Below are positions 1 through 64,000 of a DNA stretch of 64,000 nt, piece after piece. Position numbers and translations under genes: made by a program. Source of the stretch: Bacteroidetes bacterium 41-46 (GTDB lineage Bacteria > Bacteroidota > Bacteroidia > Bacteroidales > UBA932); assembly GCA_001897515.1 (NCBI GenBank), contig MKTA01000024.1, positions 62,001 to 126,000 of the forward strand, in the 5' to 3' direction. The first letter of the stretch is position 1. Every line of letters starts with the position of its first letter. The notes beneath the pieces are model-generated. The model made no database searches, was not told where the DNA came from, and saw only the letters and a program-made list of their open reading frames with translations.

Positions 1-707
1 GCGGAGATAGAGCAATGCAAAGAGCCCTTTCAAGGCTTGGATCAAAGAAGCTAAAATCAGGTAAATACAACATGGTGCTTGAGAATAGCGTGGCTAGCAG
101 AGTCGTATCCCCAATAATCTCTGCCTTAAACGGTGCATCTATACATCAGAACAACTCATTTCTTGCCGGTAAACTTGGGGAGAGACTATTTCCTGAAAAC
201 CTGCACTTCATGGACAGACCACATCTGTACGGATATGAGGGCTCGAGGATGTTTGACAGTGAAGGCATCGCAACAAGATCAATGAACATAATTGATGGTG
301 GTATAATTACTAACTATTACCTGAATACATACAACGCCAGGAAGTTGAATATGAGCCCGACAATTGAGGGACCTTCACTTCTCTCTATATCACTTAACGG
401 CACATTTCCGGGAGAGAGTCCAAAGGTTGGTCTTGATCAAATTTTAAAAGAGACCGGCAAAGGAATTTTTATTACCGGCTTTAACGGAGGAAACAGCAAC
501 TCATCCAGCGGAGACTTCTCATTCGGGGTTCAGGGCTTTTACTTTGAAAACGGCGCAATTCTCCACCCCATAAAAGAGATGATAGTAACCGGTAACATAG
601 TAGAGCTCTGGAATTCAATAAAAATTGCAGGAGACGATCCGAAAAGAGGAAGCAGATGGCTTATACCAACCCTAATGTTTGAATCAATAACTTTTAACGG
701 AATATAA
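1..707 (+). CDS. TldE/PmbA-family metalloprotease subunit, C-terminal part (cut by window edge)
   Basis: The reading frame is open from base 3, so the first ATG at 15 is internal and the gene begins outside the window. The visible ~235 residues match the C-terminal half of the TldD/TldE (PmbA) family: a conserved Gly/Asn-rich segment (GFNGGNSNSSSGDFSFG) lies before a stretch ending GNIVELWNSI, both typical of this fold. TldD and TldE form a heterodimeric Zn protease that degrades unfolded peptides and matures some modified peptides. The catalytic HExxxH belongs to TldD; TldE-type chains lack it, and none is visible here. The zinc-binding GxC of TldD is also absent, which favours TldE. The stop lies one base before the nhaC-like start, so the two are probably co-transcribed. 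Confidence 0.8.
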   Translation, partial: GDRAMQRALSRLGSKKLKSGKYNMVLENSVASRVVSPIISALNGASIHQNNSFLAGKLGERLFPENLHFMDRPHLYGYEGSRMFDSEGIATRSMNIIDGGIITNYYLNTYNARKLNMSPTIEGPSLLSISLNGTFPGESPKVGLDQILKETGKGIFITGFNGGNSNSSSGDFSFGVQGFYFENGAILHPIKEMIVTGNIVELWNSIKIAGDDPKRGSRWLIPTLMFESITFNGI

Positions 708-708
708 G

Positions 709-2133
709 ATGAAGAAACCGGGCCTGGCACTCTCCCTATTGCCTATTATACTGCTAGTCTCTATGATTTCAGCTGGAGTGAGGCTGTTTGGAGAAGAGAT
801 CTCTTCAGGAACTTCTCAAATATCACTGTTACTGACTACAGTAATAACATCCATTATTTCAATAGTTGTCCTTAAAATTCCATGGAGTAAAATTGAAAAG
901 GGCATGATGAATCATCTTTCAAAAACGGGATCTGCCATATTTATATTGTTAATGATTGGGGCTCTGACAGGATCCTGGATGATCAGCGGAGTTGTTCCTG
1001 CGATGATTTATTACGGGCTTAAACTTATTCACCCTTCAGTTTTTCTTGTAGTCACATTCATCCTTACGGCTATAGTATCACTTATGGCCGGAAGCTCCTG
1101 GACAACTGTAGGGACAATAGGTGTAGCTATGCTCTCAGCCGGTCAAATTCTGGGTATTCCGGCTCCATGGCTTGCTGGTGCAATAATCTCAGGTGCCTAT
1201 TTTGGAGATAAACTATCTCCCCTTTCCGATACAACAAATCTGGCCGCAGCCGTTGCAGGTGTTGATCTCTACACACATATCAGGTATATGCTTATAACAG
1301 TAACTCCGGCATTTATCATCTCTCTTTTGATATACGGTATTGCCGGGTTTGTTTTACCGGTTTCCGATACTGGTGGCGTAGAAGCCAACTTAGGCTCAAT
1401 TTCCTCTGTATTTAATATTTCCCCACTTCTTTTACTCGTACCTGTATTTACAATTGTCCTTATAATAAAAAAAGTATCCCCATTTATCACCCTTTTCCTA
1501 TCGGCTGTAGCAGGTGCAATCGTAGCATGTATAGTTCAGCCTGAACTTTGCAGAGAAATTGCAGGTGAAGGGTTTAACGGAGGTGCCGCATATTTTGTAG
1601 CCTCTCTTAAAATGATGTACGGAAGCATATCAATTGAGACAGGAGACCCCATACTTAACTCTCTTACAGCAACAAAAGGGATGGCCGGAATGTTAAATAC
1701 AGTATGGCTTATCCTGTGTGTTGTAACATTCGGAGGAGCTATGGAGGCCTCAGGGATGATTCAGGTAATAACAGAGAGGATGGTTAAACTCGTCAAGAGC
1801 ACATTCTCATTAGTAGGATCAACAGTAGCAACCACACTGTTTTGCAATATCACCCTCTCGGATCAGTATATGGCCATTCTCTTACCAGGTAAAATGTTCT
1901 CTGAAACATACAAAAAGATGGGGTATGAGCCCCGTCTTTTAAGCCGAACTTTAGAGGATTCCGGTACAGTCACCTCTGTGCTTGTCCCGTGGAATACATG
2001 TGGAGTTGCGCAGTCCGGGGTTTTGGGTATATCAACATTTGCCTACCTTCCATACAGCTTCTTTAATCTGCTTACTCCTGTTATGACACTTCTTGTAGCA
2101 GCTACAGGGTATAAAATAAAACGAAAACTTTAG
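709..2133 (+). CDS. nhaC: NhaC-family Na+/H+ antiporter
   Basis: An inner-membrane protein of 474 residues with about eleven hydrophobic segments. The motif SPLSDTTNLAAAVAGVD at about residues 170-186 is characteristic of the NhaC family (ion transporter superfamily), and the length fits the family. It would exchange cytoplasmic Na+ for external protons; some family members exchange other ion or substrate pairs (for example malate/lactate), so the substrate is inferred from family only. It starts one base after the TldE stop and is followed by 55 bp before slyD. The many Na+-linked carriers of this window (here and the SSS symporter) hint at sodium cycling. Confidence 0.85.
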   Translation: MKKPGLALSLLPIILLVSMISAGVRLFGEEISSGTSQISLLLTTVITSIISIVVLKIPWSKIEKGMMNHLSKTGSAIFILLMIGALTGSWMISGVVPAMIYYGLKLIHPSVFLVVTFILTAIVSLMAGSSWTTVGTIGVAMLSAGQILGIPAPWLAGAIISGAYFGDKLSPLSDTTNLAAAVAGVDLYTHIRYMLITVTPAFIISLLIYGIAGFVLPVSDTGGVEANLGSISSVFNISPLLLLVPVFTIVLIIKKVSPFITLFLSAVAGAIVACIVQPELCREIAGEGFNGGAAYFVASLKMMYGSISIETGDPILNSLTATKGMAGMLNTVWLILCVVTFGGAMEASGMIQVITERMVKLVKSTFSLVGSTVATTLFCNITLSDQYMAILLPGKMFSETYKKMGYEPRLLSRTLEDSGTVTSVLVPWNTCGVAQSGVLGISTFAYLPYSFFNLLTPVMTLLVAATGYKIKRKL

Positions 2134-2188
2134 CATAATTTTTGCATAACACAAATTTCTTTATACTAAACAACTAAAAAAAAAGACA

Positions 2189-2719
2189 ATGAAAATTGAA
2201 AAAGACAAGGTAGTATCCCTCTCCTATACACTTACAGTTGACGGCGACATTATGGAGACCGTAACAGCAGATAAACCGATGGACTTTATTTTTGGAACAG
2301 GTTATCTTCTGCCAAAATTTGAAGAGAATGTACTGGGAAAAGAGGTTGGTGACCCATTTGAGTTTACTTTAACTGCAAAAGAGGGTTACGGTGAGGTAAA
2401 TTCCGACGCAGTTATTGAGCTACCTAAAGATATGTTTATGGTTGACGGTAAAATTGAAGACGGTCTCCTTAAGGTTGGAAACGTCCTCCCTATGCAGGAC
2501 TCTGACGGCAACAGACTTCAGGGGACTATTGACGAGATAAAAGATGATGTAGTTATTATGAATTTCAACCATCCTCTTGCAGGAGCAGACCTGAACTTTA
2601 AAGGAGTAGTGGTTGCTGTAAGAGAGGCAACTCAGCAAGAGATTACCGGAGGTCTGTACGGTGAAAAGCTCCAGTCCTCCTGCAGTAGCGGAAGCTGTTC
2701 AGGATGTAGCGGTTGCTAA
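2189..2719 (+). CDS. slyD: SlyD-like FKBP peptidyl-prolyl isomerase with Cys-rich tail
   Basis: This 176-residue protein starts with the SlyD-type half FKBP domain (VSLSYTLTVDGDIMETV; DFIFGTGYLLPKFEENVLG), is interrupted by the insert-in-flap chaperone domain (about residues 70-125), and returns to the FKBP fold. It ends in a Cys/Ser/Gly tail, SSCSSGSCSGCSGC (residues 163-176), with five cysteines. Proteobacterial SlyD has a His/Cys-rich tail that binds nickel and serves hydrogenase maturation; here histidine is absent from the tail, so the preferred metal may be a soft one (Cu, Zn), which is inference. No hydrogenase or urease gene is nearby. A terminator follows 30 bp downstream. Confidence 0.88.
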   Translation: MKIEKDKVVSLSYTLTVDGDIMETVTADKPMDFIFGTGYLLPKFEENVLGKEVGDPFEFTLTAKEGYGEVNSDAVIELPKDMFMVDGKIEDGLLKVGNVLPMQDSDGNRLQGTIDEIKDDVVIMNFNHPLAGADLNFKGVVVAVREATQQEITGGLYGEKLQSSCSSGSCSGCSGC

Positions 2720-2748
2720 TCAGAATACTTTTCAAAAAGTTTAATATA

Positions 2749-2778
2749 AAGGCCGACTAAAATTAATTAGTCGGCCTT
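2749..2778. terminator. Bidirectional hairpin terminator between slyD and susD
   Basis: A perfect 12-bp inverted repeat, AAGGCCGACTAA with TTAGTCGGCCTT, and a 6-nt loop lie between the convergent slyD and susD genes. Each side has A/T-rich flanks, including a run of T on the minus-strand side (AAACTTTTTGAAAAG). It probably stops both transcripts. Confidence 0.8.
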
Positions 2779-2803
2779 AACTATTTAGATACAGAATCTC
2801 GTG

Positions 2804-4306
2804 TTATACTGGATTCTGCTCAAGCTCAGGATTAGTATCAATCTCTGCTTTTGGTATCAACCAGTTCCAGTTTAAGGTACCCGCCGGCTCCTGGATTTTA
2901 ATAGCATATGACTCAACGTGGAAACCCTGTCCTGCATTTGGACCAACAGAACGCACTAATGGTAAGTTTAATCTCTTAAGGTCAGTCCAGTTTCTTCCCT
3001 CACCCCATAATTCAATTCTTCTCTGTGTAAGGATTTCATTTATAAGATCCTGACCTGAGTTTGTTGAAAGAGTGTACTGAGGATCCCTATTTTTAGCAAG
3101 AAGATAAAGAACATCTCTTGCCTGAGTCTCCTTACCAGCCTGTCTTGCTAATGCTTCTGCCTCAATCAGGTACATTTCAGCAACTCTAATCCATGGGAAG
3201 TCACCCCTGCCATCAGCAGATGAAACTGCCTGGAACTTTGAGCTCATATAGTTGAAACGCACTCCGTTTGATTGAACAAATGGCTGTTTGTCAGCAACAG
3301 CATTCGGATACCAGAAACCTTTACGGATATCTGTATTTGATATCTTGTCATAAAGTTCTTTAGTTATTGACTTTGGACTCTGACGGATTGCTGTTGAGTT
3401 AAAGTTATTTGACATATAAGCATAGAAGGAGTAGAAGTACATAGTCTGATCCTCCTGAACATATGATGCCCAAAGATTTTCAGGATTGTTTTGTTTGCTG
3501 TATCCTTCCAGATGCTGAGCTGCAGACATAAAGCTGTAACCCTGTCTTGCAGCATTTGCTGAAGTAGCTGCCTGTGCCCAGTTTCCCTGAACTAGGGCCA
3601 CCTGAGCCTGGATTGCCAAGGCAACAGATTTATTGATATGAGATTTATTCGCCCTGTTGTATCCCTCAAGAAGAGTAATCGCCTGAGTCAGGTCTGCATT
3701 AATTTTAGAGTAAACGTCTGCAACGCTGTTTCTTGGCTGACCATCAAAGGTAATTGACTCCATATAAGGCACACCGGGCTGAGTGTTTGCTCCGCCTGGA
3801 GTAAATCTCTCCGCAAATAGCTGAACTAGCATAAAGTGAGCCCACGCTCTGTATGTAAGAGCCTGACCTTTAATTGCCTTCTTTTCAGCCTCTGATCCGG
3901 CAATGCCATCAATCTGTGTAATTATCTGGTTAATATTACTTACTAGTCTATAAAGGTTTGTCCAATACAACACCATAGACGATCTGTCATTTCTATGATC
4001 CACCCACTGATAGGCGCTCCTGTACCAACCGTTTGCAGTTGTATTAAAAACAATATCAGTACCAATCATATCAATATACAGGTACATTCCGGCCATACCT
4101 CCGTGGGCCTGAGAACTGTTGTATTGTATGTACATTGACCTGTGAACGCCATTTAATGCGCCCCACGCACCGGCAACTGAGCTGAATACCAGGTTGCCTG
4201 AGAGCTGATCAGTTGGAGCTGTCTCCAGGAACTCCTTGGAGCAGGACTGAGGAACCAGGAGTAAACCTGCAGCTAATGCTAATATATAAAGTTTAATTTT
4301 TTTCAT
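2804..4306 (-). CDS. SusD/RagB-family outer-membrane nutrient-binding lipoprotein
   Basis: This 500-residue surface lipoprotein caps a SusC-type TonB-dependent channel. The signal peptide ends in LVPQSC with the lipidated Cys at 22, followed by the typical SusD opening KEFLETAPTDQL. A TPR-like helical region follows (YRLVSNINQIITQIDGI; KGQALTYRAWAHFMLVQLF), then the SusD C-terminal signature EILTQRRIELWGEGRNWTDL. Its start is 14 bp downstream of the SusC stop, the standard order. No glycoside hydrolase, sulfatase, peptidase or ECF sigma/anti-sigma pair is adjacent, so the ligand cannot be deduced; a peptide or glycan are both possible. Confidence 0.95.
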   Translation of the reverse strand: MKKIKLYILALAAGLLLVPQSCSKEFLETAPTDQLSGNLVFSSVAGAWGALNGVHRSMYIQYNSSQAHGGMAGMYLYIDMIGTDIVFNTTANGWYRSAYQWVDHRNDRSSMVLYWTNLYRLVSNINQIITQIDGIAGSEAEKKAIKGQALTYRAWAHFMLVQLFAERFTPGGANTQPGVPYMESITFDGQPRNSVADVYSKINADLTQAITLLEGYNRANKSHINKSVALAIQAQVALVQGNWAQAATSANAARQGYSFMSAAQHLEGYSKQNNPENLWASYVQEDQTMYFYSFYAYMSNNFNSTAIRQSPKSITKELYDKISNTDIRKGFWYPNAVADKQPFVQSNGVRFNYMSSKFQAVSSADGRGDFPWIRVAEMYLIEAEALARQAGKETQARDVLYLLAKNRDPQYTLSTNSGQDLINEILTQRRIELWGEGRNWTDLKRLNLPLVRSVGPNAGQGFHVESYAIKIQEPAGTLNWNWLIPKAEIDTNPELEQNPV

Positions 4307-4320
4307 TTCTGTAAACTGAA

Positions 4321-7300
4321 TTAGAAGTTAACATTTACACCCAAAGTGATTGTACGGTTGAATCCGACATCGTTGAATACACTACCGTTAAAGCTCTGAG
4401 CCGGGTTCATACCCTTACGGGCAGAGAAGAGAGCAAGGTTTTCAGCAGATATATAAGTTCTCAAGCCTTTAACATTAAGGCTCTTAAGTACATTCCCACC
4501 AAAGTTGTAAGAGATATTTACGTTACGAATAGCCAGGTAAGATGCATCAACCAGCCATCTTGAAGAGACAGCATTGAAAGCTGTAGTTTTAGAGTTATCC
4601 ATTCTAGGTACATTAGTTACCTGTCCAGGTGTTGTCCATCTGTCAAGAATCTCAACAGCTTTAGCTGCTCCAAAACTACCTGTGGACATCAGTGATGCCC
4701 AGCTATAATCATAAGCCTTTCCACCGATAGAGTAGTTAAGTTGTACAGATATCTCTACTCCGTATATTTTAAATGCAGGTGTTAAAGCTCCAAATAGCTT
4801 AGGAATACTTGTTCCTGACCAGTCATATTTAGCTTTTGCCTGATTTGAAGTAACTTTTGTGCCATTAGGAAGCACTTTGCAGTCAGCATCAGCCCAGGTT
4901 TGGTTCTCCTCATCAAAAAGATATAAGCCATCTCCATTGTCAGGATCAACTCCATACCATTGACGGAGCCAAAAATCGTAAATTGATCCACCCTCTACCC
5001 TTCTGAAGTTTCCGGAGATAATACCATTCTCTCTGTTCTCTTCAGGAAGTTTAGTAATCTGGTTTTTGTAAGTAGTTGCGTTAAGGTTTAAAGATGCCTC
5101 AAAATTCTTATTTGAGTAAATCACACCTGTAACATCAAACTCCCAACCTCTATTGTAAAGGTTACCTATATTTCTATCCTGCGATGTATAACCAGTTGAA
5201 GGAGAAAGTGCTACAGAATAAATCAAGTCTTTTGACTCTTTGTTGAACCAGTCAATTGCTCCTCTTAGTTTATTGCCAAACAGATTAAAATCAAGTCCTA
5301 TATCGGTCTGAACTGTTGTCTCCCACTTCAAATTAGGATTTCCCGGAACGGTTGACTGAATAAATCCAGGTTCAGCAGAGTTATTTCTGTAGTCATAAAG
5401 AACCTGCCAAGCATAGTAACTGATACCTCCGTCATTACCATTTAAACCATATGACGCACGAAGTTTCAGGAAGTCAATCCACTCCTGAGTAGCCATAAAG
5501 TTTTCACGGTCTATTCTCCATCCGGCACCAATTGACCAGAAGTTACCCCATCTCATTGGCTGACTGAACTTAGAAGATCCGTCTCTTCTGTATGATGCCT
5601 CGGCTGTGTATTTACCATTGTCATAAGAGTATGACGCTCTACCAAGCCATCCCTCTACTTTATGGTTATCCATATAAGAGTAAAGACTGTTAGTAGTTGT
5701 AAAGTTAATAAGTTCAGTATTTCCCGGGATAATCTGTCCCTGACGGAAACCGTATATTTCATTGTACTGGTTGTGATATGACTCATGAGCTGCAAGAACA
5801 TTGAAATCATGCTTTCCGAACGATTTCTCATAAGTTAAGAGCTGCTGGTTTGTCCAGGTGTATCTTGTTGACTGCTCTTTCCTTGAACGCCCCTGAGGAG
5901 CTCCGTCGCCTACCAGAGTATTCTCAAATGTAGATCTTGTATAGTTGTTTATATCAAAAGCATAGTTTAGTCTTAGCTTCAAACCTTTCATAAAGGTAAA
6001 CTCAGTAAAGGCTCTTGACTGAATTGTGTTTCTCTCAAAATTTATAATATTAAGCATGTGCTCTGCAATACCGTGGCGGCCGTTGTTCTGAGTTCTCGCC
6101 GGGTATGTAACACCATTCTGCACAACTGCTGCTCCAAGGTCCCAAAGTTTCTCACCCTGATCATTAAGAATGTACTCGCCTGTAAGACGATCGTGCTGAT
6201 AAACAGGATAGATAGGTCCCATATTTCTTGCGAAATAGATAGGATTAGCATATCCAGTATCGCTGTCAGTGTTGGCAGCAGAAGATTTGTTGTAAGAGGC
6301 ATTAAGGTTGATACCGAATGTAATCCACTTTCTAGGAGTAAAGTTAACATTCGCTCTTGCAGAGAGACGATCATAATTTGTCTTCTTAAGCCATCCTGCA
6401 TCCTGAGTTACGCCAACAGACATGTAATAGTCAGCTGTTTCACTTCCACCGTTAGCACTAACCATAGCCTCAGTCCTGTTACCAAGACGCTCAACAGGTG
6501 AATACCAGTCAAGGTCGTCTGCCCAAAGTAGTTGAGTTGCATTTGGATTAAGCTTGGAGTTAAAATTTGCATCGTACTGAACAATCTCACCATTGCCAAT
6601 GCCTCTGTAAGGGTTGTATCCCAATGCAGCAGCAATACCGTTTGATGTTGCTCCTGAAGCAAGCGCACTTGCATCTGCAATTCCTCTAGTAGGGGTAATC
6701 AATGAATTTCTAAGTGACTCCCACATAATTGGATAGTACTGATTTGCATCCAGTCTATCATACTCAGGAAGTCCTCTTTGTGAGAAACCTTGAGTAACGG
6801 TAGCGCTTATGTTCAACTTCTCTTTCTTACCCTTTTTAGTTGTAATCATAACAACTCCGTTAGATCCCCTTGAACCATAAAGTGCAGTTGAAGCAGCATC
6901 TTTAAGGATGTTGATAGACTCAATGTCGGCTGGGTTGATGTTTGCCATTGCTCCGTTGTATGGAGCTCCGTCCAGTACAATAAGAGGTGCGGAAGAGTAG
7001 TTAACAGATCCAAAACCACGAATACGAATTGTTGGATCAGAACCAGGCTGGCCATAAGAGGTGTTTACCTGAACTCCAGCAGAAGTACCTGATAGAGCAG
7101 CTAGCGCATTAGTTACAGGGCGTTTTTCAATAGCAGCAGCATTAACTGATGCAATAGATCCAGTAACGCTTGACTTCTTTGCTGTACCGTAAGCGACCAT
7201 CACAACCTCATCAAGGGCTAGTGCATCTTGCTCAAGTTCAACATTTACTACTGCGCGGCCTCCAATCTGAACCTCTAAAGTTTTGTACCCAATGTAGGTA

Positions 7301-7515
7301 AAGATAAGTGTGCCTGTGGAAGGTGCGTTCAGAACATAGGTGCCGTTATCCATAGTGGTGGCTCCTGTTGTAGTCCCTTTAACCTGTACTCCCACAAAAG
7401 GAAGAGGGGTTCCTGTACCCTTCTCTGTCACTGTTCCTGATATTCGAACATTCTGGGCTATAATACCCTGAAATGCAAATAACAGTCCAATGAAAAGCAT
7501 AATAGTTCTTTTCAT
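4321..7515 (-). CDS. SusC/RagA-family TonB-linked outer-membrane importer
   Basis: This 1064-residue TonB-dependent transporter energises uptake of the ligand held by its SusD partner. In order: signal peptide (1-20), carboxypeptidase-regulatory-like domain (about 22-95, SGTVTEKGTGTPLPFVGV), TonB box LDEVVMVAYGT (101-111), plug (about 120-235, with IRIRGFGSVNYSSAPLIVLD and ending GVVMITTKKGK), then a 22-strand barrel ending in an aromatic residue (GVNVNF). Length and order are standard for the family. A Bacteroidota-type promoter lies about 50 bp upstream. The lack of nearby catabolic enzymes makes it an orphan SusCD pair. Confidence 0.95.
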   Translation of the reverse strand: MKRTIMLFIGLLFAFQGIIAQNVRISGTVTEKGTGTPLPFVGVQVKGTTTGATTMDNGTYVLNAPSTGTLIFTYIGYKTLEVQIGGRAVVNVELEQDALALDEVVMVAYGTAKKSSVTGSIASVNAAAIEKRPVTNALAALSGTSAGVQVNTSYGQPGSDPTIRIRGFGSVNYSSAPLIVLDGAPYNGAMANINPADIESINILKDAASTALYGSRGSNGVVMITTKKGKKEKLNISATVTQGFSQRGLPEYDRLDANQYYPIMWESLRNSLITPTRGIADASALASGATSNGIAAALGYNPYRGIGNGEIVQYDANFNSKLNPNATQLLWADDLDWYSPVERLGNRTEAMVSANGGSETADYYMSVGVTQDAGWLKKTNYDRLSARANVNFTPRKWITFGINLNASYNKSSAANTDSDTGYANPIYFARNMGPIYPVYQHDRLTGEYILNDQGEKLWDLGAAVVQNGVTYPARTQNNGRHGIAEHMLNIINFERNTIQSRAFTEFTFMKGLKLRLNYAFDINNYTRSTFENTLVGDGAPQGRSRKEQSTRYTWTNQQLLTYEKSFGKHDFNVLAAHESYHNQYNEIYGFRQGQIIPGNTELINFTTTNSLYSYMDNHKVEGWLGRASYSYDNGKYTAEASYRRDGSSKFSQPMRWGNFWSIGAGWRIDRENFMATQEWIDFLKLRASYGLNGNDGGISYYAWQVLYDYRNNSAEPGFIQSTVPGNPNLKWETTVQTDIGLDFNLFGNKLRGAIDWFNKESKDLIYSVALSPSTGYTSQDRNIGNLYNRGWEFDVTGVIYSNKNFEASLNLNATTYKNQITKLPEENRENGIISGNFRRVEGGSIYDFWLRQWYGVDPDNGDGLYLFDEENQTWADADCKVLPNGTKVTSNQAKAKYDWSGTSIPKLFGALTPAFKIYGVEISVQLNYSIGGKAYDYSWASLMSTGSFGAAKAVEILDRWTTPGQVTNVPRMDNSKTTAFNAVSSRWLVDASYLAIRNVNISYNFGGNVLKSLNVKGLRTYISAENLALFSARKGMNPAQSFNGSVFNDVGFNRTITLGVNVNF

Positions 7516-7565
7516 GAATGAAATTTTAGGTGTTAGTTAATAAGTTTTTTTGCATCAACGGAAGG

Positions 7566-7599
7566 CAAAGATAATTTTATTTTTGAGAATCCCGCCAAA
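7566..7599 (-). promoter_or_regulatory. Promoter of the susC-susD operon
   Basis: On the minus strand a -7 box TATCTTTG occupies 7573-7566, matching the Bacteroidota TAnnTTTG consensus exactly. A TTTG at 7599-7596 could be the -33 box, but the 22-bp spacer is longer than the usual 19-20. Transcription would start near 7560, leaving a leader of about 45 nt. Confidence 0.55.
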
Positions 7600-7657
7600 A
7601 CTTAGTTCAAACAGCTAAAAAATGTATTGAATGCGTAATTGTTAATAGAACAGTTAA

Positions 7658-8686
7658 TTAACTATAATCACCTGAGCGTGAAACAGGTATAATATCATTG
7701 TTTGCAGTGTGACCAGAGATATATTTATAATATCCTGCAATCGCAATCATAGCAGCATTATCGGTAGTGAACCTTAATTCAGGTATGTGAGTAATCCACC
7801 CTCTTTTCTCCCCCTCAGAAATGATTCTCTCTCTTAGTCCGGAGTTGGCTGATACACCTCCGGCTATGGCTATTTCCTTAATACCTGTTGATTCGGATGC
7901 CTTACAAAGTTTGTCCATCAGAATCTCAATTAAAGTATGCTGAAAAGAGGCGCAAAGATCCTCTTTGTTCCTATTAATGAAATCAGCATCTTCAGAAATC
8001 TTGTCTCTTAGAAAGTACAAAAGTGATGTTTTTACTCCGCTGAAACTGTAATTTAATCCCTCCACTCTGGGTTTGGCAAACTTGAAGGCACTTTTGTCTC
8101 CCTCTTGTGCAAGCTTATCAACCATAGGTCCTCCGGGATAGCCCAAACCAATTATCTTGGCACACTTGTCAAAAGCCTCCCCAACTGCGTCATCAATAGT
8201 CTCACCTATTAATTTAAAAGAGAGGTGGCTGTCAACTCTTGTTATTTGAGTATGTCCGCCAGAAACCAAAAGAGAGAGGTAAGGAAAATTTGGCTGAACA
8301 TTAATCTCTCTTTCAGGAACCTTAATGAAATGAGAAAGTATATGTCCCTGTAAATGGTTTACGTCTATCAGAGGTTTGCCTGTGGCTATTGAAAGTCCCT
8401 TTGCGAATGAGGTTCCCACAAGAAGAGAACCAAGAAGTCCTGGGCCTCTTGTAAATGCAATTGCGTCAACATCCTCAGCAGAAATTCCTGCCATCTTAAG
8501 TGCCTGGTCAACCACAGGAAGAATATTTTGCTGGTGAGCTCTAGAGGCAAGTTCAGGCACAACTCCACCATATTTCATGTGAACATCCTGATTTGACATT
8601 ACATTAGACAAGAGAAATTCATCCCTGATTACAGCTGCAGAGGTATCATCGCAAGATGACTCAATTCCTAAAATGGTTAAGCTCAT
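7658..8686 (-). CDS. tsaD: tRNA N6-threonylcarbamoyladenosine synthase subunit TsaD
   Basis: TsaD (Kae1/Gcp family, 342 residues, normal length) transfers the threonylcarbamoyl group from TC-AMP to A37 of ANN-decoding tRNAs, with TsaB and TsaE. Visible features: the opening ILGIESSCDDTSAAV, the metal-binding HxxxH at H111 and H115 (NHLQGH), SGGHTQ, and the late nucleotide motif AIAGGVSANSGLRE. The start overlaps by 31 bp the longest form of the divergent tamB frame. TsaB and TsaE are not in this window. The product t6A37 is the substrate of MtaB, encoded about 5 kb away. Confidence 0.97.
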   Translation of the reverse strand: MSLTILGIESSCDDTSAAVIRDEFLLSNVMSNQDVHMKYGGVVPELASRAHQQNILPVVDQALKMAGISAEDVDAIAFTRGPGLLGSLLVGTSFAKGLSIATGKPLIDVNHLQGHILSHFIKVPEREINVQPNFPYLSLLVSGGHTQITRVDSHLSFKLIGETIDDAVGEAFDKCAKIIGLGYPGGPMVDKLAQEGDKSAFKFAKPRVEGLNYSFSGVKTSLLYFLRDKISEDADFINRNKEDLCASFQHTLIEILMDKLCKASESTGIKEIAIAGGVSANSGLRERIISEGEKRGWITHIPELRFTTDNAAMIAIAGYYKYISGHTANNDIIPVSRSGDYS

Positions 8687-11600
8687 TAACAGTTTTTAAT
8701 AGTTTGCAAAATTGGTGTTTTTTTAACAATCTCCTTGATATATTTGATTATTTTTGCGCAAAACGTTGTAAGATTAGAATATTAAGAAAAATAATAACGG
8801 CATTGCTATTCCTGGTGGCTTTAGCCCCGGTTACTGCCTATGTTGCGCTTCAAATACCGGCAATTCAGACAAGTACAGCCAGAAAAGCAGCCTCACTGCT
8901 ATCTGAGAGACTCGGAACTGATGTCGCAATTGGGAGGGTCTATTATATTTTTTTTAATAAGCTGATTGTAAATGATTTTCACATCCTGCATTCAGAGAGA
9001 GACACTTTGCTTAACTGCAGTAAGCTCTCATTAACAATCTCTGCAAAAGATTTAATATTCAGTTCTAAACTGACATTAAAGAGACTTCTGCTTCAGGATG
9101 GCTCTTTTAATATTGTTAACGATACAGATTCTACAACAAATCTCACAAAAATATTTGGCCAGGGCGATAGTAACAGTGACACAGTATCATTCTCTCTGCC
9201 TGACTTTATTGCAGGAGAGGTCAGACTTGTAAATTTTAGTTTTAGAAGATTTAATCCCTACTCATCAATTGAGACAAAAAAAGGGGCAATTAATTTTTCA
9301 GATTTATCCCTGAATTCCATTAATATCCACATCAGAGGTATAGAGTCTAAGAATGATACGATTTATGCCGAAATCAGGGATATATCCTTTAGTGAGAGAA
9401 GCGGTCTAACTGTTAAGAGTATGAATGCAGGAGTCAAGTTGGCTTCAAACGAAATCCGCCTGACTGATCTTGATCTTCATGAGGGAGACTCAAATCTTAA
9501 GGCATCTCTGTTCTCTATGAAATTCGGGAGTTTCAGAGATTTTTCATACTTTACAGACAGCGTTGTAATGGAGTCTCACTTTGAGAATACCTTTCTAGAT
9601 TTCAGGACACTGTCAAGATTTGCTCCGGAACTTACCGGAAACAGGCTGAGTTTTTATGTAACAGGTATTGTAGAAGGTCCTGTATCTAATCTAAGAAGTG
9701 ACAATCTCAAGATAACATCCAAATCTGGCCTTACATATATTGACCTGAAAGCAAGAATTTCCGGTCTGCCCTATCCAAATGAAACAATGGCCTTTGTAGA
9801 TATTCCGCATTGTGTAACAACCTCAAACGATATTGCCCAAATTGTCTCATCTATAAGTGGCAGCAGACCTTCGGCCTTTTTCAAAAAACTCTCTCCATTT
9901 GTAAGATATAACTTTAAAGGAAGGCTGGCAGGACTTCTTGACGATTTTGTGGCAAATGGAAATATTGTAACAAATATTGGAAGCATGTATGTTGATGTAC
10001 TCTTAAAGGGTAATGAGGAGAGAGGAGGGCTCTACATGCATGGAAATTTAAAGGCTGACAACTTTAATATAGGATCCCTTATAGTGAGTAAAGAGCCTGG
10101 TGAAGTAACATTCAACAGCAACATGACAGCTTTAATCAAAGAGGGATCAAAGGGTGGCAGTGAATTCTATATTGACAGTATTTCTGTAAAAAAGATTGAG
10201 TTTAACAATTACGCTTACACAAACATTAACGCTACAGGAAGTTATCTTAATGACAGGTTTGATGGTAAGGTGATTTGCCATGACCCCAACCTTGATTTTA
10301 TTTTTCAGGGAATAATCGGTCTCTCCTCCAGAACCGACTCCTACTATGACTTTTATGCAGACTTAATGTATGCTAACCTGTATAATCTTAACATTGACAA
10401 AAGAGACTCAATATCAACGGCTAGCTTAAGAACAATTGCCAAATTCACTCAGAAAACAAATGGGGAGGTGCTGGGAGATATTCAAATCAGAGACCTTGAG
10501 TATGGAAACAGTACTGGAAGATACAACATTGGTGACATCTCTGTTATTTCAAGTTCCGGCAGAGAACAGGAGAATTATGAAGCCTCTCTTAAATCAGAAT
10601 TTATGGAGGCAACTTATTGGGGGAGCCACTTCATTGACAAGTTTATATCAAGAGTGGCCGATGAACTTATATACAAACACATACCAAACCTTAAATCTCA
10701 GGAGAACAATGCAGAAGCAAGTAACGCAGAAGATACTGGGTTAAATGAAGGCTCATACAGATTTAGAGTTAAATTCTTTGATACAAAGGCTATAACCCAG
10801 TTGGCGCTTCCCGGCCTCTTTATTTCTCCTGGAAGTGCATTAAGTGTTGACATCTCTAAACAGGGTCGCCTTGATCTGAAATTAACATCAGAAAATGCCG
10901 GGTATCTCTCTAATATTGGTAATAAAATATCACTTATATCAACATCTGAAAAGCAGAATGTTAAGGCTGATATAAAGATTTCAAAATTGAGAGCCGGAGG
11001 GATTGAGTTTGACGATTTCACTGCTGAGGCAACAGGAAAATCAAATATCATTGACCTTGTAGTAAAATTCCAAAACAGAACAAAACTGAGAAACAGCCTT
11101 GATTTCTCCTCATTAATTAAAATTGGAAAAGAGGAGAGAGGAGGTGGAACAATCTTTAGAATAGCTATTAAGCCATCTACTTTATATTTTAATGATTATA
11201 AATGGTCGCTGGATAATTCAGCCATTGAACTTTCAGACTCTCTCTATACTTTTGAGAGGTTCAGAGCCCACAACAATAGTCAGCTTATGGAAATTAACGG
11301 ACGAATATCACCTTATGAGGCGGACTCACTGACGGTTTCAATGAAGAGTTTTGACATCTCCCCTTTAAATTACTTTATGGGCAATGCGCCATGGGTAGAG
11401 GGTCTTTTTACAGGTAAGGCGACATTAACTGCACTCTATTCTGAACCAAAAATTATTGCAAATCTCTCTGGTGCTGAGGTCAAGGTAAACAATGCAGATG
11501 TCGGAAGTCTGGAGCTCTACAGCGAATGGGACAACCCCGCTCAGCAATTCAACCTTATGGCCAGAAGTACATTAGAAGGGTCTGTGCCACTTTATGCAAC

Positions 11601-13260
11601 AGGAATCTTATCACCATCCCGGAATTATCTTGATATAAGTGCAAACCTTGACAGGCTCTCTGTAAAATATTTTGAGCCATTTCTAAGTGACATTATTTCA
11701 GAGTCATCTGGAACACTCTCCGGACTACTAAGATTAAACGGGAAAATGGATAAGCTCGTTCTATCAAGCAGCAGAGGAACTCTCAACGATGTTGGTTTTA
11801 CGGTTAACTTTACTAAAGTTCCGTACATATTGAGCGGACCTTTCTCAATTGAACAGAGCAAACTAACAGTTGATAACGCCTTACTGAAAGACAGAGGTGG
11901 AAACAGTGGAAGGGTAAACGGCGGATTAAGCTTCCCATTCTTCGGTAATATTACCCTTGACACTAAGATTGATTTCTCAAATCTTGAATGCATTAATACA
12001 ACCGAAAGAGACAACGAAAATTTTTACGGCATTGCTTATGGGACAGGAAACATCTCAATAACAGGTCCTATCAGTAAAATTTTGATGGATATTTCGGTCG
12101 CCACTAATAGAAATACAGCCATTCATATTCCACTCCCCAATACATCAGTTGCCTCTAGAACGAATCTCCTCACGTTTGTAGAAAAGAGCGAAGTACATTT
12201 GGTGGAGGCCTATTATGACGAGTATGGTTATATTACTCCAAAAAAGGCTGTAAGTGACAAAAGCCCATCTGAACTAGAAGTTAAGTTAAGAACCAGGGTG
12301 AATACAGATGCGGAACTTCTAATAGAGATAGACAAATCTGTAGGAGATGTAATTAGAAGCTATGGTAACGGATTGGTTAACATTGATGTCAACCCGGCTA
12401 AAGAGATATTTTCAGTTCACGGAGACTACATAATTGACAGAGGGTTTTACACTTTCGTCCTTCAGGGAATTTTCAAAAGAGACTTTAGTATAAGGGAGGG
12501 TGGCAATCTCTCTTTCAACGGAGATATTCTAAAAACAAGATTAGACCTTACAGCAATATACAACACAAAAGCCTCCGTAAACACCTTAATTGCAGACACA
12601 AGCTCAGTAAGTAACAGAAGAAATGTTGAGTGCAGTATCTCAATGCAGGGAGAGTTGCTCAATCCAAGACTAGGATTTGGAATTAATATCCCCGATATTG
12701 ATCCTGCTACAAAGGCGAGGGTAGATGCTGCATTAAATACAGAGGACAAGGTTGTCAAACAGGTAATGTCCCTACTCGTATCAGGTAGCTTCATACCTGA
12801 TATTCAGTCAAGCATAGTGAATAATTCTACTCTCCTTTATTCAAACGCAACAGAGGTATTATCCAATCAGATTAATAACATATTTAACCAGTTGGATATC
12901 CCGCTTGACTTCAGTTTTAATTACCAGCCCGGACAAAACGGCAGAGACATTTTTGATGCTGCAATTTCTGCGCAACTTTTTGACAATAGGGTAATTGTTA
13001 ATGGCAATATAGGTAGTGCAAAATATCTTAATCAAAACAGCGATGTAGTTGGTGATATTGATGTTGAGGTTAAGCTTGACGAAAAGGGAAGATTCAGGGC
13101 GAAGGCCTTCTCCCACTCAGCAGACCAATATTCAAACTACCTTGACAATAGTCAGAGGAGCGGTGTAGGTCTGGTTTATCAGGAGGAGTTCAACACATTT
13201 AAAGAACTATTCAACAGACTCTTCAGAAGAAAAGGGAAAAGAGCAACTGAGCCTAAATAA
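8656..13260 (+). CDS. tamB: TamB-family translocation/assembly module protein (start uncertain)
   Basis: A very long (about 1500 residue) repetitive beta-rich protein with one N-terminal membrane anchor (ITALLFLVALAPVTAYVAL) and the TamB/DUF490 domain in roughly the last 400 residues (from about IEIDKSVGDVIRSYGNGLV to FNTFKELFNRLFRR). TamB spans the periplasm as a hydrophobic groove and is thought to move phospholipid to, or help assemble proteins in, the outer membrane. No TamA/BamA partner gene is adjacent. The only in-frame ATG before the anchor is at 8656, inside divergent tsaD, and would add an unlikely 40-residue tail. Rare ATT (8773) or ATA (8779) codons sit just before the anchor. The gene ends overlapping convergent mtaB by 8 bp. 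Confidence 0.85.
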   Translation: MTQFLKWLSSLTVFNSLQNWCFFNNLLDIFDYFCAKRCKIRILRKIITALLFLVALAPVTAYVALQIPAIQTSTARKAASLLSERLGTDVAIGRVYYIFFNKLIVNDFHILHSERDTLLNCSKLSLTISAKDLIFSSKLTLKRLLLQDGSFNIVNDTDSTTNLTKIFGQGDSNSDTVSFSLPDFIAGEVRLVNFSFRRFNPYSSIETKKGAINFSDLSLNSINIHIRGIESKNDTIYAEIRDISFSERSGLTVKSMNAGVKLASNEIRLTDLDLHEGDSNLKASLFSMKFGSFRDFSYFTDSVVMESHFENTFLDFRTLSRFAPELTGNRLSFYVTGIVEGPVSNLRSDNLKITSKSGLTYIDLKARISGLPYPNETMAFVDIPHCVTTSNDIAQIVSSISGSRPSAFFKKLSPFVRYNFKGRLAGLLDDFVANGNIVTNIGSMYVDVLLKGNEERGGLYMHGNLKADNFNIGSLIVSKEPGEVTFNSNMTALIKEGSKGGSEFYIDSISVKKIEFNNYAYTNINATGSYLNDRFDGKVICHDPNLDFIFQGIIGLSSRTDSYYDFYADLMYANLYNLNIDKRDSISTASLRTIAKFTQKTNGEVLGDIQIRDLEYGNSTGRYNIGDISVISSSGREQENYEASLKSEFMEATYWGSHFIDKFISRVADELIYKHIPNLKSQENNAEASNAEDTGLNEGSYRFRVKFFDTKAITQLALPGLFISPGSALSVDISKQGRLDLKLTSENAGYLSNIGNKISLISTSEKQNVKADIKISKLRAGGIEFDDFTAEATGKSNIIDLVVKFQNRTKLRNSLDFSSLIKIGKEERGGGTIFRIAIKPSTLYFNDYKWSLDNSAIELSDSLYTFERFRAHNNSQLMEINGRISPYEADSLTVSMKSFDISPLNYFMGNAPWVEGLFTGKATLTALYSEPKIIANLSGAEVKVNNADVGSLELYSEWDNPAQQFNLMARSTLEGSVPLYATGILSPSRNYLDISANLDRLSVKYFEPFLSDIISESSGTLSGLLRLNGKMDKLVLSSSRGTLNDVGFTVNFTKVPYILSGPFSIEQSKLTVDNALLKDRGGNSGRVNGGLSFPFFGNITLDTKIDFSNLECINTTERDNENFYGIAYGTGNISITGPISKILMDISVATNRNTAIHIPLPNTSVASRTNLLTFVEKSEVHLVEAYYDEYGYITPKKAVSDKSPSELEVKLRTRVNTDAELLIEIDKSVGDVIRSYGNGLVNIDVNPAKEIFSVHGDYIIDRGFYTFVLQGIFKRDFSIREGGNLSFNGDILKTRLDLTAIYNTKASVNTLIADTSSVSNRRNVECSISMQGELLNPRLGFGINIPDIDPATKARVDAALNTEDKVVKQVMSLLVSGSFIPDIQSSIVNNSTLLYSNATEVLSNQINNIFNQLDIPLDFSFNYQPGQNGRDIFDAAISAQLFDNRVIVNGNIGSAKYLNQNSDVVGDIDVEVKLDEKGRFRAKAFSHSADQYSNYLDNSQRSGVGLVYQEEFNTFKELFNRLFRRKGKRATEPK
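8749..8756 (+). promoter_or_regulatory. Possible -7 box for tamB
   Basis: TATTTTTG matches TAnnTTTG and lies about 20 bp before the conserved anchor of TamB. No convincing -33 TTTG is found 19-20 bp upstream. If real, transcription would begin near 8761, downstream of the ATG at 8656, which would force a start at a non-ATG codon. Confidence 0.3.
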
Positions 13261-14527
13261 CAATATCACAAATCTTTCCAATGAGAGACTTGTCATAAGG
13301 CACCTCAATTTTTATATAATTTCTTGTATATCCGAACATCATTCCACCTTTGCGTGTACTTTCAAAAAGCACTCTCTCTGCCCTCCCTCTGTTCTTCTCA
13401 ACAAATTCGCAATAAAGTGAATCCGACAGATTGTTTAGCCGCTCTACCCGCCTATGCTTAACTGTCTCATCCACCTGTCCGGAGAACTCTGATGCAGGTG
13501 TATTGGCCCGTCTTGAATATGGGAAAACGTGGAGGAAGGATGGTCCAACCTCCTTCAAAAATGATAAAGTCTCCTCAAATTCACTCTCTCCCTCTCCGGG
13601 AAAACCTACAATTACATCTATTCCAAGAAAAGCGTATGGCATCTTCTCTCTTATCAGTTCAATTCTCTCTTTAAAGAGAGCTCTGTTATACCTTCGTCTC
13701 ATCAGGGCAAGAATTTTATCGCATCCGCTCTGAAGAGGTATATGAAAGTGAGGAAGGAACTTATTACTCATTGCAATCCAGTCAATAATTTCTGGAGTAA
13801 TAAGATTTGGCTCAATTGACGATATCCTGTACCTTTCAATCCCATCAATCTCATCTAGTCTCTGAAGCAACCCCAAAAAAGGCTCGCCAGTGGTCCTTCC
13901 AAAATCACCGGTGTTGACTCCGGTTAGAACAATCTCTTTTACTCCTCTTGATGCAATCTCCTTTGCCTCTTCTACGACAAATTCAACAGGGAAATTTCTG
14001 CTTTTGCCACGTGCTAAAGGTATTGTACAATATGAGCAGTTATAGTCGCATCCATCCTGAACTTTCAAAAAAGATCTTGTCCTGTCGTCCGAAGAGTAAG
14101 CGGGAAAAATAGTCTCTATATGTGATATCTCACAAGAGAAAGCCTTTGGAGCAGGTTTATTACCCCCGCTCTCTTTTATATCCGAGACTCTCATAAAGAG
14201 GTTCTCTTTCTGATCTGCCCCGAGAACTAAATCTACTCCCTCTATAGAGAGTATCTCCTGTGGTTTAAGCTGGGCATAGCAGCCTGTAACTGCAATAATC
14301 GCCTCCGGATTCTGTTTATGCAGCTTCCTTATAGCGTTACGGCATTTTTTATCTGCATGTTCAGTAACCGAGCATGTGTTGATCACATATATATCTGCCT
14401 CTTTACTTGATGGCACCTTTTCATATCCGTGTTCAACAAATTGTCTGGCTATTGAAGAGGTTTCAGAGTAATTGAGTTTGCATCCGAGTGTGAGAAAAGC
14501 TACCCGGTTGCCTATTTTTTCATTCAT
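13253..14527 (-). CDS. mtaB: tRNA t6A37 methylthiotransferase MtaB
   Basis: MtaB (424 residues from the ATG at 14527) is a radical SAM enzyme that methylthiolates t6A37 to ms2t6A37 in tRNA. The N-terminal UPF0004 domain shows three cluster cysteines in TLGCKLNYSE, INTCSVTEHAD and VTGCYAQL. The radical SAM motif follows as CDYNCSYC, and a C-terminal TRAM-like region ends the chain. A longer form starts with TTG at 14581, but it would overlap folB, and family members begin close to RVAFLTLGCK, so the ATG is preferred. RimO, its ribosomal paralogue, is also in this window (about 42 kb). It is followed convergently by tamB. Confidence 0.95.
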   Translation of the reverse strand: MNEKIGNRVAFLTLGCKLNYSETSSIARQFVEHGYEKVPSSKEADIYVINTCSVTEHADKKCRNAIRKLHKQNPEAIIAVTGCYAQLKPQEILSIEGVDLVLGADQKENLFMRVSDIKESGGNKPAPKAFSCEISHIETIFPAYSSDDRTRSFLKVQDGCDYNCSYCTIPLARGKSRNFPVEFVVEEAKEIASRGVKEIVLTGVNTGDFGRTTGEPFLGLLQRLDEIDGIERYRISSIEPNLITPEIIDWIAMSNKFLPHFHIPLQSGCDKILALMRRRYNRALFKERIELIREKMPYAFLGIDVIVGFPGEGESEFEETLSFLKEVGPSFLHVFPYSRRANTPASEFSGQVDETVKHRRVERLNNLSDSLYCEFVEKNRGRAERVLFESTRKGGMMFGYTRNYIKIEVPYDKSLIGKICDIVI

Positions 14528-14537
14528 TGTCAATAAT

Positions 14538-14909
14538 TTAATAAGAGATTGCAACCCTGGATGCTTCAACTTTCCCTCCAATTGGGGGGTTCATTTTTGC
14601 AACCGAAATTGAGATTTTTCCTACCTGAGGGTATGTCATCTTTACTCTTTTAGCAATTCTTAAAGCGACATTTTCCAGAAGTTTTGATGGTATCTCCATC
14701 TCCTCTTTAATTATATTATACAACTCCTGATAATTCACAGCATCCTCCAGCAGATCGCTCTCACCGGCTTTAAAAACATCACATTCGGCAGAAAAGTTCA
14801 CGATAAATTTATTTCCTATAATTTGCTCTTCATGAAAATGGCCATGATATGAGTAGAACTCCATATTTACCAGTTCAATCATTGATATGGCCCTATCCTC
14901 TCTGTTCAT
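14538..14909 (-). CDS. folB: Dihydroneopterin aldolase
   Basis: FolB converts 7,8-dihydroneopterin to 6-hydroxymethyl-dihydropterin and glycolaldehyde in folate synthesis. The chain (about 123 residues) carries the family opening IELVNMEFYSYHGHFHEEQ, with the Tyr-His-Gly region at the active site, the pterin-binding Glu in LLENVALRIAK, and a late conserved Lys in SVAKMNPPIGG. The ATG at 14909 overlaps the upstream methylase stop as ATGA, suggesting translational coupling; ATGs at 14924 and 14882 are alternatives. No other folate gene is adjacent. Confidence 0.88.
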   Translation of the reverse strand: MNREDRAISMIELVNMEFYSYHGHFHEEQIIGNKFIVNFSAECDVFKAGESDLLEDAVNYQELYNIIKEEMEIPSKLLENVALRIAKRVKMTYPQVGKISISVAKMNPPIGGKVEASRVAISY

Positions 14910-15610
14910 ATTATAAATACACATGGTTTTTTATTAATATCAGGTCGCTCCCGTCTCCATTCTGCAACACTTTTTGTAACAACAAATGAATCCTCAAGAG
15001 TTATATTGGCCGCTACGCAGACTTTTGTTGCCGGAGAGCATACCTCCAGTATATCCGAAAGCATAGCGTTATTTCTGTAAGGTGTCTCTATAAAAATCTG
15101 GCTTGAACCTGTTGAGCGGGAAAGAGTCTCCAAACGTTTAAGAGAACTCCGTCTCTCCTCCGGTTTTACAGGCAGATATCCATGGAACTGGAAATTCTGG
15201 CCATTCATTCCAGATCCTGCCAGAGCAAGAATTATTGATGAAGGGCCACTTAAGGGTACAACTTTTATCCCTTTAAGGTGGGCAACAGCAACCAGCTTAG
15301 CACCAGGGTCTGCTACGGCAGGAATCCCGGCCTCACTTAAAATACCGGCATCATCTCCTCTTAGGAGGATATTAACAAACTCCTCAATCTCGGCATCTTT
15401 AGTATGCTCATTTAGCTCAAAAAGAGTTAAATTTTCAATATTACCCTTATGCCCGGCCGCAGACAGGAATCTTCTTCCACTTCTAAGCTCCTCAACAAAA
15501 AAGTGAGTCAGCTCAGGCACAAGCCTAAGCACCCCCTCAGGAATAACATCTGATAGCCGGTCTGATCCAAGTGTCGTCGGGATAAGGTATAGTACCCCTG
15601 CTCTCTGCAT
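14906..15610 (-). CDS. RsmI-like SAM-dependent methyltransferase (tetrapyrrole methylase fold)
   Basis: A 234-residue protein of the TP-methylase fold that contains RsmI and CbiF-type enzymes. The glycine-rich SAM segments are visible: LLRGDDAGILSEAGIPAVADPG and VVPLSGPSSIILALAGSG, followed by NFQFHGYLPVKPEER, the region that RsmI enzymes share. RsmI itself 2'-O-methylates C1402 of 16S rRNA, but it is longer (about 280-290), so this may be the shorter paralogue common in Bacteroidota, whose target I do not know. The ATG at 15610 is chosen over a TTG at 15622. A -7 box TACCTTTG (15627-15620) would give an almost leaderless transcript. Confidence 0.8.
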   Translation of the reverse strand: MQRAGVLYLIPTTLGSDRLSDVIPEGVLRLVPELTHFFVEELRSGRRFLSAAGHKGNIENLTLFELNEHTKDAEIEEFVNILLRGDDAGILSEAGIPAVADPGAKLVAVAHLKGIKVVPLSGPSSIILALAGSGMNGQNFQFHGYLPVKPEERRSSLKRLETLSRSTGSSQIFIETPYRNNAMLSDILEVCSPATKVCVAANITLEDSFVVTKSVAEWRRERPDINKKPCVFII

Positions 15611-15650
15611 TTTTTTTCGCAAAGGTATGAAATTTTTGTACCTTTATTTA

Positions 15651-16457
15651 ATGGAAGAGTTCAATACTGCAAGACTCTCTTTTCTTGGAACAGGCACATC
15701 TCAGGGAGTCCCCATGATAGGTTGCAGTTGTAAAGTATGCAAATCTCATGATTCGAGAGACAACCGGCTCAGATCCTCAGCTCTACTGGAGTGGAGAGGA
15801 TTTAAAATACTTATTGACGCCGGACCTGACTTTAGACAGCAGATGCTTAGCGCAAATATTTCAAATTTAGATGCAATACTTTTAACACACGAGCATAAAG
15901 ATCACACTGGAGGTCTTGACGACGTTAGGGCATTCAACTATATTAACGGAAAGGCTCTGCCCATTTATTGTGAAGAGAGGGTGCTTAAATCTCTTGAAAA
16001 TGAATACTCATATGCATTTCAGGAGCACAAATATCCAGGGGTGCCGGAGTTTGATATCAGAGTAATTGATGAGAATAAATTTCTTGTAAGACGGGAGAAT
16101 GGAGTTTCTGATTTGCCCCCTCTTGAGGTGCAGCCTATAAGGGTTTACCACTATAAACTTCCTGTTTTAGGCTTTAGAATGGGAGATTTTGCCTATATTA
16201 CGGATGCAAACAGGATTGATGAGAAGAGCTATAAGTTGATTAAAGACCTCAAAGTCCTGGTTTTAAATACAGTAAGGCACGCTAAACACATTTCGCACTT
16301 CAGCCTCAGTGAGGCTATTGAGGTTGCAAAAAAGTCAGGGGCCGAGAGGACATATTTAACTCACCTCTCTCATCAGATAGGGACTCACATGGAGCTCTCA
16401 GCTGAGCTTCCACCCGGTGTTTACGCAGCCTATGACGGTCTAACCGTACAGATATAG
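15651..16457 (+). CDS. PhnP-like metallo-beta-lactamase-fold hydrolase
   Basis: A 268-residue cytoplasmic MBL-fold enzyme. The metal motif HxHxDH appears as THEHKDHTGGLDD, preceded by FLGTGTSQGVPMIGC, which with the following CSCKVCKS forms the Cys-rich entry typical of PhnP and its relatives. Later His residues (NTVRHAKHISHFSL, YLTHLSHQIGTH) complete the dinuclear site. PhnP is a cyclic phosphodiesterase, but no phosphonate genes are here, so the substrate is unknown. The ATG at 15651 fits the conserved start (NTARLSFLGTG); an ATG at 15627 would add eight residues. It leads a three-gene run with the next two genes (gaps of 14 and 12 bp). Confidence 0.82.
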   Translation: MEEFNTARLSFLGTGTSQGVPMIGCSCKVCKSHDSRDNRLRSSALLEWRGFKILIDAGPDFRQQMLSANISNLDAILLTHEHKDHTGGLDDVRAFNYINGKALPIYCEERVLKSLENEYSYAFQEHKYPGVPEFDIRVIDENKFLVRRENGVSDLPPLEVQPIRVYHYKLPVLGFRMGDFAYITDANRIDEKSYKLIKDLKVLVLNTVRHAKHISHFSLSEAIEVAKKSGAERTYLTHLSHQIGTHMELSAELPPGVYAAYDGLTVQI

Positions 16458-16471
16458 ATAACTTTTGAATT

Positions 16472-17329
16472 ATGGCAAACTACAAATCAAAGACCGCAGG
16501 TATCAGAGGAGCATCCGGCCTTGTAGGCAGTGCTGTGGCCAATTCTCTAAAAGAGGAGGGCTGGATAGTGACAAATATCGGTAGGGAGTTTTCTGCAAAT
16601 GATTTAAAAGGCTTAGATGTGGTGATAAATCTTGCCGGGAGATCAATCAACTGCAGATGGAGCAGCACTCAGAAGAGAGAGATTATTAAGAGCAGGATTC
16701 AGACGACATCAAAGTTAGTAAAAGCAATAGAAGAGTGTGGTTCAGATGCCCCCACTCTATTGATCTCTGCCTCTGCAACCGGTATCTACCCATCTTCTTA
16801 TAAAGCCTCACCAGATAACGCATATAATGAAGAGACATCCGAGAGGGGTGTCGGATTTCTTGCTGAAACATGTATTGCCTGGGAGAGAGAAGCTCTTAAG
16901 GCCTCCAAATTTACAAGGGTGGCTATTGCAAGACTTGGCGTAGTGATATCAACAGGGGGAGGAGCTCTCCCAAAACTCGCCCTCCCTTTTAGAATGGGAG
17001 TATCTGTAAGGTTTGGAAAAGGGACCCAGCCACTCAGCTGGATTTCCCTTTATGATGTAACAGAGGCCTTTAAGTTCATTATCAAGGAGACATCTCTGGA
17101 GGGGCCTGTAAATCTTGTTGCTCCTCAGATTATTGACATGAATGGTGTAAACAGTACACTATCCGAGATATTCAAAACAAAAATTTCAATTAACCTACCG
17201 GAGAGTGTGCTAAAAATTGCTATGGGGGGGTCGCACAGACTTGTTACAGAGGGACAAAATGTCAAGCCGGAAAAACTTCTGGCAAGGGGTTTTCTATTTA
17301 AAAATAATTCATTTCAAACATCAATATAA
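16472..17329 (+). CDS. TIGR01777-family NAD(P)-dependent epimerase-like protein (YfcH type)
   Basis: A 285-residue SDR-fold protein. A Rossmann start (GASGLVGSAVANSL), the family signature NLAGRSINCRWSSTQKREI and ISASATGIYP at mid-chain identify the TIGR01777/YfcH group. The C-terminal DUF1731-like part is shown by FGKGTQPLSWISLYDV. The biochemical role of the family in bacteria is not established; plant and cyanobacterial relatives touch cell division (giant chloroplast/SulA-like). The first Rossmann motif is slightly degenerate, with a Lys/Arg-rich lead of nine residues before it. It sits between the MBL hydrolase and the KamA homologue. Confidence 0.82.
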   Translation: MANYKSKTAGIRGASGLVGSAVANSLKEEGWIVTNIGREFSANDLKGLDVVINLAGRSINCRWSSTQKREIIKSRIQTTSKLVKAIEECGSDAPTLLISASATGIYPSSYKASPDNAYNEETSERGVGFLAETCIAWEREALKASKFTRVAIARLGVVISTGGGALPKLALPFRMGVSVRFGKGTQPLSWISLYDVTEAFKFIIKETSLEGPVNLVAPQIIDMNGVNSTLSEIFKTKISINLPESVLKIAMGGSHRLVTEGQNVKPEKLLARGFLFKNNSFQTSI

Positions 17330-17341
17330 TTTAAAAAAGAG

Positions 17342-19423
17342 ATGGCAAAGAACATATTCAACAAGTTCGTTAAGTCTCTGCCAAATCTTTATACGAGGGC
17401 AATTCAAAGCAACGACGAGGAACAATTCATTAGTTCAATCCGCGCCTATGCTTCTATGAAGATTGAGGAGAGCATATCAGAAGAGTCGGTAAGATGCGCA
17501 AAGAGCATACTTACGATGGCAGAATACGAAAACAAAACAATATTTGAACTCTCAAAAGAGAGAAAGGTGTTCATTGAGACACTTTCAATGCTGTGGGCAT
17601 TTCTTAAAGATCCATTACATAGCAATGTTAATACAGATCTTCTTGAGGATTTGTACAATTTATTCCTTATTGCCAATGGTACGAAGAGAGTTAAAAGACC
17701 ATCGGAGACTAAGGTGAGGGGATGGATGAAGAGGTGGCCGTCGGGATTGGACAAAGAGGTAAGAGAGAAAAGAGAGGAGGCTAAGAGACGGCTGATACTC
17801 CTGCTTGTAAAAAAAATTGAACGTAGAGGTTCGTTAAATTCAAGATATACATTCCCAAAAGAGATTAAAGAACAGGAAAAGCTGGCAATGGTTGAAGAGT
17901 GGTGGAACGACTTCAGATTCCATCTTTCTATGGCTGCCAGAACTCCCGGTGAGCTCAATTACTACTTAGAAGAGTCGCTACCCGTGAGAGTTATGAAGGT
18001 TCTGAATAAGGCGAGAAAAAAGGGGATTCCTTTTTTTGTCACACCCTATTATCTCTCACTGTTGAATACAGATGAGTCTGGATTTGATGATCATACTATA
18101 AGAGGCTACATTCTATATTCAGAATCTTTGGTTGAGACATATGGAAACATAAAGGCGTGGGAGAGAGAGGATATAGTTGAGCCGGGAAAGCCTAATGCAG
18201 CCGGCTGGACTCTACCTGAAAGCCATAGTATTCACAGAAGATATCCTGAAGTTGCAATAATGATACCTGAAACAAGAGGGAGAAGCTGCGGAGGTCTTTG
18301 TGCATCATGCCAGAGAATGTATGATTTCCAGAGAGAGAGGCTAAATTTTGACTTAGATGAGCTAAAGCCTAAAGAGCAGTGGGAAGTTCGTTTGAAGAGA
18401 CTTATGAATTACTTCAGAGAGGACTCTCAGTTGAGGGACATTCTAATTACAGGTGGAGACGCTTTAATGACCAGCAACAAAAATTTGAGGAAGGTACTTG
18501 ACGCCGTTTTAGCGATGGCTATAGAGAAAAAAATGGACAACACCAAAAGAGAACATGGAGATAAATATGCCGAATTACAAAGAGTTAGATTAGGCTCCAG
18601 ACTTCTGGCTTATTTACCATCAAGGATTGATGATGGTCTTATATCACTTCTTAAAGAGTTTAAAGATAGGGGAAGCAAGGCTGGAATTTGCCAGTTTGTA
18701 GTACAGACACATTTTCAATCCCCGCTTGAAGTTACACCTGAAGCAAAAAGAGCAATTAAACAAATTCTTTCTGCCGGGTGGACAATTTCAAATCAGTTGG
18801 TGTTTAACGCACCAGCCTCAAGAAGAGGTCACACCGCAAAACTAAGACAGGTACTTAATTCTATGGGAGTTATAACATATTACACCTTCTCCGTAAAGGG
18901 ATTTGCAGAGAACAGGTCTCTGTTTGCCCCCAATAGCAGATCTATGCAGGAGGCTATTGAAGAGAAGAGCATAGGAGCGTTAACACCGGAACAGGAGAGA
19001 GAGCTTAATCAAATATTTCTCTCAGGTGAAAATATTCCCGGAAAGATCAAAGAGATGATGAAGAGAGATGACATTCCGTTCCTGCCAACAGACAGAAATG
19101 TGCTCAATCTGCCTGCTATAGGAAAGAGCATGACTTTTCAGATGGTAGGAATTACAAGGAATGGAGAGCGGATTCTTAAATTTGACCACGACAGAACAAG
19201 GCGCCACAGCCCAATAATTGACAAGATGGGAGATGTCTTCATCTCTGAAAACAGATCAATATCATCATATTTAAGAGAGATTGAAAGTATGGGCGATAAA
19301 AGTTCTGAATATGAATCTATTTGGAGCTATACAGAGGGTGAAACAGAGCCCGTTTTCTGGCTTTTCAAATACCCTACAAAAGGGATGGGCTTTACAAAGG
19401 AGATGACAAATTTAACTCTTTAA
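17342..19423 (+). CDS. Long KamA-type radical SAM protein (lysine 2,3-aminomutase family)
   Basis: A 693-residue protein whose centre resembles lysine 2,3-aminomutase: a cluster motif C316-x3-C320-x2-C323 (SCGGLCASC), the SAM-binding ITGGDALM shortly after, and a barrel-like region with SRIDDGLISLLKEF. Classical KamA is about 410-420 residues; here about 300 extra residues precede the cluster and about 100 follow. The PLP-lysine motif of KamA (PGGGGK) appears to be reduced to PAIGK, ending at K595. A lysine acetyltransferase (AblB) or lysine-fermentation genes are not nearby, so substrate and even aminomutase activity are unproven. The start at 17342 follows the epimerase by 12 bp; the gene ends 9 bp from convergent mnmA. 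Confidence 0.78.
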   Translation: MAKNIFNKFVKSLPNLYTRAIQSNDEEQFISSIRAYASMKIEESISEESVRCAKSILTMAEYENKTIFELSKERKVFIETLSMLWAFLKDPLHSNVNTDLLEDLYNLFLIANGTKRVKRPSETKVRGWMKRWPSGLDKEVREKREEAKRRLILLLVKKIERRGSLNSRYTFPKEIKEQEKLAMVEEWWNDFRFHLSMAARTPGELNYYLEESLPVRVMKVLNKARKKGIPFFVTPYYLSLLNTDESGFDDHTIRGYILYSESLVETYGNIKAWEREDIVEPGKPNAAGWTLPESHSIHRRYPEVAIMIPETRGRSCGGLCASCQRMYDFQRERLNFDLDELKPKEQWEVRLKRLMNYFREDSQLRDILITGGDALMTSNKNLRKVLDAVLAMAIEKKMDNTKREHGDKYAELQRVRLGSRLLAYLPSRIDDGLISLLKEFKDRGSKAGICQFVVQTHFQSPLEVTPEAKRAIKQILSAGWTISNQLVFNAPASRRGHTAKLRQVLNSMGVITYYTFSVKGFAENRSLFAPNSRSMQEAIEEKSIGALTPEQERELNQIFLSGENIPGKIKEMMKRDDIPFLPTDRNVLNLPAIGKSMTFQMVGITRNGERILKFDHDRTRRHSPIIDKMGDVFISENRSISSYLREIESMGDKSSEYESIWSYTEGETEPVFWLFKYPTKGMGFTKEMTNLTL

Positions 19424-19432
19424 AAAAGGCAG

Positions 19433-20635
19433 TTAGCAGATAACGCCGGAACCAATCAACTCGTCGCCTTCATACCATGCGGCGAACTGGCCCGGTGTTA
19501 TTCCTCTCTGTGGTTCATCAAATATAATATAGAGGCCCTCATCTCTCTTGTAGAGTCTTGCTCTCTGAAGAGGCTGCCTGTATCTAATTCTTACCATGTA
19601 ATCCCGGATATCACCACTCTTCATGAATTGGTCAGGTCTTACATAGTGAACTTCATCATTTAAAATGAGCAGCCCTTTTCTGTAGAGTCCCGGATGGTTC
19701 TGCCCCTCTCCGGTAAAAATAAGATTCCTCTCTGTATCTGTAGCAATTATGAATAGCGGTTCAGTATGGCCACCTATATTTAGCCCTTTTCTTTGACCAA
19801 CAGTATAAAAGTGTGCGCCCTGGTGCTTCCCGATGACTCTGCCGGAACTCTTCTCATAGGAATATGGTGTGGCTGCAAGATTTAAGTTATCAAGTGTTAT
19901 GCTATCATATCCCTTAATACTGTAAGAGGCTGTTTGGTTGCTGACATAAAAAGAGCCGAAAATTTCAATCACATCACCCTCTTTTTGAGCAATTTTTTGC
20001 TGGAGAAAAAGTGGCAGATCTATTTTCCCCACAAAACAGATCCCCTGAGAGTCCCTCTTATCAGCTGAAGGGAGTCCTGCTTTTGCTGCTAACTCTCTTA
20101 CCTGAGGTTTCAACAGATTCCCTATAGGGAAAAGAGCCTTAGAGAGCTGATCCTGACTGAGCTGGCACAGAAAATAGCTCTGATCTTTATTGGGGTCTGT
20201 TCCGGCAAGAAGTCTGTGTATTGGTGCTCCTGACTCATTTAAAAAAGACTCCTTTCTGCAATAATGTCCTGTAGCGACTCTCTCAGCACCCAACTCAAGG
20301 GCCATTTTAAGAAATGCTTCAAATTTAATCTCTCTGTTGCAAAGAACATCGGGGTTTGGAGTTCTCCCCTTTGAGTACTCAGAGAACATATAGTCAACAA
20401 CTCTGTCTGAATAGGTTGCGCTTAAATCCACAAAGTGGAATGGAATATCAAGTTTTTTTGCGACCATCTTTGCGATGGTTAAATCGTCCTTCCAGGGACA
20501 ATCTCCATGGAGCGTTCCGGTTGTATCATGCCAGTTTTGCATAAACATACCTATCACTTCGTGTCCCGCCTCTTTCAACAGAAGAGCTGCAACACTTGAG
20601 TCCACCCCGCCGGAAAGTCCTACTGCAATCTTCAT
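19433..20635 (-). CDS. mnmA: tRNA-specific 2-thiouridylase MnmA
   Basis: MnmA (400 residues) thiolates U34 of tRNA-Lys, -Glu and -Gln using sulfur relayed from a cysteine desulfurase. The PP-loop AVGLSGGVDSSVAAL opens the chain; the two catalytic cysteines are in NPDVLCNREIKF and SQGICFVGKID; the C-terminal beta domain includes TVGQRKGLNIGG. The start is the ATG at 20635 because family members begin at this point; the open frame continues to a GTG at 20689 that would run into the SRP RNA. No separate promoter is visible; transcription may continue from the SRP RNA gene 17 bp upstream. Confidence 0.96.
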   Translation of the reverse strand: MKIAVGLSGGVDSSVAALLLKEAGHEVIGMFMQNWHDTTGTLHGDCPWKDDLTIAKMVAKKLDIPFHFVDLSATYSDRVVDYMFSEYSKGRTPNPDVLCNREIKFEAFLKMALELGAERVATGHYCRKESFLNESGAPIHRLLAGTDPNKDQSYFLCQLSQDQLSKALFPIGNLLKPQVRELAAKAGLPSADKRDSQGICFVGKIDLPLFLQQKIAQKEGDVIEIFGSFYVSNQTASYSIKGYDSITLDNLNLAATPYSYEKSSGRVIGKHQGAHFYTVGQRKGLNIGGHTEPLFIIATDTERNLIFTGEGQNHPGLYRKGLLILNDEVHYVRPDQFMKSGDIRDYMVRIRYRQPLQRARLYKRDEGLYIIFDEPQRGITPGQFAAWYEGDELIGSGVIC

Positions 20636-20652
20636 GACCTGATATAATAAAA

Positions 20653-20754
20653 AAGGGGCAAGCTTAATATATCGCACCGCTACAACCACCTACCCTTGCT
20701 GCCTTCCGGCCCTGGGGGAGTTCAGTGGGAGCTGGTCGTATATGACTTACCCCG
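20653..20754 (-). ncRNA. ffs: Small bacterial signal recognition particle RNA (4.5S RNA)
   Basis: The minus strand contains the SRP core CAGGGCCGGAAGGCAGCA (20715-20698), with the GGAA tetraloop flanked by the asymmetric loop that binds Ffh. The arms pair further out (ACGACC with GGUUGU), and the terminal helix is GGGGUAAG (20753-20746) with CUUGCCCC (20662-20655), eight consecutive pairs including one G-U. A run of six U follows immediately, acting as terminator. The ~100-nt length resembles the 4.5S RNA of E. coli. It guides inner-membrane proteins to the translocon with Ffh. Confidence 0.95.
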
Positions 20755-20756
20755 CA

Positions 20757-20764
20757 CAAAGATA
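20757..20764 (-). promoter_or_regulatory. -7 box of the SRP RNA gene
   Basis: TATCTTTG on the minus strand (20764-20757) matches TAnnTTTG and ends just before the inferred RNA 5' end at 20753-20754. A clear -33 TTTG at the expected distance is not seen. Confidence 0.6.
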
Positions 20765-20788
20765 ATACAAAAATCCAAAATGGTAAAA

Positions 20789-21274
20789 TTATCTCTCTGG
20801 CAGGTTGTCAAAAATAAACGGAAGAAGAGAAGATACTCCTCCCATAATTTGCACAACCTCTTCGCCTCCAATTATTACCTTTATTGGCTTACCGGCTCTG
20901 CTCTCAGATTCGGCCATTACCTGCCTGCATGCGCCACAAGGATATGTGGGAACCTTACAAATCTTTCCATTAACCATTGCCGTTACCGCTATAGAATCTA
21001 TCGTAGCGTCAGGGTACTTTGCGTGGGCATAAAAGATAGCAACCCTTTCAGCACACAGTCCGGAGGGGAAGGCTGCATTTTCCTGATTATTTGCAGATAC
21101 AATCTCTCCGTTTGAGAGTCTTACAGCTGCTCCTACATTGAATTTTGAGTATGGAGCATATGCAGAGGAAGCTGCCTTTGCAGCATTATCAAGGAGCTCT
21201 TTTTCACTCTCTCCCAGAATCTCCCCCTTTCTATACTCTTCGTATGCTATGCTGATTTCTTTATGAGTCATCAT
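20789..21274 (-). CDS. cdd: Cytidine deaminase
   Basis: A 161-residue zinc enzyme that hydrolytically deaminates cytidine and deoxycytidine for pyrimidine salvage. The zinc and catalytic motifs are CAERVA (Cys and catalytic Glu) and PCGACRQ (two Cys ligands), the homotetrameric T-CDA pattern. The substrate-binding NVGAAV(R)LSNG and APYSKFNVGA regions are present. Two adjacent ATGs (21274 and 21271) could start it. It diverges from the glucosaminidase gene across a palindromic promoter region. Confidence 0.95.
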   Translation of the reverse strand: MMTHKEISIAYEEYRKGEILGESEKELLDNAAKAASSAYAPYSKFNVGAAVRLSNGEIVSANNQENAAFPSGLCAERVAIFYAHAKYPDATIDSIAVTAMVNGKICKVPTYPCGACRQVMAESESRAGKPIKVIIGGEEVVQIMGGVSSLLPFIFDNLPER

Positions 21275-21292
21275 TCAAATATTTAGAATAGC

Positions 21293-21311
21293 GCAAATTT
21301 AGTAAATTTGC
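21293..21311. promoter_or_regulatory. Palindromic back-to-back -7 boxes between cdd and the glucosaminidase gene
   Basis: The 19-bp sequence GCAAATTTAGTAAATTTGC is a perfect palindrome around a central G. Each arm is a TAAATTTG, fitting TAnnTTTG: on the plus strand (21303-21310) it points to the glucosaminidase gene 21 bp away, and on the minus strand (21301-21294) to cdd 19 bp away. No good -33 boxes are found, so it could also be an operator. Confidence 0.5.
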
Positions 21312-21331
21312 AGAACTGAGACATTTCCGCA

Positions 21332-22270
21332 ATGAAATATTTAACAAGCTGGATACTTGCTCTCTCCACTCTTTTGTTTTGCAATTATTATGCTAATGCA
21401 CAGAGAGTGACTAGAGCCCAATATATTGAGACATACAAAGAGCTAGCCATCAAGAATATGGCTAATTACGGCATACCGGCCAGCATTACGCTTGCGCAAG
21501 CGTGCCTTGAGTCCGGAGATGGGAATTCAAGACTTGCTAAAGAGGGAAACAACCATTTTGGCATTAAATGCCATAACTGGGATGGCGGTAAAATATATCA
21601 CGATGATGATGAAAAAAATGAATGTTTCAGGAGGTACAAAAGTTCTGAGGATTCATTCAGAGACCACTCGGAGTTTCTGAGATTCAGAGATCGATACAAA
21701 TTTTTATTTGACCTTGACCCTAGAGATTACAAGGGTTGGGCTCATGGACTAAAGAGGGCAGGATATGCAACAAACCCATCATATCCCCAGCTGTTAATTA
21801 AGATAATTGAAGAGTATCAACTCTATAAATATGACTCTCCTGGCTTAGTTCTTCCCCCACCACCATCTAAACTTGAAGAGGAGAGAGAATATATTATTCC
21901 GGCAGGAACCTCTCTCTATCAAATCTCTTTGTCACGCAAAATCTTTGAGAAGAATGAGATTCCGTATATAGTCTCTGCCAAGGGAGAGAGTTGGGAGTCT
22001 ATAGCAGATGAATTCAACCTCTTTACTAGAGAGTTACAAAGGTTTAATGACGCTGAAAGGGGCTCCATCCTTGAGCCTGGCAGCATAGTTTATTTAAAGG
22101 CAAAGAGAAGAAAGGCAGAGCCAATGCTAACCAACCATGTTGTTGAGGCTGGCGAGACTGTTCTCTCTCTCTCTCAGCGTTACGGAGTTAAAGCATCCAG
22201 TCTTAGAAAGATGAATAAAATAAAAGCAGGAGAAGAGCCTGTTACAGGAACTATACTTAAGTTGAGATAA
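21332..22270 (+). CDS. Exported LysM-containing glucosaminidase (peptidoglycan hydrolase)
   Basis: A 312-residue secreted cell-wall hydrolase. A signal peptide (residues 1-23, ending NAQ) is followed by a GH73-type mannosyl-glycoprotein endo-beta-N-acetylglucosaminidase domain (about 30-155). It contains the catalytic Glu in ITLAQACLESGDGNS and NHFGIKCHNWDG. A LysM-like segment (about 205-245) and a clear C-terminal LysM (about 264-312, HVVEAGETVLSLSQRYGV) would hold it on peptidoglycan. The next gene, mltG, starts 3 bp after its stop, so two glycan-strand cleaving enzymes are co-expressed. Confidence 0.9.
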   Translation: MKYLTSWILALSTLLFCNYYANAQRVTRAQYIETYKELAIKNMANYGIPASITLAQACLESGDGNSRLAKEGNNHFGIKCHNWDGGKIYHDDDEKNECFRRYKSSEDSFRDHSEFLRFRDRYKFLFDLDPRDYKGWAHGLKRAGYATNPSYPQLLIKIIEEYQLYKYDSPGLVLPPPPSKLEEEREYIIPAGTSLYQISLSRKIFEKNEIPYIVSAKGESWESIADEFNLFTRELQRFNDAERGSILEPGSIVYLKAKRRKAEPMLTNHVVEAGETVLSLSQRYGVKASSLRKMNKIKAGEEPVTGTILKLR

Positions 22271-22273
22271 CAG

Positions 22274-23290
22274 ATGAAAAAAACAATCATACTCTTGGCG
22301 GCAGCCCTTACAATAACCACCTTAACAATAATTGCAACTGCTTACAACTTTCTTTTTAGTGACAATGTTCGGCAAGATGGATACTTATATATTTATGATA
22401 AGAGTGATCCGGTTGAATTTCTAAAATTAGCAGACTCTTCAGGCCTCTTTATTAAACTATCCAGGCTGCAAGTATCTGCAAAAACCGAGAAACTCTCTGT
22501 CGCAGAACCTGGTAGATACAGAATTGCAAAGGGGATGGGTAGCAGAGAAATTGTAAGAATGGTAAAATATGGATGGCAGGCACCTGTAAACATAACCCTT
22601 TCTTCTCACATAAGAACAAAAGAGAGAGTTGCCTCTATCCTATCCAGAAATCTAAGAGCCGACTCAGTTTCTATACTTAAGATGCTTAAGAATGACTCTC
22701 TTGCAAAATCTTTTGGTTTTGATAATGCCAATTTTATAGGAATGTTTATTCCAAACACATACGAATTGTTCTGGACTATTACTCCTGAAGAGATTGCAAA
22801 ACGATTTAAACGAGAGTATGACTTGTTCTGGAAGGGAGAAAGGGAGCAGAGAGCTGAGAGAATTGGGCTCACCCCCCAGCAAGTTGTGACACTTGCCTCC
22901 ATTGTTTCAGAGGAGACTAATGTCAAAGCCGAATACCCTGTTATTGCAGGAGTGTATCTTAACAGAATAGCCAAGGGTATTCCTCTTCAGGCCGACCCAA
23001 CAGTCAAATTTGCAATAGGTGATTTTGGATTAAAACGAATACTGTTTAAACATCTTGAGACAAGCTCTCCCTATAACACATACAAGGTAAATGGTCTCCC
23101 ACCGGGCCCTATAAATATTCCGCCTCTTCAGGCAGTAGATGGCGTATTGAACAGAGCAGAGCATAAATATCTCTATTTCTGTGCAAGTGAGGCACTTGAT
23201 GGGACACACGCTTTCTCAGAGTCATTGGGAGAGCACAATAGGAGGGCCAGGGCATACCACTCTGCTCTTAACAGACTTAATATCCGGTAA
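22274..23290 (+). CDS. mltG: Endolytic murein transglycosylase MltG
   Basis: MltG (338 residues) is an inner-membrane lytic transglycosylase that cuts nascent glycan strands and is thought to set their length. There is one N-terminal membrane anchor (about residues 4-27), a LysM-like subdomain, and the YceG catalytic domain. The catalytic Glu lies in TLASIVSEETN, followed by GVYLNRIAKGIPLQADPTV and SPYNTYKVNGLPPGPI, all family signatures. It is 3 bp from the glucosaminidase gene and overlaps the convergent S41 protease tail by 14 bp. Confidence 0.95.
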   Translation: MKKTIILLAAALTITTLTIIATAYNFLFSDNVRQDGYLYIYDKSDPVEFLKLADSSGLFIKLSRLQVSAKTEKLSVAEPGRYRIAKGMGSREIVRMVKYGWQAPVNITLSSHIRTKERVASILSRNLRADSVSILKMLKNDSLAKSFGFDNANFIGMFIPNTYELFWTITPEEIAKRFKREYDLFWKGEREQRAERIGLTPQQVVTLASIVSEETNVKAEYPVIAGVYLNRIAKGIPLQADPTVKFAIGDFGLKRILFKHLETSSPYNTYKVNGLPPGPINIPPLQAVDGVLNRAEHKYLYFCASEALDGTHAFSESLGEHNRRARAYHSALNRLNIR

Positions 23291-24857
23291 CTTCTCCCAA
23301 GCCACGTTCAAAAACCTCGTCGCCACCAAAGTTTACAACTCTGTAATAGCCCTCTGAGCCGAAAATTGAACGGGCTGCCAGAGCCTTTACAAAAATTTCA
23401 ATCTCTTTTCTTGATATTTTAAACTGCTCCGGATTCCGTGCGACTCCCCTACTCTCGGCATAATCTGCCAACCCTTCAACTATTGATCCATCTTTGTCAA
23501 ACTCCCTTAAGAATTTATCAAACTCCCTGTACTCTCTTCTCCAGTTATCTCTGTTGTAGTCTGAGAGATCATTCATATAATCAAGTATTATACCTCGCCT
23601 GGCTATAGTTCCATAATAGTTTGTATAACCAGTTGTATCAGCAGGAATAAAGATATCTGGCATTATACCTCCGCCACCGTAAACCTCTCTCCCCTTTATA
23701 AGTGTCCTATATTTTAAAGAGTCCGGAAAATGAATACTGTCCCTGCTAAAATATTCACCCCGGGCATATCTTTCATAAAGAGCTTTATAATATTTGCCTG
23801 CAGCACCCTCTTCGTATGGGGTTTGTATAACCCTTCCGGAGGGTGTATGGTACCTTGCAATTGTCAGCCTCATCTGAGATCCGTCAGGAAGTGGAAGCAT
23901 CTGCTGAACCAGCCCCTTTCCAAATGACCTTCTGCCAATAACAACACCTCTGTCCCAATCCTGAACTGCTCCGGCAAGAATCTCGCTGGCCGATGCTGAT
24001 CCTTCATCAATCAAAACAGCCAGTTTTCCCGTCTTAAAGAGACCATTTCCATTGGCCCTTTCAACCATTCTTGGCATGCTTCTTCCTTCAGTAAATACTA
24101 TAGTCTGTCCCTTTTCAAGGAACATGTTTGTAATCTCAAATGCTGTTCCAAGAAATCCTCCGCTGTTCCCCCTTAAATCAAGTATTACCCCTCTCCATTT
24201 TTTGGGACCATATGATTTAACAGCAGAAGTAATTTCATCTGCAGAGGTGGCTGAAAATCTGCTCAATTTAATGTATAGCACATCCTTTACTGGCTCATAG
24301 GCTACCTCTACACTGTTAATTGGTATCTTATCCCTTACAACCTCAAAGGAGAGCTCACCCTCAACACCTCTTCTAACCACTCCAAGCTTTACCCTCGTAC
24401 CCTTTGCACCTCTCAAGTATTTAAATACTCTGTCATTTGTAAGATTTGACGAAGCTATCCTCTCCTCTCCCACCGAGACTATCTTATCCCCGGCCCTTAT
24501 CCCGACCCTCTCGCTCGGACCACCTAAGACAGGGTTTACAACTGTTAATGTATCTCTAATTATTGAAAACTCTATACCTACGCCCTCAAAATTGCCCTCC
24601 AGAGGTTCGTTCATAGCCTTTACCTCCGATGCAGATATATATGATGAATGAGGATCAAGCTGGCTTAATGCCTCTCTTATTGCATTGCCAACCAGCTTTT
24701 CATTATTGACAGTGTCAATATAGTATTGATTAATATAGAAGAGAGCCTGTCCAAATGTATTAATATGGGTTCCCAGAGAAGAGAGTCCCTGTGCGGAGAT
24801 TACGGCAGGTACAACAATAATTGCAGCCAGTATTATAGATTTAAATCTAATTTTCAT
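23277..24857 (-). CDS. C-terminal processing peptidase, S41 family
   Basis: A 526-residue periplasmic serine protease of the CtpA/Prc group. A signal peptide (about 1-22, ending ISAQG) is followed by an N-terminal helical region, a PDZ domain (about 85-165, GVGIEFSIIRDTLTVVNPV) and the S41 catalytic domain. The nucleophilic Ser is in DEGSASASE and the general-base Lys in RRSFGKGLVQ. A C-terminal extension of about 130 residues is usual in Bacteroidota. The ATG at 24857 is preceded by a TTG the frame could also use; it overlaps the rnz stop by 11 bp, so the two are coupled. Confidence 0.92.
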   Translation of the reverse strand: MKIRFKSIILAAIIVVPAVISAQGLSSLGTHINTFGQALFYINQYYIDTVNNEKLVGNAIREALSQLDPHSSYISASEVKAMNEPLEGNFEGVGIEFSIIRDTLTVVNPVLGGPSERVGIRAGDKIVSVGEERIASSNLTNDRVFKYLRGAKGTRVKLGVVRRGVEGELSFEVVRDKIPINSVEVAYEPVKDVLYIKLSRFSATSADEITSAVKSYGPKKWRGVILDLRGNSGGFLGTAFEITNMFLEKGQTIVFTEGRSMPRMVERANGNGLFKTGKLAVLIDEGSASASEILAGAVQDWDRGVVIGRRSFGKGLVQQMLPLPDGSQMRLTIARYHTPSGRVIQTPYEEGAAGKYYKALYERYARGEYFSRDSIHFPDSLKYRTLIKGREVYGGGGIMPDIFIPADTTGYTNYYGTIARRGIILDYMNDLSDYNRDNWRREYREFDKFLREFDKDGSIVEGLADYAESRGVARNPEQFKISRKEIEIFVKALAARSIFGSEGYYRVVNFGGDEVFERGLGEVTGY

Positions 24858-25788
24858 CAACGGAATATTTCTTTAATGGTATTTCAATAATTTTCCCCTC
24901 TGTTGCTAAACAGGTTTCTGGAAATATGCTACAGGCCTCACTTTCATATAAAGAGAGGTCCCTGTATCTGGAAGAGAAGTGGCCTATAATGAGTTTTTTC
25001 ACCCCTGCATCTGCGGCTAATGTAGCAGCCTGAGAAGCTGTTGAGTGAAATGTAAGCTCTGCAGTCTTTGCATTATCCTCCAGAAATGTAGCCTCATGAT
25101 ATAAAAGATCAACACCTGATATCCAGTTTTTAAGTTCAGGAAATGGGGCTGTGTCTGAGCAGTATGCAAACGACCTTGGAGTGTATGGAATATATGTAAT
25201 CTCTCCACTGTCCAGTAGATCGCCATTATCTCTGATAATATTCTCCCCCTCTTTTAGACGGGCAATCTCTCTAAGTGTTAATGAGTATTTTTCTATTAAA
25301 AATTTGTGGATATTTCTTTGCGGTCTCTTCTCCCTGAAGAGATATCCATAACATGATACTCTGTGGTTAAGAGGGAAGGCGAGCACTTCGCTCCCTTTTG
25401 TCTCAAAAATCACTTCCGGCCTATCTCCGGATACAATTTTATGAATTGCTTTATATTTAAACTGAGCTCCAAACAGACGCAAAATAGACTCCAGCACCGG
25501 AGAGAAATTTTCAGGGGCATAAATAAAAAGATCTGCCGTTCTCCCCAGAAGGGACATAGTTGAGAGAAGACCGAAGAGACCAAAGATATGGTCGCCGTGA
25601 ATATGGGTTATAAAAATCTCACTTAGCTTCAGAAAGGATATCCCCTGTTTTCTGAGCTGCATCTGGCATCCTTCACCACAGTCAATTAAAAATAAGCGCT
25701 CATGAACATTTAGAACATGAGCGCTTGGATACCTGTTCACCGTGGGCAGTGCCGAAGCTGTGCCCAAAGTTGTCAGTGTAAAGTTCAT
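24847..25788 (-). CDS. rnz: Ribonuclease Z
   Basis: RNase Z (313 residues, short bacterial form) removes 3' trailers from tRNA precursors that lack an encoded CCA. The MBL motif is ITHIHGDHIFGL; the opening LTTLGTASALPTVNRYPSAH, the HST motif (FHSTASQAA) and a final His (IGHFSSRY) complete the dinuclear zinc site and substrate arm. The tRNA-Cys gene in this window lacks CCA, consistent with need for this enzyme. Its start overlaps the rpsA stop by one base (TAATG), so it is likely translated with S1. Confidence 0.95.
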   Translation of the reverse strand: MNFTLTTLGTASALPTVNRYPSAHVLNVHERLFLIDCGEGCQMQLRKQGISFLKLSEIFITHIHGDHIFGLFGLLSTMSLLGRTADLFIYAPENFSPVLESILRLFGAQFKYKAIHKIVSGDRPEVIFETKGSEVLAFPLNHRVSCYGYLFREKRPQRNIHKFLIEKYSLTLREIARLKEGENIIRDNGDLLDSGEITYIPYTPRSFAYCSDTAPFPELKNWISGVDLLYHEATFLEDNAKTAELTFHSTASQAATLAADAGVKKLIIGHFSSRYRDLSLYESEACSIFPETCLATEGKIIEIPLKKYSVDEN

Positions 25789-27698
25789 TAGTTATTTTCC
25801 GACTCCTCCTTGCTTTCCATTTCGCTCTTTAGAGCTGCAAGTTCGCTGATATCACCAAGAGTAGTCTTCTCAAGATTTGCCTTAAGCTTCTTTACTGCCT
25901 TCTGAGTAGAATCACCCTCGTCAATCTTCTCCTTCACCTCTTCTCTTTTAGCATCATCGTTTATTTTTGAGTGAGAGAGTACAATTCTCTTAGTTGACTT
26001 GTTGAACTCAAGAACTTTAAAATCAAGTTTCTCCTCAAGTTTAGCAGTTGATCCATCCTCTTTTACAAGATTTCTGAGGCTAACATAACCTTCAACTCCG
26101 TATGGAAGAGCAACGGCAGCTCCTTTATCAATAAATGCTATAACAGTTCCTTCGTGAACTGAACCATTTGTGAATACTGACTCAAATACATCCCAAGGAT
26201 TCTCTTCCAGTTGCTTGTGTCCAAGGCTTAGACGGCGATTCTCCTGATCAACCTCCAGAACTACAACCTCAAGTTTATCTCCCACTGAAGTAAACTCAGA
26301 TGGATGCTTAACTTTCTTTGTCCATGAGAGGTCACTAATGTGAACCAATCCGTCAACTCCCTCTTCAAGCTCTACAAAAACACCAAAGTTTGTGAAGTTA
26401 CGTACTGTTGCAGTGCATTTTGTACCTACAGGATATTTTTCAGCTATTGTAGCCCAAGGATCATTCTTAAGCTGCTTGATTCCAAGAGACATTTTTCTCT
26501 CATCGCGGTCAAGTGTAAGAATAACTGCCTCTACTTCATCTCCGACTTTCAGGAAGTCCTGAGCACTGCGAAGGTGAAGTGACCATGACATTTCAGATAC
26601 GTGGATAAGACCCTCAACACCTGGCTGAATCTCAATGAAAGCACCGTAATCTGCGATAACCACAACTTTGCCTTTAACTTTATCACCCACCTGAAGATTA
26701 GCATCCAGTGCATCCCAAGGGTGAGCACTAAGTTGTTTAAGACCAAGAGCAATTCTCTTCTTTGTATCATCAAAGTCAAGGATAACAACATTGATCTTCT
26801 GATCAAGCTGAACAACCTCTTCAGGGTGATTGATTCTGCCCCAGGATAGGTCGGTAATGTGAATAAGACCATCTACACCACCCAGGTCAATGAATACACC
26901 ATAAGATGTGATGTTTTTAACAACTCCTTCAAGGATCTGTCCCTTTTCAAGTTTGCCGATAATATCAGCCTTCTGAGCCTCAAGTTCAGCCTCAATAAGT
27001 GCTTTGTGAGAAACAACAACATTGCGGAACTCATGATTGATTTTCACAATCTTGAACTCCATAGTCTTGTTTACAAATATATCGTAGTCTCTGATAGGTT
27101 TAACATCAATCTGTGAGCCAGGAAGGAATGCTTCAATTCCGAACACATCCACGATCATGCCACCTTTAGTTCTGCACTTGATGTAACCTTTAACAATTTC
27201 ATCTTTATCAAACGCTTCATTAACACGATCCCATGAACGGAGCGAACGTGCCTTTTTGTGTGAGAGGATCAACTGACCCTTTTTGTCCTCAGCGTTTTCA
27301 ACGTAAACTTCTACTTTATCGCCAATTGCAAGCTCAGGATTGTAACGGAATTCGTTTATACTGATAACTCCTTCGCTTTTGTAGCCGATATTGACAATAA
27401 CCTCTCTTTTGTTGAACGTTACGACAGTTCCTTCAACAACTTCGTTTTCACTTACTTTTGAAAGTGTCTGGTCGTAAAGGTCTTCAATAACTTTTTTGTC
27501 ATTGTCGTAAACATTCTCTGTCTCAAATGTATCCCAGTCAAATTTATCAACTGGTACAGAAACATTACTTTTTCTCTTTTTAGGAGCAGCTACCTCTTCA
27601 GTAGCATCATCCTCAATAAAAGCCTCAAGCTTTTCTTCAACTTTTGCGACAACCTCAATCTGGTCATCGTTTTCAATCTCTTTAATTTCTTTTGACAT
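25788..27698 (-). CDS. rpsA: 30S ribosomal protein S1
   Basis: S1 (636 residues) binds mRNA and helps the 30S subunit start translation. After an acidic, low-complexity N-terminal stretch of about 60 residues (EDDATEEVAAPKKRKS), six S1 RNA-binding domains follow at about 80-residue intervals. The later ones repeat GVDGLIHITDLSWGRINHP, GVEGLIHVSEMSW and GVDGLVHISDLSWTKKVKHP. A Lys/Glu-rich tail ends the chain. A well-formed promoter with both boxes lies 60-95 bp upstream. RNase Z and the S41 protease follow with overlapping ends. Confidence 0.97.
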   Translation of the reverse strand: MSKEIKEIENDDQIEVVAKVEEKLEAFIEDDATEEVAAPKKRKSNVSVPVDKFDWDTFETENVYDNDKKVIEDLYDQTLSKVSENEVVEGTVVTFNKREVIVNIGYKSEGVISINEFRYNPELAIGDKVEVYVENAEDKKGQLILSHKKARSLRSWDRVNEAFDKDEIVKGYIKCRTKGGMIVDVFGIEAFLPGSQIDVKPIRDYDIFVNKTMEFKIVKINHEFRNVVVSHKALIEAELEAQKADIIGKLEKGQILEGVVKNITSYGVFIDLGGVDGLIHITDLSWGRINHPEEVVQLDQKINVVILDFDDTKKRIALGLKQLSAHPWDALDANLQVGDKVKGKVVVIADYGAFIEIQPGVEGLIHVSEMSWSLHLRSAQDFLKVGDEVEAVILTLDRDERKMSLGIKQLKNDPWATIAEKYPVGTKCTATVRNFTNFGVFVELEEGVDGLVHISDLSWTKKVKHPSEFTSVGDKLEVVVLEVDQENRRLSLGHKQLEENPWDVFESVFTNGSVHEGTVIAFIDKGAAVALPYGVEGYVSLRNLVKEDGSTAKLEEKLDFKVLEFNKSTKRIVLSHSKINDDAKREEVKEKIDEGDSTQKAVKKLKANLEKTTLGDISELAALKSEMESKEESENN

Positions 27699-27761
27699 TT
27701 TTAATAAACGTTTGTTCTACAAGTAGTTAGACTTTATGTATAATTCCACTTCGGGAAGTTG

Positions 27762-27793
27762 CAAAAGTATAAATATTTTCACAAACCAACAAA
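27762..27793 (-). promoter_or_regulatory. Promoter of rpsA
   Basis: The minus strand has TTTG (27793-27790), a 20-bp spacer and TACTTTTG (27769-27762), an excellent fit to TTTG-N19/20-TAnnTTTG. Transcription should begin near 27756, giving a leader of about 57 nt that could carry autoregulation by S1. Confidence 0.75.
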
Positions 27794-27803
27794 TAAATAA
27801 CCC

Positions 27804-27834
27804 TTTGTCTCATAATAAAAAGGAGCTATCTTTG
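27804..27834 (+). promoter_or_regulatory. Promoter of the POT transporter gene
   Basis: TTTG (27804-27807), a 19-bp spacer and TATCTTTG (27827-27834) fit the Bacteroidota consensus exactly. The start of the gene is about 20 bp past the expected transcription start. It lies back to back with the rpsA promoter. Confidence 0.75.
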
Positions 27835-27860
27835 GCCTTCAACATTAATAAAAAAGAGAT

Positions 27861-29147
27861 ATGACCAAAGAGAGCAAATCAACTATCAGATCATTCTCCG
27901 GAAACTTCTGGACAGCAATTGGAATGGAGTTCCTTGAAAGAGGTGCCTATTATGGCGTAATGTCTGTACTAGGAGTATTTTTGATTCTGAGTACGGGCGA
28001 AGGTGGACTGGGATTCACTAAGGGGCAGGCAGGAGCCATTCTTGGAACTATTCCCCCCTTGTTATACCTTCTTCCAATTATTGCCGGGGCAATTGCAGAC
28101 AGATACGGATACCGGAATGTTCTCTTTTTTGCATTCTCGTGCATGATCCTAGGCTACGGATTTACAGGACTATCTGAGTCGTATCTTATGATTTTTATAT
28201 CCCTTATATTGATGGCTCTTGGAGCAGGCTTCTTTAAACCGGTGATTTCAGGGACTATTGCAAGAACAACAAATGAATCAAACTCTGGTTTGGGTTTTGG
28301 AATTTTCTACTGGTCAATCAACCTTGGTGCTTTCCTGTTTCCTCTGATTCTTGTCCCTATTCTTAAAGCCGAGTCTTATAGTTATATATTTTATATGGCC
28401 TCAATTACTGCAACTGTGCTCTTACTGATAAACCTGCTAATCTATAAAGAGCCTCAGAGAGCCAAGAGTAATAAGACTATAGGTGTCGTTCTCAGTGAAA
28501 TGCTGATGGTTGTCAAAGACTGGAGATTCATCCTAATGATTTTTCTATACTCCGGTTTCTGGATACTTTACTTCCAGATGTTTGGAACAGTTCTTTGGTA
28601 TGTAAGGGATTACCTTGATATGACACCAGTTAATAACGCTGTCAACGCGGCTCTCTCTCTCTTTGTTGAGAACCCTTCATGGAAGTTTGATGTAGAGCAT
28701 GTAACAGTAATAAATGCAGGGGTGATTATTTTGCTGCAGCTGGTTGTCTCAACACTTGTAAAGAAGAGTCCTGCTCTGCCGACAATGATTGCAGGAATAG
28801 GTATGGGAACCGTCGGAATGCTGATCCTCTCTGTTTCTAATACACCATGGATATTTATGCTTGGTATAGTAACTTTTACAATTGGAGAGATGACGACCCA
28901 TCCAAAATTCATCTCATATATAGGTCTGATTGCTCCTCCTGATAAAAAGGCTCTCTACCTTGGATACTCATTCCTGTACGGAGTAATTGGAAGCAGTATT
29001 GGCGGATTCCTGGGATCAAGGCTTTATATAAAATATGTTGATGAGATGGGCAACCCCTCAGCTTTGTGGATGATACTCTCTGCCATAGGCCTGTTTAGTA
29101 TGGTATCACTTTGGCTATACAACAGATTTATAGTTAAAAGGAGTTAA
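27861..29147 (+). CDS. POT/PTR-type MFS peptide transporter
   Basis: A 428-residue inner-membrane protein with about 12 membrane segments. The N-terminal signature GMEFLERGAYYGVMSVLGVFL corresponds to the ExxER-type proton-coupling motif of the proton-dependent oligopeptide transporter family. LPIIAGAIADRYGYRNVLFF is the MFS loop 2-3 motif. It likely brings in di- and tripeptides with protons; specificity is inferred from family. The chain is shorter than typical POT proteins (about 450-500). It converges on corA with only 5 bp between the stops. Confidence 0.82.
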   Translation: MTKESKSTIRSFSGNFWTAIGMEFLERGAYYGVMSVLGVFLILSTGEGGLGFTKGQAGAILGTIPPLLYLLPIIAGAIADRYGYRNVLFFAFSCMILGYGFTGLSESYLMIFISLILMALGAGFFKPVISGTIARTTNESNSGLGFGIFYWSINLGAFLFPLILVPILKAESYSYIFYMASITATVLLLINLLIYKEPQRAKSNKTIGVVLSEMLMVVKDWRFILMIFLYSGFWILYFQMFGTVLWYVRDYLDMTPVNNAVNAALSLFVENPSWKFDVEHVTVINAGVIILLQLVVSTLVKKSPALPTMIAGIGMGTVGMLILSVSNTPWIFMLGIVTFTIGEMTTHPKFISYIGLIAPPDKKALYLGYSFLYGVIGSSIGGFLGSRLYIKYVDEMGNPSALWMILSAIGLFSMVSLWLYNRFIVKRS

Positions 29148-29152
29148 AATAG

Positions 29153-30109
29153 CTATCGGTTTCCCCTCCTTCTCTTCGCTCTGAAGAGAAGTGAGGCGAG
29201 GGCCACTGAGATTAGCATCACAAATATCAGCAGAACAAAATCGTAGATTCCTCCGATTATTGGAAGATCTACGTTCATTCCGTATATACTGGCTATTAAA
29301 GTGGGTGGCATAAGCAGTAGTGAAACAAATGTGAAAATCCTCATTAGTTTGTTCTGCTCAAGATTAATCAAACCGATAACAGTATTCTGAAGATACTCCA
29401 GACGCTCAAAACTGAAATTTGTATGGTTTATCAGAGAGCTGACATCTCTCATCAGGATATTAAGCTTTGTGAAGACGTCTCTTGGGAATTTATCGCTCTT
29501 CATTATACTTGATATCATCCTCTGTTTATCTACAATATTCTCCCTTACCAACATTGTATTTTCCTGAAGTTGAGTAATCTCAAGAAGGAACTCCTCGTTT
29601 ACTGCACCTCCGAGTGAAACTGTTTTTGAGTACTGCGCAATCTCTTTTGACATTAGCTCAATCATATCTGCATCAAGGTCAATCCTGTTTTCAAGAATTC
29701 CTACGAGAATATGATAGCCTGTCGGCATCATCCTGTAATTTGCCATTAGTTTCCTCTGAATGTCTGTAAAACTTCTAAGGGGAACATTTCTGATTGTAAC
29801 AATAATTCCCTCGCAAAGAATAAACGAGACTGCCTCCATGCTATAGTTGTCTGGACCGGGAATAAGAAAGTTCGTATTTGCAAATATTGTTGTTTCGTTT
29901 TCGGAGTATCGCGAAGAGCTTTCAATCTCCTCTGCCTGTGCTCTACTCTGAATAGTTGTATTCAGATAGGTCTCAATTGCCCTCTTCTCCTCTCCGGTAG
30001 GAGACCAAAGATCAATCCAGAGAACATCATCATAACCCAGCTGGTCCAGCGATATTAATTCAGAGGTAGTTGCTACCTGTCCCTTATTCTTGTAAAAAAT
30101 CTCAAGCAT
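29153..30109 (-). CDS. corA: CorA-family magnesium/divalent cation channel
   Basis: A 318-residue CorA protein: a large cytoplasmic N-terminal domain, then two C-terminal membrane helices separated by the universal selectivity motif GMN in IYGMNVDLP. LINLEQNKLMRIFTFVSLLLMPPTLIAS marks the long stalk helix running into TM1. A basic tail (RAKRRRGNR) follows TM2, as usual. It is likely a Mg2+ (or Co2+/Ni2+) uptake channel, gated by internal Mg2+. It is the last gene of the minus-strand run from murK; a small hairpin separates it from mqnA. Confidence 0.93.
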   Translation of the reverse strand: MLEIFYKNKGQVATTSELISLDQLGYDDVLWIDLWSPTGEEKRAIETYLNTTIQSRAQAEEIESSSRYSENETTIFANTNFLIPGPDNYSMEAVSFILCEGIIVTIRNVPLRSFTDIQRKLMANYRMMPTGYHILVGILENRIDLDADMIELMSKEIAQYSKTVSLGGAVNEEFLLEITQLQENTMLVRENIVDKQRMISSIMKSDKFPRDVFTKLNILMRDVSSLINHTNFSFERLEYLQNTVIGLINLEQNKLMRIFTFVSLLLMPPTLIASIYGMNVDLPIIGGIYDFVLLIFVMLISVALASLLFRAKRRRGNR

Positions 30110-30146
30110 AATCTCATCCCTTTAATGGTTCTTAACTCAATTGTCT

Positions 30147-30163
30147 CTCCCGGCTATCGGGAG
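30147..30163 (-). other. Small intergenic hairpin between mqnA and corA
   Basis: CTCCCG and CGGGAG form a 6-bp perfect stem with a 5-nt loop in the 58-bp gap between mqnA and corA. There is no U-run on the minus strand, so it is not a standard terminator; it might be an attenuator or an RNA-processing site. Confidence 0.3.
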
Positions 30164-30167
30164 CAAA

Positions 30168-30935
30168 TTAGCCAAACCATCGGACTCGGGACTTAAGCTC
30201 GTCAGGGGCAAGGCTCCAGAATTCTGACAGTCCCTTTCGCTTATCAGCATTAAAGTTATAAGAGATATTGTTTTTTAAATAATCCAGTGCATACTCTCTG
30301 TCAAAAACAGCAGAAAAACGCTCCGCACTCCTCTCAATGTTTGCCATACCAAATGCAAGAGCCTCATTGAAAGATTTTAAAAATTGCTCAGGCAACTCTT
30401 TGTTTGAAGTCCAGCAAGCAAATACAAACGGGAGCCTTTTGTATGAAATCCACTGCTCAGCCAAATCATAGGTATATCTGAATTTTTCAGAATTCAGCAA
30501 GGCCTTATCTCCAATAAGTATATAGGATTCATCTGTATCAAGGGAGTTCTCGGAAAAATTGAAATCAACGAATTCCGGGGAGATATTCCAGTAGTCTCTG
30601 CATAGAATTCTCGTCAGAAGGACAGATGTCCTGGACTCACTGTCAAGGTAAATCCTCTCAATATCCTTGACCTCTCTTCCGCTGCACAGAAGAACAGACG
30701 CAACCCTCCCCTCTGCTCCGATACAGTACTCAGATACAATAAACGGATTTGGGATATACGGGATTGAGGCAACAGGGACAAGACCAAGGTCTGCCTCGCC
30801 GGAGATAAGCTTGGCAGCAGTTATAGCTGGTGGCACAAACTCAAGCTGAATCATCCCGGATACAGGATGATTCTCTAGTCCATACACAAATGGAGCTGTG
30901 TTAAGATAGGATATGGCAGATACACGTACCTTCAT
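30168..30935 (-). CDS. mqnA: Chorismate dehydratase MqnA (futalosine menaquinone pathway)
   Basis: MqnA (255 residues) dehydrates chorismate to 3-enolpyruvylbenzoate, the first step of menaquinone synthesis through futalosine. The opening VRVSAISYLNTAPFVYGLE and the segment ADLGLVPVASIPYI are typical, and the fold is a periplasmic-binding-protein-like two-lobed one. The ATG at 30935 is taken; the frame extends four codons to a TTG. A -7-like TAACTTTG (30949-30942) sits directly before it. At the right edge of the window a partial amidohydrolase may supply the aminofutalosine deaminase step. Confidence 0.92.
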   Translation of the reverse strand: MKVRVSAISYLNTAPFVYGLENHPVSGMIQLEFVPPAITAAKLISGEADLGLVPVASIPYIPNPFIVSEYCIGAEGRVASVLLCSGREVKDIERIYLDSESRTSVLLTRILCRDYWNISPEFVDFNFSENSLDTDESYILIGDKALLNSEKFRYTYDLAEQWISYKRLPFVFACWTSNKELPEQFLKSFNEALAFGMANIERSAERFSAVFDREYALDYLKNNISYNFNADKRKGLSEFWSLAPDELKSRVRWFG

Positions 30936-30946
30936 ATCCTGCAAAG

Positions 30947-31519
30947 TTAATTCAAAATTTCCAAATGCTCAACCAAAATCTTAATTCCTATGACAATAAG
31001 GATTACACCACCAACCACACCGGAACGTTTACCGGCCTTTAGTCCAACATATCGGCCCCATTTAATTCCTGTTATTGAAGCTATAAGAGTAGCAGCAAAG
31101 ATGACTACAGTTGCAACGCCAATCTCTTTAAGGTTTACAGATGCCATTGCCAGCCCTACTCCCACTGCCAGAGCATCAATGCTTGTTGCTACCGAAGCGG
31201 AGATAAGCACACCTGCTCTTCTTAAATCCAGACACACATCTCTGTCATCTGAAAGAGAGTCTTTAATCATCTTGATTCCTATATAAAGCAAAATTGCAAA
31301 GGCAATCCAGTGATCAGCTGGACTTATAAATGACAAAAGTCCCTTCCCAGCAAACCACCCTGTCATAGTCAGGACAGCCTGAACTGAAGCAAAGGTTAAA
31401 ACAATCCTTATAAATGCAAGCCTTGGTATCTGAGGAAGACATATGCCGGATGACAACGATACCGCAAAGGTATCGAAGCAGAGACCTATTGCCAGAAGTA
31501 TGATCTCTGCCCCGGACAT
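30947..31519 (-). CDS. mntP: Manganese efflux pump MntP
   Basis: A 190-residue inner-membrane protein with six predicted helices in two homologous halves (DUF204 repeats). It has paired membrane Asp residues in the conserved sites: GLCFDTFAVSLSSG in the first half and SVATSIDALAVGVGLAM in the second. MntP exports Mn2+ to avoid toxicity. No yybP-ykoY manganese riboswitch is seen ahead of it, unlike many homologues. It begins 2 bp after the symporter stop, inside the murK-led run. Confidence 0.93.
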   Translation of the reverse strand: MSGAEIILLAIGLCFDTFAVSLSSGICLPQIPRLAFIRIVLTFASVQAVLTMTGWFAGKGLLSFISPADHWIAFAILLYIGIKMIKDSLSDDRDVCLDLRRAGVLISASVATSIDALAVGVGLAMASVNLKEIGVATVVIFAATLIASITGIKWGRYVGLKAGKRSGVVGGVILIVIGIKILVEHLEILN

Positions 31520-31521
31520 CT

Positions 31522-33021
31522 TTATGCTCTTTTACCCTCTCTTAGAAGATACATGCCTAAGAACGTGAACAATCCGTTAGCAATAAGAATAGTAAATCCA
31601 AAACCGAAGCCGAGCAACTCCTGTCCGGCATAATCAAGTATAAAGCACAATATTGGAGATGCAATTGCCACTAAAGGCATATACCTATCCTTTACAGTGT
31701 ATTTTGTAAGAATTCCAAAGAAGAAAAATCCCAGTAGCGGTCCATATGTGTATGCAGCCAGAAGATAGACCAAATCTATTACCGTCTGATTGTTGACCTT
31801 ATAAAGGACCAGAATTATCAGAAAAAAGAGGAAGGCAAACCCGGCGTGTGCGAATTGTCTGATTCTCTTTTTTCTCAACTCAGAGAGGTCACTCCTCTTT
31901 CCAAAACCCACGAAATCTATGCAGAAAGATGTGGTAAGTGAAGTAAGAGCTCCTCCTGCACTTGGATATGAGGCAGAAATAAGACCTATGATAAAGAACA
32001 GTCCTACACCTAAACCAAGATACTGACTGGCTATTGTTGGAAATAGTTTATCAGTCTGAGCCTTGGTAAATTCTCCAAGTTCGTTTGCTAGCCCGATGCC
32101 CTGCATTCCTCCAAGTTTAGAGCTCACAAAGATTGCTAATACAGCTCCCATTAACAGGAAGAAGAAATTCACCACTACAATTGTAATACTGGTAGTATAT
32201 ATGTTTTTCTGAGCCTCTCCAATATTTTTGCAGGAGAGGTTCTTCTGCATCATCTCCTGGTCAAGGCCTGTCATTACTATAGTGATAAATATCCCTGCTA
32301 TGAACTGCTTAATTGCATTTGTAGAGTTGCTCCACTCCCAGTCCAGCCATTTAGCATACTCTGTACTTGAAACAGCTTTTGCCATATCTCCAATTCCCCA
32401 TTGCATCTCCTTTGCCACAAAGAAAATAGTAAGACCAACTGCCAGAAGCATAAATGTTGTCTGTAAAACGTCAGTCCAGATTATGGTCTTAACACCTCCC
32501 TTAAATGTATAAAGAAATATAAGAAACATAAATACGAAAGCTACTACCCAAAAAGGGACAGAGTCCTGTGGCAGGAAGGTATGCAGTACTAAAACCACAA
32601 CAAAGATTCTTACAGCAGCTCCGAGTATTCTGGAGACCATAAACACAGATGCTCCGGTTTTATAGGTAAAAAATCCGAATCTGTCTTCAAGATAACCATA
32701 GATTGACGTCAGATTCATCTTGTAATAAAGAGGGATCAGCACTTTTGCTATGACTATGTAACCCACTACAAAACCAAGCACCAGGGGCATATAGTAGAAG
32801 TTTTGATTCAGCACATTGCCCGGAACGGAAATAAATGTCACTCCGGATATTGAGGTTCCTACCATACCGTAAGCAACTATATACCATGGCGACTTTTTAT
32901 TGCCTAAAAAGTATGATCCGCTGTCGGCCTTCCTGGAGGTAAGCCAGGAGATAAAGAAGAGAAGCGCTGTGTAAAGCGAGAAGGCTATCAGCAGCCAGGA
33001 GAGTGGAAATTCGTGTTGCAT
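31522..33021 (-). CDS. Sodium:solute symporter (SSS family)
   Basis: A 499-residue carrier with about 13 membrane helices. The SSS Na+-site region appears as GMVGTSISGVTFISVPGNV near the N-terminus, and SASYPSAGGALTSLTTSFCIDF in TM8, where two Ser/Thr usually bind Na+. The frame extends upstream to residue -34 over recR, but the ATG at 33021 begins the conserved part. Substrate is unknown. Its position two genes after murQ suggests a MurNAc, sialic acid or related sugar, but recR lies between and this is inference. Confidence 0.88.
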   Translation of the reverse strand: MQHEFPLSWLLIAFSLYTALLFFISWLTSRKADSGSYFLGNKKSPWYIVAYGMVGTSISGVTFISVPGNVLNQNFYYMPLVLGFVVGYIVIAKVLIPLYYKMNLTSIYGYLEDRFGFFTYKTGASVFMVSRILGAAVRIFVVVLVLHTFLPQDSVPFWVVAFVFMFLIFLYTFKGGVKTIIWTDVLQTTFMLLAVGLTIFFVAKEMQWGIGDMAKAVSSTEYAKWLDWEWSNSTNAIKQFIAGIFITIVMTGLDQEMMQKNLSCKNIGEAQKNIYTTSITIVVVNFFFLLMGAVLAIFVSSKLGGMQGIGLANELGEFTKAQTDKLFPTIASQYLGLGVGLFFIIGLISASYPSAGGALTSLTTSFCIDFVGFGKRSDLSELRKKRIRQFAHAGFAFLFFLIILVLYKVNNQTVIDLVYLLAAYTYGPLLGFFFFGILTKYTVKDRYMPLVAIASPILCFILDYAGQELLGFGFGFTILIANGLFTFLGMYLLREGKRA

Positions 33022-33037
33022 AGAATTGTTGTTTAAA

Positions 33038-33661
33038 CTATTTATTAAGCGGCACAAATGGTTGACGGTTTTGGATTGAGCGTCCAAGGGTGACTTCATC
33101 TGTATACTCCAGATCGTCGCCAAAACCTACACCTCTGGCAATTGTGCTTATTCTTACATCAAATTGATTTAGCTTTTTAAAAATATAAAATGAGGTGGTC
33201 TCACCCTCCATAGTAGTGCTGAGAGCAAGAAAGACCTCCTGAACCGAGCCCTCTGCCACCCTGGATACAAGGTGGTCTATTGCTATATCGGATGGACCTG
33301 TTCCGTCCATTGGAGATATAATCCCTCCAAGAACATGGTAGAGACCATTATACTGGCCTGTATTATCAATGCTTATTACATCCCTTATGCTCTCCACAAC
33401 GCATACCAAAGATCTGTCCCTTGAGGGGGAAGAGCATATTGGGCATAGGCCGGAGTCCGAAATCATGTTGCAGTTACTGCAGTATTTAATCTCGGTTCTC
33501 ATTCTCTGCAGTGTTCCTGTAAATCTTTCAACATTCTCCGCGGGCTGCTTAAGGAGGTGCAGAGCAAATCTGAGAGCACTCTTCCTTCCAATACCCGGCA
33601 AAGATGAAAGTTCATCAACTGCATCCTGCAAAAGTGAAGATAATAGGTTGTTTCTGAACAT
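33038..33661 (-). CDS. recR: Recombination mediator protein RecR
   Basis: RecR (207 residues) acts with RecF/RecO to load RecA onto gapped DNA. Features in order: helix-hairpin-helix ([20 protein letters not shown]), C4 zinc finger ([17 protein letters not shown]), and Toprim domain ([30 protein letters not shown]). The length is standard. It sits between murQ (11 bp) and the symporter (16 bp), a co-transcription with no evident functional logic. Confidence 0.97.
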
Positions 33662-33672
33662 TTATCCGGCTG

Positions 33673-34482
33673 TTAGCGGTTCAGATAAAAATCCACAGCC
33701 CTTCTCACAGATCCATGTTCAAGAAGAAGCGATTTTGCCAATTCATAGTCCTCAATTGAGGCCTCTTCCATAATCATCTTTGTGCCTCTGTCAACAAGTT
33801 TGGCATTGGTAAGCTGCATATCCACCATTTTGTTTCCTTTAACATGGCCAAGTTTGATCATTGCTGTTGTAGAGATCATATTAAGGACAAGCTTCTGAGC
33901 AGTACCGGATTTCATTCTTGTACTCCCGGTAACAAATTCGGGACCGACAACTGCCTCAATTGGAATATCAACCTCTGCGGCAAGCGGAGAGTTTGGGTTG
34001 CAGGTAACACAACCTGTAAGCAAACCCCTCTTCTTAGCCTCCCTAACCGCTCCAATTACATAAGGAGTTGTTCCTGAAGCAGCTATTCCAATAACAACAT
34101 CGTCAATATCAATGCCAAATTGCTGCATATCATTCCACCCCATCTCCCAATTATCCTCCGCAGCCTCAACTGCTCTTCTTATTGCCGAATCACCTCCAGC
34201 AATTAGACCAATAACCAGATCATAAGGAGCACCGTATGTAGGGGGTATCTCAGATGCATCCAGAATTCCAAGCCTACCGCTTGTTCCTGCTCCAAGGTAG
34301 AACAATCTACCACCTCGTTTTACTCTCTCAACAATCCCATCTACAATCTTTTCTATCTGAGGGATGCATTTTTCTACAGCTAGAGGAACAGTTTTATCCT
34401 CCCTGTTCATATTCTGGAGTAGTTCCAGCGTTGACATTTTATCAAGGTCGCTATACCTTGATGGTTGCTCTGTTATCTTCAT
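33673..34482 (-). CDS. murQ: N-acetylmuramic acid 6-phosphate etherase MurQ
   Basis: MurQ (269 residues) cleaves the lactyl ether of MurNAc-6-phosphate, giving GlcNAc-6-phosphate and D-lactate, in recycling of peptidoglycan sugars. The SIS-domain signature LFYLGAGTSGRLGILDASEI is followed by the catalytic segment with GGDSAIRRAVEAAEDN, and VGPEFVTGSTRMKSGTAQKL. It is slightly shorter than the ~300-residue E. coli enzyme at the C-terminus. It lies 11 bp downstream of a BadF-type sugar kinase, which would provide its phosphorylated substrate. Confidence 0.96.
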   Translation of the reverse strand: MKITEQPSRYSDLDKMSTLELLQNMNREDKTVPLAVEKCIPQIEKIVDGIVERVKRGGRLFYLGAGTSGRLGILDASEIPPTYGAPYDLVIGLIAGGDSAIRRAVEAAEDNWEMGWNDMQQFGIDIDDVVIGIAASGTTPYVIGAVREAKKRGLLTGCVTCNPNSPLAAEVDIPIEAVVGPEFVTGSTRMKSGTAQKLVLNMISTTAMIKLGHVKGNKMVDMQLTNAKLVDRGTKMIMEEASIEDYELAKSLLLEHGSVRRAVDFYLNR

Positions 34483-34493
34483 CGGGGTCAGTT

Positions 34494-35330
34494 TTACAAT
34501 GATTTATGATACTGTACAAGTCCCTCTATGGGAGACTTAAGAATGGTACCCAGTTTAACACCCAGTTTTTCTGCTACCTGCGCAATAATATCCTGATAAT
34601 GGTATGCTACCGAACCGACAAGGTTAACCTTGAATTTTTTGTAATCATACTGCATAATGTTTCTGGTGAAGAACTCCTCAAAACTATCTCTTAAAAGCTT
34701 GTCAACATGAGGATTGTCTCTGTTATCATTAAGAAAGACAGAAAATGTTGCCAGATATCTGTTAGGGAATGGCTGCCTGTAAACTCTCTCAATAACAGAA
34801 CCATATGTTAAATCATATTTCTGGTTAAAGGCATCATTTAACTCCTTTGGAAGCTGCCTTTTGAGATAGTCAGAAATAAATTTTCTGCCCAAAACAGCTC
34901 CGCTCCCTTCGTCTCCCAGGATATAGCCACATGCAGGAACATTATCTGCAATCTCAGCACCGTCATAATAGCAGGAATTCGCACCTGTGCCTAGTATTGC
35001 TGCAATTCCGGGCTTTCTTCCGCATAAAGCTCTTGCGGCAGCAAGAAGATCTGAATAGGCGTTAGCCCTTGATTTCGGAAACACCTTTCTAAAGCAATTC
35101 TGAAGGACCTGAATCTTTTCAGGAGAAGCAACTCCGGCTCCATAAAAATGAATCTCAGTAACAGTTGCACTGATATCAGGCAGGAGATGCTGTTCCAGCT
35201 CATAAATTATCTGCTCTTCGCTCTGAAAAAATGGATTAATTCCTGCGGTTGTTATCTTCTGAACCGAACCGTCGCTGTGGATAGCTCTCCAATCTACTTT
35301 GGTAGAGCCGCTGTCTGCTATTAAACGCAT
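34494..35330 (-). CDS. BadF/BadG-type amino-sugar kinase, likely MurNAc/GlcNAc kinase (MurK-like)
   Basis: A 278-residue kinase of the ASKHA fold. The phosphate-1 loop LIADSGSTKVDWRAI opens the chain; the GINPFF motif, IAAILGTGANSCYYDG (phosphate-2) and GYILGDEGSGAVLGR are hallmarks of the family that includes GlcNAc kinases. Next to MurQ, the likely reaction is ATP-dependent 6-phosphorylation of MurNAc (and perhaps GlcNAc), as in the murK-murQ pair of Tannerella. The ATG at 35330 is chosen; the longer frame begins at 35375. A full promoter lies 24-55 bp upstream, inside the end of pnuT. Confidence 0.85.
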   Translation of the reverse strand: MRLIADSGSTKVDWRAIHSDGSVQKITTAGINPFFQSEEQIIYELEQHLLPDISATVTEIHFYGAGVASPEKIQVLQNCFRKVFPKSRANAYSDLLAAARALCGRKPGIAAILGTGANSCYYDGAEIADNVPACGYILGDEGSGAVLGRKFISDYLKRQLPKELNDAFNQKYDLTYGSVIERVYRQPFPNRYLATFSVFLNDNRDNPHVDKLLRDSFEEFFTRNIMQYDYKKFKVNLVGSVAYHYQDIIAQVAEKLGVKLGTILKSPIEGLVQYHKSL

Positions 35331-35353
35331 ATATGTGGGGTTTATTGAGTTCG

Positions 35354-35385
35354 CAAAGGTAATCAATTTGACCAACTATTTCAAA
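35354..35385 (-). promoter_or_regulatory. Promoter of the murK-murQ-recR run
   Basis: TTTG (35385-35382), 20 bp and TACCTTTG (35361-35354) on the minus strand match the Bacteroidota consensus fully. It overlaps the last codons of pnuT and predicts a start near 35348, 18 nt before the kinase ATG. It separates the kinase run from riboswitch control. Confidence 0.7.
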
Positions 35386-35972
35386 ACAACGGGGAACTTT
35401 CTCCAGTGAATATAACCCGCTACAGCGGCTATCATATATACAATATATAGTATTGCAGTCGCATAGAGTCCCTGCCAAAAGAACAGCAGTGCCGCAGCCA
35501 TGTCTGCCACTATCCAAAGCAGCCAGTTTTCAATATGCTTTTTTGAAACCCACCAAGTTGCCAGCATACTCAATACAGCAACAAATGAGTCAAGCACTGG
35601 GAAGGGGTCATCGCTATAATTTTTCAAAATATAATGAACTGTAAGAAACCCTGCAAAACCGGCTATTATTGAAATAAGAGCCCTCATGAGCGGTAACCTG
35701 ACGGTAATCTCGCAATCCATTCCCAAATCACCCTCATTTTTATAATATCTTTCTGTCTTTTTGCCTCCCCCCCACTCTACCCAACCGTAAAAACTTACAA
35801 AAAGATAGTAGAACTGAAGGATAGCAGCTGCATGCAGTGAGGATTTAAAAAATACGACTATGTACATAAGGGCAGAGAGGGCTCCCACTATCCACATAGC
35901 CCTCTTCTGTCTAATCTCAAGGATTACATAAACAAATCCGGTTATAGCACCTGTTACCTCAATCCAATCCAT
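35376..35972 (-). CDS. pnuT: PnuC-family vitamin transporter, probably thiamine (PnuT)
   Basis: A 198-residue inner-membrane protein with about six to seven helices. The start IEVTGAITGFVYVILEIRQ and the signature FYGWVEWGGG (WxxWxxG-type) mark the PnuC family. SVLATWWVSKKHIENWLLWI is the second conserved block. PnuC members carry nicotinamide riboside; PnuT members carry thiamine. The TPP riboswitch ahead of this operon points to thiamine. Start and TonB-receptor stop share one base (TGATG). Confidence 0.88.
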   Translation of the reverse strand: MDWIEVTGAITGFVYVILEIRQKRAMWIVGALSALMYIVVFFKSSLHAAAILQFYYLFVSFYGWVEWGGGKKTERYYKNEGDLGMDCEITVRLPLMRALISIIAGFAGFLTVHYILKNYSDDPFPVLDSFVAVLSMLATWWVSKKHIENWLLWIVADMAAALLFFWQGLYATAILYIVYMIAAVAGYIHWRKFPVVLK

Positions 35973-38191
35973 CAGAATCTGAATGATGCCTTAACCATAA
36001 AATTAATTCCGGCCTGAGGATACAGACCCTCCTCAATATATTCCGGAGAACCATCTGCAAATTTTGCCATATATACCCATGCATTGGAAAAATATTTTCT
36101 GTTAAGCAGATTGTCAACATACAAACCAAGCTCAAGTTCAGATGTTCCTCTGATTTTAAAGCTCTTCATTCCTTTAAATCCCATTACAAAATAAGATGGG
36201 ATTGACCTATCATCGCTTGAGGTGTTGTCGTAAAACTGCCTGCCGACATGTTTACCATATATTGATAGAGACGAAGTGGATGAGGGTATGATTGTAACCA
36301 TTCCCATTCCGACAGAGGATGGCGAGTATGGCAAATTTGTGCTTTTAAAAAATTGGCTATACTGGGGCATTGGAGACCAGTCATTTGGATTGTCGTAAAG
36401 CTCCGTCCAGTGAGTGTAGTCCTTAATTTTATTCAGACTTAGTGAGAGATTTCCGTCAATTCTTATAAACCCTGCAGGAGACCAGGCGGCCGCAATCTCC
36501 ACCCCTCTCCTGAAAGAGACCGGAACATTCTCTTTGATTACATAACCCGTTTCACTCAATCTTCCAGTAGGGACAAGCTGATCCTTGTACTCCATAAAAT
36601 ATAAATTTGCAGAAAGAGTGATACTTTTTGAAGAGAATGAGTATCCTGCCTCAATGTCAATTAACCTTTCTGGTTTTATCAGTTCTGCCCTTCCAGCCTT
36701 AATTGACTCCTTTATGTCGGATCTTCCCGGCTCTTTTCTTCCTATTGATGCCGACACATAGTATCTGCTTCTTCCCGGATTGTATGTTATACCCGCTTTT
36801 GGGTTAAAGAAGTTATAATTCATATCATAGTCCAGTGTTACGAAATCTTTATCTTTTCCCCTCAGCGAATAGTTGATTTTTCTGTACTGCAGATCACCAA
36901 ATGCAATGATGTCTCCCCCAAGATTAAGCTCTCCCCTTGAAAATACAGAGAGATCTCCCTTATAACCATCGTTTATGTACCACTGATAGTTTTCAGGAAT
37001 ATTCTCCCTCCACATGGCCCAAATTAAATTGCCAAAATGAGAACCATCATAGTATGAGTAAGAGATTCCGGTTGTAGATTTAACCACTTTTGAACTGTAG
37101 TGCAGTGTTGATGAGGCAGCATAGTAGCTGTTGGCCAGCGCCTGTCTGATAATAACATCAGAGCGCTTATAATTAACTCCGTCTACATTTTGGACAGAAA
37201 GGCCATAATCAGAGAATTTTCTGTTCACTTTAAAATTCTCATAATAGCCTTCACCTCCTGTATAGTGCAGAGTAGTGCTCCAGTTAAGCCCCTCTGCCAG
37301 CTCACTGGTTATTATGGCCTGGATATGATGCTGAGAATAGTTGTCTGTTTCATTATCATAATATTTAACATTTCCGGCCTGATCCCAGTACATTCCGGCA
37401 GGATTGAATCTGCGGTCTATCGCCATCATATCTCTTGAAATACCCTCCCAGGTTATACCGGTAACCTGATTGCCAAATATATAATTTAGCCTTACAGAGC
37501 TCCTTCCTCCATACCACCCGGCTGTTGCAAACAGAGAGGACAGATTGCTTTTTGCATTTCTTACATATCCCTCTCCGATACTTTTTGAATACCTTATATC
37601 AAACGAAAGACCTGACTTTAAAAGTCCTGTTCCTGCACCTGCAGTTGAGGTAAAACTCTTATAGCTTCCCGCTCCAATTTCTGCCACTCCGTAAGGCTCA
37701 GGCGAGGTAAACAGGGTTCTTAGGTTTAAACTTGCTCCAAATGCCCCTGGTCCATTAGTAGATGTTCCGACCCCTCTCTGAAGCTGTATATCTTGAATAA
37801 ATGAACTGAAGGCTGGAATATTAACCCAGAAAACTTCCTGGGATTCTGCATCATTAAGAGCAATACCATTTACCGTTACATTGGTCCTTGATCCGTCGCT
37901 GCCTCTAACTCTCATGGTAGAGTAACCAAGTCCGTTACCCCCTTCAGTTGAAGAGACTACTGAAGGCATGAGAGATAGAGCCATAGGAATTGAATGAACC
38001 GGGGAGATCTTTCTAACCTCGTCCCTTTTCAGTTCTGAGTGACTTACCGGTGTGTTTTTTCCGGCTCGCCATGCCTCAACGACAATGCTGTCTAGTTTGT
38101 TAATTATTGTTTTCTCATTCTGCCCCTCCATCTGGGCAAGGACCATAATTGGTGAGAAAAGCACCCCGCAAAATAAAGCTAATCTTTTCAT
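35972..38191 (-). CDS. TonB-dependent outer-membrane receptor, predicted thiamine importer
   Basis: A 739-residue TonB-dependent receptor: signal peptide (1-19), plug domain (SVVSSTEGGNGLGYSTMRVR; RTNVTVNGIALNDAESQEVF; LQRGVGTSTNGPGAFGASL), and a barrel ending GINFMVKASFRF, with the C-terminal aromatic. It lacks the carboxypeptidase-like domain of SusC. A TPP riboswitch lies in its 5' leader, and PnuT follows, so the ligand is predicted to be thiamine or a phosphorylated form. Similar receptor-PnuT pairs under THI elements are known in Bacteroidota. Confidence 0.92.
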   Translation of the reverse strand: MKRLALFCGVLFSPIMVLAQMEGQNEKTIINKLDSIVVEAWRAGKNTPVSHSELKRDEVRKISPVHSIPMALSLMPSVVSSTEGGNGLGYSTMRVRGSDGSRTNVTVNGIALNDAESQEVFWVNIPAFSSFIQDIQLQRGVGTSTNGPGAFGASLNLRTLFTSPEPYGVAEIGAGSYKSFTSTAGAGTGLLKSGLSFDIRYSKSIGEGYVRNAKSNLSSLFATAGWYGGRSSVRLNYIFGNQVTGITWEGISRDMMAIDRRFNPAGMYWDQAGNVKYYDNETDNYSQHHIQAIITSELAEGLNWSTTLHYTGGEGYYENFKVNRKFSDYGLSVQNVDGVNYKRSDVIIRQALANSYYAASSTLHYSSKVVKSTTGISYSYYDGSHFGNLIWAMWRENIPENYQWYINDGYKGDLSVFSRGELNLGGDIIAFGDLQYRKINYSLRGKDKDFVTLDYDMNYNFFNPKAGITYNPGRSRYYVSASIGRKEPGRSDIKESIKAGRAELIKPERLIDIEAGYSFSSKSITLSANLYFMEYKDQLVPTGRLSETGYVIKENVPVSFRRGVEIAAAWSPAGFIRIDGNLSLSLNKIKDYTHWTELYDNPNDWSPMPQYSQFFKSTNLPYSPSSVGMGMVTIIPSSTSSLSIYGKHVGRQFYDNTSSDDRSIPSYFVMGFKGMKSFKIRGTSELELGLYVDNLLNRKYFSNAWVYMAKFADGSPEYIEEGLYPQAGINFMVKASFRF

Positions 38192-38232
38192 TTAAAATTA
38201 TTTTATATGCAGGGGGATACAGAGATACAAGG

Positions 38233-38312
38233 AATCGCTTTCCCTACGCCGGCATTATCCGGATCAGGTGAAAAGGGTGTAATCTCAGCCCGAAAGGGCA
38301 CCCCCAAGCATT
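38233..38312 (-). promoter_or_regulatory. TPP riboswitch (THI element)
   Basis: The minus strand reads GGGGGTGCCC (38305-38296), the pyrimidine-sensor segment GGGCTGAGAT (38291-38282), then ACCTGATCCGGATAATGCCG (38269-38250) and GCGTAGGGA. All are core conserved parts of the TPP aptamer. P1 can close with GCUU (38309-38306) and AAGC (38240-38237). About 40 nt separate it from the receptor start, room for translational control or a terminator; I see no U-run terminator, so occlusion of the start site is more likely. High TPP should lower receptor and PnuT expression. Confidence 0.95.
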
Positions 38313-38325
38313 TGTTAATGCACGG

Positions 38326-38357
38326 CAAATATAAATAAAATTCTGAGCTTGGACCAA
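38326..38357 (-). promoter_or_regulatory. Promoter of the thiamine operon
   Basis: TTGG (38357-38354), a 20-bp spacer and TATATTTG (38333-38326) on the minus strand resemble the Bacteroidota consensus, with a one-base change in the -33 box. The predicted start near 38320 lies just ahead of the TPP aptamer. Confidence 0.6.
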
Positions 38358-38364
38358 TTATTAG

Positions 38365-38372
38365 TACATTTG
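38365..38372 (+). promoter_or_regulatory. -7 box of the RNase P RNA gene
   Basis: TACATTTG fits TAnnTTTG and ends 5 bp before the RNA's terminal helix. The -33 region, 20 bp upstream, is TTCT, a weak match. It lies back to back with the thiamine operon promoter. Confidence 0.6.
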
Positions 38373-38377
38373 CAACC

Positions 38378-38696
38378 GGTGGGTCGCTCTGTCGCTCTTC
38401 AGTAATGAGGGGAGGAAAGTCCGGACAGGAAAGAGCAAGACTCTGTGGAAAGCACAGCTGGGGGTAACTTCAGGTAAATCGTAACAGAAAAGAACCGCCC
38501 TCTTTGAGGGTAAGGGTGAAAATGCGGGGTAAGAGCCCACAGCCTGTAGTGGCAACACTACAGGAGTACGACCAGTCTCCTGCAAGGCCAAGTATACCGG
38601 CAGTTAAGGGCTGCTCGTCCGTTGTCGGGGGGTAGGCTGCATCAGATAAATGGCAGAGACCTTTTTTAGGTACAGAATCCGGCTTACAGACCCACC
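38378..38696 (+). ncRNA. rnpB: RNase P RNA, bacterial class A
   Basis: A 319-nt RNA that cleaves 5' leaders from precursor tRNAs. The terminal P1 helix is GGTGGGTC (38378-38385) with GACCCACC (38689-38696). The catalytic conserved regions are clear: GAGGAAAGTCCGGAC (CR-I), AACAGAAAAGAACCGCC (CR-IV region near 38481-38500) and the final AGAATCCGGCTTACAGACCC. Seven T follow at 38697-38703, forming with P1 a terminator-like end. The RNase P protein gene (rnpA) is not in this window. The downstream small RHH-like gene is convergent. Confidence 0.97.
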
Positions 38697-38721
38697 TTTT
38701 TTTATTGATTCAATTATTTTC

Positions 38722-38910
38722 TCAGAAAAGCGTCGGGTGATCTTCGTCAAACCTTGATAAAACGGTGGAGATAATAGCCTCTCGGCAGAATTTAGCCTGT
38801 GAACTCACCTTATACCTTTTACAGTATAACTGTATTGCCTCCATCTCCTTGTCGTTAAATAAGATGGTCTTTCTGTGGCGTCTTGGAGCACTTTTTTTAT
38901 TTTTTTTCAA
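38722..38910 (-). CDS. Small ribbon-helix-helix-like protein (TTG start)
   Basis: A basic protein of 62 residues. After a Lys/Arg-rich head (KKNKKSAPRRHRK) comes KTILFNDKEMEAIQLYCKRY and a second helix, VSSQAKFCREAIISTVLSRF, then the tail DEDHPTLF. The strand-helix-helix pattern resembles MetJ/Arc-type DNA-binding proteins, and similar short proteins seem widespread in Bacteroidota; no function is known to me. The best start is the TTG at 38910, 5-6 nt after AAGGAG; the only upstream ATG (38940) lies deep in the lipoprotein gene. The TTG overlaps that gene's stop by 14 bp, suggesting coupling. Confidence 0.65.
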   Translation of the reverse strand: MKKNKKSAPRRHRKTILFNDKEMEAIQLYCKRYKVSSQAKFCREAIISTVLSRFDEDHPTLF

Positions 38911-39865
38911 GGCGCTCCTTAAGTATAGATTTATAACCATCTAAACCCTTCAATGGATAGCTTTTCTCTGCCACATCAAGCCACTCTAAAGCAAGAGCAT
39001 ACTGCTCCATCATTTCCAAAGCAACAGCTACGTTGAACGCAGCAGATGCTTTTTTTACCGGAACGGCACTCTCTGTCAATGACATCCAAATCTCCATTGC
39101 CTCACGCCATTTGAACTCCTGAGAGAGTCTGTAGGCATTCCCCCAGCTACCATTTACATATGAGTAAAGATATCTCTCAACAGGAAGCCATGTGTCAAAA
39201 AATCTTGAGGTGAATGAGTAACCCAGCTTTTTAGATATCTCATACATTGAAGAGTAGAGTCTTGAAGCGACGATCTCATCATTCAGATCCATCTTAGTGA
39301 TTACCTCCCAGTAAATTGTGTCAGCAACCTCTCGTTTCAATAAGGGAGCACCTGAGATTCCGTCATATAACCCCACATCCATTATAAACGGAAGTGAAAC
39401 ATAAGTTAATCCGGCATTTCCATCACCTCTCTCTCCTGAAACTTTGTAGAGCTGCATTGAACCAATCTCCAAACTCTCAACAATAAACAGCAGATCCGAA
39501 CTTGAGTTAAAAGAGAGGCCTCTCACATAAGCCGGGTTATCAAGGTTTGCTCTGTCTGCCTCAGTATGATTGAAGACCTTGACAGATCCTGTATCCAGGA
39601 AGAGGTTTGCCTCCAGACCCTCAGCAATTCCGAGAGCCATATTAATCATTATAAGAGAGTCAGACTCAAATCTTGAAATATAAGACGAATCCTTAAGTTC
39701 ATCCGTTGAGGAGAATACCGTAATTGTTCTTTCAGAAAAATCTACATTGAACTCAGCCGGGATTCGCTGGTCAACATTGAAAATCTCAATAACAGGACCG
39801 CATGATTGCAATAAAAAAGCAATCAAAATTACGCTTGCGGCAATTACAAATCTGTCTCTTTTCAT
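38897..39865 (-). CDS. Uncharacterised outer-membrane/periplasmic lipoprotein
   Basis: A 322-residue lipoprotein: the signal peptide ends in LLQSC with the acylated Cys at 22. A beta-rich region of unknown type follows (SERTITVFSSTDELKDSSYI; LIMINMALGIAEGLEANLFL). The last 90 residues look like two TPR-type helix pairs (EFKWREAMEIWMSLTESAVP; ASAAFNVAVALEMMEQYALA). It resembles the DUF6340-type proteins of Bacteroidota, but I cannot confirm the family. It starts 4 bp after dppA and ends overlapping the small RHH-like gene. Confidence 0.7.
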   Translation of the reverse strand: MKRDRFVIAASVILIAFLLQSCGPVIEIFNVDQRIPAEFNVDFSERTITVFSSTDELKDSSYISRFESDSLIMINMALGIAEGLEANLFLDTGSVKVFNHTEADRANLDNPAYVRGLSFNSSSDLLFIVESLEIGSMQLYKVSGERGDGNAGLTYVSLPFIMDVGLYDGISGAPLLKREVADTIYWEVITKMDLNDEIVASRLYSSMYEISKKLGYSFTSRFFDTWLPVERYLYSYVNGSWGNAYRLSQEFKWREAMEIWMSLTESAVPVKKASAAFNVAVALEMMEQYALALEWLDVAEKSYPLKGLDGYKSILKERLEKK

Positions 39866-39869
39866 AATT

Positions 39870-40685
39870 TTAAAGATATTCCCAGAATTTTTTCATTACA
39901 TCATATAGAACATCAGACTCATACTCAACAAAAAGTGGCTCCTGGCCCTCGTCTTGCTGTACCTCCAGCTCCATTTTATAAGGGCTTTCCATTTTGAAAA
40001 CACACCCTTTTTCAAGGTCTAAAAGGGCCCTCTCAACGCCAACTCTTATCTCTTCATAAACCCTTACCGGAGATTTGCTCATTGCGCAGTTCCTCCCATA
40101 TGCAAATTTGGTCTCAACTGTCTCTATCGGTCCAAAATTTTCAAAAGCCTCCTTGCAGGCCATATTGTCGCCTGAAAGAAAAACAACAGGAACCCCAAAC
40201 TGTGCAGCATAGAGAGCATTGAATGCGGGTTCAAAGAGTGGTCTTCCATTTATCCTGAAGTCATTTACTTTTAGAGACATTGTATGAGACAATGTACCCA
40301 TAGACTCACCTGCTCTTGCATGGGCACCAATAAACAATAGTGCGTCATAGGTAGAGTCAATACCCAGTACCATAGTGTGAGGAGTTCCCGGGACTCTGCC
40401 CTTCGTGAGTTTTGCCCTTGAATCAAGAAGCAATGGGTTTACATTTATATTTCCTGAGTGGCCGTCTCTTACAATGATCTCTACAGCCCCGGCTGCAACC
40501 GCCCCCTCAATTGCAGCATTAATTTCTCCGGTGAGTATATCGCAATTCCTGTCAAAGTGGGGATGTCCCGGATATATTTCGTCCCAGTTAACGACGTTCG
40601 TAACACCCTCAAAATCTACCTGAATCATTATTTTCAGTCCCTTACCACTCTTGCCTCTGATAGAATTTAAATTTAGATTACTCAT
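39870..40685 (-). CDS. M55-family D-aminopeptidase (DppA-like)
   Basis: A 271-residue metalloenzyme. The zinc motif IMIQVDFEGVTNVVNW carries the Asp and Glu ligands (DxE) that start DppA; later ligands are likely His in VRDGHSGN and in FIGAHARAG. NTLSHTMS-like sequence (GTLSHTMSLKVND) is also conserved. DppA of Bacillus releases N-terminal D-amino acids from D-Ala peptides and forms a decameric ring. In this window it may process D-Ala-D-Ala or other wall-derived peptides. Here the usual M is preceded by about 18 residues; the ATG at 40685 is used rather than a GTG at 40727. Confidence 0.85.
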   Translation of the reverse strand: MSNLNLNSIRGKSGKGLKIMIQVDFEGVTNVVNWDEIYPGHPHFDRNCDILTGEINAAIEGAVAAGAVEIIVRDGHSGNINVNPLLLDSRAKLTKGRVPGTPHTMVLGIDSTYDALLFIGAHARAGESMGTLSHTMSLKVNDFRINGRPLFEPAFNALYAAQFGVPVVFLSGDNMACKEAFENFGPIETVETKFAYGRNCAMSKSPVRVYEEIRVGVERALLDLEKGCVFKMESPYKMELEVQQDEGQEPLFVEYESDVLYDVMKKFWEYL

Positions 40686-40705
40686 GATCCGGCATTTATT
40701 AATAA

Positions 40706-41452
40706 TTACATCTTCATTCCGCCACACACAGAAATCACCTGTCCGGTGACATAAGATGAGAGATCAGAAGCAAGAAATGTGCACACATCTGCTACATCTT
40801 CAGGTTTACCACCTCTTCTCAGTGGAATCTGTTCAGCCCACTGCTTCTTGACATCCTCTGGAAGTTTATCGGTCATCTCTGTAATTATAAATCCAGGAGC
40901 AACAGCATTTGCTCTTACACCCCTTGAACCCAACTCCTGAGCAATTGATTTTGTAAGGCCAATCATTCCTGCCTTGGATGCAGAGTAGTTTGACTGTCCG
41001 GCATTTCCGCCAACCCCTACAACTGAACTCATATTTATTATGGATCCAGTTCTCTGCCTCATCATCACTGGTGTTACTGCGTGAACAAAGTTGAATGCAC
41101 TTTTAAGATTTACATTAATAACAGCATCCCACTGCTGCTCGCTCATTCTCATCATTAGTCCATCCTTTGTAATTCCGGCATTGTTTACAAGTATGTCAAT
41201 TTTTCCAAACTCCTTCACAACCTGCTCAACAACAGCATGAGACTCCTCAAAGTTTGCGGCGTTTGAAGCTATTGCAAGTGCCTTTACTCCAAATGACTCA
41301 ATCTCCTCTTTTGTCTTTAATCCATTATCATCAATTGACAAATCAGTAAATGCAACATCAGCACCTTCTGATGCATATTTTAGAGCAATCGCTTTGCCTA
41401 TTCCTCTTGCAGCTCCGGTTATAAGAGCCACCTTACCTTCTAGTAGTTTCAT
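40706..41452 (-). CDS. fabG: 3-oxoacyl-[acyl-carrier-protein] reductase FabG
   Basis: A 248-residue SDR enzyme that reduces beta-ketoacyl-ACP with NADPH in fatty-acid elongation. The nucleotide motif TGAARGIGKAIA, the NNAG motif (ILVNNAGITKDGLMMRM), the catalytic Ser in INMSSVVG, and YSASK with the Tyr/Lys pair are all visible; the chain ends TGQVISVCGGMKM. Length is normal. No other fab gene is near. It sits in the nusB-led run between rimO and dppA. Confidence 0.92.
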   Translation of the reverse strand: MKLLEGKVALITGAARGIGKAIALKYASEGADVAFTDLSIDDNGLKTKEEIESFGVKALAIASNAANFEESHAVVEQVVKEFGKIDILVNNAGITKDGLMMRMSEQQWDAVINVNLKSAFNFVHAVTPVMMRQRTGSIINMSSVVGVGGNAGQSNYSASKAGMIGLTKSIAQELGSRGVRANAVAPGFIITEMTDKLPEDVKKQWAEQIPLRRGGKPEDVADVCTFLASDLSSYVTGQVISVCGGMKM

Positions 41453-41476
41453 CTTTATTAAAAATTACATTAACAA

Positions 41477-42805
41477 TCATTTAACAATATTTGCGGTAAG
41501 ATCATACTCTCCCGCACTTTCAATCTTAGCGTCAACAAATGTACCAATAATATCTTTTGTTGAGAAACCTTTTGGAAACTCTCTTTTTCCCATCAGTATC
41601 TCTCCGTCAACCTCAGGGCTCTCCTTTGCACTTCTCGCAACGAATACATCATCATCCTCATAATCAACAATAACCCTCTCTACAGAGCCTACTCTTGATA
41701 TATTATACTGCAAAGAGATCCCACTTTGAAGCTCCATAAGTGTATCGTATCTCTCCTGTTTCTCCCTTCCCCTTATTGTATCTTTTAGATTCGTTGCTCC
41801 CCAGGTACCCTCCTCCTCTGAATAGGTAAAAGCCCCCAACCTTTCAAACCTAGCCTCCTCTACAAATTTGAGAAGCTCCTTAAATGCCCTTTTATCCTCT
41901 CCGGGATGGCCTACAATCATTGTCGTTCTCAAAGAAATTCCCGGCACTTTTTTCCTGAACCTCTCCACAAGCGCTCTTGTAGCTGAGCCATCAATTGAGC
42001 GCCTCATATTTGCAAGAACTTTATCATTAACATGCTGAAGAGGAATATCCAGATATTTACAGATTTTATCATTAGAGGCCATAATCTCAAGAACATCCTC
42101 CGGAAAGCCGGCAGGATAGGAATAGAGAAGCCTTATCCACTCTATACCATTAATAAGGCTCAGCCTCTCCATCAAACCGGAAAGTGCTCTTTTTTTATAA
42201 AGGTCAAGACCATAGTACGTTGTGTCCTGTGCCACTAATATCAACTCCTTAACACCCATGGATGCAAGGTTAGAAGCCTCTTCAATAAGGAGTTCCTGAG
42301 GAACAGATTTATGAGGACCTCTTATGAGTGGAATTGAACAATAAGAGCACACTCTGTCACACCCCTCAGATATCTTAAGGTATGCATAGTGTGATGGGGT
42401 AGTTAGGTATCTGTGGGCCTCCAGACATGAGTTCCACTCCTTTCCCAGAGCTGCCATAACAGATTTTGCATCAAATGCTCCGTAAAAACCATCTACCTCC
42501 GGAATAGACTGCTCAAGTTCAAGAAGATATCTTTGAGAGAGACATCCAAAAACATGAACCTCCTTTATGTATCCTCTGCTCTTTGCCTCAACAGCAGAAA
42601 GTATTGCCTCAATGCTCTCCTTTTTGGCATCTTTGATAAAACCACAAGTGTTTATTACAACGGCATCTGCCTTTGCCTGAGAGAGATCCTCACCTTCCGG
42701 TGATATTGTAATACCAGATTCAAATATCTGCTTAAGCAAATGTTCTGAATCTACTCTGTTTTTTGAACAACCTAACGTAACAAGCTGAATACGTTCTATT
42801 TTCAT
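41477..42805 (-). CDS. rimO: Ribosomal protein S12 methylthiotransferase RimO
   Basis: RimO (442 residues) is a two-cluster radical SAM enzyme that methylthiolates an Asp of ribosomal protein S12. UPF0004 cysteines lie in VTLGCSKNRVDSE, VINTCGFIKDAKKES and VFGCLSQRY; the radical SAM motif is CDRVCSYC; a TRAM domain closes the chain (VIVDYEDDDVFVARS). The HVNDKVLANMRR and MIVGHPGED segments match RimO rather than MtaB or MiaB. The start overlaps the DUF5606 stop as ATGA. Confidence 0.97.
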   Translation of the reverse strand: MKIERIQLVTLGCSKNRVDSEHLLKQIFESGITISPEGEDLSQAKADAVVINTCGFIKDAKKESIEAILSAVEAKSRGYIKEVHVFGCLSQRYLLELEQSIPEVDGFYGAFDAKSVMAALGKEWNSCLEAHRYLTTPSHYAYLKISEGCDRVCSYCSIPLIRGPHKSVPQELLIEEASNLASMGVKELILVAQDTTYYGLDLYKKRALSGLMERLSLINGIEWIRLLYSYPAGFPEDVLEIMASNDKICKYLDIPLQHVNDKVLANMRRSIDGSATRALVERFRKKVPGISLRTTMIVGHPGEDKRAFKELLKFVEEARFERLGAFTYSEEEGTWGATNLKDTIRGREKQERYDTLMELQSGISLQYNISRVGSVERVIVDYEDDDVFVARSAKESPEVDGEILMGKREFPKGFSTKDIIGTFVDAKIESAGEYDLTANIVK

Positions 42806-43221
42806 TCAGCAGACTCCTCTTCTCCCTCCTGAAGAAACTCAAGAGTGGCGAACTCCTTAAGTGTGTTGTACCACTCAACAACCTTTTTCATATGAGAAGC
42901 ATAAAACCTGTCCCTGTCATAGTCAGGTATCACTTCATTAAAGAAGCTCTTCAGAATTGCTGTGTCTGACTTTCCAGACGGAGCACTCTCCTCTCCAAGT
43001 TTTGTCTTCATCTTTTCAAACAGCTCTTGCAATTTAACATCTCCATCTTCTGTAAAAACAGATATGTCTGAAAGCGATGACATTTTAGCACTCATTCCGC
43101 ATGCCATTCGCTTTTTGTCTGCAAGTGACTCTACAATAACTCCGGAATTTGCCTGCGCCACATATTTAAAAAGACCCGCATAACCGGATACCGTAAGAAT
43201 TTTCTGTAAATTAGTCTTCAT
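42802..43221 (-). CDS. DUF5606-family protein
   Basis: A 139-residue cytoplasmic protein typical of Bacteroidota. The conserved head is KILTVSGYAGLFKYVAQANSGVIVESL, with a possible SH3-like fold, followed by SSLSDISVFTEDGDVKLQELF. It has an acidic C-terminus (EEGEEESAE). No function is known. The ATG at 43221 is used rather than a TTG two codons earlier. It lies 18 bp after the TerB/DnaJ gene and is coupled to rimO by an ATGA overlap. Confidence 0.82.
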   Translation of the reverse strand: MKTNLQKILTVSGYAGLFKYVAQANSGVIVESLADKKRMACGMSAKMSSLSDISVFTEDGDVKLQELFEKMKTKLGEESAPSGKSDTAILKSFFNEVIPDYDRDRFYASHMKKVVEWYNTLKEFATLEFLQEGEEESAE

Positions 43222-43239
43222 TCTCAATTATATTAATTT

Positions 43240-43974
43240 TTATACAATTCCTCTATCTTTTTTTATCTTTTCGTAAGCTTCATTTATCTTCTTGAACTTC
43301 TCCTCTGCCGCTCTCTGAACATCGGCCCCAAGACTTGAAACCTTATCCGGATGGTGTTTTACGGCCATCCTTTTATATGCTCTCTTTATCTCTTCATCTG
43401 TTGCACTTTTATCAATTTCAAGTATTTTGTAGGCTGCATCTATTCCGCTGTCAAACATCGCAAACACCGACTCTCCATCCTGGTATGGTATTGACATGGC
43501 TGCAGATATTCTTCTAAGCATTGCAATTTCATCACTGCTTACAAATCCGTCAGCTCTTGCTATACCTGTTAAATAATGAAGAAGTTGCAACCTTGTTGCT
43601 GCATTTGTATTGAGTTTGATTTGAGCACATACAGCCTCAATATCAACATCCTTTTTCAAAAGGTCTCTTAATAACAGGGTTGCTTCTGCTGCGGCATCCT
43701 CACCAAAATTTTGAGAGATAAATCTCTTAACAAAGTCTAATTCACTCTTCAGAACCCTGCTGTCCGCCTTCATTATTGCAGATGACAGCACAAGCAGAGA
43801 GACAAGAAAACTGTTCCTCTGTTCAGCACCTGAATAGGCTGAGCCTCCTCTGCCGGTTCTGGTAGAAGAATCCCCCTTTTCAAAAAACGAGCCCAGTGCA
43901 AAACCGAGCAAACCTCCAATCGGACCACCCAGAGCCCAGCCCAGAGCGCCCGAGATCCATTTTCCGTACCCCAT
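43240..43974 (-). CDS. TerB plus DnaJ-domain co-chaperone (DjlA-like)
   Basis: A 244-residue protein. A Gly-rich hydrophobic N-terminus ([20 protein letters not shown]) could insert in or associate with membrane. A TerB-like domain (about 55-165) follows, and the J-domain (about 178-244) carries the HPD motif in [12 protein letters not shown]. This is the layout of DjlA, which stimulates DnaK ATPase at the membrane. A separate client is unknown. It overlaps coaE by one base (TAATG). Confidence 0.88.
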
Positions 43975-44576
43975 TAAATTTCTGGTTTAATACCTGTTTG
44001 ATTAAATATCTTCATCACCTGTGGCATAATTGCCCTCTTTCCATCTGCAAAGATAACGAAATCCGCCATTTTTAACCTCTTCTCGTCGCTCCACTGTCTG
44101 GACATCCTCTCCCTGACAGCCTCCTCAGAAATTGAATCCCTCTTCATGACTCTTTTTATTCTCTCCTCTTCTGGAGCAACAACAACAATTACTTTGTCTG
44201 CAATAACATGAAATCTGTTAGTCTCTAAAAATATTGCAGACTCATATATTACAGCCTTATGTCCCTCTCGCTCCATCTGGTCTCTCCAAATATAAAAATC
44301 GTTGAGAACTTCAGGGTGAACAAGGTCATTTACCATTTTCAGAAGTTCAGGATTAGAAAATATCTTTGCAGCCATTATGTCCCTTCTTATACCATTTTTA
44401 GACAGAATATCTCTGCCTAAAAGATTTGCAAGGTTCTCTACAAGTTTTGTGTTTGTTTTGTACAACTCCTTTGCTCTTATATCGGCAATGTATGCAGGCA
44501 GTCCGAGTGAGGAGATGAGCCTTACAAGGTAAGACTTCCCGCTGCCTATCCCTCCTGTTACTGCAAAACAAAACAT
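43974..44576 (-). CDS. coaE: Dephospho-CoA kinase
   Basis: CoaE (200 residues) phosphorylates the 3'-OH of the ribose of dephospho-CoA, the last step of CoA synthesis. The P-loop [18 protein letters not shown], the acceptor-site [10 protein letters not shown], and the lid Arg region ([20 protein letters not shown]) are all present. The ATG at 44576 is used; a TTG two codons upstream is also open. It lies 6 bp from the YbbR gene, an order shared by many Bacteroidota. Confidence 0.95.
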
Positions 44577-44582
44577 AATCAA

Positions 44583-45569
44583 CTATTTTACTGTATCTGA
44601 TACTGCATTTCTAACCTCAATAAAAGGAGGTTCTGCTCTCCATGAGAGAATTCCTCTTTGCTCTCCTGTTAGTCTGACCTTAACTACTCCGCTAAGTGAG
44701 TTTTCAAATTCCAGGTAATCCGCCTCTGCCCCCAATAGAGATTGTTCAACCGGAGAAGAGTCAAAACGCTCTCTGTAGTATAACAATACCTCAGCAGGAG
44801 ATGCCTTTAAAGCAGCTCCAGGCGGAAGATTAACAAATGTCACAGGTACTACCCAGCTCTTCTCCACATATCTTACAACATCAAAGTAGTAGAGAATATC
44901 ACCCTGAGAGAATCTTACCCCTGCCATTGGTATAAGTTCAGCCATCCCCTCAGCCGGAGAGTTCAGATTGTCAAGTTTAATTCCCTTTGTAAAGACTGAG
45001 TCAATTTGGGACAGTAGAGAGCTCTCTCCATAAATAGTTACTGAATCAGGTGTTACTCGCGGCTGTGAAGCCAGCATATGCTGTGAGGCAAATGAGATTG
45101 AAAATCTACTCTTAACCGGAACCCTTTTATTTGTCTGACCGGGAAACAGGAAGAAGAGTGAGTCTGTTGTAAATGACTCAACAAAAACGTTATTTCCAAA
45201 TGACTGAATTAACTTTTCATTTACGTCTTTCACCAAAATAAAGAATCCATCCTTTACACCTGCTCTCTTCCTTACAGCTCGTCTATCAGGGGATATCCTG
45301 ACTCTGCTTTCAACTCCGGAAAAGCGATGTTGAATAATGTAAAAACCGGTAGCTTTTCCCCTTACAATCAGAAGATTTTCCGAATCAGCCTCGGAGCTTC
45401 TGCCCTCCAAACCAACGGATGCAGTAACTTTGTACTGCATGTAGACTGTATAGCTCTCTGAGAGTTTATGTATAGACCATATGATAAAAGCAAGAAAGAG
45501 ACAGAACAAAAACAGTAAGATTTGTCTGCCCCTTTCATAGGAGATGTTTAAAAACCTAAGCTTTATCAT
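44583..45569 (-). CDS. YbbR-like-domain membrane protein (CdaR type)
   Basis: A 328-residue protein with one N-terminal membrane helix (about residues 17-34, ILLFLFCLFLAFIIWSI) and YbbR-like repeats outside. The repeats appear as RVPVKSRFSISFASQHMLAS followed by VTPDSVTIYGESSLLSQI. In Firmicutes YbbR (CdaR) regulates the c-di-AMP cyclase CdaA; no cyclase is next to it here, so the link is uncertain. It sits between yajC and coaE, the conserved Bacteroidota order. Confidence 0.85.
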   Translation of the reverse strand: MIKLRFLNISYERGRQILLFLFCLFLAFIIWSIHKLSESYTVYMQYKVTASVGLEGRSSEADSENLLIVRGKATGFYIIQHRFSGVESRVRISPDRRAVRKRAGVKDGFFILVKDVNEKLIQSFGNNVFVESFTTDSLFFLFPGQTNKRVPVKSRFSISFASQHMLASQPRVTPDSVTIYGESSLLSQIDSVFTKGIKLDNLNSPAEGMAELIPMAGVRFSQGDILYYFDVVRYVEKSWVVPVTFVNLPPGAALKASPAEVLLYYRERFDSSPVEQSLLGAEADYLEFENSLSGVVKVRLTGEQRGILSWRAEPPFIEVRNAVSDTVK

Positions 45570-45584
45570 AGTAAAGCCTTTAAA

Positions 45585-45908
45585 TTATTTCTGTGGGATA
45601 TCTGAAATATCCTTTACAATAGAAGACTTGTCAACCTTGATTTTGACGTTGCTGTCAACCTCAAGAAGGATAAAGCTATCTTTATCGTTAACCTCAGCAA
45701 CCCTTCCGTAAATACCACCTGCTGTTATTACCTTATCGCCTTTTGAAAGAGACTGACGGAACTTAACAAGCTCTTTCTGTTTTTTTTGTTGAGGACGTAT
45801 CATAAAAAAATACATCACAACAAAGATTAAGCCCATCATTATGAGGAAGCTCCAGTTTCCTGAACCTGCGCCTGCCGGTTGAGTCTGTAAAAATGTTAGA
45901 AAATTCAT
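45585..45908 (-). CDS. yajC: Preprotein translocase auxiliary subunit YajC
   Basis: YajC (107 residues) is a single-pass protein attached to SecDF in protein export. The helix MMGLIFVVMYFFMIRPQQKK and the following KELVKFRQSLSKGDKVITAGGIYG are classical. An Ala/Gly-rich head (QTQPAGAGSGNW) precedes the helix. It follows nusB by 34 bp. secDF and tgt/queA, the usual partners elsewhere, are not in the window. Confidence 0.95.
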   Translation of the reverse strand: MNFLTFLQTQPAGAGSGNWSFLIMMGLIFVVMYFFMIRPQQKKQKELVKFRQSLSKGDKVITAGGIYGRVAEVNDKDSFILLEVDSNVKIKVDKSSIVKDISDIPQK

Positions 45909-45942
45909 CTTATCGTTTATTAAAATATCATTACAAAATTAA

Positions 45943-46890
45943 TCATTCTGCCGAGCCTACCAAACCTCTGCCCCTCTTCTCAACCTTACCCTCTGACATT
46001 AATCCGGAAATAACCTTATCAAGAATACCGTTTACGAACACGTAACTGTTGGGAGTACTAAAGAATTTAGAGAGCTCCACATACTCATTAATTGTTACTT
46101 TAACCGGTATATCGTGAAACTCTGCCGCTTCAGTTATACCAAGCACTATTAAAACAGTATCCGTTGCAGCAAGGCGTTCGATATCCCAGTTTTTCAAATA
46201 GCCACTCATCAGCTCTACATATTTTGTATAGTTAAGCATAGACTTCTCAAGCAGTCTGACTGCATACTCCCTGTCGTCATCTTTCAGAAAGAGAGATGGA
46301 TGCCTGAGCTTGCTGCGTTCATTCAAAACCGATAGTCTCTTTGTTATAACATTGATGACATACTCAAGGTCGTCTGTCCACAGCAGAGAGAGATCTTCCA
46401 AAGTTGCATGAAGATCATCGCAATCCTCAAGCTCCTCCTCAAAAAATCTTATAACAAATGCAAGATCTGCGGCAAAGGAGCTCTCTTGTGAGTTCATATA
46501 CTCTATGTAGTAGTCAGAGGATATCATAGATGAGAAAATCTTCTTTACCAAAGCCTGGTGGGCATTCCAGAAAAGAGATCTTTTTTCGCAGAACTCACTG
46601 AGCTCTCTGTTCTCATCTAGCATATTTATTACTCTGTTCTCAACAAAACGCATGTTGGGATTCATCTCCTCCTCTGTTGGATGGAACTTTTTCAGCCCAA
46701 TCTCAATCTTCGCCTGGGCTGTTTTCATTACAGCAACAGGAAGAGAGAGAATAAAATAGTATAGTTCAAGACTCTTTTCGCAACTATTGAGCAACTCACC
46801 CTCAGCCCCTGTAATTGAAAAGGAATCGGATCCTACTCTTCCGAAAAGTGTTTTAAAAACCTTTACTCTTATTAGCCTTCTGTTAATCAT
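45943..46890 (-). CDS. nusB: Transcription antitermination factor NusB (long Bacteroidota form)
   Basis: NusB (315 residues) binds boxA RNA with S10 to prevent early termination in rRNA operons. The C-terminal third carries the NusB fold motifs, with NWDIERLAATDTVLIVLGITE and IPVKVTINEYVELSKFFST. The E. coli protein is about 140 residues; the extra ~150 at the N-terminus (with RRLIRVKVFKTLF at the head) is normal in this phylum. It leads an eleven-gene run down to the small RHH-like gene. Confidence 0.93.
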   Translation of the reverse strand: MINRRLIRVKVFKTLFGRVGSDSFSITGAEGELLNSCEKSLELYYFILSLPVAVMKTAQAKIEIGLKKFHPTEEEMNPNMRFVENRVINMLDENRELSEFCEKRSLFWNAHQALVKKIFSSMISSDYYIEYMNSQESSFAADLAFVIRFFEEELEDCDDLHATLEDLSLLWTDDLEYVINVITKRLSVLNERSKLRHPSLFLKDDDREYAVRLLEKSMLNYTKYVELMSGYLKNWDIERLAATDTVLIVLGITEAAEFHDIPVKVTINEYVELSKFFSTPNSYVFVNGILDKVISGLMSEGKVEKRGRGLVGSAE

Positions 46891-46918
46891 AAATTTTATT
46901 CAATATGCAAATATTTTG

Positions 46919-46926
46919 CAAAGATA
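46919..46926 (-). promoter_or_regulatory. -7 box of the nusB run
   Basis: TATCTTTG on the minus strand (46926-46919) matches TAnnTTTG, 29 bp before the nusB start. No good -33 box is seen at the expected distance. It faces away from an identical box for DUF3276. Confidence 0.55.
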
Positions 46927-46930
46927 GGTT

Positions 46931-46959
46931 TTTGTGCACAAAAAATAATTTTATCTTTG
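46931..46959 (+). promoter_or_regulatory. Promoter of the DUF3276 gene
   Basis: TATCTTTG at 46952-46959 fits the -7 consensus. A TTTG at 46931-46934 is 17 bp upstream, slightly closer than normal. The gene begins 25 bp downstream. Confidence 0.55.
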
Positions 46960-46984
46960 TCAGGCAAATCTAAATTGAACAAAA

Positions 46985-47332
46985 ATGTACTTCGAAGACT
47001 TTGACATTAACGATGCACAGGAGAGGAACGGGGATGATGTTTTTTCAAAACCGGTGAGAGCCGGCAAACGCACCTATTTCTTTGATGTAAAGGCAACCAA
47101 GAACAACGACTACTACCTCACAATTACTGAAAGCAAAAGAAGGCTGGACCGTGACGGAAGGTTCGTTTATGACAAACATAAAATATTCCTTTACAAGGAG
47201 GATTTTGAAAAATTCTCTCAAGGTCTTGAAGAGATAATAAAATATATACGTGATAATGCACCTCAAACGCTAGAGAGGCCAACAAGAGAAGGTACAGGTT
47301 CATTCTCTGATGTTAATTTTGAGGAGTTATAG
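46985..47332 (+). CDS. DUF3276 / PUR-alpha-like nucleic-acid-binding protein
   Basis: A 115-residue protein with the PUR repeat typical of Bacteroidota and spirochaetes. It contains VRAGKRTYFFDVKATKNNDY and LTITESKRRLDRDGRFVYDK, then KIFLYKEDFEKFSQGLEEII. The PUR fold binds single-stranded DNA and RNA, and the Borrelia homologue is structurally characterised. Cellular role is unknown here. It has its own promoter and a strong terminator, so it is monocistronic. Confidence 0.9.
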   Translation: MYFEDFDINDAQERNGDDVFSKPVRAGKRTYFFDVKATKNNDYYLTITESKRRLDRDGRFVYDKHKIFLYKEDFEKFSQGLEEIIKYIRDNAPQTLERPTREGTGSFSDVNFEEL

Positions 47333-47361
47333 ACACAATTGCACAAATTGCATTGAAATAT

Positions 47362-47401
47362 AAAAAGAAGAGCCGGTGTTTGAATACCGGCTCTTCTTTT
47401 T
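47362..47401. terminator. Bidirectional terminator between DUF3276 and tRNA-Cys
   Basis: AAAAAGAAGAGCCGGT and ACCGGCTCTTCTTTTT form a 16-bp perfect stem around an 8-nt loop, with T-rich tails on both strands. It ends both the DUF3276 transcript and the tRNA-Cys transcript. Confidence 0.9.
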
Positions 47402-47425
47402 AAACACAGATTTTTAATCTGTCTG

Positions 47426-47496
47426 AGGTACCAAGCAGAATCGAACTGCTGTACGCGGTTTTGCAGACCGCTGCCTAACCGCTCGGCCATGGTACC
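47426..47496 (-). tRNA. tRNA-Cys (anticodon GCA)
   Basis: A 71-nt tRNA on the minus strand: acceptor GGTACCA with TGGTACC, a D-arm with AGCGGTTAGGCAGCGG, an anticodon loop CTGCAAA giving GCA, and the T-loop TTCGATT. The discriminator base is U73, the identity base of tRNA-Cys. CCA is not encoded (the next bases are CAG), so RNase Z and CCA-adding enzyme are needed. Confidence 0.97.
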
Positions 47497-47508
47497 AGTT
47501 AGGGGATG

Positions 47509-47539
47509 CAAATGTATGAATTTTTTTTATACATCCAAA
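47509..47539 (-). promoter_or_regulatory. Promoter of tRNA-Cys
   Basis: TTTG (47539-47536), a 19-bp spacer and TACATTTG (47516-47509) match the Bacteroidota consensus exactly. It predicts a start about 8 nt before the tRNA 5' end. Confidence 0.75.
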
Positions 47540-47544
47540 ATCCA

Positions 47545-48441
47545 TCAATTCGCAAGCTCTTTTTTTCCTGTAATATTGCTAATAAAAATTCCTGAGACAA
47601 TTAAAGCAAGCCCCGCTATAGTCAGCAATTGAATCTCTTCTCCCAAAACCCTGTTTATAATAATAAATGAGAGCATTGGTGCAAGATATATCATCTGAGT
47701 AATGATAACTCTGTCAGATGCAATATTAAGAGCCTTATTCCATAAAATAAAAGTAATTCCCATTTCAAAAAGACCAACATAAACTGCAGCAAAAAAAGGA
47801 GTACCGAAAGTTATCGGTTCAGGGAATATTAAGTACACTATCAATAGATAAATAACTCCTGTCAGGAAATTCCTGAACAGCTCCTCTGCCGGATCTTTTG
47901 AGTTATCAATTTTAAGCATCCAGTACAAAGCCCATATCACTGTACTAGTGAGAATTAAAACAATACCGGCAAGCGATAATGTACCCGATGAGTCAGCCCC
48001 GTTATTGAGAGATAAGATAACAACTCCGCCAAAGCTGACTGCAACTCCCAAAGCCTGTTTAAAGCCTATCTTCTGTTTCATGAATATTGCCATAAGCACT
48101 ATCATTACAACCTGCCATGAGAAGTTCATAGGTTGTGCAATCTGGGCCGGCAAAAGCGAGTACCCTTTGAAAAGAATGAGGTAATAGATGAATGGATTCA
48201 ATGCTCCCTGCCAAACGGAACGGATAAGAGTCTCTCTGTCAATAAGAGACCTCAATGTTTTTAATAATTTACCATTGATTCCTAAATTGATGGCAAATAC
48301 AAACAGTGCAGTTGTTGATGATATTATCAATAGCGTTACAGCTCCCATACCACCAAGAGCGAGTTTGAATGCTGTAGCCACCGTGGCCCAGAAGAAGACC
48401 ACAAACGATGCCATAACTATAGCTCGTCTCTGATTTCTCAT
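47545..48441 (-). CDS. EamA-family DMT transporter
   Basis: A 298-residue inner-membrane protein with ten helices in two EamA repeats. The first half contains FVVFFWATVATAFKLALGGM and the second AGIVLILTSTVIWALYWML. These drug/metabolite transporters often export amino acids, nucleosides or similar small molecules; no specific substrate can be deduced. The start overlaps the M1 peptidase stop as ATGA; it is the last gene of the glnN-led run. The tRNA-Cys promoter begins 6 bp after its stop. Confidence 0.87.
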   Translation of the reverse strand: MRNQRRAIVMASFVVFFWATVATAFKLALGGMGAVTLLIISSTTALFVFAINLGINGKLLKTLRSLIDRETLIRSVWQGALNPFIYYLILFKGYSLLPAQIAQPMNFSWQVVMIVLMAIFMKQKIGFKQALGVAVSFGGVVILSLNNGADSSGTLSLAGIVLILTSTVIWALYWMLKIDNSKDPAEELFRNFLTGVIYLLIVYLIFPEPITFGTPFFAAVYVGLFEMGITFILWNKALNIASDRVIITQMIYLAPMLSFIIINRVLGEEIQLLTIAGLALIVSGIFISNITGKKELAN

Positions 48442-50873
48442 TTTTTGAATTTAGGATTAATTATATGATCAGACTGCTGGAGAAGTTTCCCTTTTAAAAG
48501 AGGGTGAATTTCAGCCTGATTCAGGTAATTGGTAATAAGTTCTGAGGCATGATCTCCTCTCTGACCTGTGAGAAGAGCCTGGAGCCAGTTCCTTGGGAAG
48601 AAAATATCTCCTGTTTTCTGAATCTCCGGAAGGATACTCAAAGCCGGGGCAATATAGTCAACAGCCTCCTCCTGTCGCGAAGTATGACACAAAAAACCAA
48701 GGGCAGAGGTAGCCCAAGGTTCAACATCTCTCCCCTCGCTTTTTAACAGGGCTCTGAATACTGAGTCTCTAACAGCTTTATCCGGAGATGCTGCCGGATA
48801 TATAAAATTGAACTCCTCTTTCCTGTCTTCTCCTGTCAGCCTTGAGAGAGTTACCATCTTAATTTGACTGTATAACTCAGGATTTCTGATTGCCGCCTCA
48901 TAAGCAATATTCATTAAATCTCTTTCGCTAAAATTTAATCCTGGATATTTGCTACTATTTATCAAGAGGTCACAAATTCTTTCAGACCAAATCTCTCCCC
49001 AGGCAAATCTTGTTAATGATCTTATAGCAGTTATTCTGAACTCCTCTCTTCTGTCTGACATGGCAATATTCCACAAACAATCTGCTGCTCTCCCGGAGCT
49101 CTCACTATTAAATAAATATAGAGTATTTATCCTGGACAGATAGCTTACAGCCCTGGAAAATATTAGCTTATCCTCTTCAAGCTGAAGCATTTCACAAATC
49201 CCGTCAGAAAATCTTTCCGGCAGTAAAATTCCTGCCAACGCATTTTCAAATAGCGTTGTAAGAAGAGAACCCCTTGTTACAGGGACACAGTCAGATATTC
49301 TCTGGAGAAGCATCTCGATATTAGATGAGTCGGTAATAAAAAGCCCATATGCCCTTCCGTCAACATTTGGATAGATTACACCATCTTCTGAGGGGATATT
49401 CAACATACTCTGGCGCCACTCCAGGCCTCTCTCAAACGGGTCTCTCTGCTCAACAGAAACTCCTCCGCTGTCAGAGAGTTTTAATATTATTTCTGGTCTG
49501 CCCCGCTCTTTTATCCACACATCGCTCCAGGATTTTAAATCCTCCACTGTATAGCCATCCAGAATCTCAACAAGGTTATCCCAGGTGGCGTTGGAGTAAG
49601 CGTACCTTTGCAGATACTCCTGAATCCCTTTTCTGAAAGCCTCCTCTCCAATCATCTCCACCATCATATCCATTACAATAGGAGCCTTGTTATAAATTAT
49701 GTTTCCATAAATCAAACCTGCATTTTCAAGATTATCAAGTGGCTGATGAATAGAATTTGCTCCGGCAGTACGATCTTCATCATATGCAGGCGGAAAATAG
49801 CTGTCTGTAAATGCCAGTTTATGGTCAATATCCGGGAATAGAGGAGCAACCATTCTGGCAGCAAACCAGTTAGCAAAAACCTCCTTTGTCCACACATCAT
49901 CAAACCACTTCATCGTTACTAAATCTCCAAACCACATATGCGCAGTTTCGTGTGCAATAAGCTTGGCCCTTGCAAACCTTTCCGCAGTAGTTGGACGCTC
50001 TCCTGTAAAGAGTGTCCTGTCGGCATAAAGTGTGGCTCCAGCATGCTCCATTCCTCCGTATTGAAAACCGGGAATAATGGCAATGTCGTATTTTGAGAAT
50101 GGATATGGTATTCCGGTATAATCCTCCAGCCACTTCAAAGAGGAGGAAATCTGTGCACCTATCGTGTCGCACTGAGCAACTCTGAATGGAAGACTTTCTC
50201 TGTGGAATATAGTTATGCTCCTACCACTGGAATTAACCTTGTGTTCGTTGAATATTCCTGCTACAAAAGAAAAAAGATATGTCGGCAAAGGTTCTGTTGG
50301 GGAGAATTTAACAACTCCCGCTTCTCTCTTCTCTTCATACGAGTTTGACATTGCCACCCACCCCTCAGGAAGTCTCAGAGAGAGCTCATATACGGCTTTT
50401 ATATCCGGCTGGTCAAAACAGGGAAACAGAGTCCTGGCCCTGTCGGGTACTAATAATGTGTATAAAAGGTCTTCTCTTCTGTTAAGGGATTGGTCACTTG
50501 CAGTAAATTTAGCATAGAGTGTGTTCTCTCCTCTTTTGAGATACCTCCTCTTAATAGTCAGATGCTCGTCAATGATCTCCGGGACTATCTCTTTACCGTT
50601 TACAATAAGAGCAGAGACAGGATTCAGGGAGTCATGAAGAAAATCAAGGTAGATGGTTTCAACCCTATTTAAAGAAAATTTTATTGTTGCTACTCCTTTA
50701 ACTGAAGAGTCAATGTGATTTGGTATGGAAAACTCCAGGCTATACTTGACAGATGAAATATTTTGGAACCTTCTCTCCGCTAACTCCTTGCTGACACCAG
50801 TACCCGGACCTCCGTTTTGAGGCGTACATCCGCTCAGCAGTAACAGAATCAGTATGAGAAGTGCCTGTTTCAT
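48438..50873 (-). CDS. M1-family aminopeptidase lipoprotein
   Basis: An 811-residue zinc aminopeptidase. The signal peptide ends in LLLSGC (Cys16), so it is lipid-anchored, probably in the periplasm. The exopeptidase motif appears as GGMEHAGATLY (GxMEN type, with His instead of Asn). The zinc site is HETAHMWFGD with the distal Glu in TKEVFANWFA. A HEAT-like helical C-terminal part follows. It would trim neutral or basic N-terminal residues from imported peptides. The ATG at 50873 overlaps the fRMsr stop as ATGA; a longer frame to 50912 is less likely. Confidence 0.93.
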   Translation of the reverse strand: MKQALLILILLLLSGCTPQNGGPGTGVSKELAERRFQNISSVKYSLEFSIPNHIDSSVKGVATIKFSLNRVETIYLDFLHDSLNPVSALIVNGKEIVPEIIDEHLTIKRRYLKRGENTLYAKFTASDQSLNRREDLLYTLLVPDRARTLFPCFDQPDIKAVYELSLRLPEGWVAMSNSYEEKREAGVVKFSPTEPLPTYLFSFVAGIFNEHKVNSSGRSITIFHRESLPFRVAQCDTIGAQISSSLKWLEDYTGIPYPFSKYDIAIIPGFQYGGMEHAGATLYADRTLFTGERPTTAERFARAKLIAHETAHMWFGDLVTMKWFDDVWTKEVFANWFAARMVAPLFPDIDHKLAFTDSYFPPAYDEDRTAGANSIHQPLDNLENAGLIYGNIIYNKAPIVMDMMVEMIGEEAFRKGIQEYLQRYAYSNATWDNLVEILDGYTVEDLKSWSDVWIKERGRPEIILKLSDSGGVSVEQRDPFERGLEWRQSMLNIPSEDGVIYPNVDGRAYGLFITDSSNIEMLLQRISDCVPVTRGSLLTTLFENALAGILLPERFSDGICEMLQLEEDKLIFSRAVSYLSRINTLYLFNSESSGRAADCLWNIAMSDRREEFRITAIRSLTRFAWGEIWSERICDLLINSSKYPGLNFSERDLMNIAYEAAIRNPELYSQIKMVTLSRLTGEDRKEEFNFIYPAASPDKAVRDSVFRALLKSEGRDVEPWATSALGFLCHTSRQEEAVDYIAPALSILPEIQKTGDIFFPRNWLQALLTGQRGDHASELITNYLNQAEIHPLLKGKLLQQSDHIINPKFKK

Positions 50874-51364
50874 GTCAGCCTGATATCTGAAGAGAGAAGC
50901 TCTTCCAGCCATCTCCTGTCGGTATCATCAAAGTCATTAAGTTTGTCAGAGTCAATATCCAGTACTGCTGTTATACGCCCCCCTCTTATTACAGGCACCA
51001 CAATTTCTGATTTTGAAAGAGAGCTGCAAGCAATATGGCCCGGAAACTCATCCACATCAGGAACAATTACGCTCTTTTCGCTCTTCCAGCATGTTCCGCA
51101 TACACCTCTTCCATAAGCAATCCTTGTACAAGCAACTGGTCCCTGAAAAGGTCCCAAAACCAGTGAGCTACCATGTTGCGAGGAGTCATTCCTTACAATA
51201 TAGAATCCAACCCACCAAAAACCGAAAGCCTCTTTTAAAGCTGCAGATATATTTGCCATGTTTGCTACATAATCATCTTCACCCTCCGTCAGCGCAATTA
51301 TCTGGGGTATTAATGCCTTATAAATCTGCTCTTTGTTACCATTTGGTATTATTAGTGTCTCCAT
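50870..51364 (-). CDS. msrC: Free methionine-(R)-sulfoxide reductase (GAF domain)
   Basis: A 164-residue GAF-domain enzyme that reduces free Met-(R)-sulfoxide. The signature FGFWWVGFYIV is followed by the three active-site cysteines in ACTRIAYGRGVCGTCW and HIACSS. AVLDIDSDKLNDFDDTDR is also conserved. It defends the free methionine pool from oxidation. It lies 14 bp after the rRNA methylase and is coupled to the M1 peptidase. Confidence 0.93.
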   Translation of the reverse strand: METLIIPNGNKEQIYKALIPQIIALTEGEDDYVANMANISAALKEAFGFWWVGFYIVRNDSSQHGSSLVLGPFQGPVACTRIAYGRGVCGTCWKSEKSVIVPDVDEFPGHIACSSLSKSEIVVPVIRGGRITAVLDIDSDKLNDFDDTDRRWLEELLSSDIRLT

Positions 51365-51378
51365 TAATTTCTAAATTT

Positions 51379-52578
51379 CTATTCTACATAAATAACCAAA
51401 CCCTTCAGATACTCACCTTCTGGATGGTAAATATTTACAGGATGGTCTGCAGGCTGAGTGAGCCTGTGAAGAATTTTAACAGACCTTCCTGTTGAGGCGG
51501 CGGCGGAAAAAACTGCCTCGGAAAACGATGTCTTATCAACAACCTGAGAGCAGCTGTATGTGAAAATAACTCCTCCGGGGGCAATTTTTGATATTGCCAT
51601 TGCATTTAACCTTTGATAAGCTCTGAGGGCATTCTGCAATGAACCTCTGTGTTTTGCGAAGGCAGGAGGATCTACCACCATAAGGTCGTAGTTGCCAGCC
51701 TCTGAGTCCCTGAGGAACTCAATTGCATCAGTAGTATATGAATTGTGGACTCTCTCTTGGGCAACTATTCCGGCAGCCATGTTAATCTCAATATTCCTCT
51801 CAAGGAGACTCATTGCCTTAGCAGAACTATCAACCGAGTCCACAGAGAGAGCTCCTCCCGCCAAAGCATATATTGAAAATCCTCCGGTATAGCAAAACAG
51901 ATTCAACACCCTCTTTCCTCTTGCATACTTTGAAAGAAGGGCCCTGTTATCTCTCTGATCAAGGAAAAAGCCGGTTTTCTGACCTTTAATCCAGTCAACC
52001 GAGAAGAGAATACCATTCTCTTTTACTATCTCCTCTCCCTCTCTTTTTCCAAAAATGTACCTGTCAAAGAGATCCAAATCTGCCTTAAATGGTGCTGTAG
52101 ATGAGCTTTTGTCGTAAACGGCAGTGAGCCTCTCTCCGAAGAGAGTCTTTAGTGCCTCTGCAATCTCTTTTCCGGCAAGGAACATCCCGGCAGAATGGGC
52201 CTGCATAACTGCGCAATCTCCGTAAATATCCACAATCAAACCCGGAAGATTATCCCCCTCGCCATGAATAAGCCTGTACGCTGTGTTATGGACGCTGACC
52301 ACTCCGGCAGCCTCCCTTAGTTTCAGTGCAGCAGTAAGCCTGTCTATCCAAAAGTTTTTTCCCGGGGCCTCTCCTCCAAATGAGAGCATACGGACAGCAA
52401 TGGAGCCAACCTGATAATGGCCAAAACCGATGGTCTCACCGGCAGACGAGACAACCCTTACAATGTCTCCCTCTGCCACATCTCCATCAATCCTTACAAT
52501 TGCTCCGGAGAAGACCCACGGATGGAATCTTCTGAGAGACTCTTCCCTTCCTCTTTTAAGTATTATCTCTTTTTTCAT
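51379..52578 (-). CDS. RlmI-like 23S rRNA (cytosine-C5)-methyltransferase
   Basis: A 399-residue SAM methylase. The N-terminal PUA domain (ILKRGREESLRRFHPWVFSG) is followed by an RlmI-type middle domain and a Rossmann domain with VLNLFCYTGGFSIYALAGGA and VDPPAFAKHRGSL. RlmI makes m5C1962 in 23S rRNA of E. coli; the same target is inferred. The ATG at 52578 is used, since the frame extends 25 residues upstream into the exonuclease gene. It overlaps the exonuclease stop by 23 bp. Confidence 0.92.
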   Translation of the reverse strand: MKKEIILKRGREESLRRFHPWVFSGAIVRIDGDVAEGDIVRVVSSAGETIGFGHYQVGSIAVRMLSFGGEAPGKNFWIDRLTAALKLREAAGVVSVHNTAYRLIHGEGDNLPGLIVDIYGDCAVMQAHSAGMFLAGKEIAEALKTLFGERLTAVYDKSSSTAPFKADLDLFDRYIFGKREGEEIVKENGILFSVDWIKGQKTGFFLDQRDNRALLSKYARGKRVLNLFCYTGGFSIYALAGGALSVDSVDSSAKAMSLLERNIEINMAAGIVAQERVHNSYTTDAIEFLRDSEAGNYDLMVVDPPAFAKHRGSLQNALRAYQRLNAMAISKIAPGGVIFTYSCSQVVDKTSFSEAVFSAAASTGRSVKILHRLTQPADHPVNIYHPEGEYLKGLVIYVE

Positions 52579-53176
52579 TATTTTGTAAAAGTTTCGGTGT
52601 GCTGAGCAGTTTAAGATACATCTGCCTGCAAATCCACGCATCAACTGCAGCATAGTTAATTTGAGCCTCAGTTAGCACCTCTGCCTCCCAGTTTGAGAGT
52701 TGCTGAGATTTGGAGACTTTCACCCCAAGCACTATTGCGGCCATCTTTCTTACGCTCTTCTCCTTTATTCCCCAGCTCTCGCCAATAGACTGCAAATCTA
52801 CAAAACCTCTTGGAACAAATTTTGTGTACCTCTGCAAACCTCTGATATCGTCCGTAACAGCAGCACCAACTTTTATTATTTTTTTTGTAGAGAGCAGTTT
52901 ACACAATGAATCGGGCATCCCTGTCTCGGTCAGTCTGAAGATAAATGCTCTTTCACCACCCGATAACTGAAGCAGAGCGACATTATTCCTTTTAACATTT
53001 GCCTGAAAAACAGGTTTTGTCTCAGTATCAAAGCCGATTATCTTTTGCGAAGTGAGGTAATCTAAAGCACTTTCGTAAATCTCATCAATTTTGTCCAATA
53101 TTGTCACCTCGCCGGTAAACTCTGCACTTTTCAGCTTATCAAGCTCTTCAGGTGAAATGGTAGATTTAAAGATCAT
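52556..53176 (-). CDS. DEDDy-type 3'-5' exonuclease domain protein
   Basis: A 206-residue single-domain exonuclease of the RNase D/DnaQ-like fold. Motif I is IGFDTETKP (DxE), motif II is in GAAVTDDIRGL, and motif III is INYAAVDAW (YxxxD). It lacks the HRDC domain of full-length RNase D, so it may act on small RNAs or damaged DNA ends; the substrate is unknown. Its start overlaps the racemase-like stop as ATGA and its 3' end overlaps the rRNA methylase start. Confidence 0.88.
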   Translation of the reverse strand: MIFKSTISPEELDKLKSAEFTGEVTILDKIDEIYESALDYLTSQKIIGFDTETKPVFQANVKRNNVALLQLSGGERAFIFRLTETGMPDSLCKLLSTKKIIKVGAAVTDDIRGLQRYTKFVPRGFVDLQSIGESWGIKEKSVRKMAAIVLGVKVSKSQQLSNWEAEVLTEAQINYAAVDAWICRQMYLKLLSTPKLLQNNEKRDNT

Positions 53177-54525
53177 TTTGTATTTACAAATTTCATTAAG
53201 ACGTATGTTGCCGGCAATCTATTCTTGATTCTCTCAAGACTCTCCTCTGGAATAAACTCTCTGGACAACTCCCTATACACATAAGTATCTTTAAGCCCTA
53301 CCAGTCCCCTTCCATATTTGAAATCAAATGTAAAGCCACCTCTAGGATCAAGACTTTCGGCAGAAAGAGATGGATTGGGAATACTTATGAAGGTTCTGAG
53401 TGATGCTGCTCTTTTGCTTTTATTTAGCAGTGAAGCCTCTCTAAGAGCGATGTATGTCTCAATTGCAACATATCGGGATGGATCAATAAAGTTAACGTTC
53501 TGCGAGAGCAAATCTCTGTATGGGTAGGAATCTCCTCTTTTAAGGTCTCTCAGCTCATTAACCATATTTTTCATAGTGTCAACAAGATAGGGATAATGAG
53601 TGCAGCCAAGTATGATATTTTCAATTTTTGCACCGCTATCCATGTTCCTGAATTTTTCAAGCAAAGAGACAAGATGGTATCTGGCATAGTTACCCGGCGA
53701 GTTCAGCTGAATATTGAGAATTTTACCCTCTTCAATACTGGTTAAAAGGGCATTACCGGCAGTGTCAAATTTATATGCATCCATAAGTGAGATGTTGATA
53801 TACCCATCACCCTCTCCCAATGTTGGCCCCCTGTAATTATCCCTGGGGGCAACAGCCGTCAGATCTGTATAGTCAGGCTCCAGATCTACAGACTCTGCAA
53901 AGCCGGATCCCGCCTGGCTGACTACAATCGGTTTATAATCTCCCCTCTTTGCAAACATATCATTAATGGTTCTCTCATATCCGCCTGATGCTATAGTTCC
54001 TTCAGTGGCAAGAACACCAACCGCAGAGGGTGAGTCTGTGTTTACGGAGGAGAGCAGCTCCTCAACAGCCGCATTTATAACCCCAATAACTCTTGTCCCT
54101 TCATGTTCAGTCTTAAGGTAATCCTCAACCTCTGACAGAGCATTTGCAGTAGCTGTATTGCAGGCAATAACAAGAATTTTTGAGTTTATCTGCCTTTCAG
54201 TAAGGAATCTGGCATCGTTAACAACAAGCTGCTTTAGTACATCCCCTTTACCCATTGAATTATATATTCCATAAGGCATATTAACCTGATCCGCTAAAAA
54301 GACAAACTCTTCGTTTGCAAAATCAGGCAAACCGTCAGCTCCTCTCTCCCCATTAGTATTATTAAACTCATCAAGAGTAAGGAAAGCCTCCAAAACTGTC
54401 AACCCTCCGGTTCCGGAGTCAAACATCCCAACCGGCTGCCTGCTCTTATCTGTGCATGAAACAAGGATAACTGAGGATAGCAGCAAAAAGAGTGTGCCTC
54501 TACTTAACATACCTGAACGTTCCAT
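53173..54525 (-). CDS. Glutamate/aspartate racemase-like lipoprotein
   Basis: A 450-residue protein combining an exported lipoprotein signal (lipobox LVSC, Cys24) with a MurI-type racemase fold. The catalytic motifs are intact: DSG at 36-38 (GMFDSGTGGLTVLE), the first acid-base Cys122 in IACNTATANAL, and the second Cys308 in GCTHYPYL with His310. The body is about 180 residues longer than MurI (about 265-270), with an insert at roughly 200-275 and a 100-residue tail. Cytoplasmic MurI supplies D-Glu for wall synthesis, so this exported version is unlikely to do that job. Its start overlaps purM by 26 bp (ATG at 54510 also possible). Confidence 0.85.
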   Translation of the reverse strand: MERSGMLSRGTLFLLLSSVILVSCTDKSRQPVGMFDSGTGGLTVLEAFLTLDEFNNTNGERGADGLPDFANEEFVFLADQVNMPYGIYNSMGKGDVLKQLVVNDARFLTERQINSKILVIACNTATANALSEVEDYLKTEHEGTRVIGVINAAVEELLSSVNTDSPSAVGVLATEGTIASGGYERTINDMFAKRGDYKPIVVSQAGSGFAESVDLEPDYTDLTAVAPRDNYRGPTLGEGDGYINISLMDAYKFDTAGNALLTSIEEGKILNIQLNSPGNYARYHLVSLLEKFRNMDSGAKIENIILGCTHYPYLVDTMKNMVNELRDLKRGDSYPYRDLLSQNVNFIDPSRYVAIETYIALREASLLNKSKRAASLRTFISIPNPSLSAESLDPRGGFTFDFKYGRGLVGLKDTYVYRELSREFIPEESLERIKNRLPATYVLMKFVNTK

Positions 54526-55687
54526 ATTGTGAAATTATTGTCGTCTCTGTCTCCTCTGACCTCTCAACTCTTCCTATTATTTTTGCATCAATCCCAAACT
54601 CCTTTGAAACTGAGATGATCTCTTTTGCACTCCCCTCATCTGTATAAATCTCCATTCTATGCCCCATATTAAAGACCTTGTACATCTCCCTCCAATCTGT
54701 GGCTGACTCTCTCTGAATAGCCCTGAAGAGAGGAGGAACGGGAAAGAGATTATCTTTTATAACAGAGAGTCCGTTTATAAAGTGAAGTATCTTGGTCTGC
54801 CCACCTCCGGAACAGTGAACCATACCATTGATTCTGCCCCTGCAACTCTCCAATACTTTTTTAATTACGGGTGCGTAGGTTCTTGTTGGTGAGAGCAGCA
54901 ATTTCCCATATGTCAGTCCACTCTCAGGCTCAATCTCATCAAGTTTTAAAGAACCTGTATAGACGTACTCTTTTGGTATCTCTGAGTCGTAACTCTCGGG
55001 ATATCTGTCAGCCAAATAGGATGAGAAGAGATCGTGTCTGGCTGATGTGAGCCCATTACTACCGGTGCCTCCATTATACTCCTTCTCATAAACAGCTTTT
55101 CCATAAGAGGCCAGTCCAACAATTACATTCCCCGGAGATATGTTGGAATTGTCAATTACATCTGCTCTGCGTATCCTTGCGCACACCGTAGAGTCAACAA
55201 TGATTGTTCTCACCAGATCTCCTACATCCGCAGTCTCACCTCCGGTTAGCCTGATATTGATTCCGTAATCTGCCATCAATGATGCAAACTCCTCCGTTCC
55301 GGCAATAATCTCAGCTATAACCTCTCCAGGAATTCTGTTTTTATTTCTCCCTATTGTAGAAGAGAGAACCATCTCATCAATAGCCCCAACACAAATCAGA
55401 TCATCTGTGTTCATTACGACTGCATCCTGGGCAATACCTCTCCAGACGCTAACATCTCCGGACTCCCTCCAATATGCATATGCAAGGGAGCTCTTTGTGC
55501 CGGCTCCATCTGCATGCATTACCAAAGCGTACTCATCATCTCCTGAAAGGTAATCCGGAACAATTTTACAGAAGGCACCCGGATACAGACCTTTGTCAAT
55601 TTTCGCTATTGCCTTGTGAACATCAGATTTAGAGGAGGAAACCCCTCTCATTGCATATTTATGTGCTTCTGTCTCTTCTTTACGCAT
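54500..55687 (-). CDS. purM: PurM-type phosphoribosylformylglycinamidine cyclo-ligase (AIR synthase)
   Basis: A 395-residue ATP-dependent enzyme that closes the AIR ring in purine synthesis. AIR-synthase signatures are visible: MRGVSSSKSDVH (start), LVMHADGAGTKSSLAY, AQDAVVMNTDDLICVGA, and RLTGGETADVGD. The sequence is longer than E. coli PurM (345) and clearly the Bacteroidota form. The stop overlaps the racemase-like start; it is 20 bp from glnN, so it is presumably co-transcribed with it. Confidence 0.9.
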   Translation of the reverse strand: MRKEETEAHKYAMRGVSSSKSDVHKAIAKIDKGLYPGAFCKIVPDYLSGDDEYALVMHADGAGTKSSLAYAYWRESGDVSVWRGIAQDAVVMNTDDLICVGAIDEMVLSSTIGRNKNRIPGEVIAEIIAGTEEFASLMADYGINIRLTGGETADVGDLVRTIIVDSTVCARIRRADVIDNSNISPGNVIVGLASYGKAVYEKEYNGGTGSNGLTSARHDLFSSYLADRYPESYDSEIPKEYVYTGSLKLDEIEPESGLTYGKLLLSPTRTYAPVIKKVLESCRGRINGMVHCSGGGQTKILHFINGLSVIKDNLFPVPPLFRAIQRESATDWREMYKVFNMGHRMEIYTDEGSAKEIISVSKEFGIDAKIIGRVERSEETETTIISQYGTFRYVK

Positions 55688-55707
55688 ATCTCAAAAATAG
55701 AACTATT

Positions 55708-57894
55708 TTATCTTAAAAAAAGTAACTCCCTGTATTTTGGCAGTGGCCACAGCTCGTCATCCACAACCATTTCAAGCTTGTCTGCTATATATCTTATCTT
55801 CCCCATATATGGCAATACTGTATCAGAGTAAACCCTTGCTCTGTCTGATGGGCTCTCAATCTTGTTGGCCTCCTTTCGTGCCTCAACCAGATAGTGAAAA
55901 TCCTCTCTAAGTTGCTGGATATAACCTGATATCTTTCTTATTGCAGTAAGCTGTCTTTCTGACATTACTTTATATTCATCCGGACCAAACAGATCCTTTA
56001 TTCCACGCACATTATCAATAAGAGTGTTCTGGAACTTAATTGCAGTAGGAATAATGTGATTTATTGTAAGGTCACCTATTACCCTTGCCTCAATCTGAAG
56101 TTTTTTAACGTAAATCTCATTCATCACCTCATACCTGGCCTCAACCTCTTTCTCTGTAAGAACCTCCATCTCCCTCATAAGAGAGATGCTGCTATCCTCC
56201 ATGAAGGCCAGAAAAGCCTGAGGGACATCTGATATACCTCTTAGACCTCTTCTTTCAGCCTCCTCAAGCCACTCCCTGCTATATCCATTCCCCTCAAACC
56301 TGATAGCTGCTGATTCACTGATAAACTCCCTGATAGTCTCCAAAATTGCCTCATCTCTTGAAGCACCATTTGCAATTCTTGTTTCAGCCCTACTTCTGAA
56401 AGCTACAAGCTGTTGAGCAACAGCTGTATTGAGTATATACATTGACGAAGCGACATTAACCGATGAGCCCACAGCTCTGAATTCAAATCGGTTACCAGTA
56501 AATGCAAAAGGAGAGGTTCTGTTTCTATCTGTGTTATCCGGGAGAATCTCAGGTATCTTTCCAACAATATTCAAGCTTTTACTCATCTCATCGGCTGAAA
56601 TATTTTCACTAACCATCCTCTCTATTGAGTTAAGAACAGCTGTAAGGGTTCTCCCGACAAATACAGACATCACGGCAGGAGGAGCCTCGTTGCCACCCAG
56701 TCTGTGAGAGTTGTTCAGACTTGCAACACTTGCCATCAAAAGGTGGTGGTGTTCATGAACTGCTTTTATTACCGAAACAAAGAAGCTGAGAAACTGCATA
56801 TTTTTGCCAGGAGTTTTTCCGGGAGAGAGCAGATTTACCCCTTTGTCAGTAATAAGCGACCAGTTACAGTGCTTTCCGGATCCGTTTATGCCTGCGAATG
56901 GTTTCTCATGAAACAGTACCTTTAGCTTATGCCTTTTAGCAATCTTTCTCATCAGAATCATCATCATAAGATTCTGATCAACAGACAGATTCGCTTCTGA
57001 ATAATATGGTGCAAATTCAAACTGGTTTGGGGCAACTTCGTTATGTCTTGTTTTAAGGACAACACCAAGTTTGTATGCCTCTGTCTCAAAATCCTTCATA
57101 AAGGCCATAACCCTTGATGGTATGGCTCCAAAATAGTGGTCCTCCAACTGCTGATCCTTTGCTGCAGTATGTCCAATCAATGTTCTCCCGCAAAGCATCA
57201 GATCCGGCCTTGCCCTGAAAAGTGCCTCATCAACTAAAAAATACTCCTGCTCAATACCAAGAACCGCATTGACTCTGGAGGATCCCTGCCCAAAAAGTTC
57301 AAGGAGCTCCGAAGCTGCTCTGTCCAGAGTCTGAAGCGACTTTAAGTGAGGGGTCTTCTGATCAAGCGACTCTCCTGTATAAGAGACAAATACAGAAGGA
57401 ATACATAGAGTCTGGTCAATTATAAAGGCTGGAGAAGTAGGATCCCAGGCAGTATAGCCCCTTGCCTCAAATGTATTTCTCAAACCTCCGTTAGGGAAGC
57501 TTGAAGCATCCGGCTCCTGTTGTACAAGAGCCTCTCCTCTGAAGTTCTCAAATACACCTCCGTTTTTTGAAGGGTCCACAAATGCCTCATGCTTCTCAGC
57601 TGTTGCATCTGTAAGAGGATGAAACCAGTGAGTATAGTGTGTAGCGCCATTCTCAACAGCCCAGGCCTTCATACCTGAGGCTATCTGATTTGCCACCTCT
57701 CTACCAATCTTTCTCCCTTCTGAGATCGCATCCTGCACTGCATCAAATGCCTCGGCAGAGAGATACCGTCTCATCTTCTCCATATCAAAGAGATTTTTGG
57801 CAAAATATTGTGAAACCGGCTCGGATTCCACATAGAAACGTTCGGGCTTGTGCAATGAGAACTCATCAAGCGCCCTTTTTCTGAAGCTGCTCAT
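55708..57894 (-). CDS. glnN: Glutamine synthetase type III
   Basis: A 728-residue GSIII, the form found in Bacteroidota and cyanobacteria, making glutamine from glutamate, ammonia and ATP. Signatures are MKAWAVENGATHYTHWFHPL, the ATP/Glu segment RHNEVAPNQFEFAPYYSEANL and the metal/catalytic INGSGKHCNWSL, followed by NNSHRLGGNEAPPA. Length is normal. It heads an eight-gene minus-strand run including purM and the racemase-like lipoprotein, so glutamine supply and purine synthesis are linked. Confidence 0.97.
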   Translation of the reverse strand: MSSFRKRALDEFSLHKPERFYVESEPVSQYFAKNLFDMEKMRRYLSAEAFDAVQDAISEGRKIGREVANQIASGMKAWAVENGATHYTHWFHPLTDATAEKHEAFVDPSKNGGVFENFRGEALVQQEPDASSFPNGGLRNTFEARGYTAWDPTSPAFIIDQTLCIPSVFVSYTGESLDQKTPHLKSLQTLDRAASELLELFGQGSSRVNAVLGIEQEYFLVDEALFRARPDLMLCGRTLIGHTAAKDQQLEDHYFGAIPSRVMAFMKDFETEAYKLGVVLKTRHNEVAPNQFEFAPYYSEANLSVDQNLMMMILMRKIAKRHKLKVLFHEKPFAGINGSGKHCNWSLITDKGVNLLSPGKTPGKNMQFLSFFVSVIKAVHEHHHLLMASVASLNNSHRLGGNEAPPAVMSVFVGRTLTAVLNSIERMVSENISADEMSKSLNIVGKIPEILPDNTDRNRTSPFAFTGNRFEFRAVGSSVNVASSMYILNTAVAQQLVAFRSRAETRIANGASRDEAILETIREFISESAAIRFEGNGYSREWLEEAERRGLRGISDVPQAFLAFMEDSSISLMREMEVLTEKEVEARYEVMNEIYVKKLQIEARVIGDLTINHIIPTAIKFQNTLIDNVRGIKDLFGPDEYKVMSERQLTAIRKISGYIQQLREDFHYLVEARKEANKIESPSDRARVYSDTVLPYMGKIRYIADKLEMVVDDELWPLPKYRELLFLR

Positions 57895-57927
57895 ATTTTA
57901 TTTACAGGGTTGGGGGTTATTTGCGGG

Positions 57928-57935
57928 CAAATGTA
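57928..57935 (-). promoter_or_regulatory. -7 box of the glnN run
   Basis: TACATTTG on the minus strand (57935-57928) fits TAnnTTTG, 33 bp before the glnN start. The -33 region is not convincing. Confidence 0.45.
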
Positions 57936-57967
57936 ACGAAAATTTAAAAACCCTCCCCCATTTTTTA

Positions 57968-57975
57968 TACTTTTG
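57968..57975 (+). promoter_or_regulatory. -7 box of the PBP4-type gene
   Basis: TACTTTTG fits TAnnTTTG, 24 bp before the gene. A TTTA at 57943-57946 with a 21-bp spacer is a weak -33 candidate. Confidence 0.5.
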
Positions 57976-57999
57976 CCTTACACATTAAACTAATTCAAA

Positions 58000-59463
58000 A
58001 TGAAACCCGCTAAAGCTTTTGCAACACTTCTGGCTTTGATCTTCACAACTGCCGGACTACACGCCCAGAAAAACATCAGGGGCTACATTGAAAACCTTAA
58101 AAATGACACACTTTTCTCAAATGCAGTCGTAGGAATTATGGTTATGGACGAGAGAGGCAAAGAGGTAGCATCATGGAATCCGGATATGCCTCTTCTTACT
58201 GCTTCAACTATCAAGACAATATCTACTGGATTGGCACTTAAGGTACTGGGACCTGACTACAGATACAAAACAAGGATCGGGTACACCGGAAATGTTGAAA
58301 ACGGTGTTCTTAGAGGCAACCTCTACATTGTTGGAGGCGGTGACCCTACTCTAGGTTCAAGGGACACTGTTGCATATCCTATTGACTCAATTTTTGGAGT
58401 ATGGGAAAAGTATGTAAGACTTGCCGGAATTACAAGGATTGAGGGGAGTATTGTTGGAGACGACCGGTATTTCAAAAACGAAATTGTGCCTGGCGGATGG
58501 GCTGTCAGCAACCTTGGACCCTATTACGGAAGCGGTACTTCAGGCCTCTCGTTTATGGAGAACCTGCAAGAGTTCACTTTTATACCGGGTGAAGCGGAGG
58601 GCGACCCTGTCACACTTGCTTCTGTTTGGCCAAATGTTCCAGGTATGAAGATAGAGAACAAGATTAAAACTGGTGCTCACGGAAGCAGACAGCAGACAAA
58701 TTTAAGGCTGACAGATCTGGAGAGAGTTGCAAGGTACACTGGATATATTCCAGCAGGATCCAAACCATCAATTTTAACAGGATCCTGTAAATTCCCGGCT
58801 GTAGCATGTGCAGAGGAGTTCAGAAGACATCTTGAGAAAGTAGGGATAAGAAGCAATCCTCTTGCATACGATGTACAAAGCATACCAAATGCTCCTGAAC
58901 AAGATAGCATCATAATTATTGGCGAGACACACTCTCCTAGATTGGTCTCAATTGCAAATGTAACCAATAGAATAAGCAATAATTTTTATGCTGAGACTCT
59001 TTTCAAAACAATTGGAAAAGAGCTTACAGGGAGTGGCTCTTATGATTCATCAGCTGTAGCAGTCAGACGGCTTTTAAACTCAATGGGGCTTCCTTACAGA
59101 GGGTTTATGCAGGATGACGGTAGCGGTCTCTCAAGACAAAACTATGTATCTGCAAGATTTTTCTGCAATTATTTCTCCAAATTGAAAGAAAAAAACGATA
59201 ACTTTGAAGTGTTTTTTAACAGTTTACCACAACCAGGAGGTCCTGGAACCTTGGAAAATGTTATAAAAGAGGCGACACCGGAGCAGAAAGCCAGACTCCA
59301 TGCTAAGAGCGGCTCACTCTCCAATGTCAGGTGTTATGCAGGTTATGCCGAAAGAAGGGGTGGCGGAATGTACTACTTCGCAATACTCACAAACAACTTC
59401 CAGGCAAAGACTGCACAAATGCAGCCAAAGATAGAGGGCTTTATGAAAGAGTTATTAAAATAA
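58000..59463 (+). CDS. dacB: D-alanyl-D-alanine carboxypeptidase/endopeptidase, PBP4 type (S13)
   Basis: A 487-residue periplasmic penicillin-binding protein. The signal peptide (1-22, LHAQ) precedes the S13 catalytic motifs: S69-T-I-K72 (SxxK), SRQNYVS (SxN), and HAKSGSLSN (KTG-type box with Ser). A domain insert between the first and second motifs is typical of class C PBPs. It removes the terminal D-Ala or cuts cross-links in peptidoglycan. The aminotransferase gene follows at 19 bp, probably by chance of operon packing. Confidence 0.93.
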   Translation: MKPAKAFATLLALIFTTAGLHAQKNIRGYIENLKNDTLFSNAVVGIMVMDERGKEVASWNPDMPLLTASTIKTISTGLALKVLGPDYRYKTRIGYTGNVENGVLRGNLYIVGGGDPTLGSRDTVAYPIDSIFGVWEKYVRLAGITRIEGSIVGDDRYFKNEIVPGGWAVSNLGPYYGSGTSGLSFMENLQEFTFIPGEAEGDPVTLASVWPNVPGMKIENKIKTGAHGSRQQTNLRLTDLERVARYTGYIPAGSKPSILTGSCKFPAVACAEEFRRHLEKVGIRSNPLAYDVQSIPNAPEQDSIIIIGETHSPRLVSIANVTNRISNNFYAETLFKTIGKELTGSGSYDSSAVAVRRLLNSMGLPYRGFMQDDGSGLSRQNYVSARFFCNYFSKLKEKNDNFEVFFNSLPQPGGPGTLENVIKEATPEQKARLHAKSGSLSNVRCYAGYAERRGGGMYYFAILTNNFQAKTAQMQPKIEGFMKELLK

Positions 59464-59482
59464 ACCATTTAATAAGATAGAA

Positions 59483-60682
59483 ATGCTGACAATATCAAAC
59501 AAAGCAAAGGCAATGCCTGCTTCACCAATCAGGAAACTGGTTCCCTATGCTGAGGCGGCTAAGAAGAGGGGAGTAAAGGTTTACCACCTGAACATTGGAC
59601 AGCCTGACATCGCCTCCCCGAAAGAGGCTCTGGATGCTGTAAAAAACAATACCCTAAAGCTGATTGAGTATCCTCACTCAGCTGGTATTGGAACATACAG
59701 GGATGGCTTGGCAAAATACTACCAGTCAATTAACATCAATGTAACTGCAGACGAAATCAATATTACTACAGGAGGCAGCGAAGCTCTGCAGATAGCCCTT
59801 GCGGTTACCTGCAATCCTGACGACGAGGTAATAGTAATGGAGCCTTTCTACACAAATTACAATGCTCTGTCACTACAAAATGACGTTAAGCTCGTTCCTG
59901 TATCCACATCAATAGAGAATGGATTTGCACTCCCGGAGATCAGCGAGTTTGAAAAATACATTACCCCTAAGACCAAGGGTATAATCCTTTGCAACCCCGG
60001 CAATCCGACAGGTACCCTGTATGCAAAGGAGACAATAGTAAAACTTGGTGAGATTGTTAAAAAACATAATTTGTTCCTATACTCAGACGAAGTTTACAGA
60101 GAGTTCTGCTATACAGACGAACCTCACTTCTCCGCAATGCATCTTGAGGGTCTTGAGCAGAATGTAATTCTTCTGGATTCTGTATCAAAAAGGTATAGTC
60201 TGTGTGGAGTCAGAATTGGATGCATAGTCTCCAAAAACAAGGAGGTGATGAGTGGTGTTCTAAGATTTGCTCAGGCAAGACTCTGCTCTCCAGCTTACGG
60301 ACAGATTGCAGCTGAAGGGGCACTTGCTACTCCGCCTGAGTACTTCAAAGCAGTAAGAGAGGAGTATATGAACAGGAGAGATGTTATGATAGAGGCCCTT
60401 AATAAAATGGAGGGAGTCTTCTGCCCTAAACCAATGGGAGCATTTTACGCTGTGGCCAAGTTACCAGTTGACGACAGCGATAAATTTGCACAATGGCTTC
60501 TTGAAGAGTTTGACTATAACAAACAGACAGTAATGGTTGCTCCGGCTGCAGGATTCTATGCTACTCCCGGAAGAGGAACCAATGAGGTAAGAATAGCTTA
60601 CGTACTCAAGATAGAGGATCTGAAGGCCGCCATGGAGTGTCTGGAGGTTGCTCTGAAACAATATCCGGGAAGGAAGCTATAG
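59483..60682 (+). CDS. PLP-dependent class I/II aminotransferase
   Basis: A 399-residue fold-type I aminotransferase. It shows YHLNIGQPDIASPKEA at the start, NPGNPTGTLY (substrate/PLP contacts), YSDEVYREF, the PLP Lys in SVSKRYSLCGVRIG and RIAYVLKI with the carboxylate-binding Arg. It is most like aspartate or aromatic aminotransferases of Bacteroidota, but the exact substrate cannot be fixed. Its stop converges on the DUF6427-like gene with 9 bp between. Confidence 0.88.
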   Translation: MLTISNKAKAMPASPIRKLVPYAEAAKKRGVKVYHLNIGQPDIASPKEALDAVKNNTLKLIEYPHSAGIGTYRDGLAKYYQSININVTADEINITTGGSEALQIALAVTCNPDDEVIVMEPFYTNYNALSLQNDVKLVPVSTSIENGFALPEISEFEKYITPKTKGIILCNPGNPTGTLYAKETIVKLGEIVKKHNLFLYSDEVYREFCYTDEPHFSAMHLEGLEQNVILLDSVSKRYSLCGVRIGCIVSKNKEVMSGVLRFAQARLCSPAYGQIAAEGALATPPEYFKAVREEYMNRRDVMIEALNKMEGVFCPKPMGAFYAVAKLPVDDSDKFAQWLLEEFDYNKQTVMVAPAAGFYATPGRGTNEVRIAYVLKIEDLKAAMECLEVALKQYPGRKL

Positions 60683-60691
60683 CGCAAGGTA

Positions 60692-61675
60692 TTATCTGAT
60701 TATTTCAGACAATCTGGCAACAAGCATAAGAGCAAGGAGAATAATCCACTGAATCTTATGCTTGTTGCTTTTTTCATAATTCAAAAGATACTCGTTCATC
60801 AATACTGCTGCAGGTATTGAAATGACAGGAGCAAAAGAGCTCATTTTGCCAGGAAAGAGCATAATTATCAACAACATAAGCATAAGCATCAGTGCAAATC
60901 TTGTTAGGGTTCTTGCCTTCTCAATTTTAAATCTGCCCCTCTTCTCAGCTATATGCCAAACGGCAGAAAGCAAAACAACAAACAATGCAAGATAAAGAAC
61001 AAGGTCTGCAAAACTTTGTAACCCGATTTGCATTGGATCTGCTGATAAAACTGCCTCGGCAAACAACTCGGTAAATATGGCCGCATCCTGATAAAGAAGA
61101 TACCTTACAGATAACATAAACAGAAAAGGTATCATCATAGATGAGAACATCATCACAAGAGATCGGGCAGAAATACCTCTGGACTTAAGGGCAAATCCGA
61201 TTATTAAAAATTCCAGCAGAACAAGTGCAGGTTCAAAAAGCGCCGCAATTGAGGCAAGAAATCCCGATATAAAAAAGTGAAGGTCGCTCTGTTTTGATGT
61301 CGTTATAAAGTAGAGAGACCATAAGACCAGTGAAGCAGCAGCAGAAGAGCCGGAAAAATATAGTACAGAGGGGGATACCAGTACAAAAATCAGATAGATA
61401 ACAGGCAGTAAAAACTTATTCTTTCCGGTATTAAGCCTTTTCAAACCAATAACATAAAGTGAGAAGGCGTTAAATATAAGAAGTCCGGTGGCAATATACA
61501 TTGACCACCTCTCGCTCAGCTGAGAGATATCAGTTACTGAGATTAGCGCAGGAATCCAGTGACTCTCATTACCTGCATAAGGGACGAATCCGGCGGAGAT
61601 CCATGATGCAATCAGCACCATCAATAGAAATGCCGGATTAGAAAACAGCGAGTATCTACTGGCTGTATTGTTCAT
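60692..61675 (-). CDS. DUF6427-like integral membrane protein
   Basis: A 327-residue hydrophobic protein with about ten predicted membrane segments (for example AFLLMVLIASWISAGFVPYA and LALFVVLLSAVWHIAEKRG). It resembles proteins found in Bacteroidota next to purine or polysaccharide genes; function is unknown and the family name is tentative. The TAATG overlap with purD shows translational coupling. It is followed convergently by the aminotransferase. Confidence 0.65.
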   Translation of the reverse strand: MNNTASRYSLFSNPAFLLMVLIASWISAGFVPYAGNESHWIPALISVTDISQLSERWSMYIATGLLIFNAFSLYVIGLKRLNTGKNKFLLPVIYLIFVLVSPSVLYFSGSSAAASLVLWSLYFITTSKQSDLHFFISGFLASIAALFEPALVLLEFLIIGFALKSRGISARSLVMMFSSMMIPFLFMLSVRYLLYQDAAIFTELFAEAVLSADPMQIGLQSFADLVLYLALFVVLLSAVWHIAEKRGRFKIEKARTLTRFALMLMLMLLIIMLFPGKMSSFAPVISIPAAVLMNEYLLNYEKSNKHKIQWIILLALMLVARLSEIIR

Positions 61676-62961
61676 TATTGGTTTAAAAGCCTTTTAATAT
61701 CCTCCCCTATATCTCCTCTGTAGTACATCCCGTTAAATGAAATTTTTTTAATATCGGTATATGCTCTCTTTGCAGCAGAGTCAATACTATCTCCCATTGC
61801 AGACACAACCAATACTCTCCCGCCGGAGGTGACTACGGATCCATCTTTTAAAGCTGTACCTGAATGAAATACCAGACTATCAATATTATCTTCCACACTT
61901 ATCTCAATACCACTTTCATACGCCTCCGGATAGCCTGCTGATACCGCAACAACAGCAACAGAGGTATTCTCAGATATTGCTATTCTCTCCTCCTTTAGAG
62001 CGCCCTCTCCCATAGCAACAAAGTGAGCTAAAAGATCGCTCTTAACTCTGGGCAGAACAGCCTCAGTCTCAGGGTCTCCCATTCTCACATTATACTCAAT
62101 TACATACGGATCTCCATTGCAATTCATCAAACCAAAGAAAATAAATCCCTGATAATTTATCCCCTCTTCGCCAAGACCTCTCAATGTCGGTACAATCACT
62201 CTATCCTCTACCTTTTTCATGAATAATTCATCAGCAAAGGGGAGAGGCGAAACAGCTCCCATTCCCCCTGTATTCAGTCCCGAATCACCCTCTCCTATCC
62301 TTTTGTAATCTTTTGCAGAGGGCAATAGCATATAATCCTTTCCATCAGTAAGTACAAATACCGACAGTTCAATACCTGTCAAAAACTCCTCAATAACAAC
62401 TCTTTTGCCGGCACTCCCAAACTTTCCGCCGAGCATCTCTCCAAGCTCCCTTACCGCACTATCATAGTCCTCTGGTATTACAACACCCTTTCCAGCAGCA
62501 AGTCCATCTGCTTTAAGCACATAAGGAGGATTTAAACTCTTAAGAAAAATTTTAGCCTCCGCCTCCTCTCCAGCTTCAAATGTTTTGAACCTTGCTGTAG
62601 GTATTGACCACCTGCTCATGAACTCCTTGGCAAACTCCTTGCTCCCCTCCAGTTTTGCCCCCTCTTTACCGGGGCCAACAAAAACAACATTCTCCAGAAT
62701 ACCCCTCTCCTCCAGATAGTCTTTCAATCCGTCAACCAGAGGATTCTCAGGCCCTATTACGACAACATTAATCTCTTTTTCAGCAATAATTCTTGCAAAA
62801 GCATCAAAATCTTTAAGATCAACCTGAATATTCTCTGCAAATGGCGAGGTACCCGGATTACCGGGTGCGCAATAGAGCTTATCTAAGATAGGGCTTTTTG
62901 AAAGGGATAATGCCAAGGCGTGCTCTCTGCCGCCGGAACCTGCTACAAGTACTCTCTTCAT
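61675..62961 (-). CDS. purD: Phosphoribosylamine-glycine ligase
   Basis: PurD (428 residues) joins glycine to phosphoribosylamine using ATP, the second step of purine synthesis. Features: N-domain VAGSGGREHALALSLSKSP, ATP-grasp KADGLAAGKGVVIPEDYDSA, metal site GFIFFGLMN and EYNVRMGDPETEAVL. The ATG at 62961 fits the family; the open frame extends 13 residues upstream. It is the second purine gene here (with purM), transcribed away from the DUF4296 gene. Confidence 0.97.
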   Translation of the reverse strand: MKRVLVAGSGGREHALALSLSKSPILDKLYCAPGNPGTSPFAENIQVDLKDFDAFARIIAEKEINVVVIGPENPLVDGLKDYLEERGILENVVFVGPGKEGAKLEGSKEFAKEFMSRWSIPTARFKTFEAGEEAEAKIFLKSLNPPYVLKADGLAAGKGVVIPEDYDSAVRELGEMLGGKFGSAGKRVVIEEFLTGIELSVFVLTDGKDYMLLPSAKDYKRIGEGDSGLNTGGMGAVSPLPFADELFMKKVEDRVIVPTLRGLGEEGINYQGFIFFGLMNCNGDPYVIEYNVRMGDPETEAVLPRVKSDLLAHFVAMGEGALKEERIAISENTSVAVVAVSAGYPEAYESGIEISVEDNIDSLVFHSGTALKDGSVVTSGGRVLVVSAMGDSIDSAAKRAYTDIKKISFNGMYYRGDIGEDIKRLLNQ

Positions 62962-62997
62962 AACTGAGTATATGGATTGTGTTAAAGGAATATTAGG

Positions 62998-63024
62998 CAA
63001 AAATAATAATAAAAATTAACTTTG
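62998..63024. promoter_or_regulatory. Divergent -7 boxes between purD and the DUF4296 gene
   Basis: TATTTTTG on the minus strand (63005-62998) faces purD, and TAACTTTG on the plus strand (63017-63024) faces the DUF4296 gene. Both match TAnnTTTG. A TTAG 20 bp upstream of the latter is a weak -33 candidate. Confidence 0.45.
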
Positions 63025-63046
63025 TACCGGTCATTATTTCCGCAAA

Positions 63047-63685
63047 ATGAAGCATCTCTCTGCCATTGCAATCACTCTCCTGTTGCTACTATCATGTAGT
63101 AACAGTTTAATTCCAAGAGGCAAACTCTCTAGGATAGTTGCTGACATTTACCTGTCTGACAAATATGTGAACAATACCGCAGAGATGGTCTCCAAAGCAG
63201 ACTCCACAATGCTATATGAACCAATACTAAACAGTTACGGTTACACTTCAGATGACTTTATCAGGACAATTGAGTATTACGTTGAGAGACCTGCAAAACT
63301 AAAGAGTGTATATCTGAAAGCGCAAGAGAGCCTTCAGACGGAACTTGATATGATTAACATCCAGTTGTTGCTTGAGAGAAGAGTTGACTCGCTCAGAATA
63401 AGTCTATCTCATGAGCTGGCAGAGAGCAGTTTAAATAAAACTAATCCTGACTCAAGGAGCAGATCACTAAGGTGGATAATTTTTTCTGAAATGGATGAGA
63501 TCCACTATGTAAAAACACCTTTAGTCAATGCAACAGACTATGACTCACCTGTTTCCGGTTTTTGGTGGAAAAGAAGCCTGGAACAGAACCAGAAACCATT
63601 TTATAAATATGAGAAAGATCGCCGCACAATACCTCTTCCCCGTAAACTCGAACCCGGTAGAGAGAGGATACTTGAAGTTGGATGA
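63047..63685 (+). CDS. DUF4296-family lipoprotein
   Basis: A 212-residue lipoprotein: the signal peptide ends LLLLSC (Cys17). The DUF4296 region (about 25-115) includes KLSRIVADIYLSDKYVNN and YGYTSDDFIRTIEYYVERP, then a helical segment and an Arg/Pro-rich tail. Function is unknown; the family is restricted to Bacteroidota. The last 25 codons overlap the start of the amidohydrolase gene in another frame. Confidence 0.8.
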   Translation: MKHLSAIAITLLLLLSCSNSLIPRGKLSRIVADIYLSDKYVNNTAEMVSKADSTMLYEPILNSYGYTSDDFIRTIEYYVERPAKLKSVYLKAQESLQTELDMINIQLLLERRVDSLRISLSHELAESSLNKTNPDSRSRSLRWIIFSEMDEIHYVKTPLVNATDYDSPVSGFWWKRSLEQNQKPFYKYEKDRRTIPLPRKLEPGRERILEVG

Positions 63686-64000
63686 TGACGGCACCATCCT
63701 TGAAACTGGACAATTAGGAGACAATATTGAGGATGCTGAATTTTATAACGGAATTTTAGTCCCCGGATTTACAAACTCTCATTGCCATATAGAGTTGTCT
63801 CATCTGAAGGGCAAGTTTTACCAGGGGAGTGGGATGGCAGGATTTATAAAACAGATCCGGGAAGGTAGAGAGACCCTGCCTAAGGAGGAGAGAGAAGAGG
63901 CAGTAGAGAGAGAGCTTGAGAATCTCTATAAAGAGGGGACCGAGAGTATGGCAGATATCTCAAATTCAGATGAAAGCTTTTATGCAAAGACAAAATCGCC
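63609..64000 (+). CDS. Amidohydrolase, possible aminofutalosine deaminase (5' part; cut by window edge)
   Basis: The first 130 residues of a metal-dependent hydrolase in the ATZ/TRZ (COG0402) group. After RKIAAQYLFPVNSNPVERGY comes the metal motif PGFTNSHCHIELSHLKGK with the HxH pair. The sequence is like Bacteroidota proteins proposed to deaminate aminofutalosine for menaquinone; mqnA in this window supports the pathway. The ATG at 63609 lies in another frame inside the DUF4296 gene, overlapping it by 77 bp; no later ATG gives a sensible N-terminus. The gene continues beyond 64000. Confidence 0.75.
   Translation, partial: MRKIAAQYLFPVNSNPVERGYLKLDDDGTILETGQLGDNIEDAEFYNGILVPGFTNSHCHIELSHLKGKFYQGSGMAGFIKQIREGRETLPKEEREEAVERELENLYKEGTESMADISNSDESFYAKTKS

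Follow-up and report, generated by a model that had tools for sequence, protein, structure and literature searches.

Why does a Bacteroidales bacterium carry a glutamate racemase-like protein behind what looks like a lipoprotein signal? The glutamate racemase MurI is generally regarded as a cytoplasmic enzyme and as a drug target, and an exported form standing beside an ordinary MurI contrasts with this status. The gene in question is located at 53173–54525 on the minus strand of the window, by which we mean the whole stretch of 64,000 nucleotides that was analysed, and encodes 450 residues counted from the first ATG. These coordinates are exactly those of an earlier sequence-only reading, which had predicted an exported lipoprotein with a complete glutamate racemase active site. 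All the motifs on which that prediction was built are present in the ORF (all on the minus strand): the L-V-S-C lipobox with Cys24 at the end of a signal peptide (residues 1–24, 54454–54525), D36-S37-G38 of the MurI active site (54412–54420), A121-C122-N123-T124-A125 with the catalytic-type Cys122 (54151–54165) and G307-C308-T309-H310-Y311-P312 with the catalytic-type Cys308 (53590–53607). The placement between a purM-type gene and an exonuclease gene is likewise correct. Both are direct neighbours on the same strand. The PurM-like (AIR synthase) gene (54500–55687, PF00586/PF02769), on the upstream side, overlaps the lipoprotein gene by 26 bases; on the downstream side, the overlap with the 3'-5' exonuclease gene (52556–53176, PF01612) is 4 bases. 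The second gene upstream, also on the minus strand, encodes glutamine synthetase III (55708–57894; PF12437, PF00120, PF18318). The PurM-like neighbour scores 114.7 bits with TIGR00878, below the cut-off of 236.35, and so may have diverged from AIR synthase or be a paralogue of it. Two peptidases are encoded less than 5 kb from the lipoprotein gene: an aminopeptidase of the M1 family (48438–50912), whose N-terminus resembles a lipobox (LLLSGC), and an S13 D-Ala-D-Ala carboxypeptidase (58000–59463). Promoter and terminator scans gave 13 hits versus 10.5 in shuffled sequences and 4 versus 4.3, respectively, from which no excess is concluded either way.

The domain that follows the lipobox is, by its sequence matches, homologous to the Asp/Glu racemase superfamily (PF01177). 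Its phmmer search against the PDB matched 24 distinct chains, 23 glutamate racemases and one aspartate racemase, the best relative being 1b73 (E 1.4e-15), and the family profile (A1, 28 rows) aligned with a 3-row MurI profile over residues 31–386 with a probability of 99.9 and an E-value of 1e-33 (hhalign). The MurI-like core proposed from the sequence is thus borne out by both methods. The protein is nevertheless divergent from the curated models, with 90.1 bits for TIGR00067 (cut-off 146.65) and 26.2 bits, E 8e-6, for PF01177 (cut-off 31); the aspartate racemase model TIGR00035 (23.4 bits) and the cysteate racemase model NF052483 (27.3 bits) scored weakly. The active-site residues described for the Helicobacter pylori enzyme, D7, S8, C70, T72, E150, C181, T182 and H183 (PMC6927343), align with D36, S37, C122, T124, D214, C308, T309 and H310 of the window protein. 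All eight positions are invariant in the 63 intact members of the family that were placed in a tree, with Asp replacing Glu at position 214 (53884–53886, minus strand). Besides the signal, the protein has three additions to MurI, all encoded on the minus strand: an Asp-rich loop at residues 52–72 (54310–54372), some 60 residues (net) inserted behind D214, roughly at residues 215–278 with approximate edges (53692–53883), and a C-terminal tail of about 64 residues (387–450, 53176–53367). The sequence-only reading had seen the insert and the tail but overestimated both. It gave about 75 residues near 200–275 for the former and about 100 for the latter, while the MurI profile alignment supports the smaller net insert and MurI is alignable up to residue 386. 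It did not mention the Asp-rich loop, which is the best-kept part when active and inactive members are taken together. In the tail, which does not align with MurI, the K-Y-G-R motif (403–406) stands out, K403 and G405-R406 being invariant and Y404 present in 98% of intact members. AlphaFold2 models made with the window protein and the members L037 and L038 (mean pLDDT 37.0), and with the ordinary MurI of L039 added (39.7), were too poor to use; the best Foldseek match of the latter (E 0.5) missed the threshold of 0.001, and the search is uninformative on the fold.

Export is supported by the conservation of the lipobox throughout the family. Cys24 is preceded by residues 6–23, MLSRGTLFLLLSSVILVS, a typical lipoprotein signal with a hydrophobic stretch. 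Translation probably starts at Met6 (54508–54510, minus strand), giving a signal of 18 residues, because relatives such as L028–L030 have no upstream in-frame Met. The lipobox position is occupied by Cys in 92 of 93 relatives, the sole exception (L126) being cut by a contig end, and this sequence support favours the earlier prediction of an exported lipoprotein. The residues flanking this Cys vary, yet Lys or Arg is present upstream of it in 91/92 and Ser, Ala or Gly at position −1 in 83/92. A chance lipobox can be ruled out on this count. In Bacteroidetes, acidic residues after the Cys are described as a signal for surface export of lipoproteins (PMC5080379). Such an export-like acidic pair at +2 to +6 is present in only 8 of 92 relatives and is missing in the window protein, and surface exposure was rejected as the default.

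To follow the lipoprotein without picking up MurI in general, we used a profile of the insert and tail only (A2). Within the window's family (f1) it matched 134 of 199 genomes and 17 of 25 genera at E ≤ 1e-6, a count that includes short weak matches and one genome (G1184) where the match led only to an ordinary MurI. At E ≤ 1e-12, matches were found in 10/393 genomes of the order, 8/395 of the phylum, 20/164 of the order of G494, which belongs to another class, and 1/194 of the order of G695. Genomes were sampled evenly from larger groups for the f1, order, phylum and G695's-order surveys, and the window genome itself is counted in the first three. L037 and L038 come from Bacteroidales MAGs. 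No match was confirmed in viral contigs, whether the family profile or MurI served as query. The gene is, on these profile matches, a member of a conserved bacterial family scattered through the phylum. In a first alignment of 28 rows, Cys122 was present in 28/28 and Cys308 in 27/28; the rows had been picked by the motif DSGTGGLTV, so that DSG is there by construction, and L014 and L036 were dropped, the latter having failed the picking motif. A second set comprised 40 loci, among which L114 has no member and L116 is an ordinary MurI that served as outgroup; L140 and L141 contributed to dN/dS only, and the tree was built without L079, L126, L037 and L038. Over 93 aligned members, D36, S37, C122 and C308 are all kept in 65 (the 63 of the tree plus L037 and L038). 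The active site is lost in 23. In three others (L025, L074 and L078) Ser replaces the second catalytic Cys (GSTH), a kind of exchange that costs a MurI about 1000-fold in activity (PMC6927343). L079 is an internally shortened copy, and L126 retains both Cys in its remaining part.

Genus codes g2, g6, g37, g506, g508, g510 and g513 account for all 23 members that have lost the active site. These members all adjoin the exonuclease and/or the PurM-like gene (by eye, 20/23 and 18/23, respectively), and since these neighbours are kept they occupy the same locus as the window gene. While Cys122 is present in none of the 23, all 23 have Cys24, D52, N56, D64, D68, F69, G71 and E72, and likewise K116, P349 and R362. 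The loop residues D52, N56, D64, D68 and E72 are also kept at 90–100% in the 63 intact members, and the whole loop is missing from the aligned MurIs. Pairs of inactive members gave dN/dS values of 0.059–0.336 in 12 of 12 sampled cases, with dS below 1 in only three of them (dN/dS 0.095, 0.059 and 0.154). Seven intact pairs gave 0.077–0.155, and an eighth was saturated. The sampled pairs look as if they were under purifying selection. Mere gene decay is ruled out by these ratios together with the open reading frames. In g513, seven genomes (G1144, G1159, G1172, G1183, G1194, G1233 and G1242) each match twice, on separate contigs, and in the two genomes for which both copies were read (G1144 and G1172) an inactive copy is at the old place and an intact copy elsewhere. 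By eye, the intact g513 copies (L133, L134, L136 and L138) adjoin enolase-like and PHP-like genes, and the last three stand opposite aspartokinase-like genes; L135, L137 and L139 are inactive copies at the old locus. A quick tree needs two changes between the lost and kept states, although its root and this count are unsafe, the lost rows being long branches beside a distant outgroup.

Because the inactive members keep the lipobox and the Asp-rich loop and look purified, we read the MurI-derived scaffold as probably having a second, non-catalytic function. Racemisation cannot be the sole selected function, since 23 members lost the site and three have Ser308. Members that keep anchor and loop without the site amount to natural mutants in which this second function is uncoupled from catalysis. 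That the loop is a metal site is a guess. Its DGIPD presumably resembles a calcium-binding repeat of the thrombospondin type 3, a likeness we take as a lead only, and no such Pfam family was found in residues 52–72 at E ≤ 1. The same data could be extended to the whole family, which would then be a binding or structural envelope protein built on a racemase scaffold, with the anchor and the loop (perhaps metal-bound) as its essential parts and a site whose main task, where it is kept, is to bind glutamate or a fragment of the wall. Ligand binding had been offered as an alternative from the start, and it has gained from the inactive members, whose conserved anchor and loop and low dN/dS indicate that selection can act on binding or structure alone. 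As an account of the family as a whole it is, however, rather unlikely, because 65 of 93 members retain the Asp, the Ser and both Cys, and the other residues of the MurI site, hardly needed for binding alone, do not vary in any of the 63 intact ones.

What the intact members act upon may be reflected in their gene neighbourhoods. Many f1 loci retain one gene order: glutamine synthetase III, PurM-like gene, lipoprotein gene, exonuclease and methyltransferase. Most loci of this family show no linkage to salvage genes. By itself this conserved order says little, and these neighbours are not wall-recycling genes except on a generous reading of glutamine synthetase III, the M1 aminopeptidase and the S13 carboxypeptidase. 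We compared 26 loci, 25 outside f1 plus that of G031 of f1, where the gene has changed place, with 20 control stretches taken from 11 of these genomes. Eleven seed proteins were used: AmpG, a GH3 NagZ-like protein, a MurNAc/GlcNAc kinase, two D-aminoacylases, a GltP-like and a POT protein, a dipeptide epimerase, a D-amino-acid transaminase and two C69 peptidases. Seeds matched in 14/26 loci versus 0/20 controls (332 versus 330 kb), a contrast to be read knowing that the seeds were chosen post hoc after seeing the loci, that the locus of a seed matches itself, that loci are related by descent and that stretch lengths differ. Without the loci matched only by their own seeds, 10/26 remain (L082, L084, L085, L088, L089, L091, L092, L093, L094 and L103); 12/26 neighbourhoods have no seed match. 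The seeds were named from their matches, which were obtained for the kinase (PDB 8zo3, 2.4e-42), the D-aminoacylase (1m7j, 8.3e-71; N-acyl-D-glutamate deacylase 3gip, 1.5e-59), the dipeptide epimerase (3jva, 5.1e-72; 1jpm, 2.3e-70) and the D-amino-acid transaminase (TIGR01121, 290.8, above 277.45). The AmpG-family seed matches PDB AmpG 8zgz (2e-17) and has 160.1 bits with TIGR00901 (cut-off 350), the GltP-like symporter has 434.9 with PF00375 and 275.5 with NF008440 (below 638), and the GH3 seed (PF00933) is fused to a beta-lactamase-type domain. Proteins of about 960 residues related to this fusion are encoded in wall-recycling neighbourhoods in L090 (4359–7235), L088 (1649–4528) and L103 (7350–10232), the domains having been scanned in L090 only. 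In f135, each genome has a single AmpG-like protein of 617–629 residues, which is encoded near the lipoprotein gene in 7 of 10 genomes (G805, G910, G881, G882, G883, G475 and G486, but not G773, G494 and G915); these seven represent three genus codes and are not seven independent events. Two SDF-type symporters are encoded elsewhere in the window genome, as is an AmpG-like protein, whose gene is not beside that of the lipoprotein.

The same salvage linkage would also fit a racemase or epimerase of another substrate (a different acidic amino acid or a peptide that contains D-Glu), in which the insert and the tail would widen the site. These are indeed conserved additions, relatives of D-aminoacylase and dipeptide epimerase are among the neighbours, and in the same superfamily the fungal OpaE is reported to act on a peptide derivative (PMC12661438). 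We consider this improbable, given that the residues of the MurI glutamate site are retained save for Glu to Asp and that nothing places the insert or the tail near the site. The sequence-only reading had proposed that wall-derived D-/L-Glu or Asp is the ligand. Glutamate has gained from the neighbourhoods outside f1, whereas aspartate has no specific support, the amino acid racemase model TIGR00035 giving 23.4 bits versus 90.1 for TIGR00067.

A second murI, whose absence together with a proven cytoplasmic location would have made the lipoprotein simply the wall-synthesis enzyme, was found elsewhere in the window genome (assembly of 2.47 Mb, 34 contigs, 93% complete). It encodes an ordinary MurI of 272 residues without signal (205.7 bits with TIGR00067). 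The genome also encodes another superfamily protein, L001, of 375 residues. A search of 60 genomes, the window genome among them, found TIGR00067 matches above the cut-off in 49, and an ordinary MurI accompanies the exported form in the window genome and in many relatives. The lipoprotein therefore need not be the wall-synthesis enzyme, and its role as sole MurI is ruled out. That it is an ordinary cytoplasmic glutamate racemase with an N-terminus merely resembling a lipoprotein signal would agree with the cytoplasmic location given for MurI in a 2026 review (PMC12844806) but is very improbable with the lipobox Cys kept in 92/93 relatives, even if its flanks vary, and a separate MurI in the same genome. 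One genome of g6 (G029), 99% complete, has an inactive lipoprotein copy (L075, 7099–8631) and no TIGR00067 match; its source of D-Glu is puzzling.

The reading we prefer, to which we give a probability of roughly one half, is that the lipoprotein is a periplasm-facing racemase that salvages the D-Glu of wall peptides and that has become non-catalytic in some genera. After export by Sec and lipidation at Cys24, the protein would be retained in the envelope, most likely oriented towards the periplasm. The domain derived from MurI, to which the family added loop, middle insert and tail, would racemise free glutamate without cofactor, Cys122 and Cys308 acting as the two acid/base residues. D-Glu released from peptidoglycan stem peptides by envelope hydrolases could be converted to L-Glu, and import of the product by symporters could drive the reaction in the D-to-L direction. 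Labour would be divided between the cytoplasmic MurI, supplying D-Glu for wall synthesis, and the lipoprotein, serving salvage. In several genera catalysis would have been lost and a structural or ligand-binding role kept. A more specific version, in which envelope-anchored racemases salvage wall D-glutamate and the inactive, selected lipoproteins may be metal-dependent binders or sensors of wall fragments, is tentative, and we regard it as possible rather than probable. If active, the lipoprotein adds an extracytoplasmic step to peptidoglycan salvage and bears on the fate of D-Glu from stem peptides cut outside. We found no description of an exported glutamate racemase in the parts of literature listings that were covered, most subscription journals being outside their coverage.

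Amino-acid racemases acting outside the cytoplasm are known in the periplasmic broad-spectrum racemases. The lipoprotein would resemble them in its proposed place of action, but they are PLP-dependent enzymes with a different fold. OpaE, as presented in PMC12661438, has in common with the lipoprotein family the PF01177 superfamily and two catalytic Cys; unlike it, OpaE is fungal and belongs to the allantoin-hydantoin subfamily. In Tannerella, a transcriptional unit AmpG-MurT-MurK-MurQ has been described, and its authors suggest a strong periplasmic amidase activity (PMC7670621), with which stem peptides would stay outside. Genes for an AmpG-like permease and a MurNAc-type kinase likewise stand beside the family in f135. 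In contrast, no racemase is named in that description of the Tannerella unit (PMC7670621), and the window gene is not next to AmpG. The closest system is MurI/RacE itself (TIGR00067; PDB 1b73, 2jfu, 2gzm), with which the lipoprotein shares the core fold as judged by sequence, the two-Cys site, the Asp-Ser and the Thr-His. It differs in its export signal, loop 52–72, middle insert and tail and in the Asp that takes the place of the active-site Glu, and it scores below the TIGR00067 cut-off and occurs beside an ordinary MurI.
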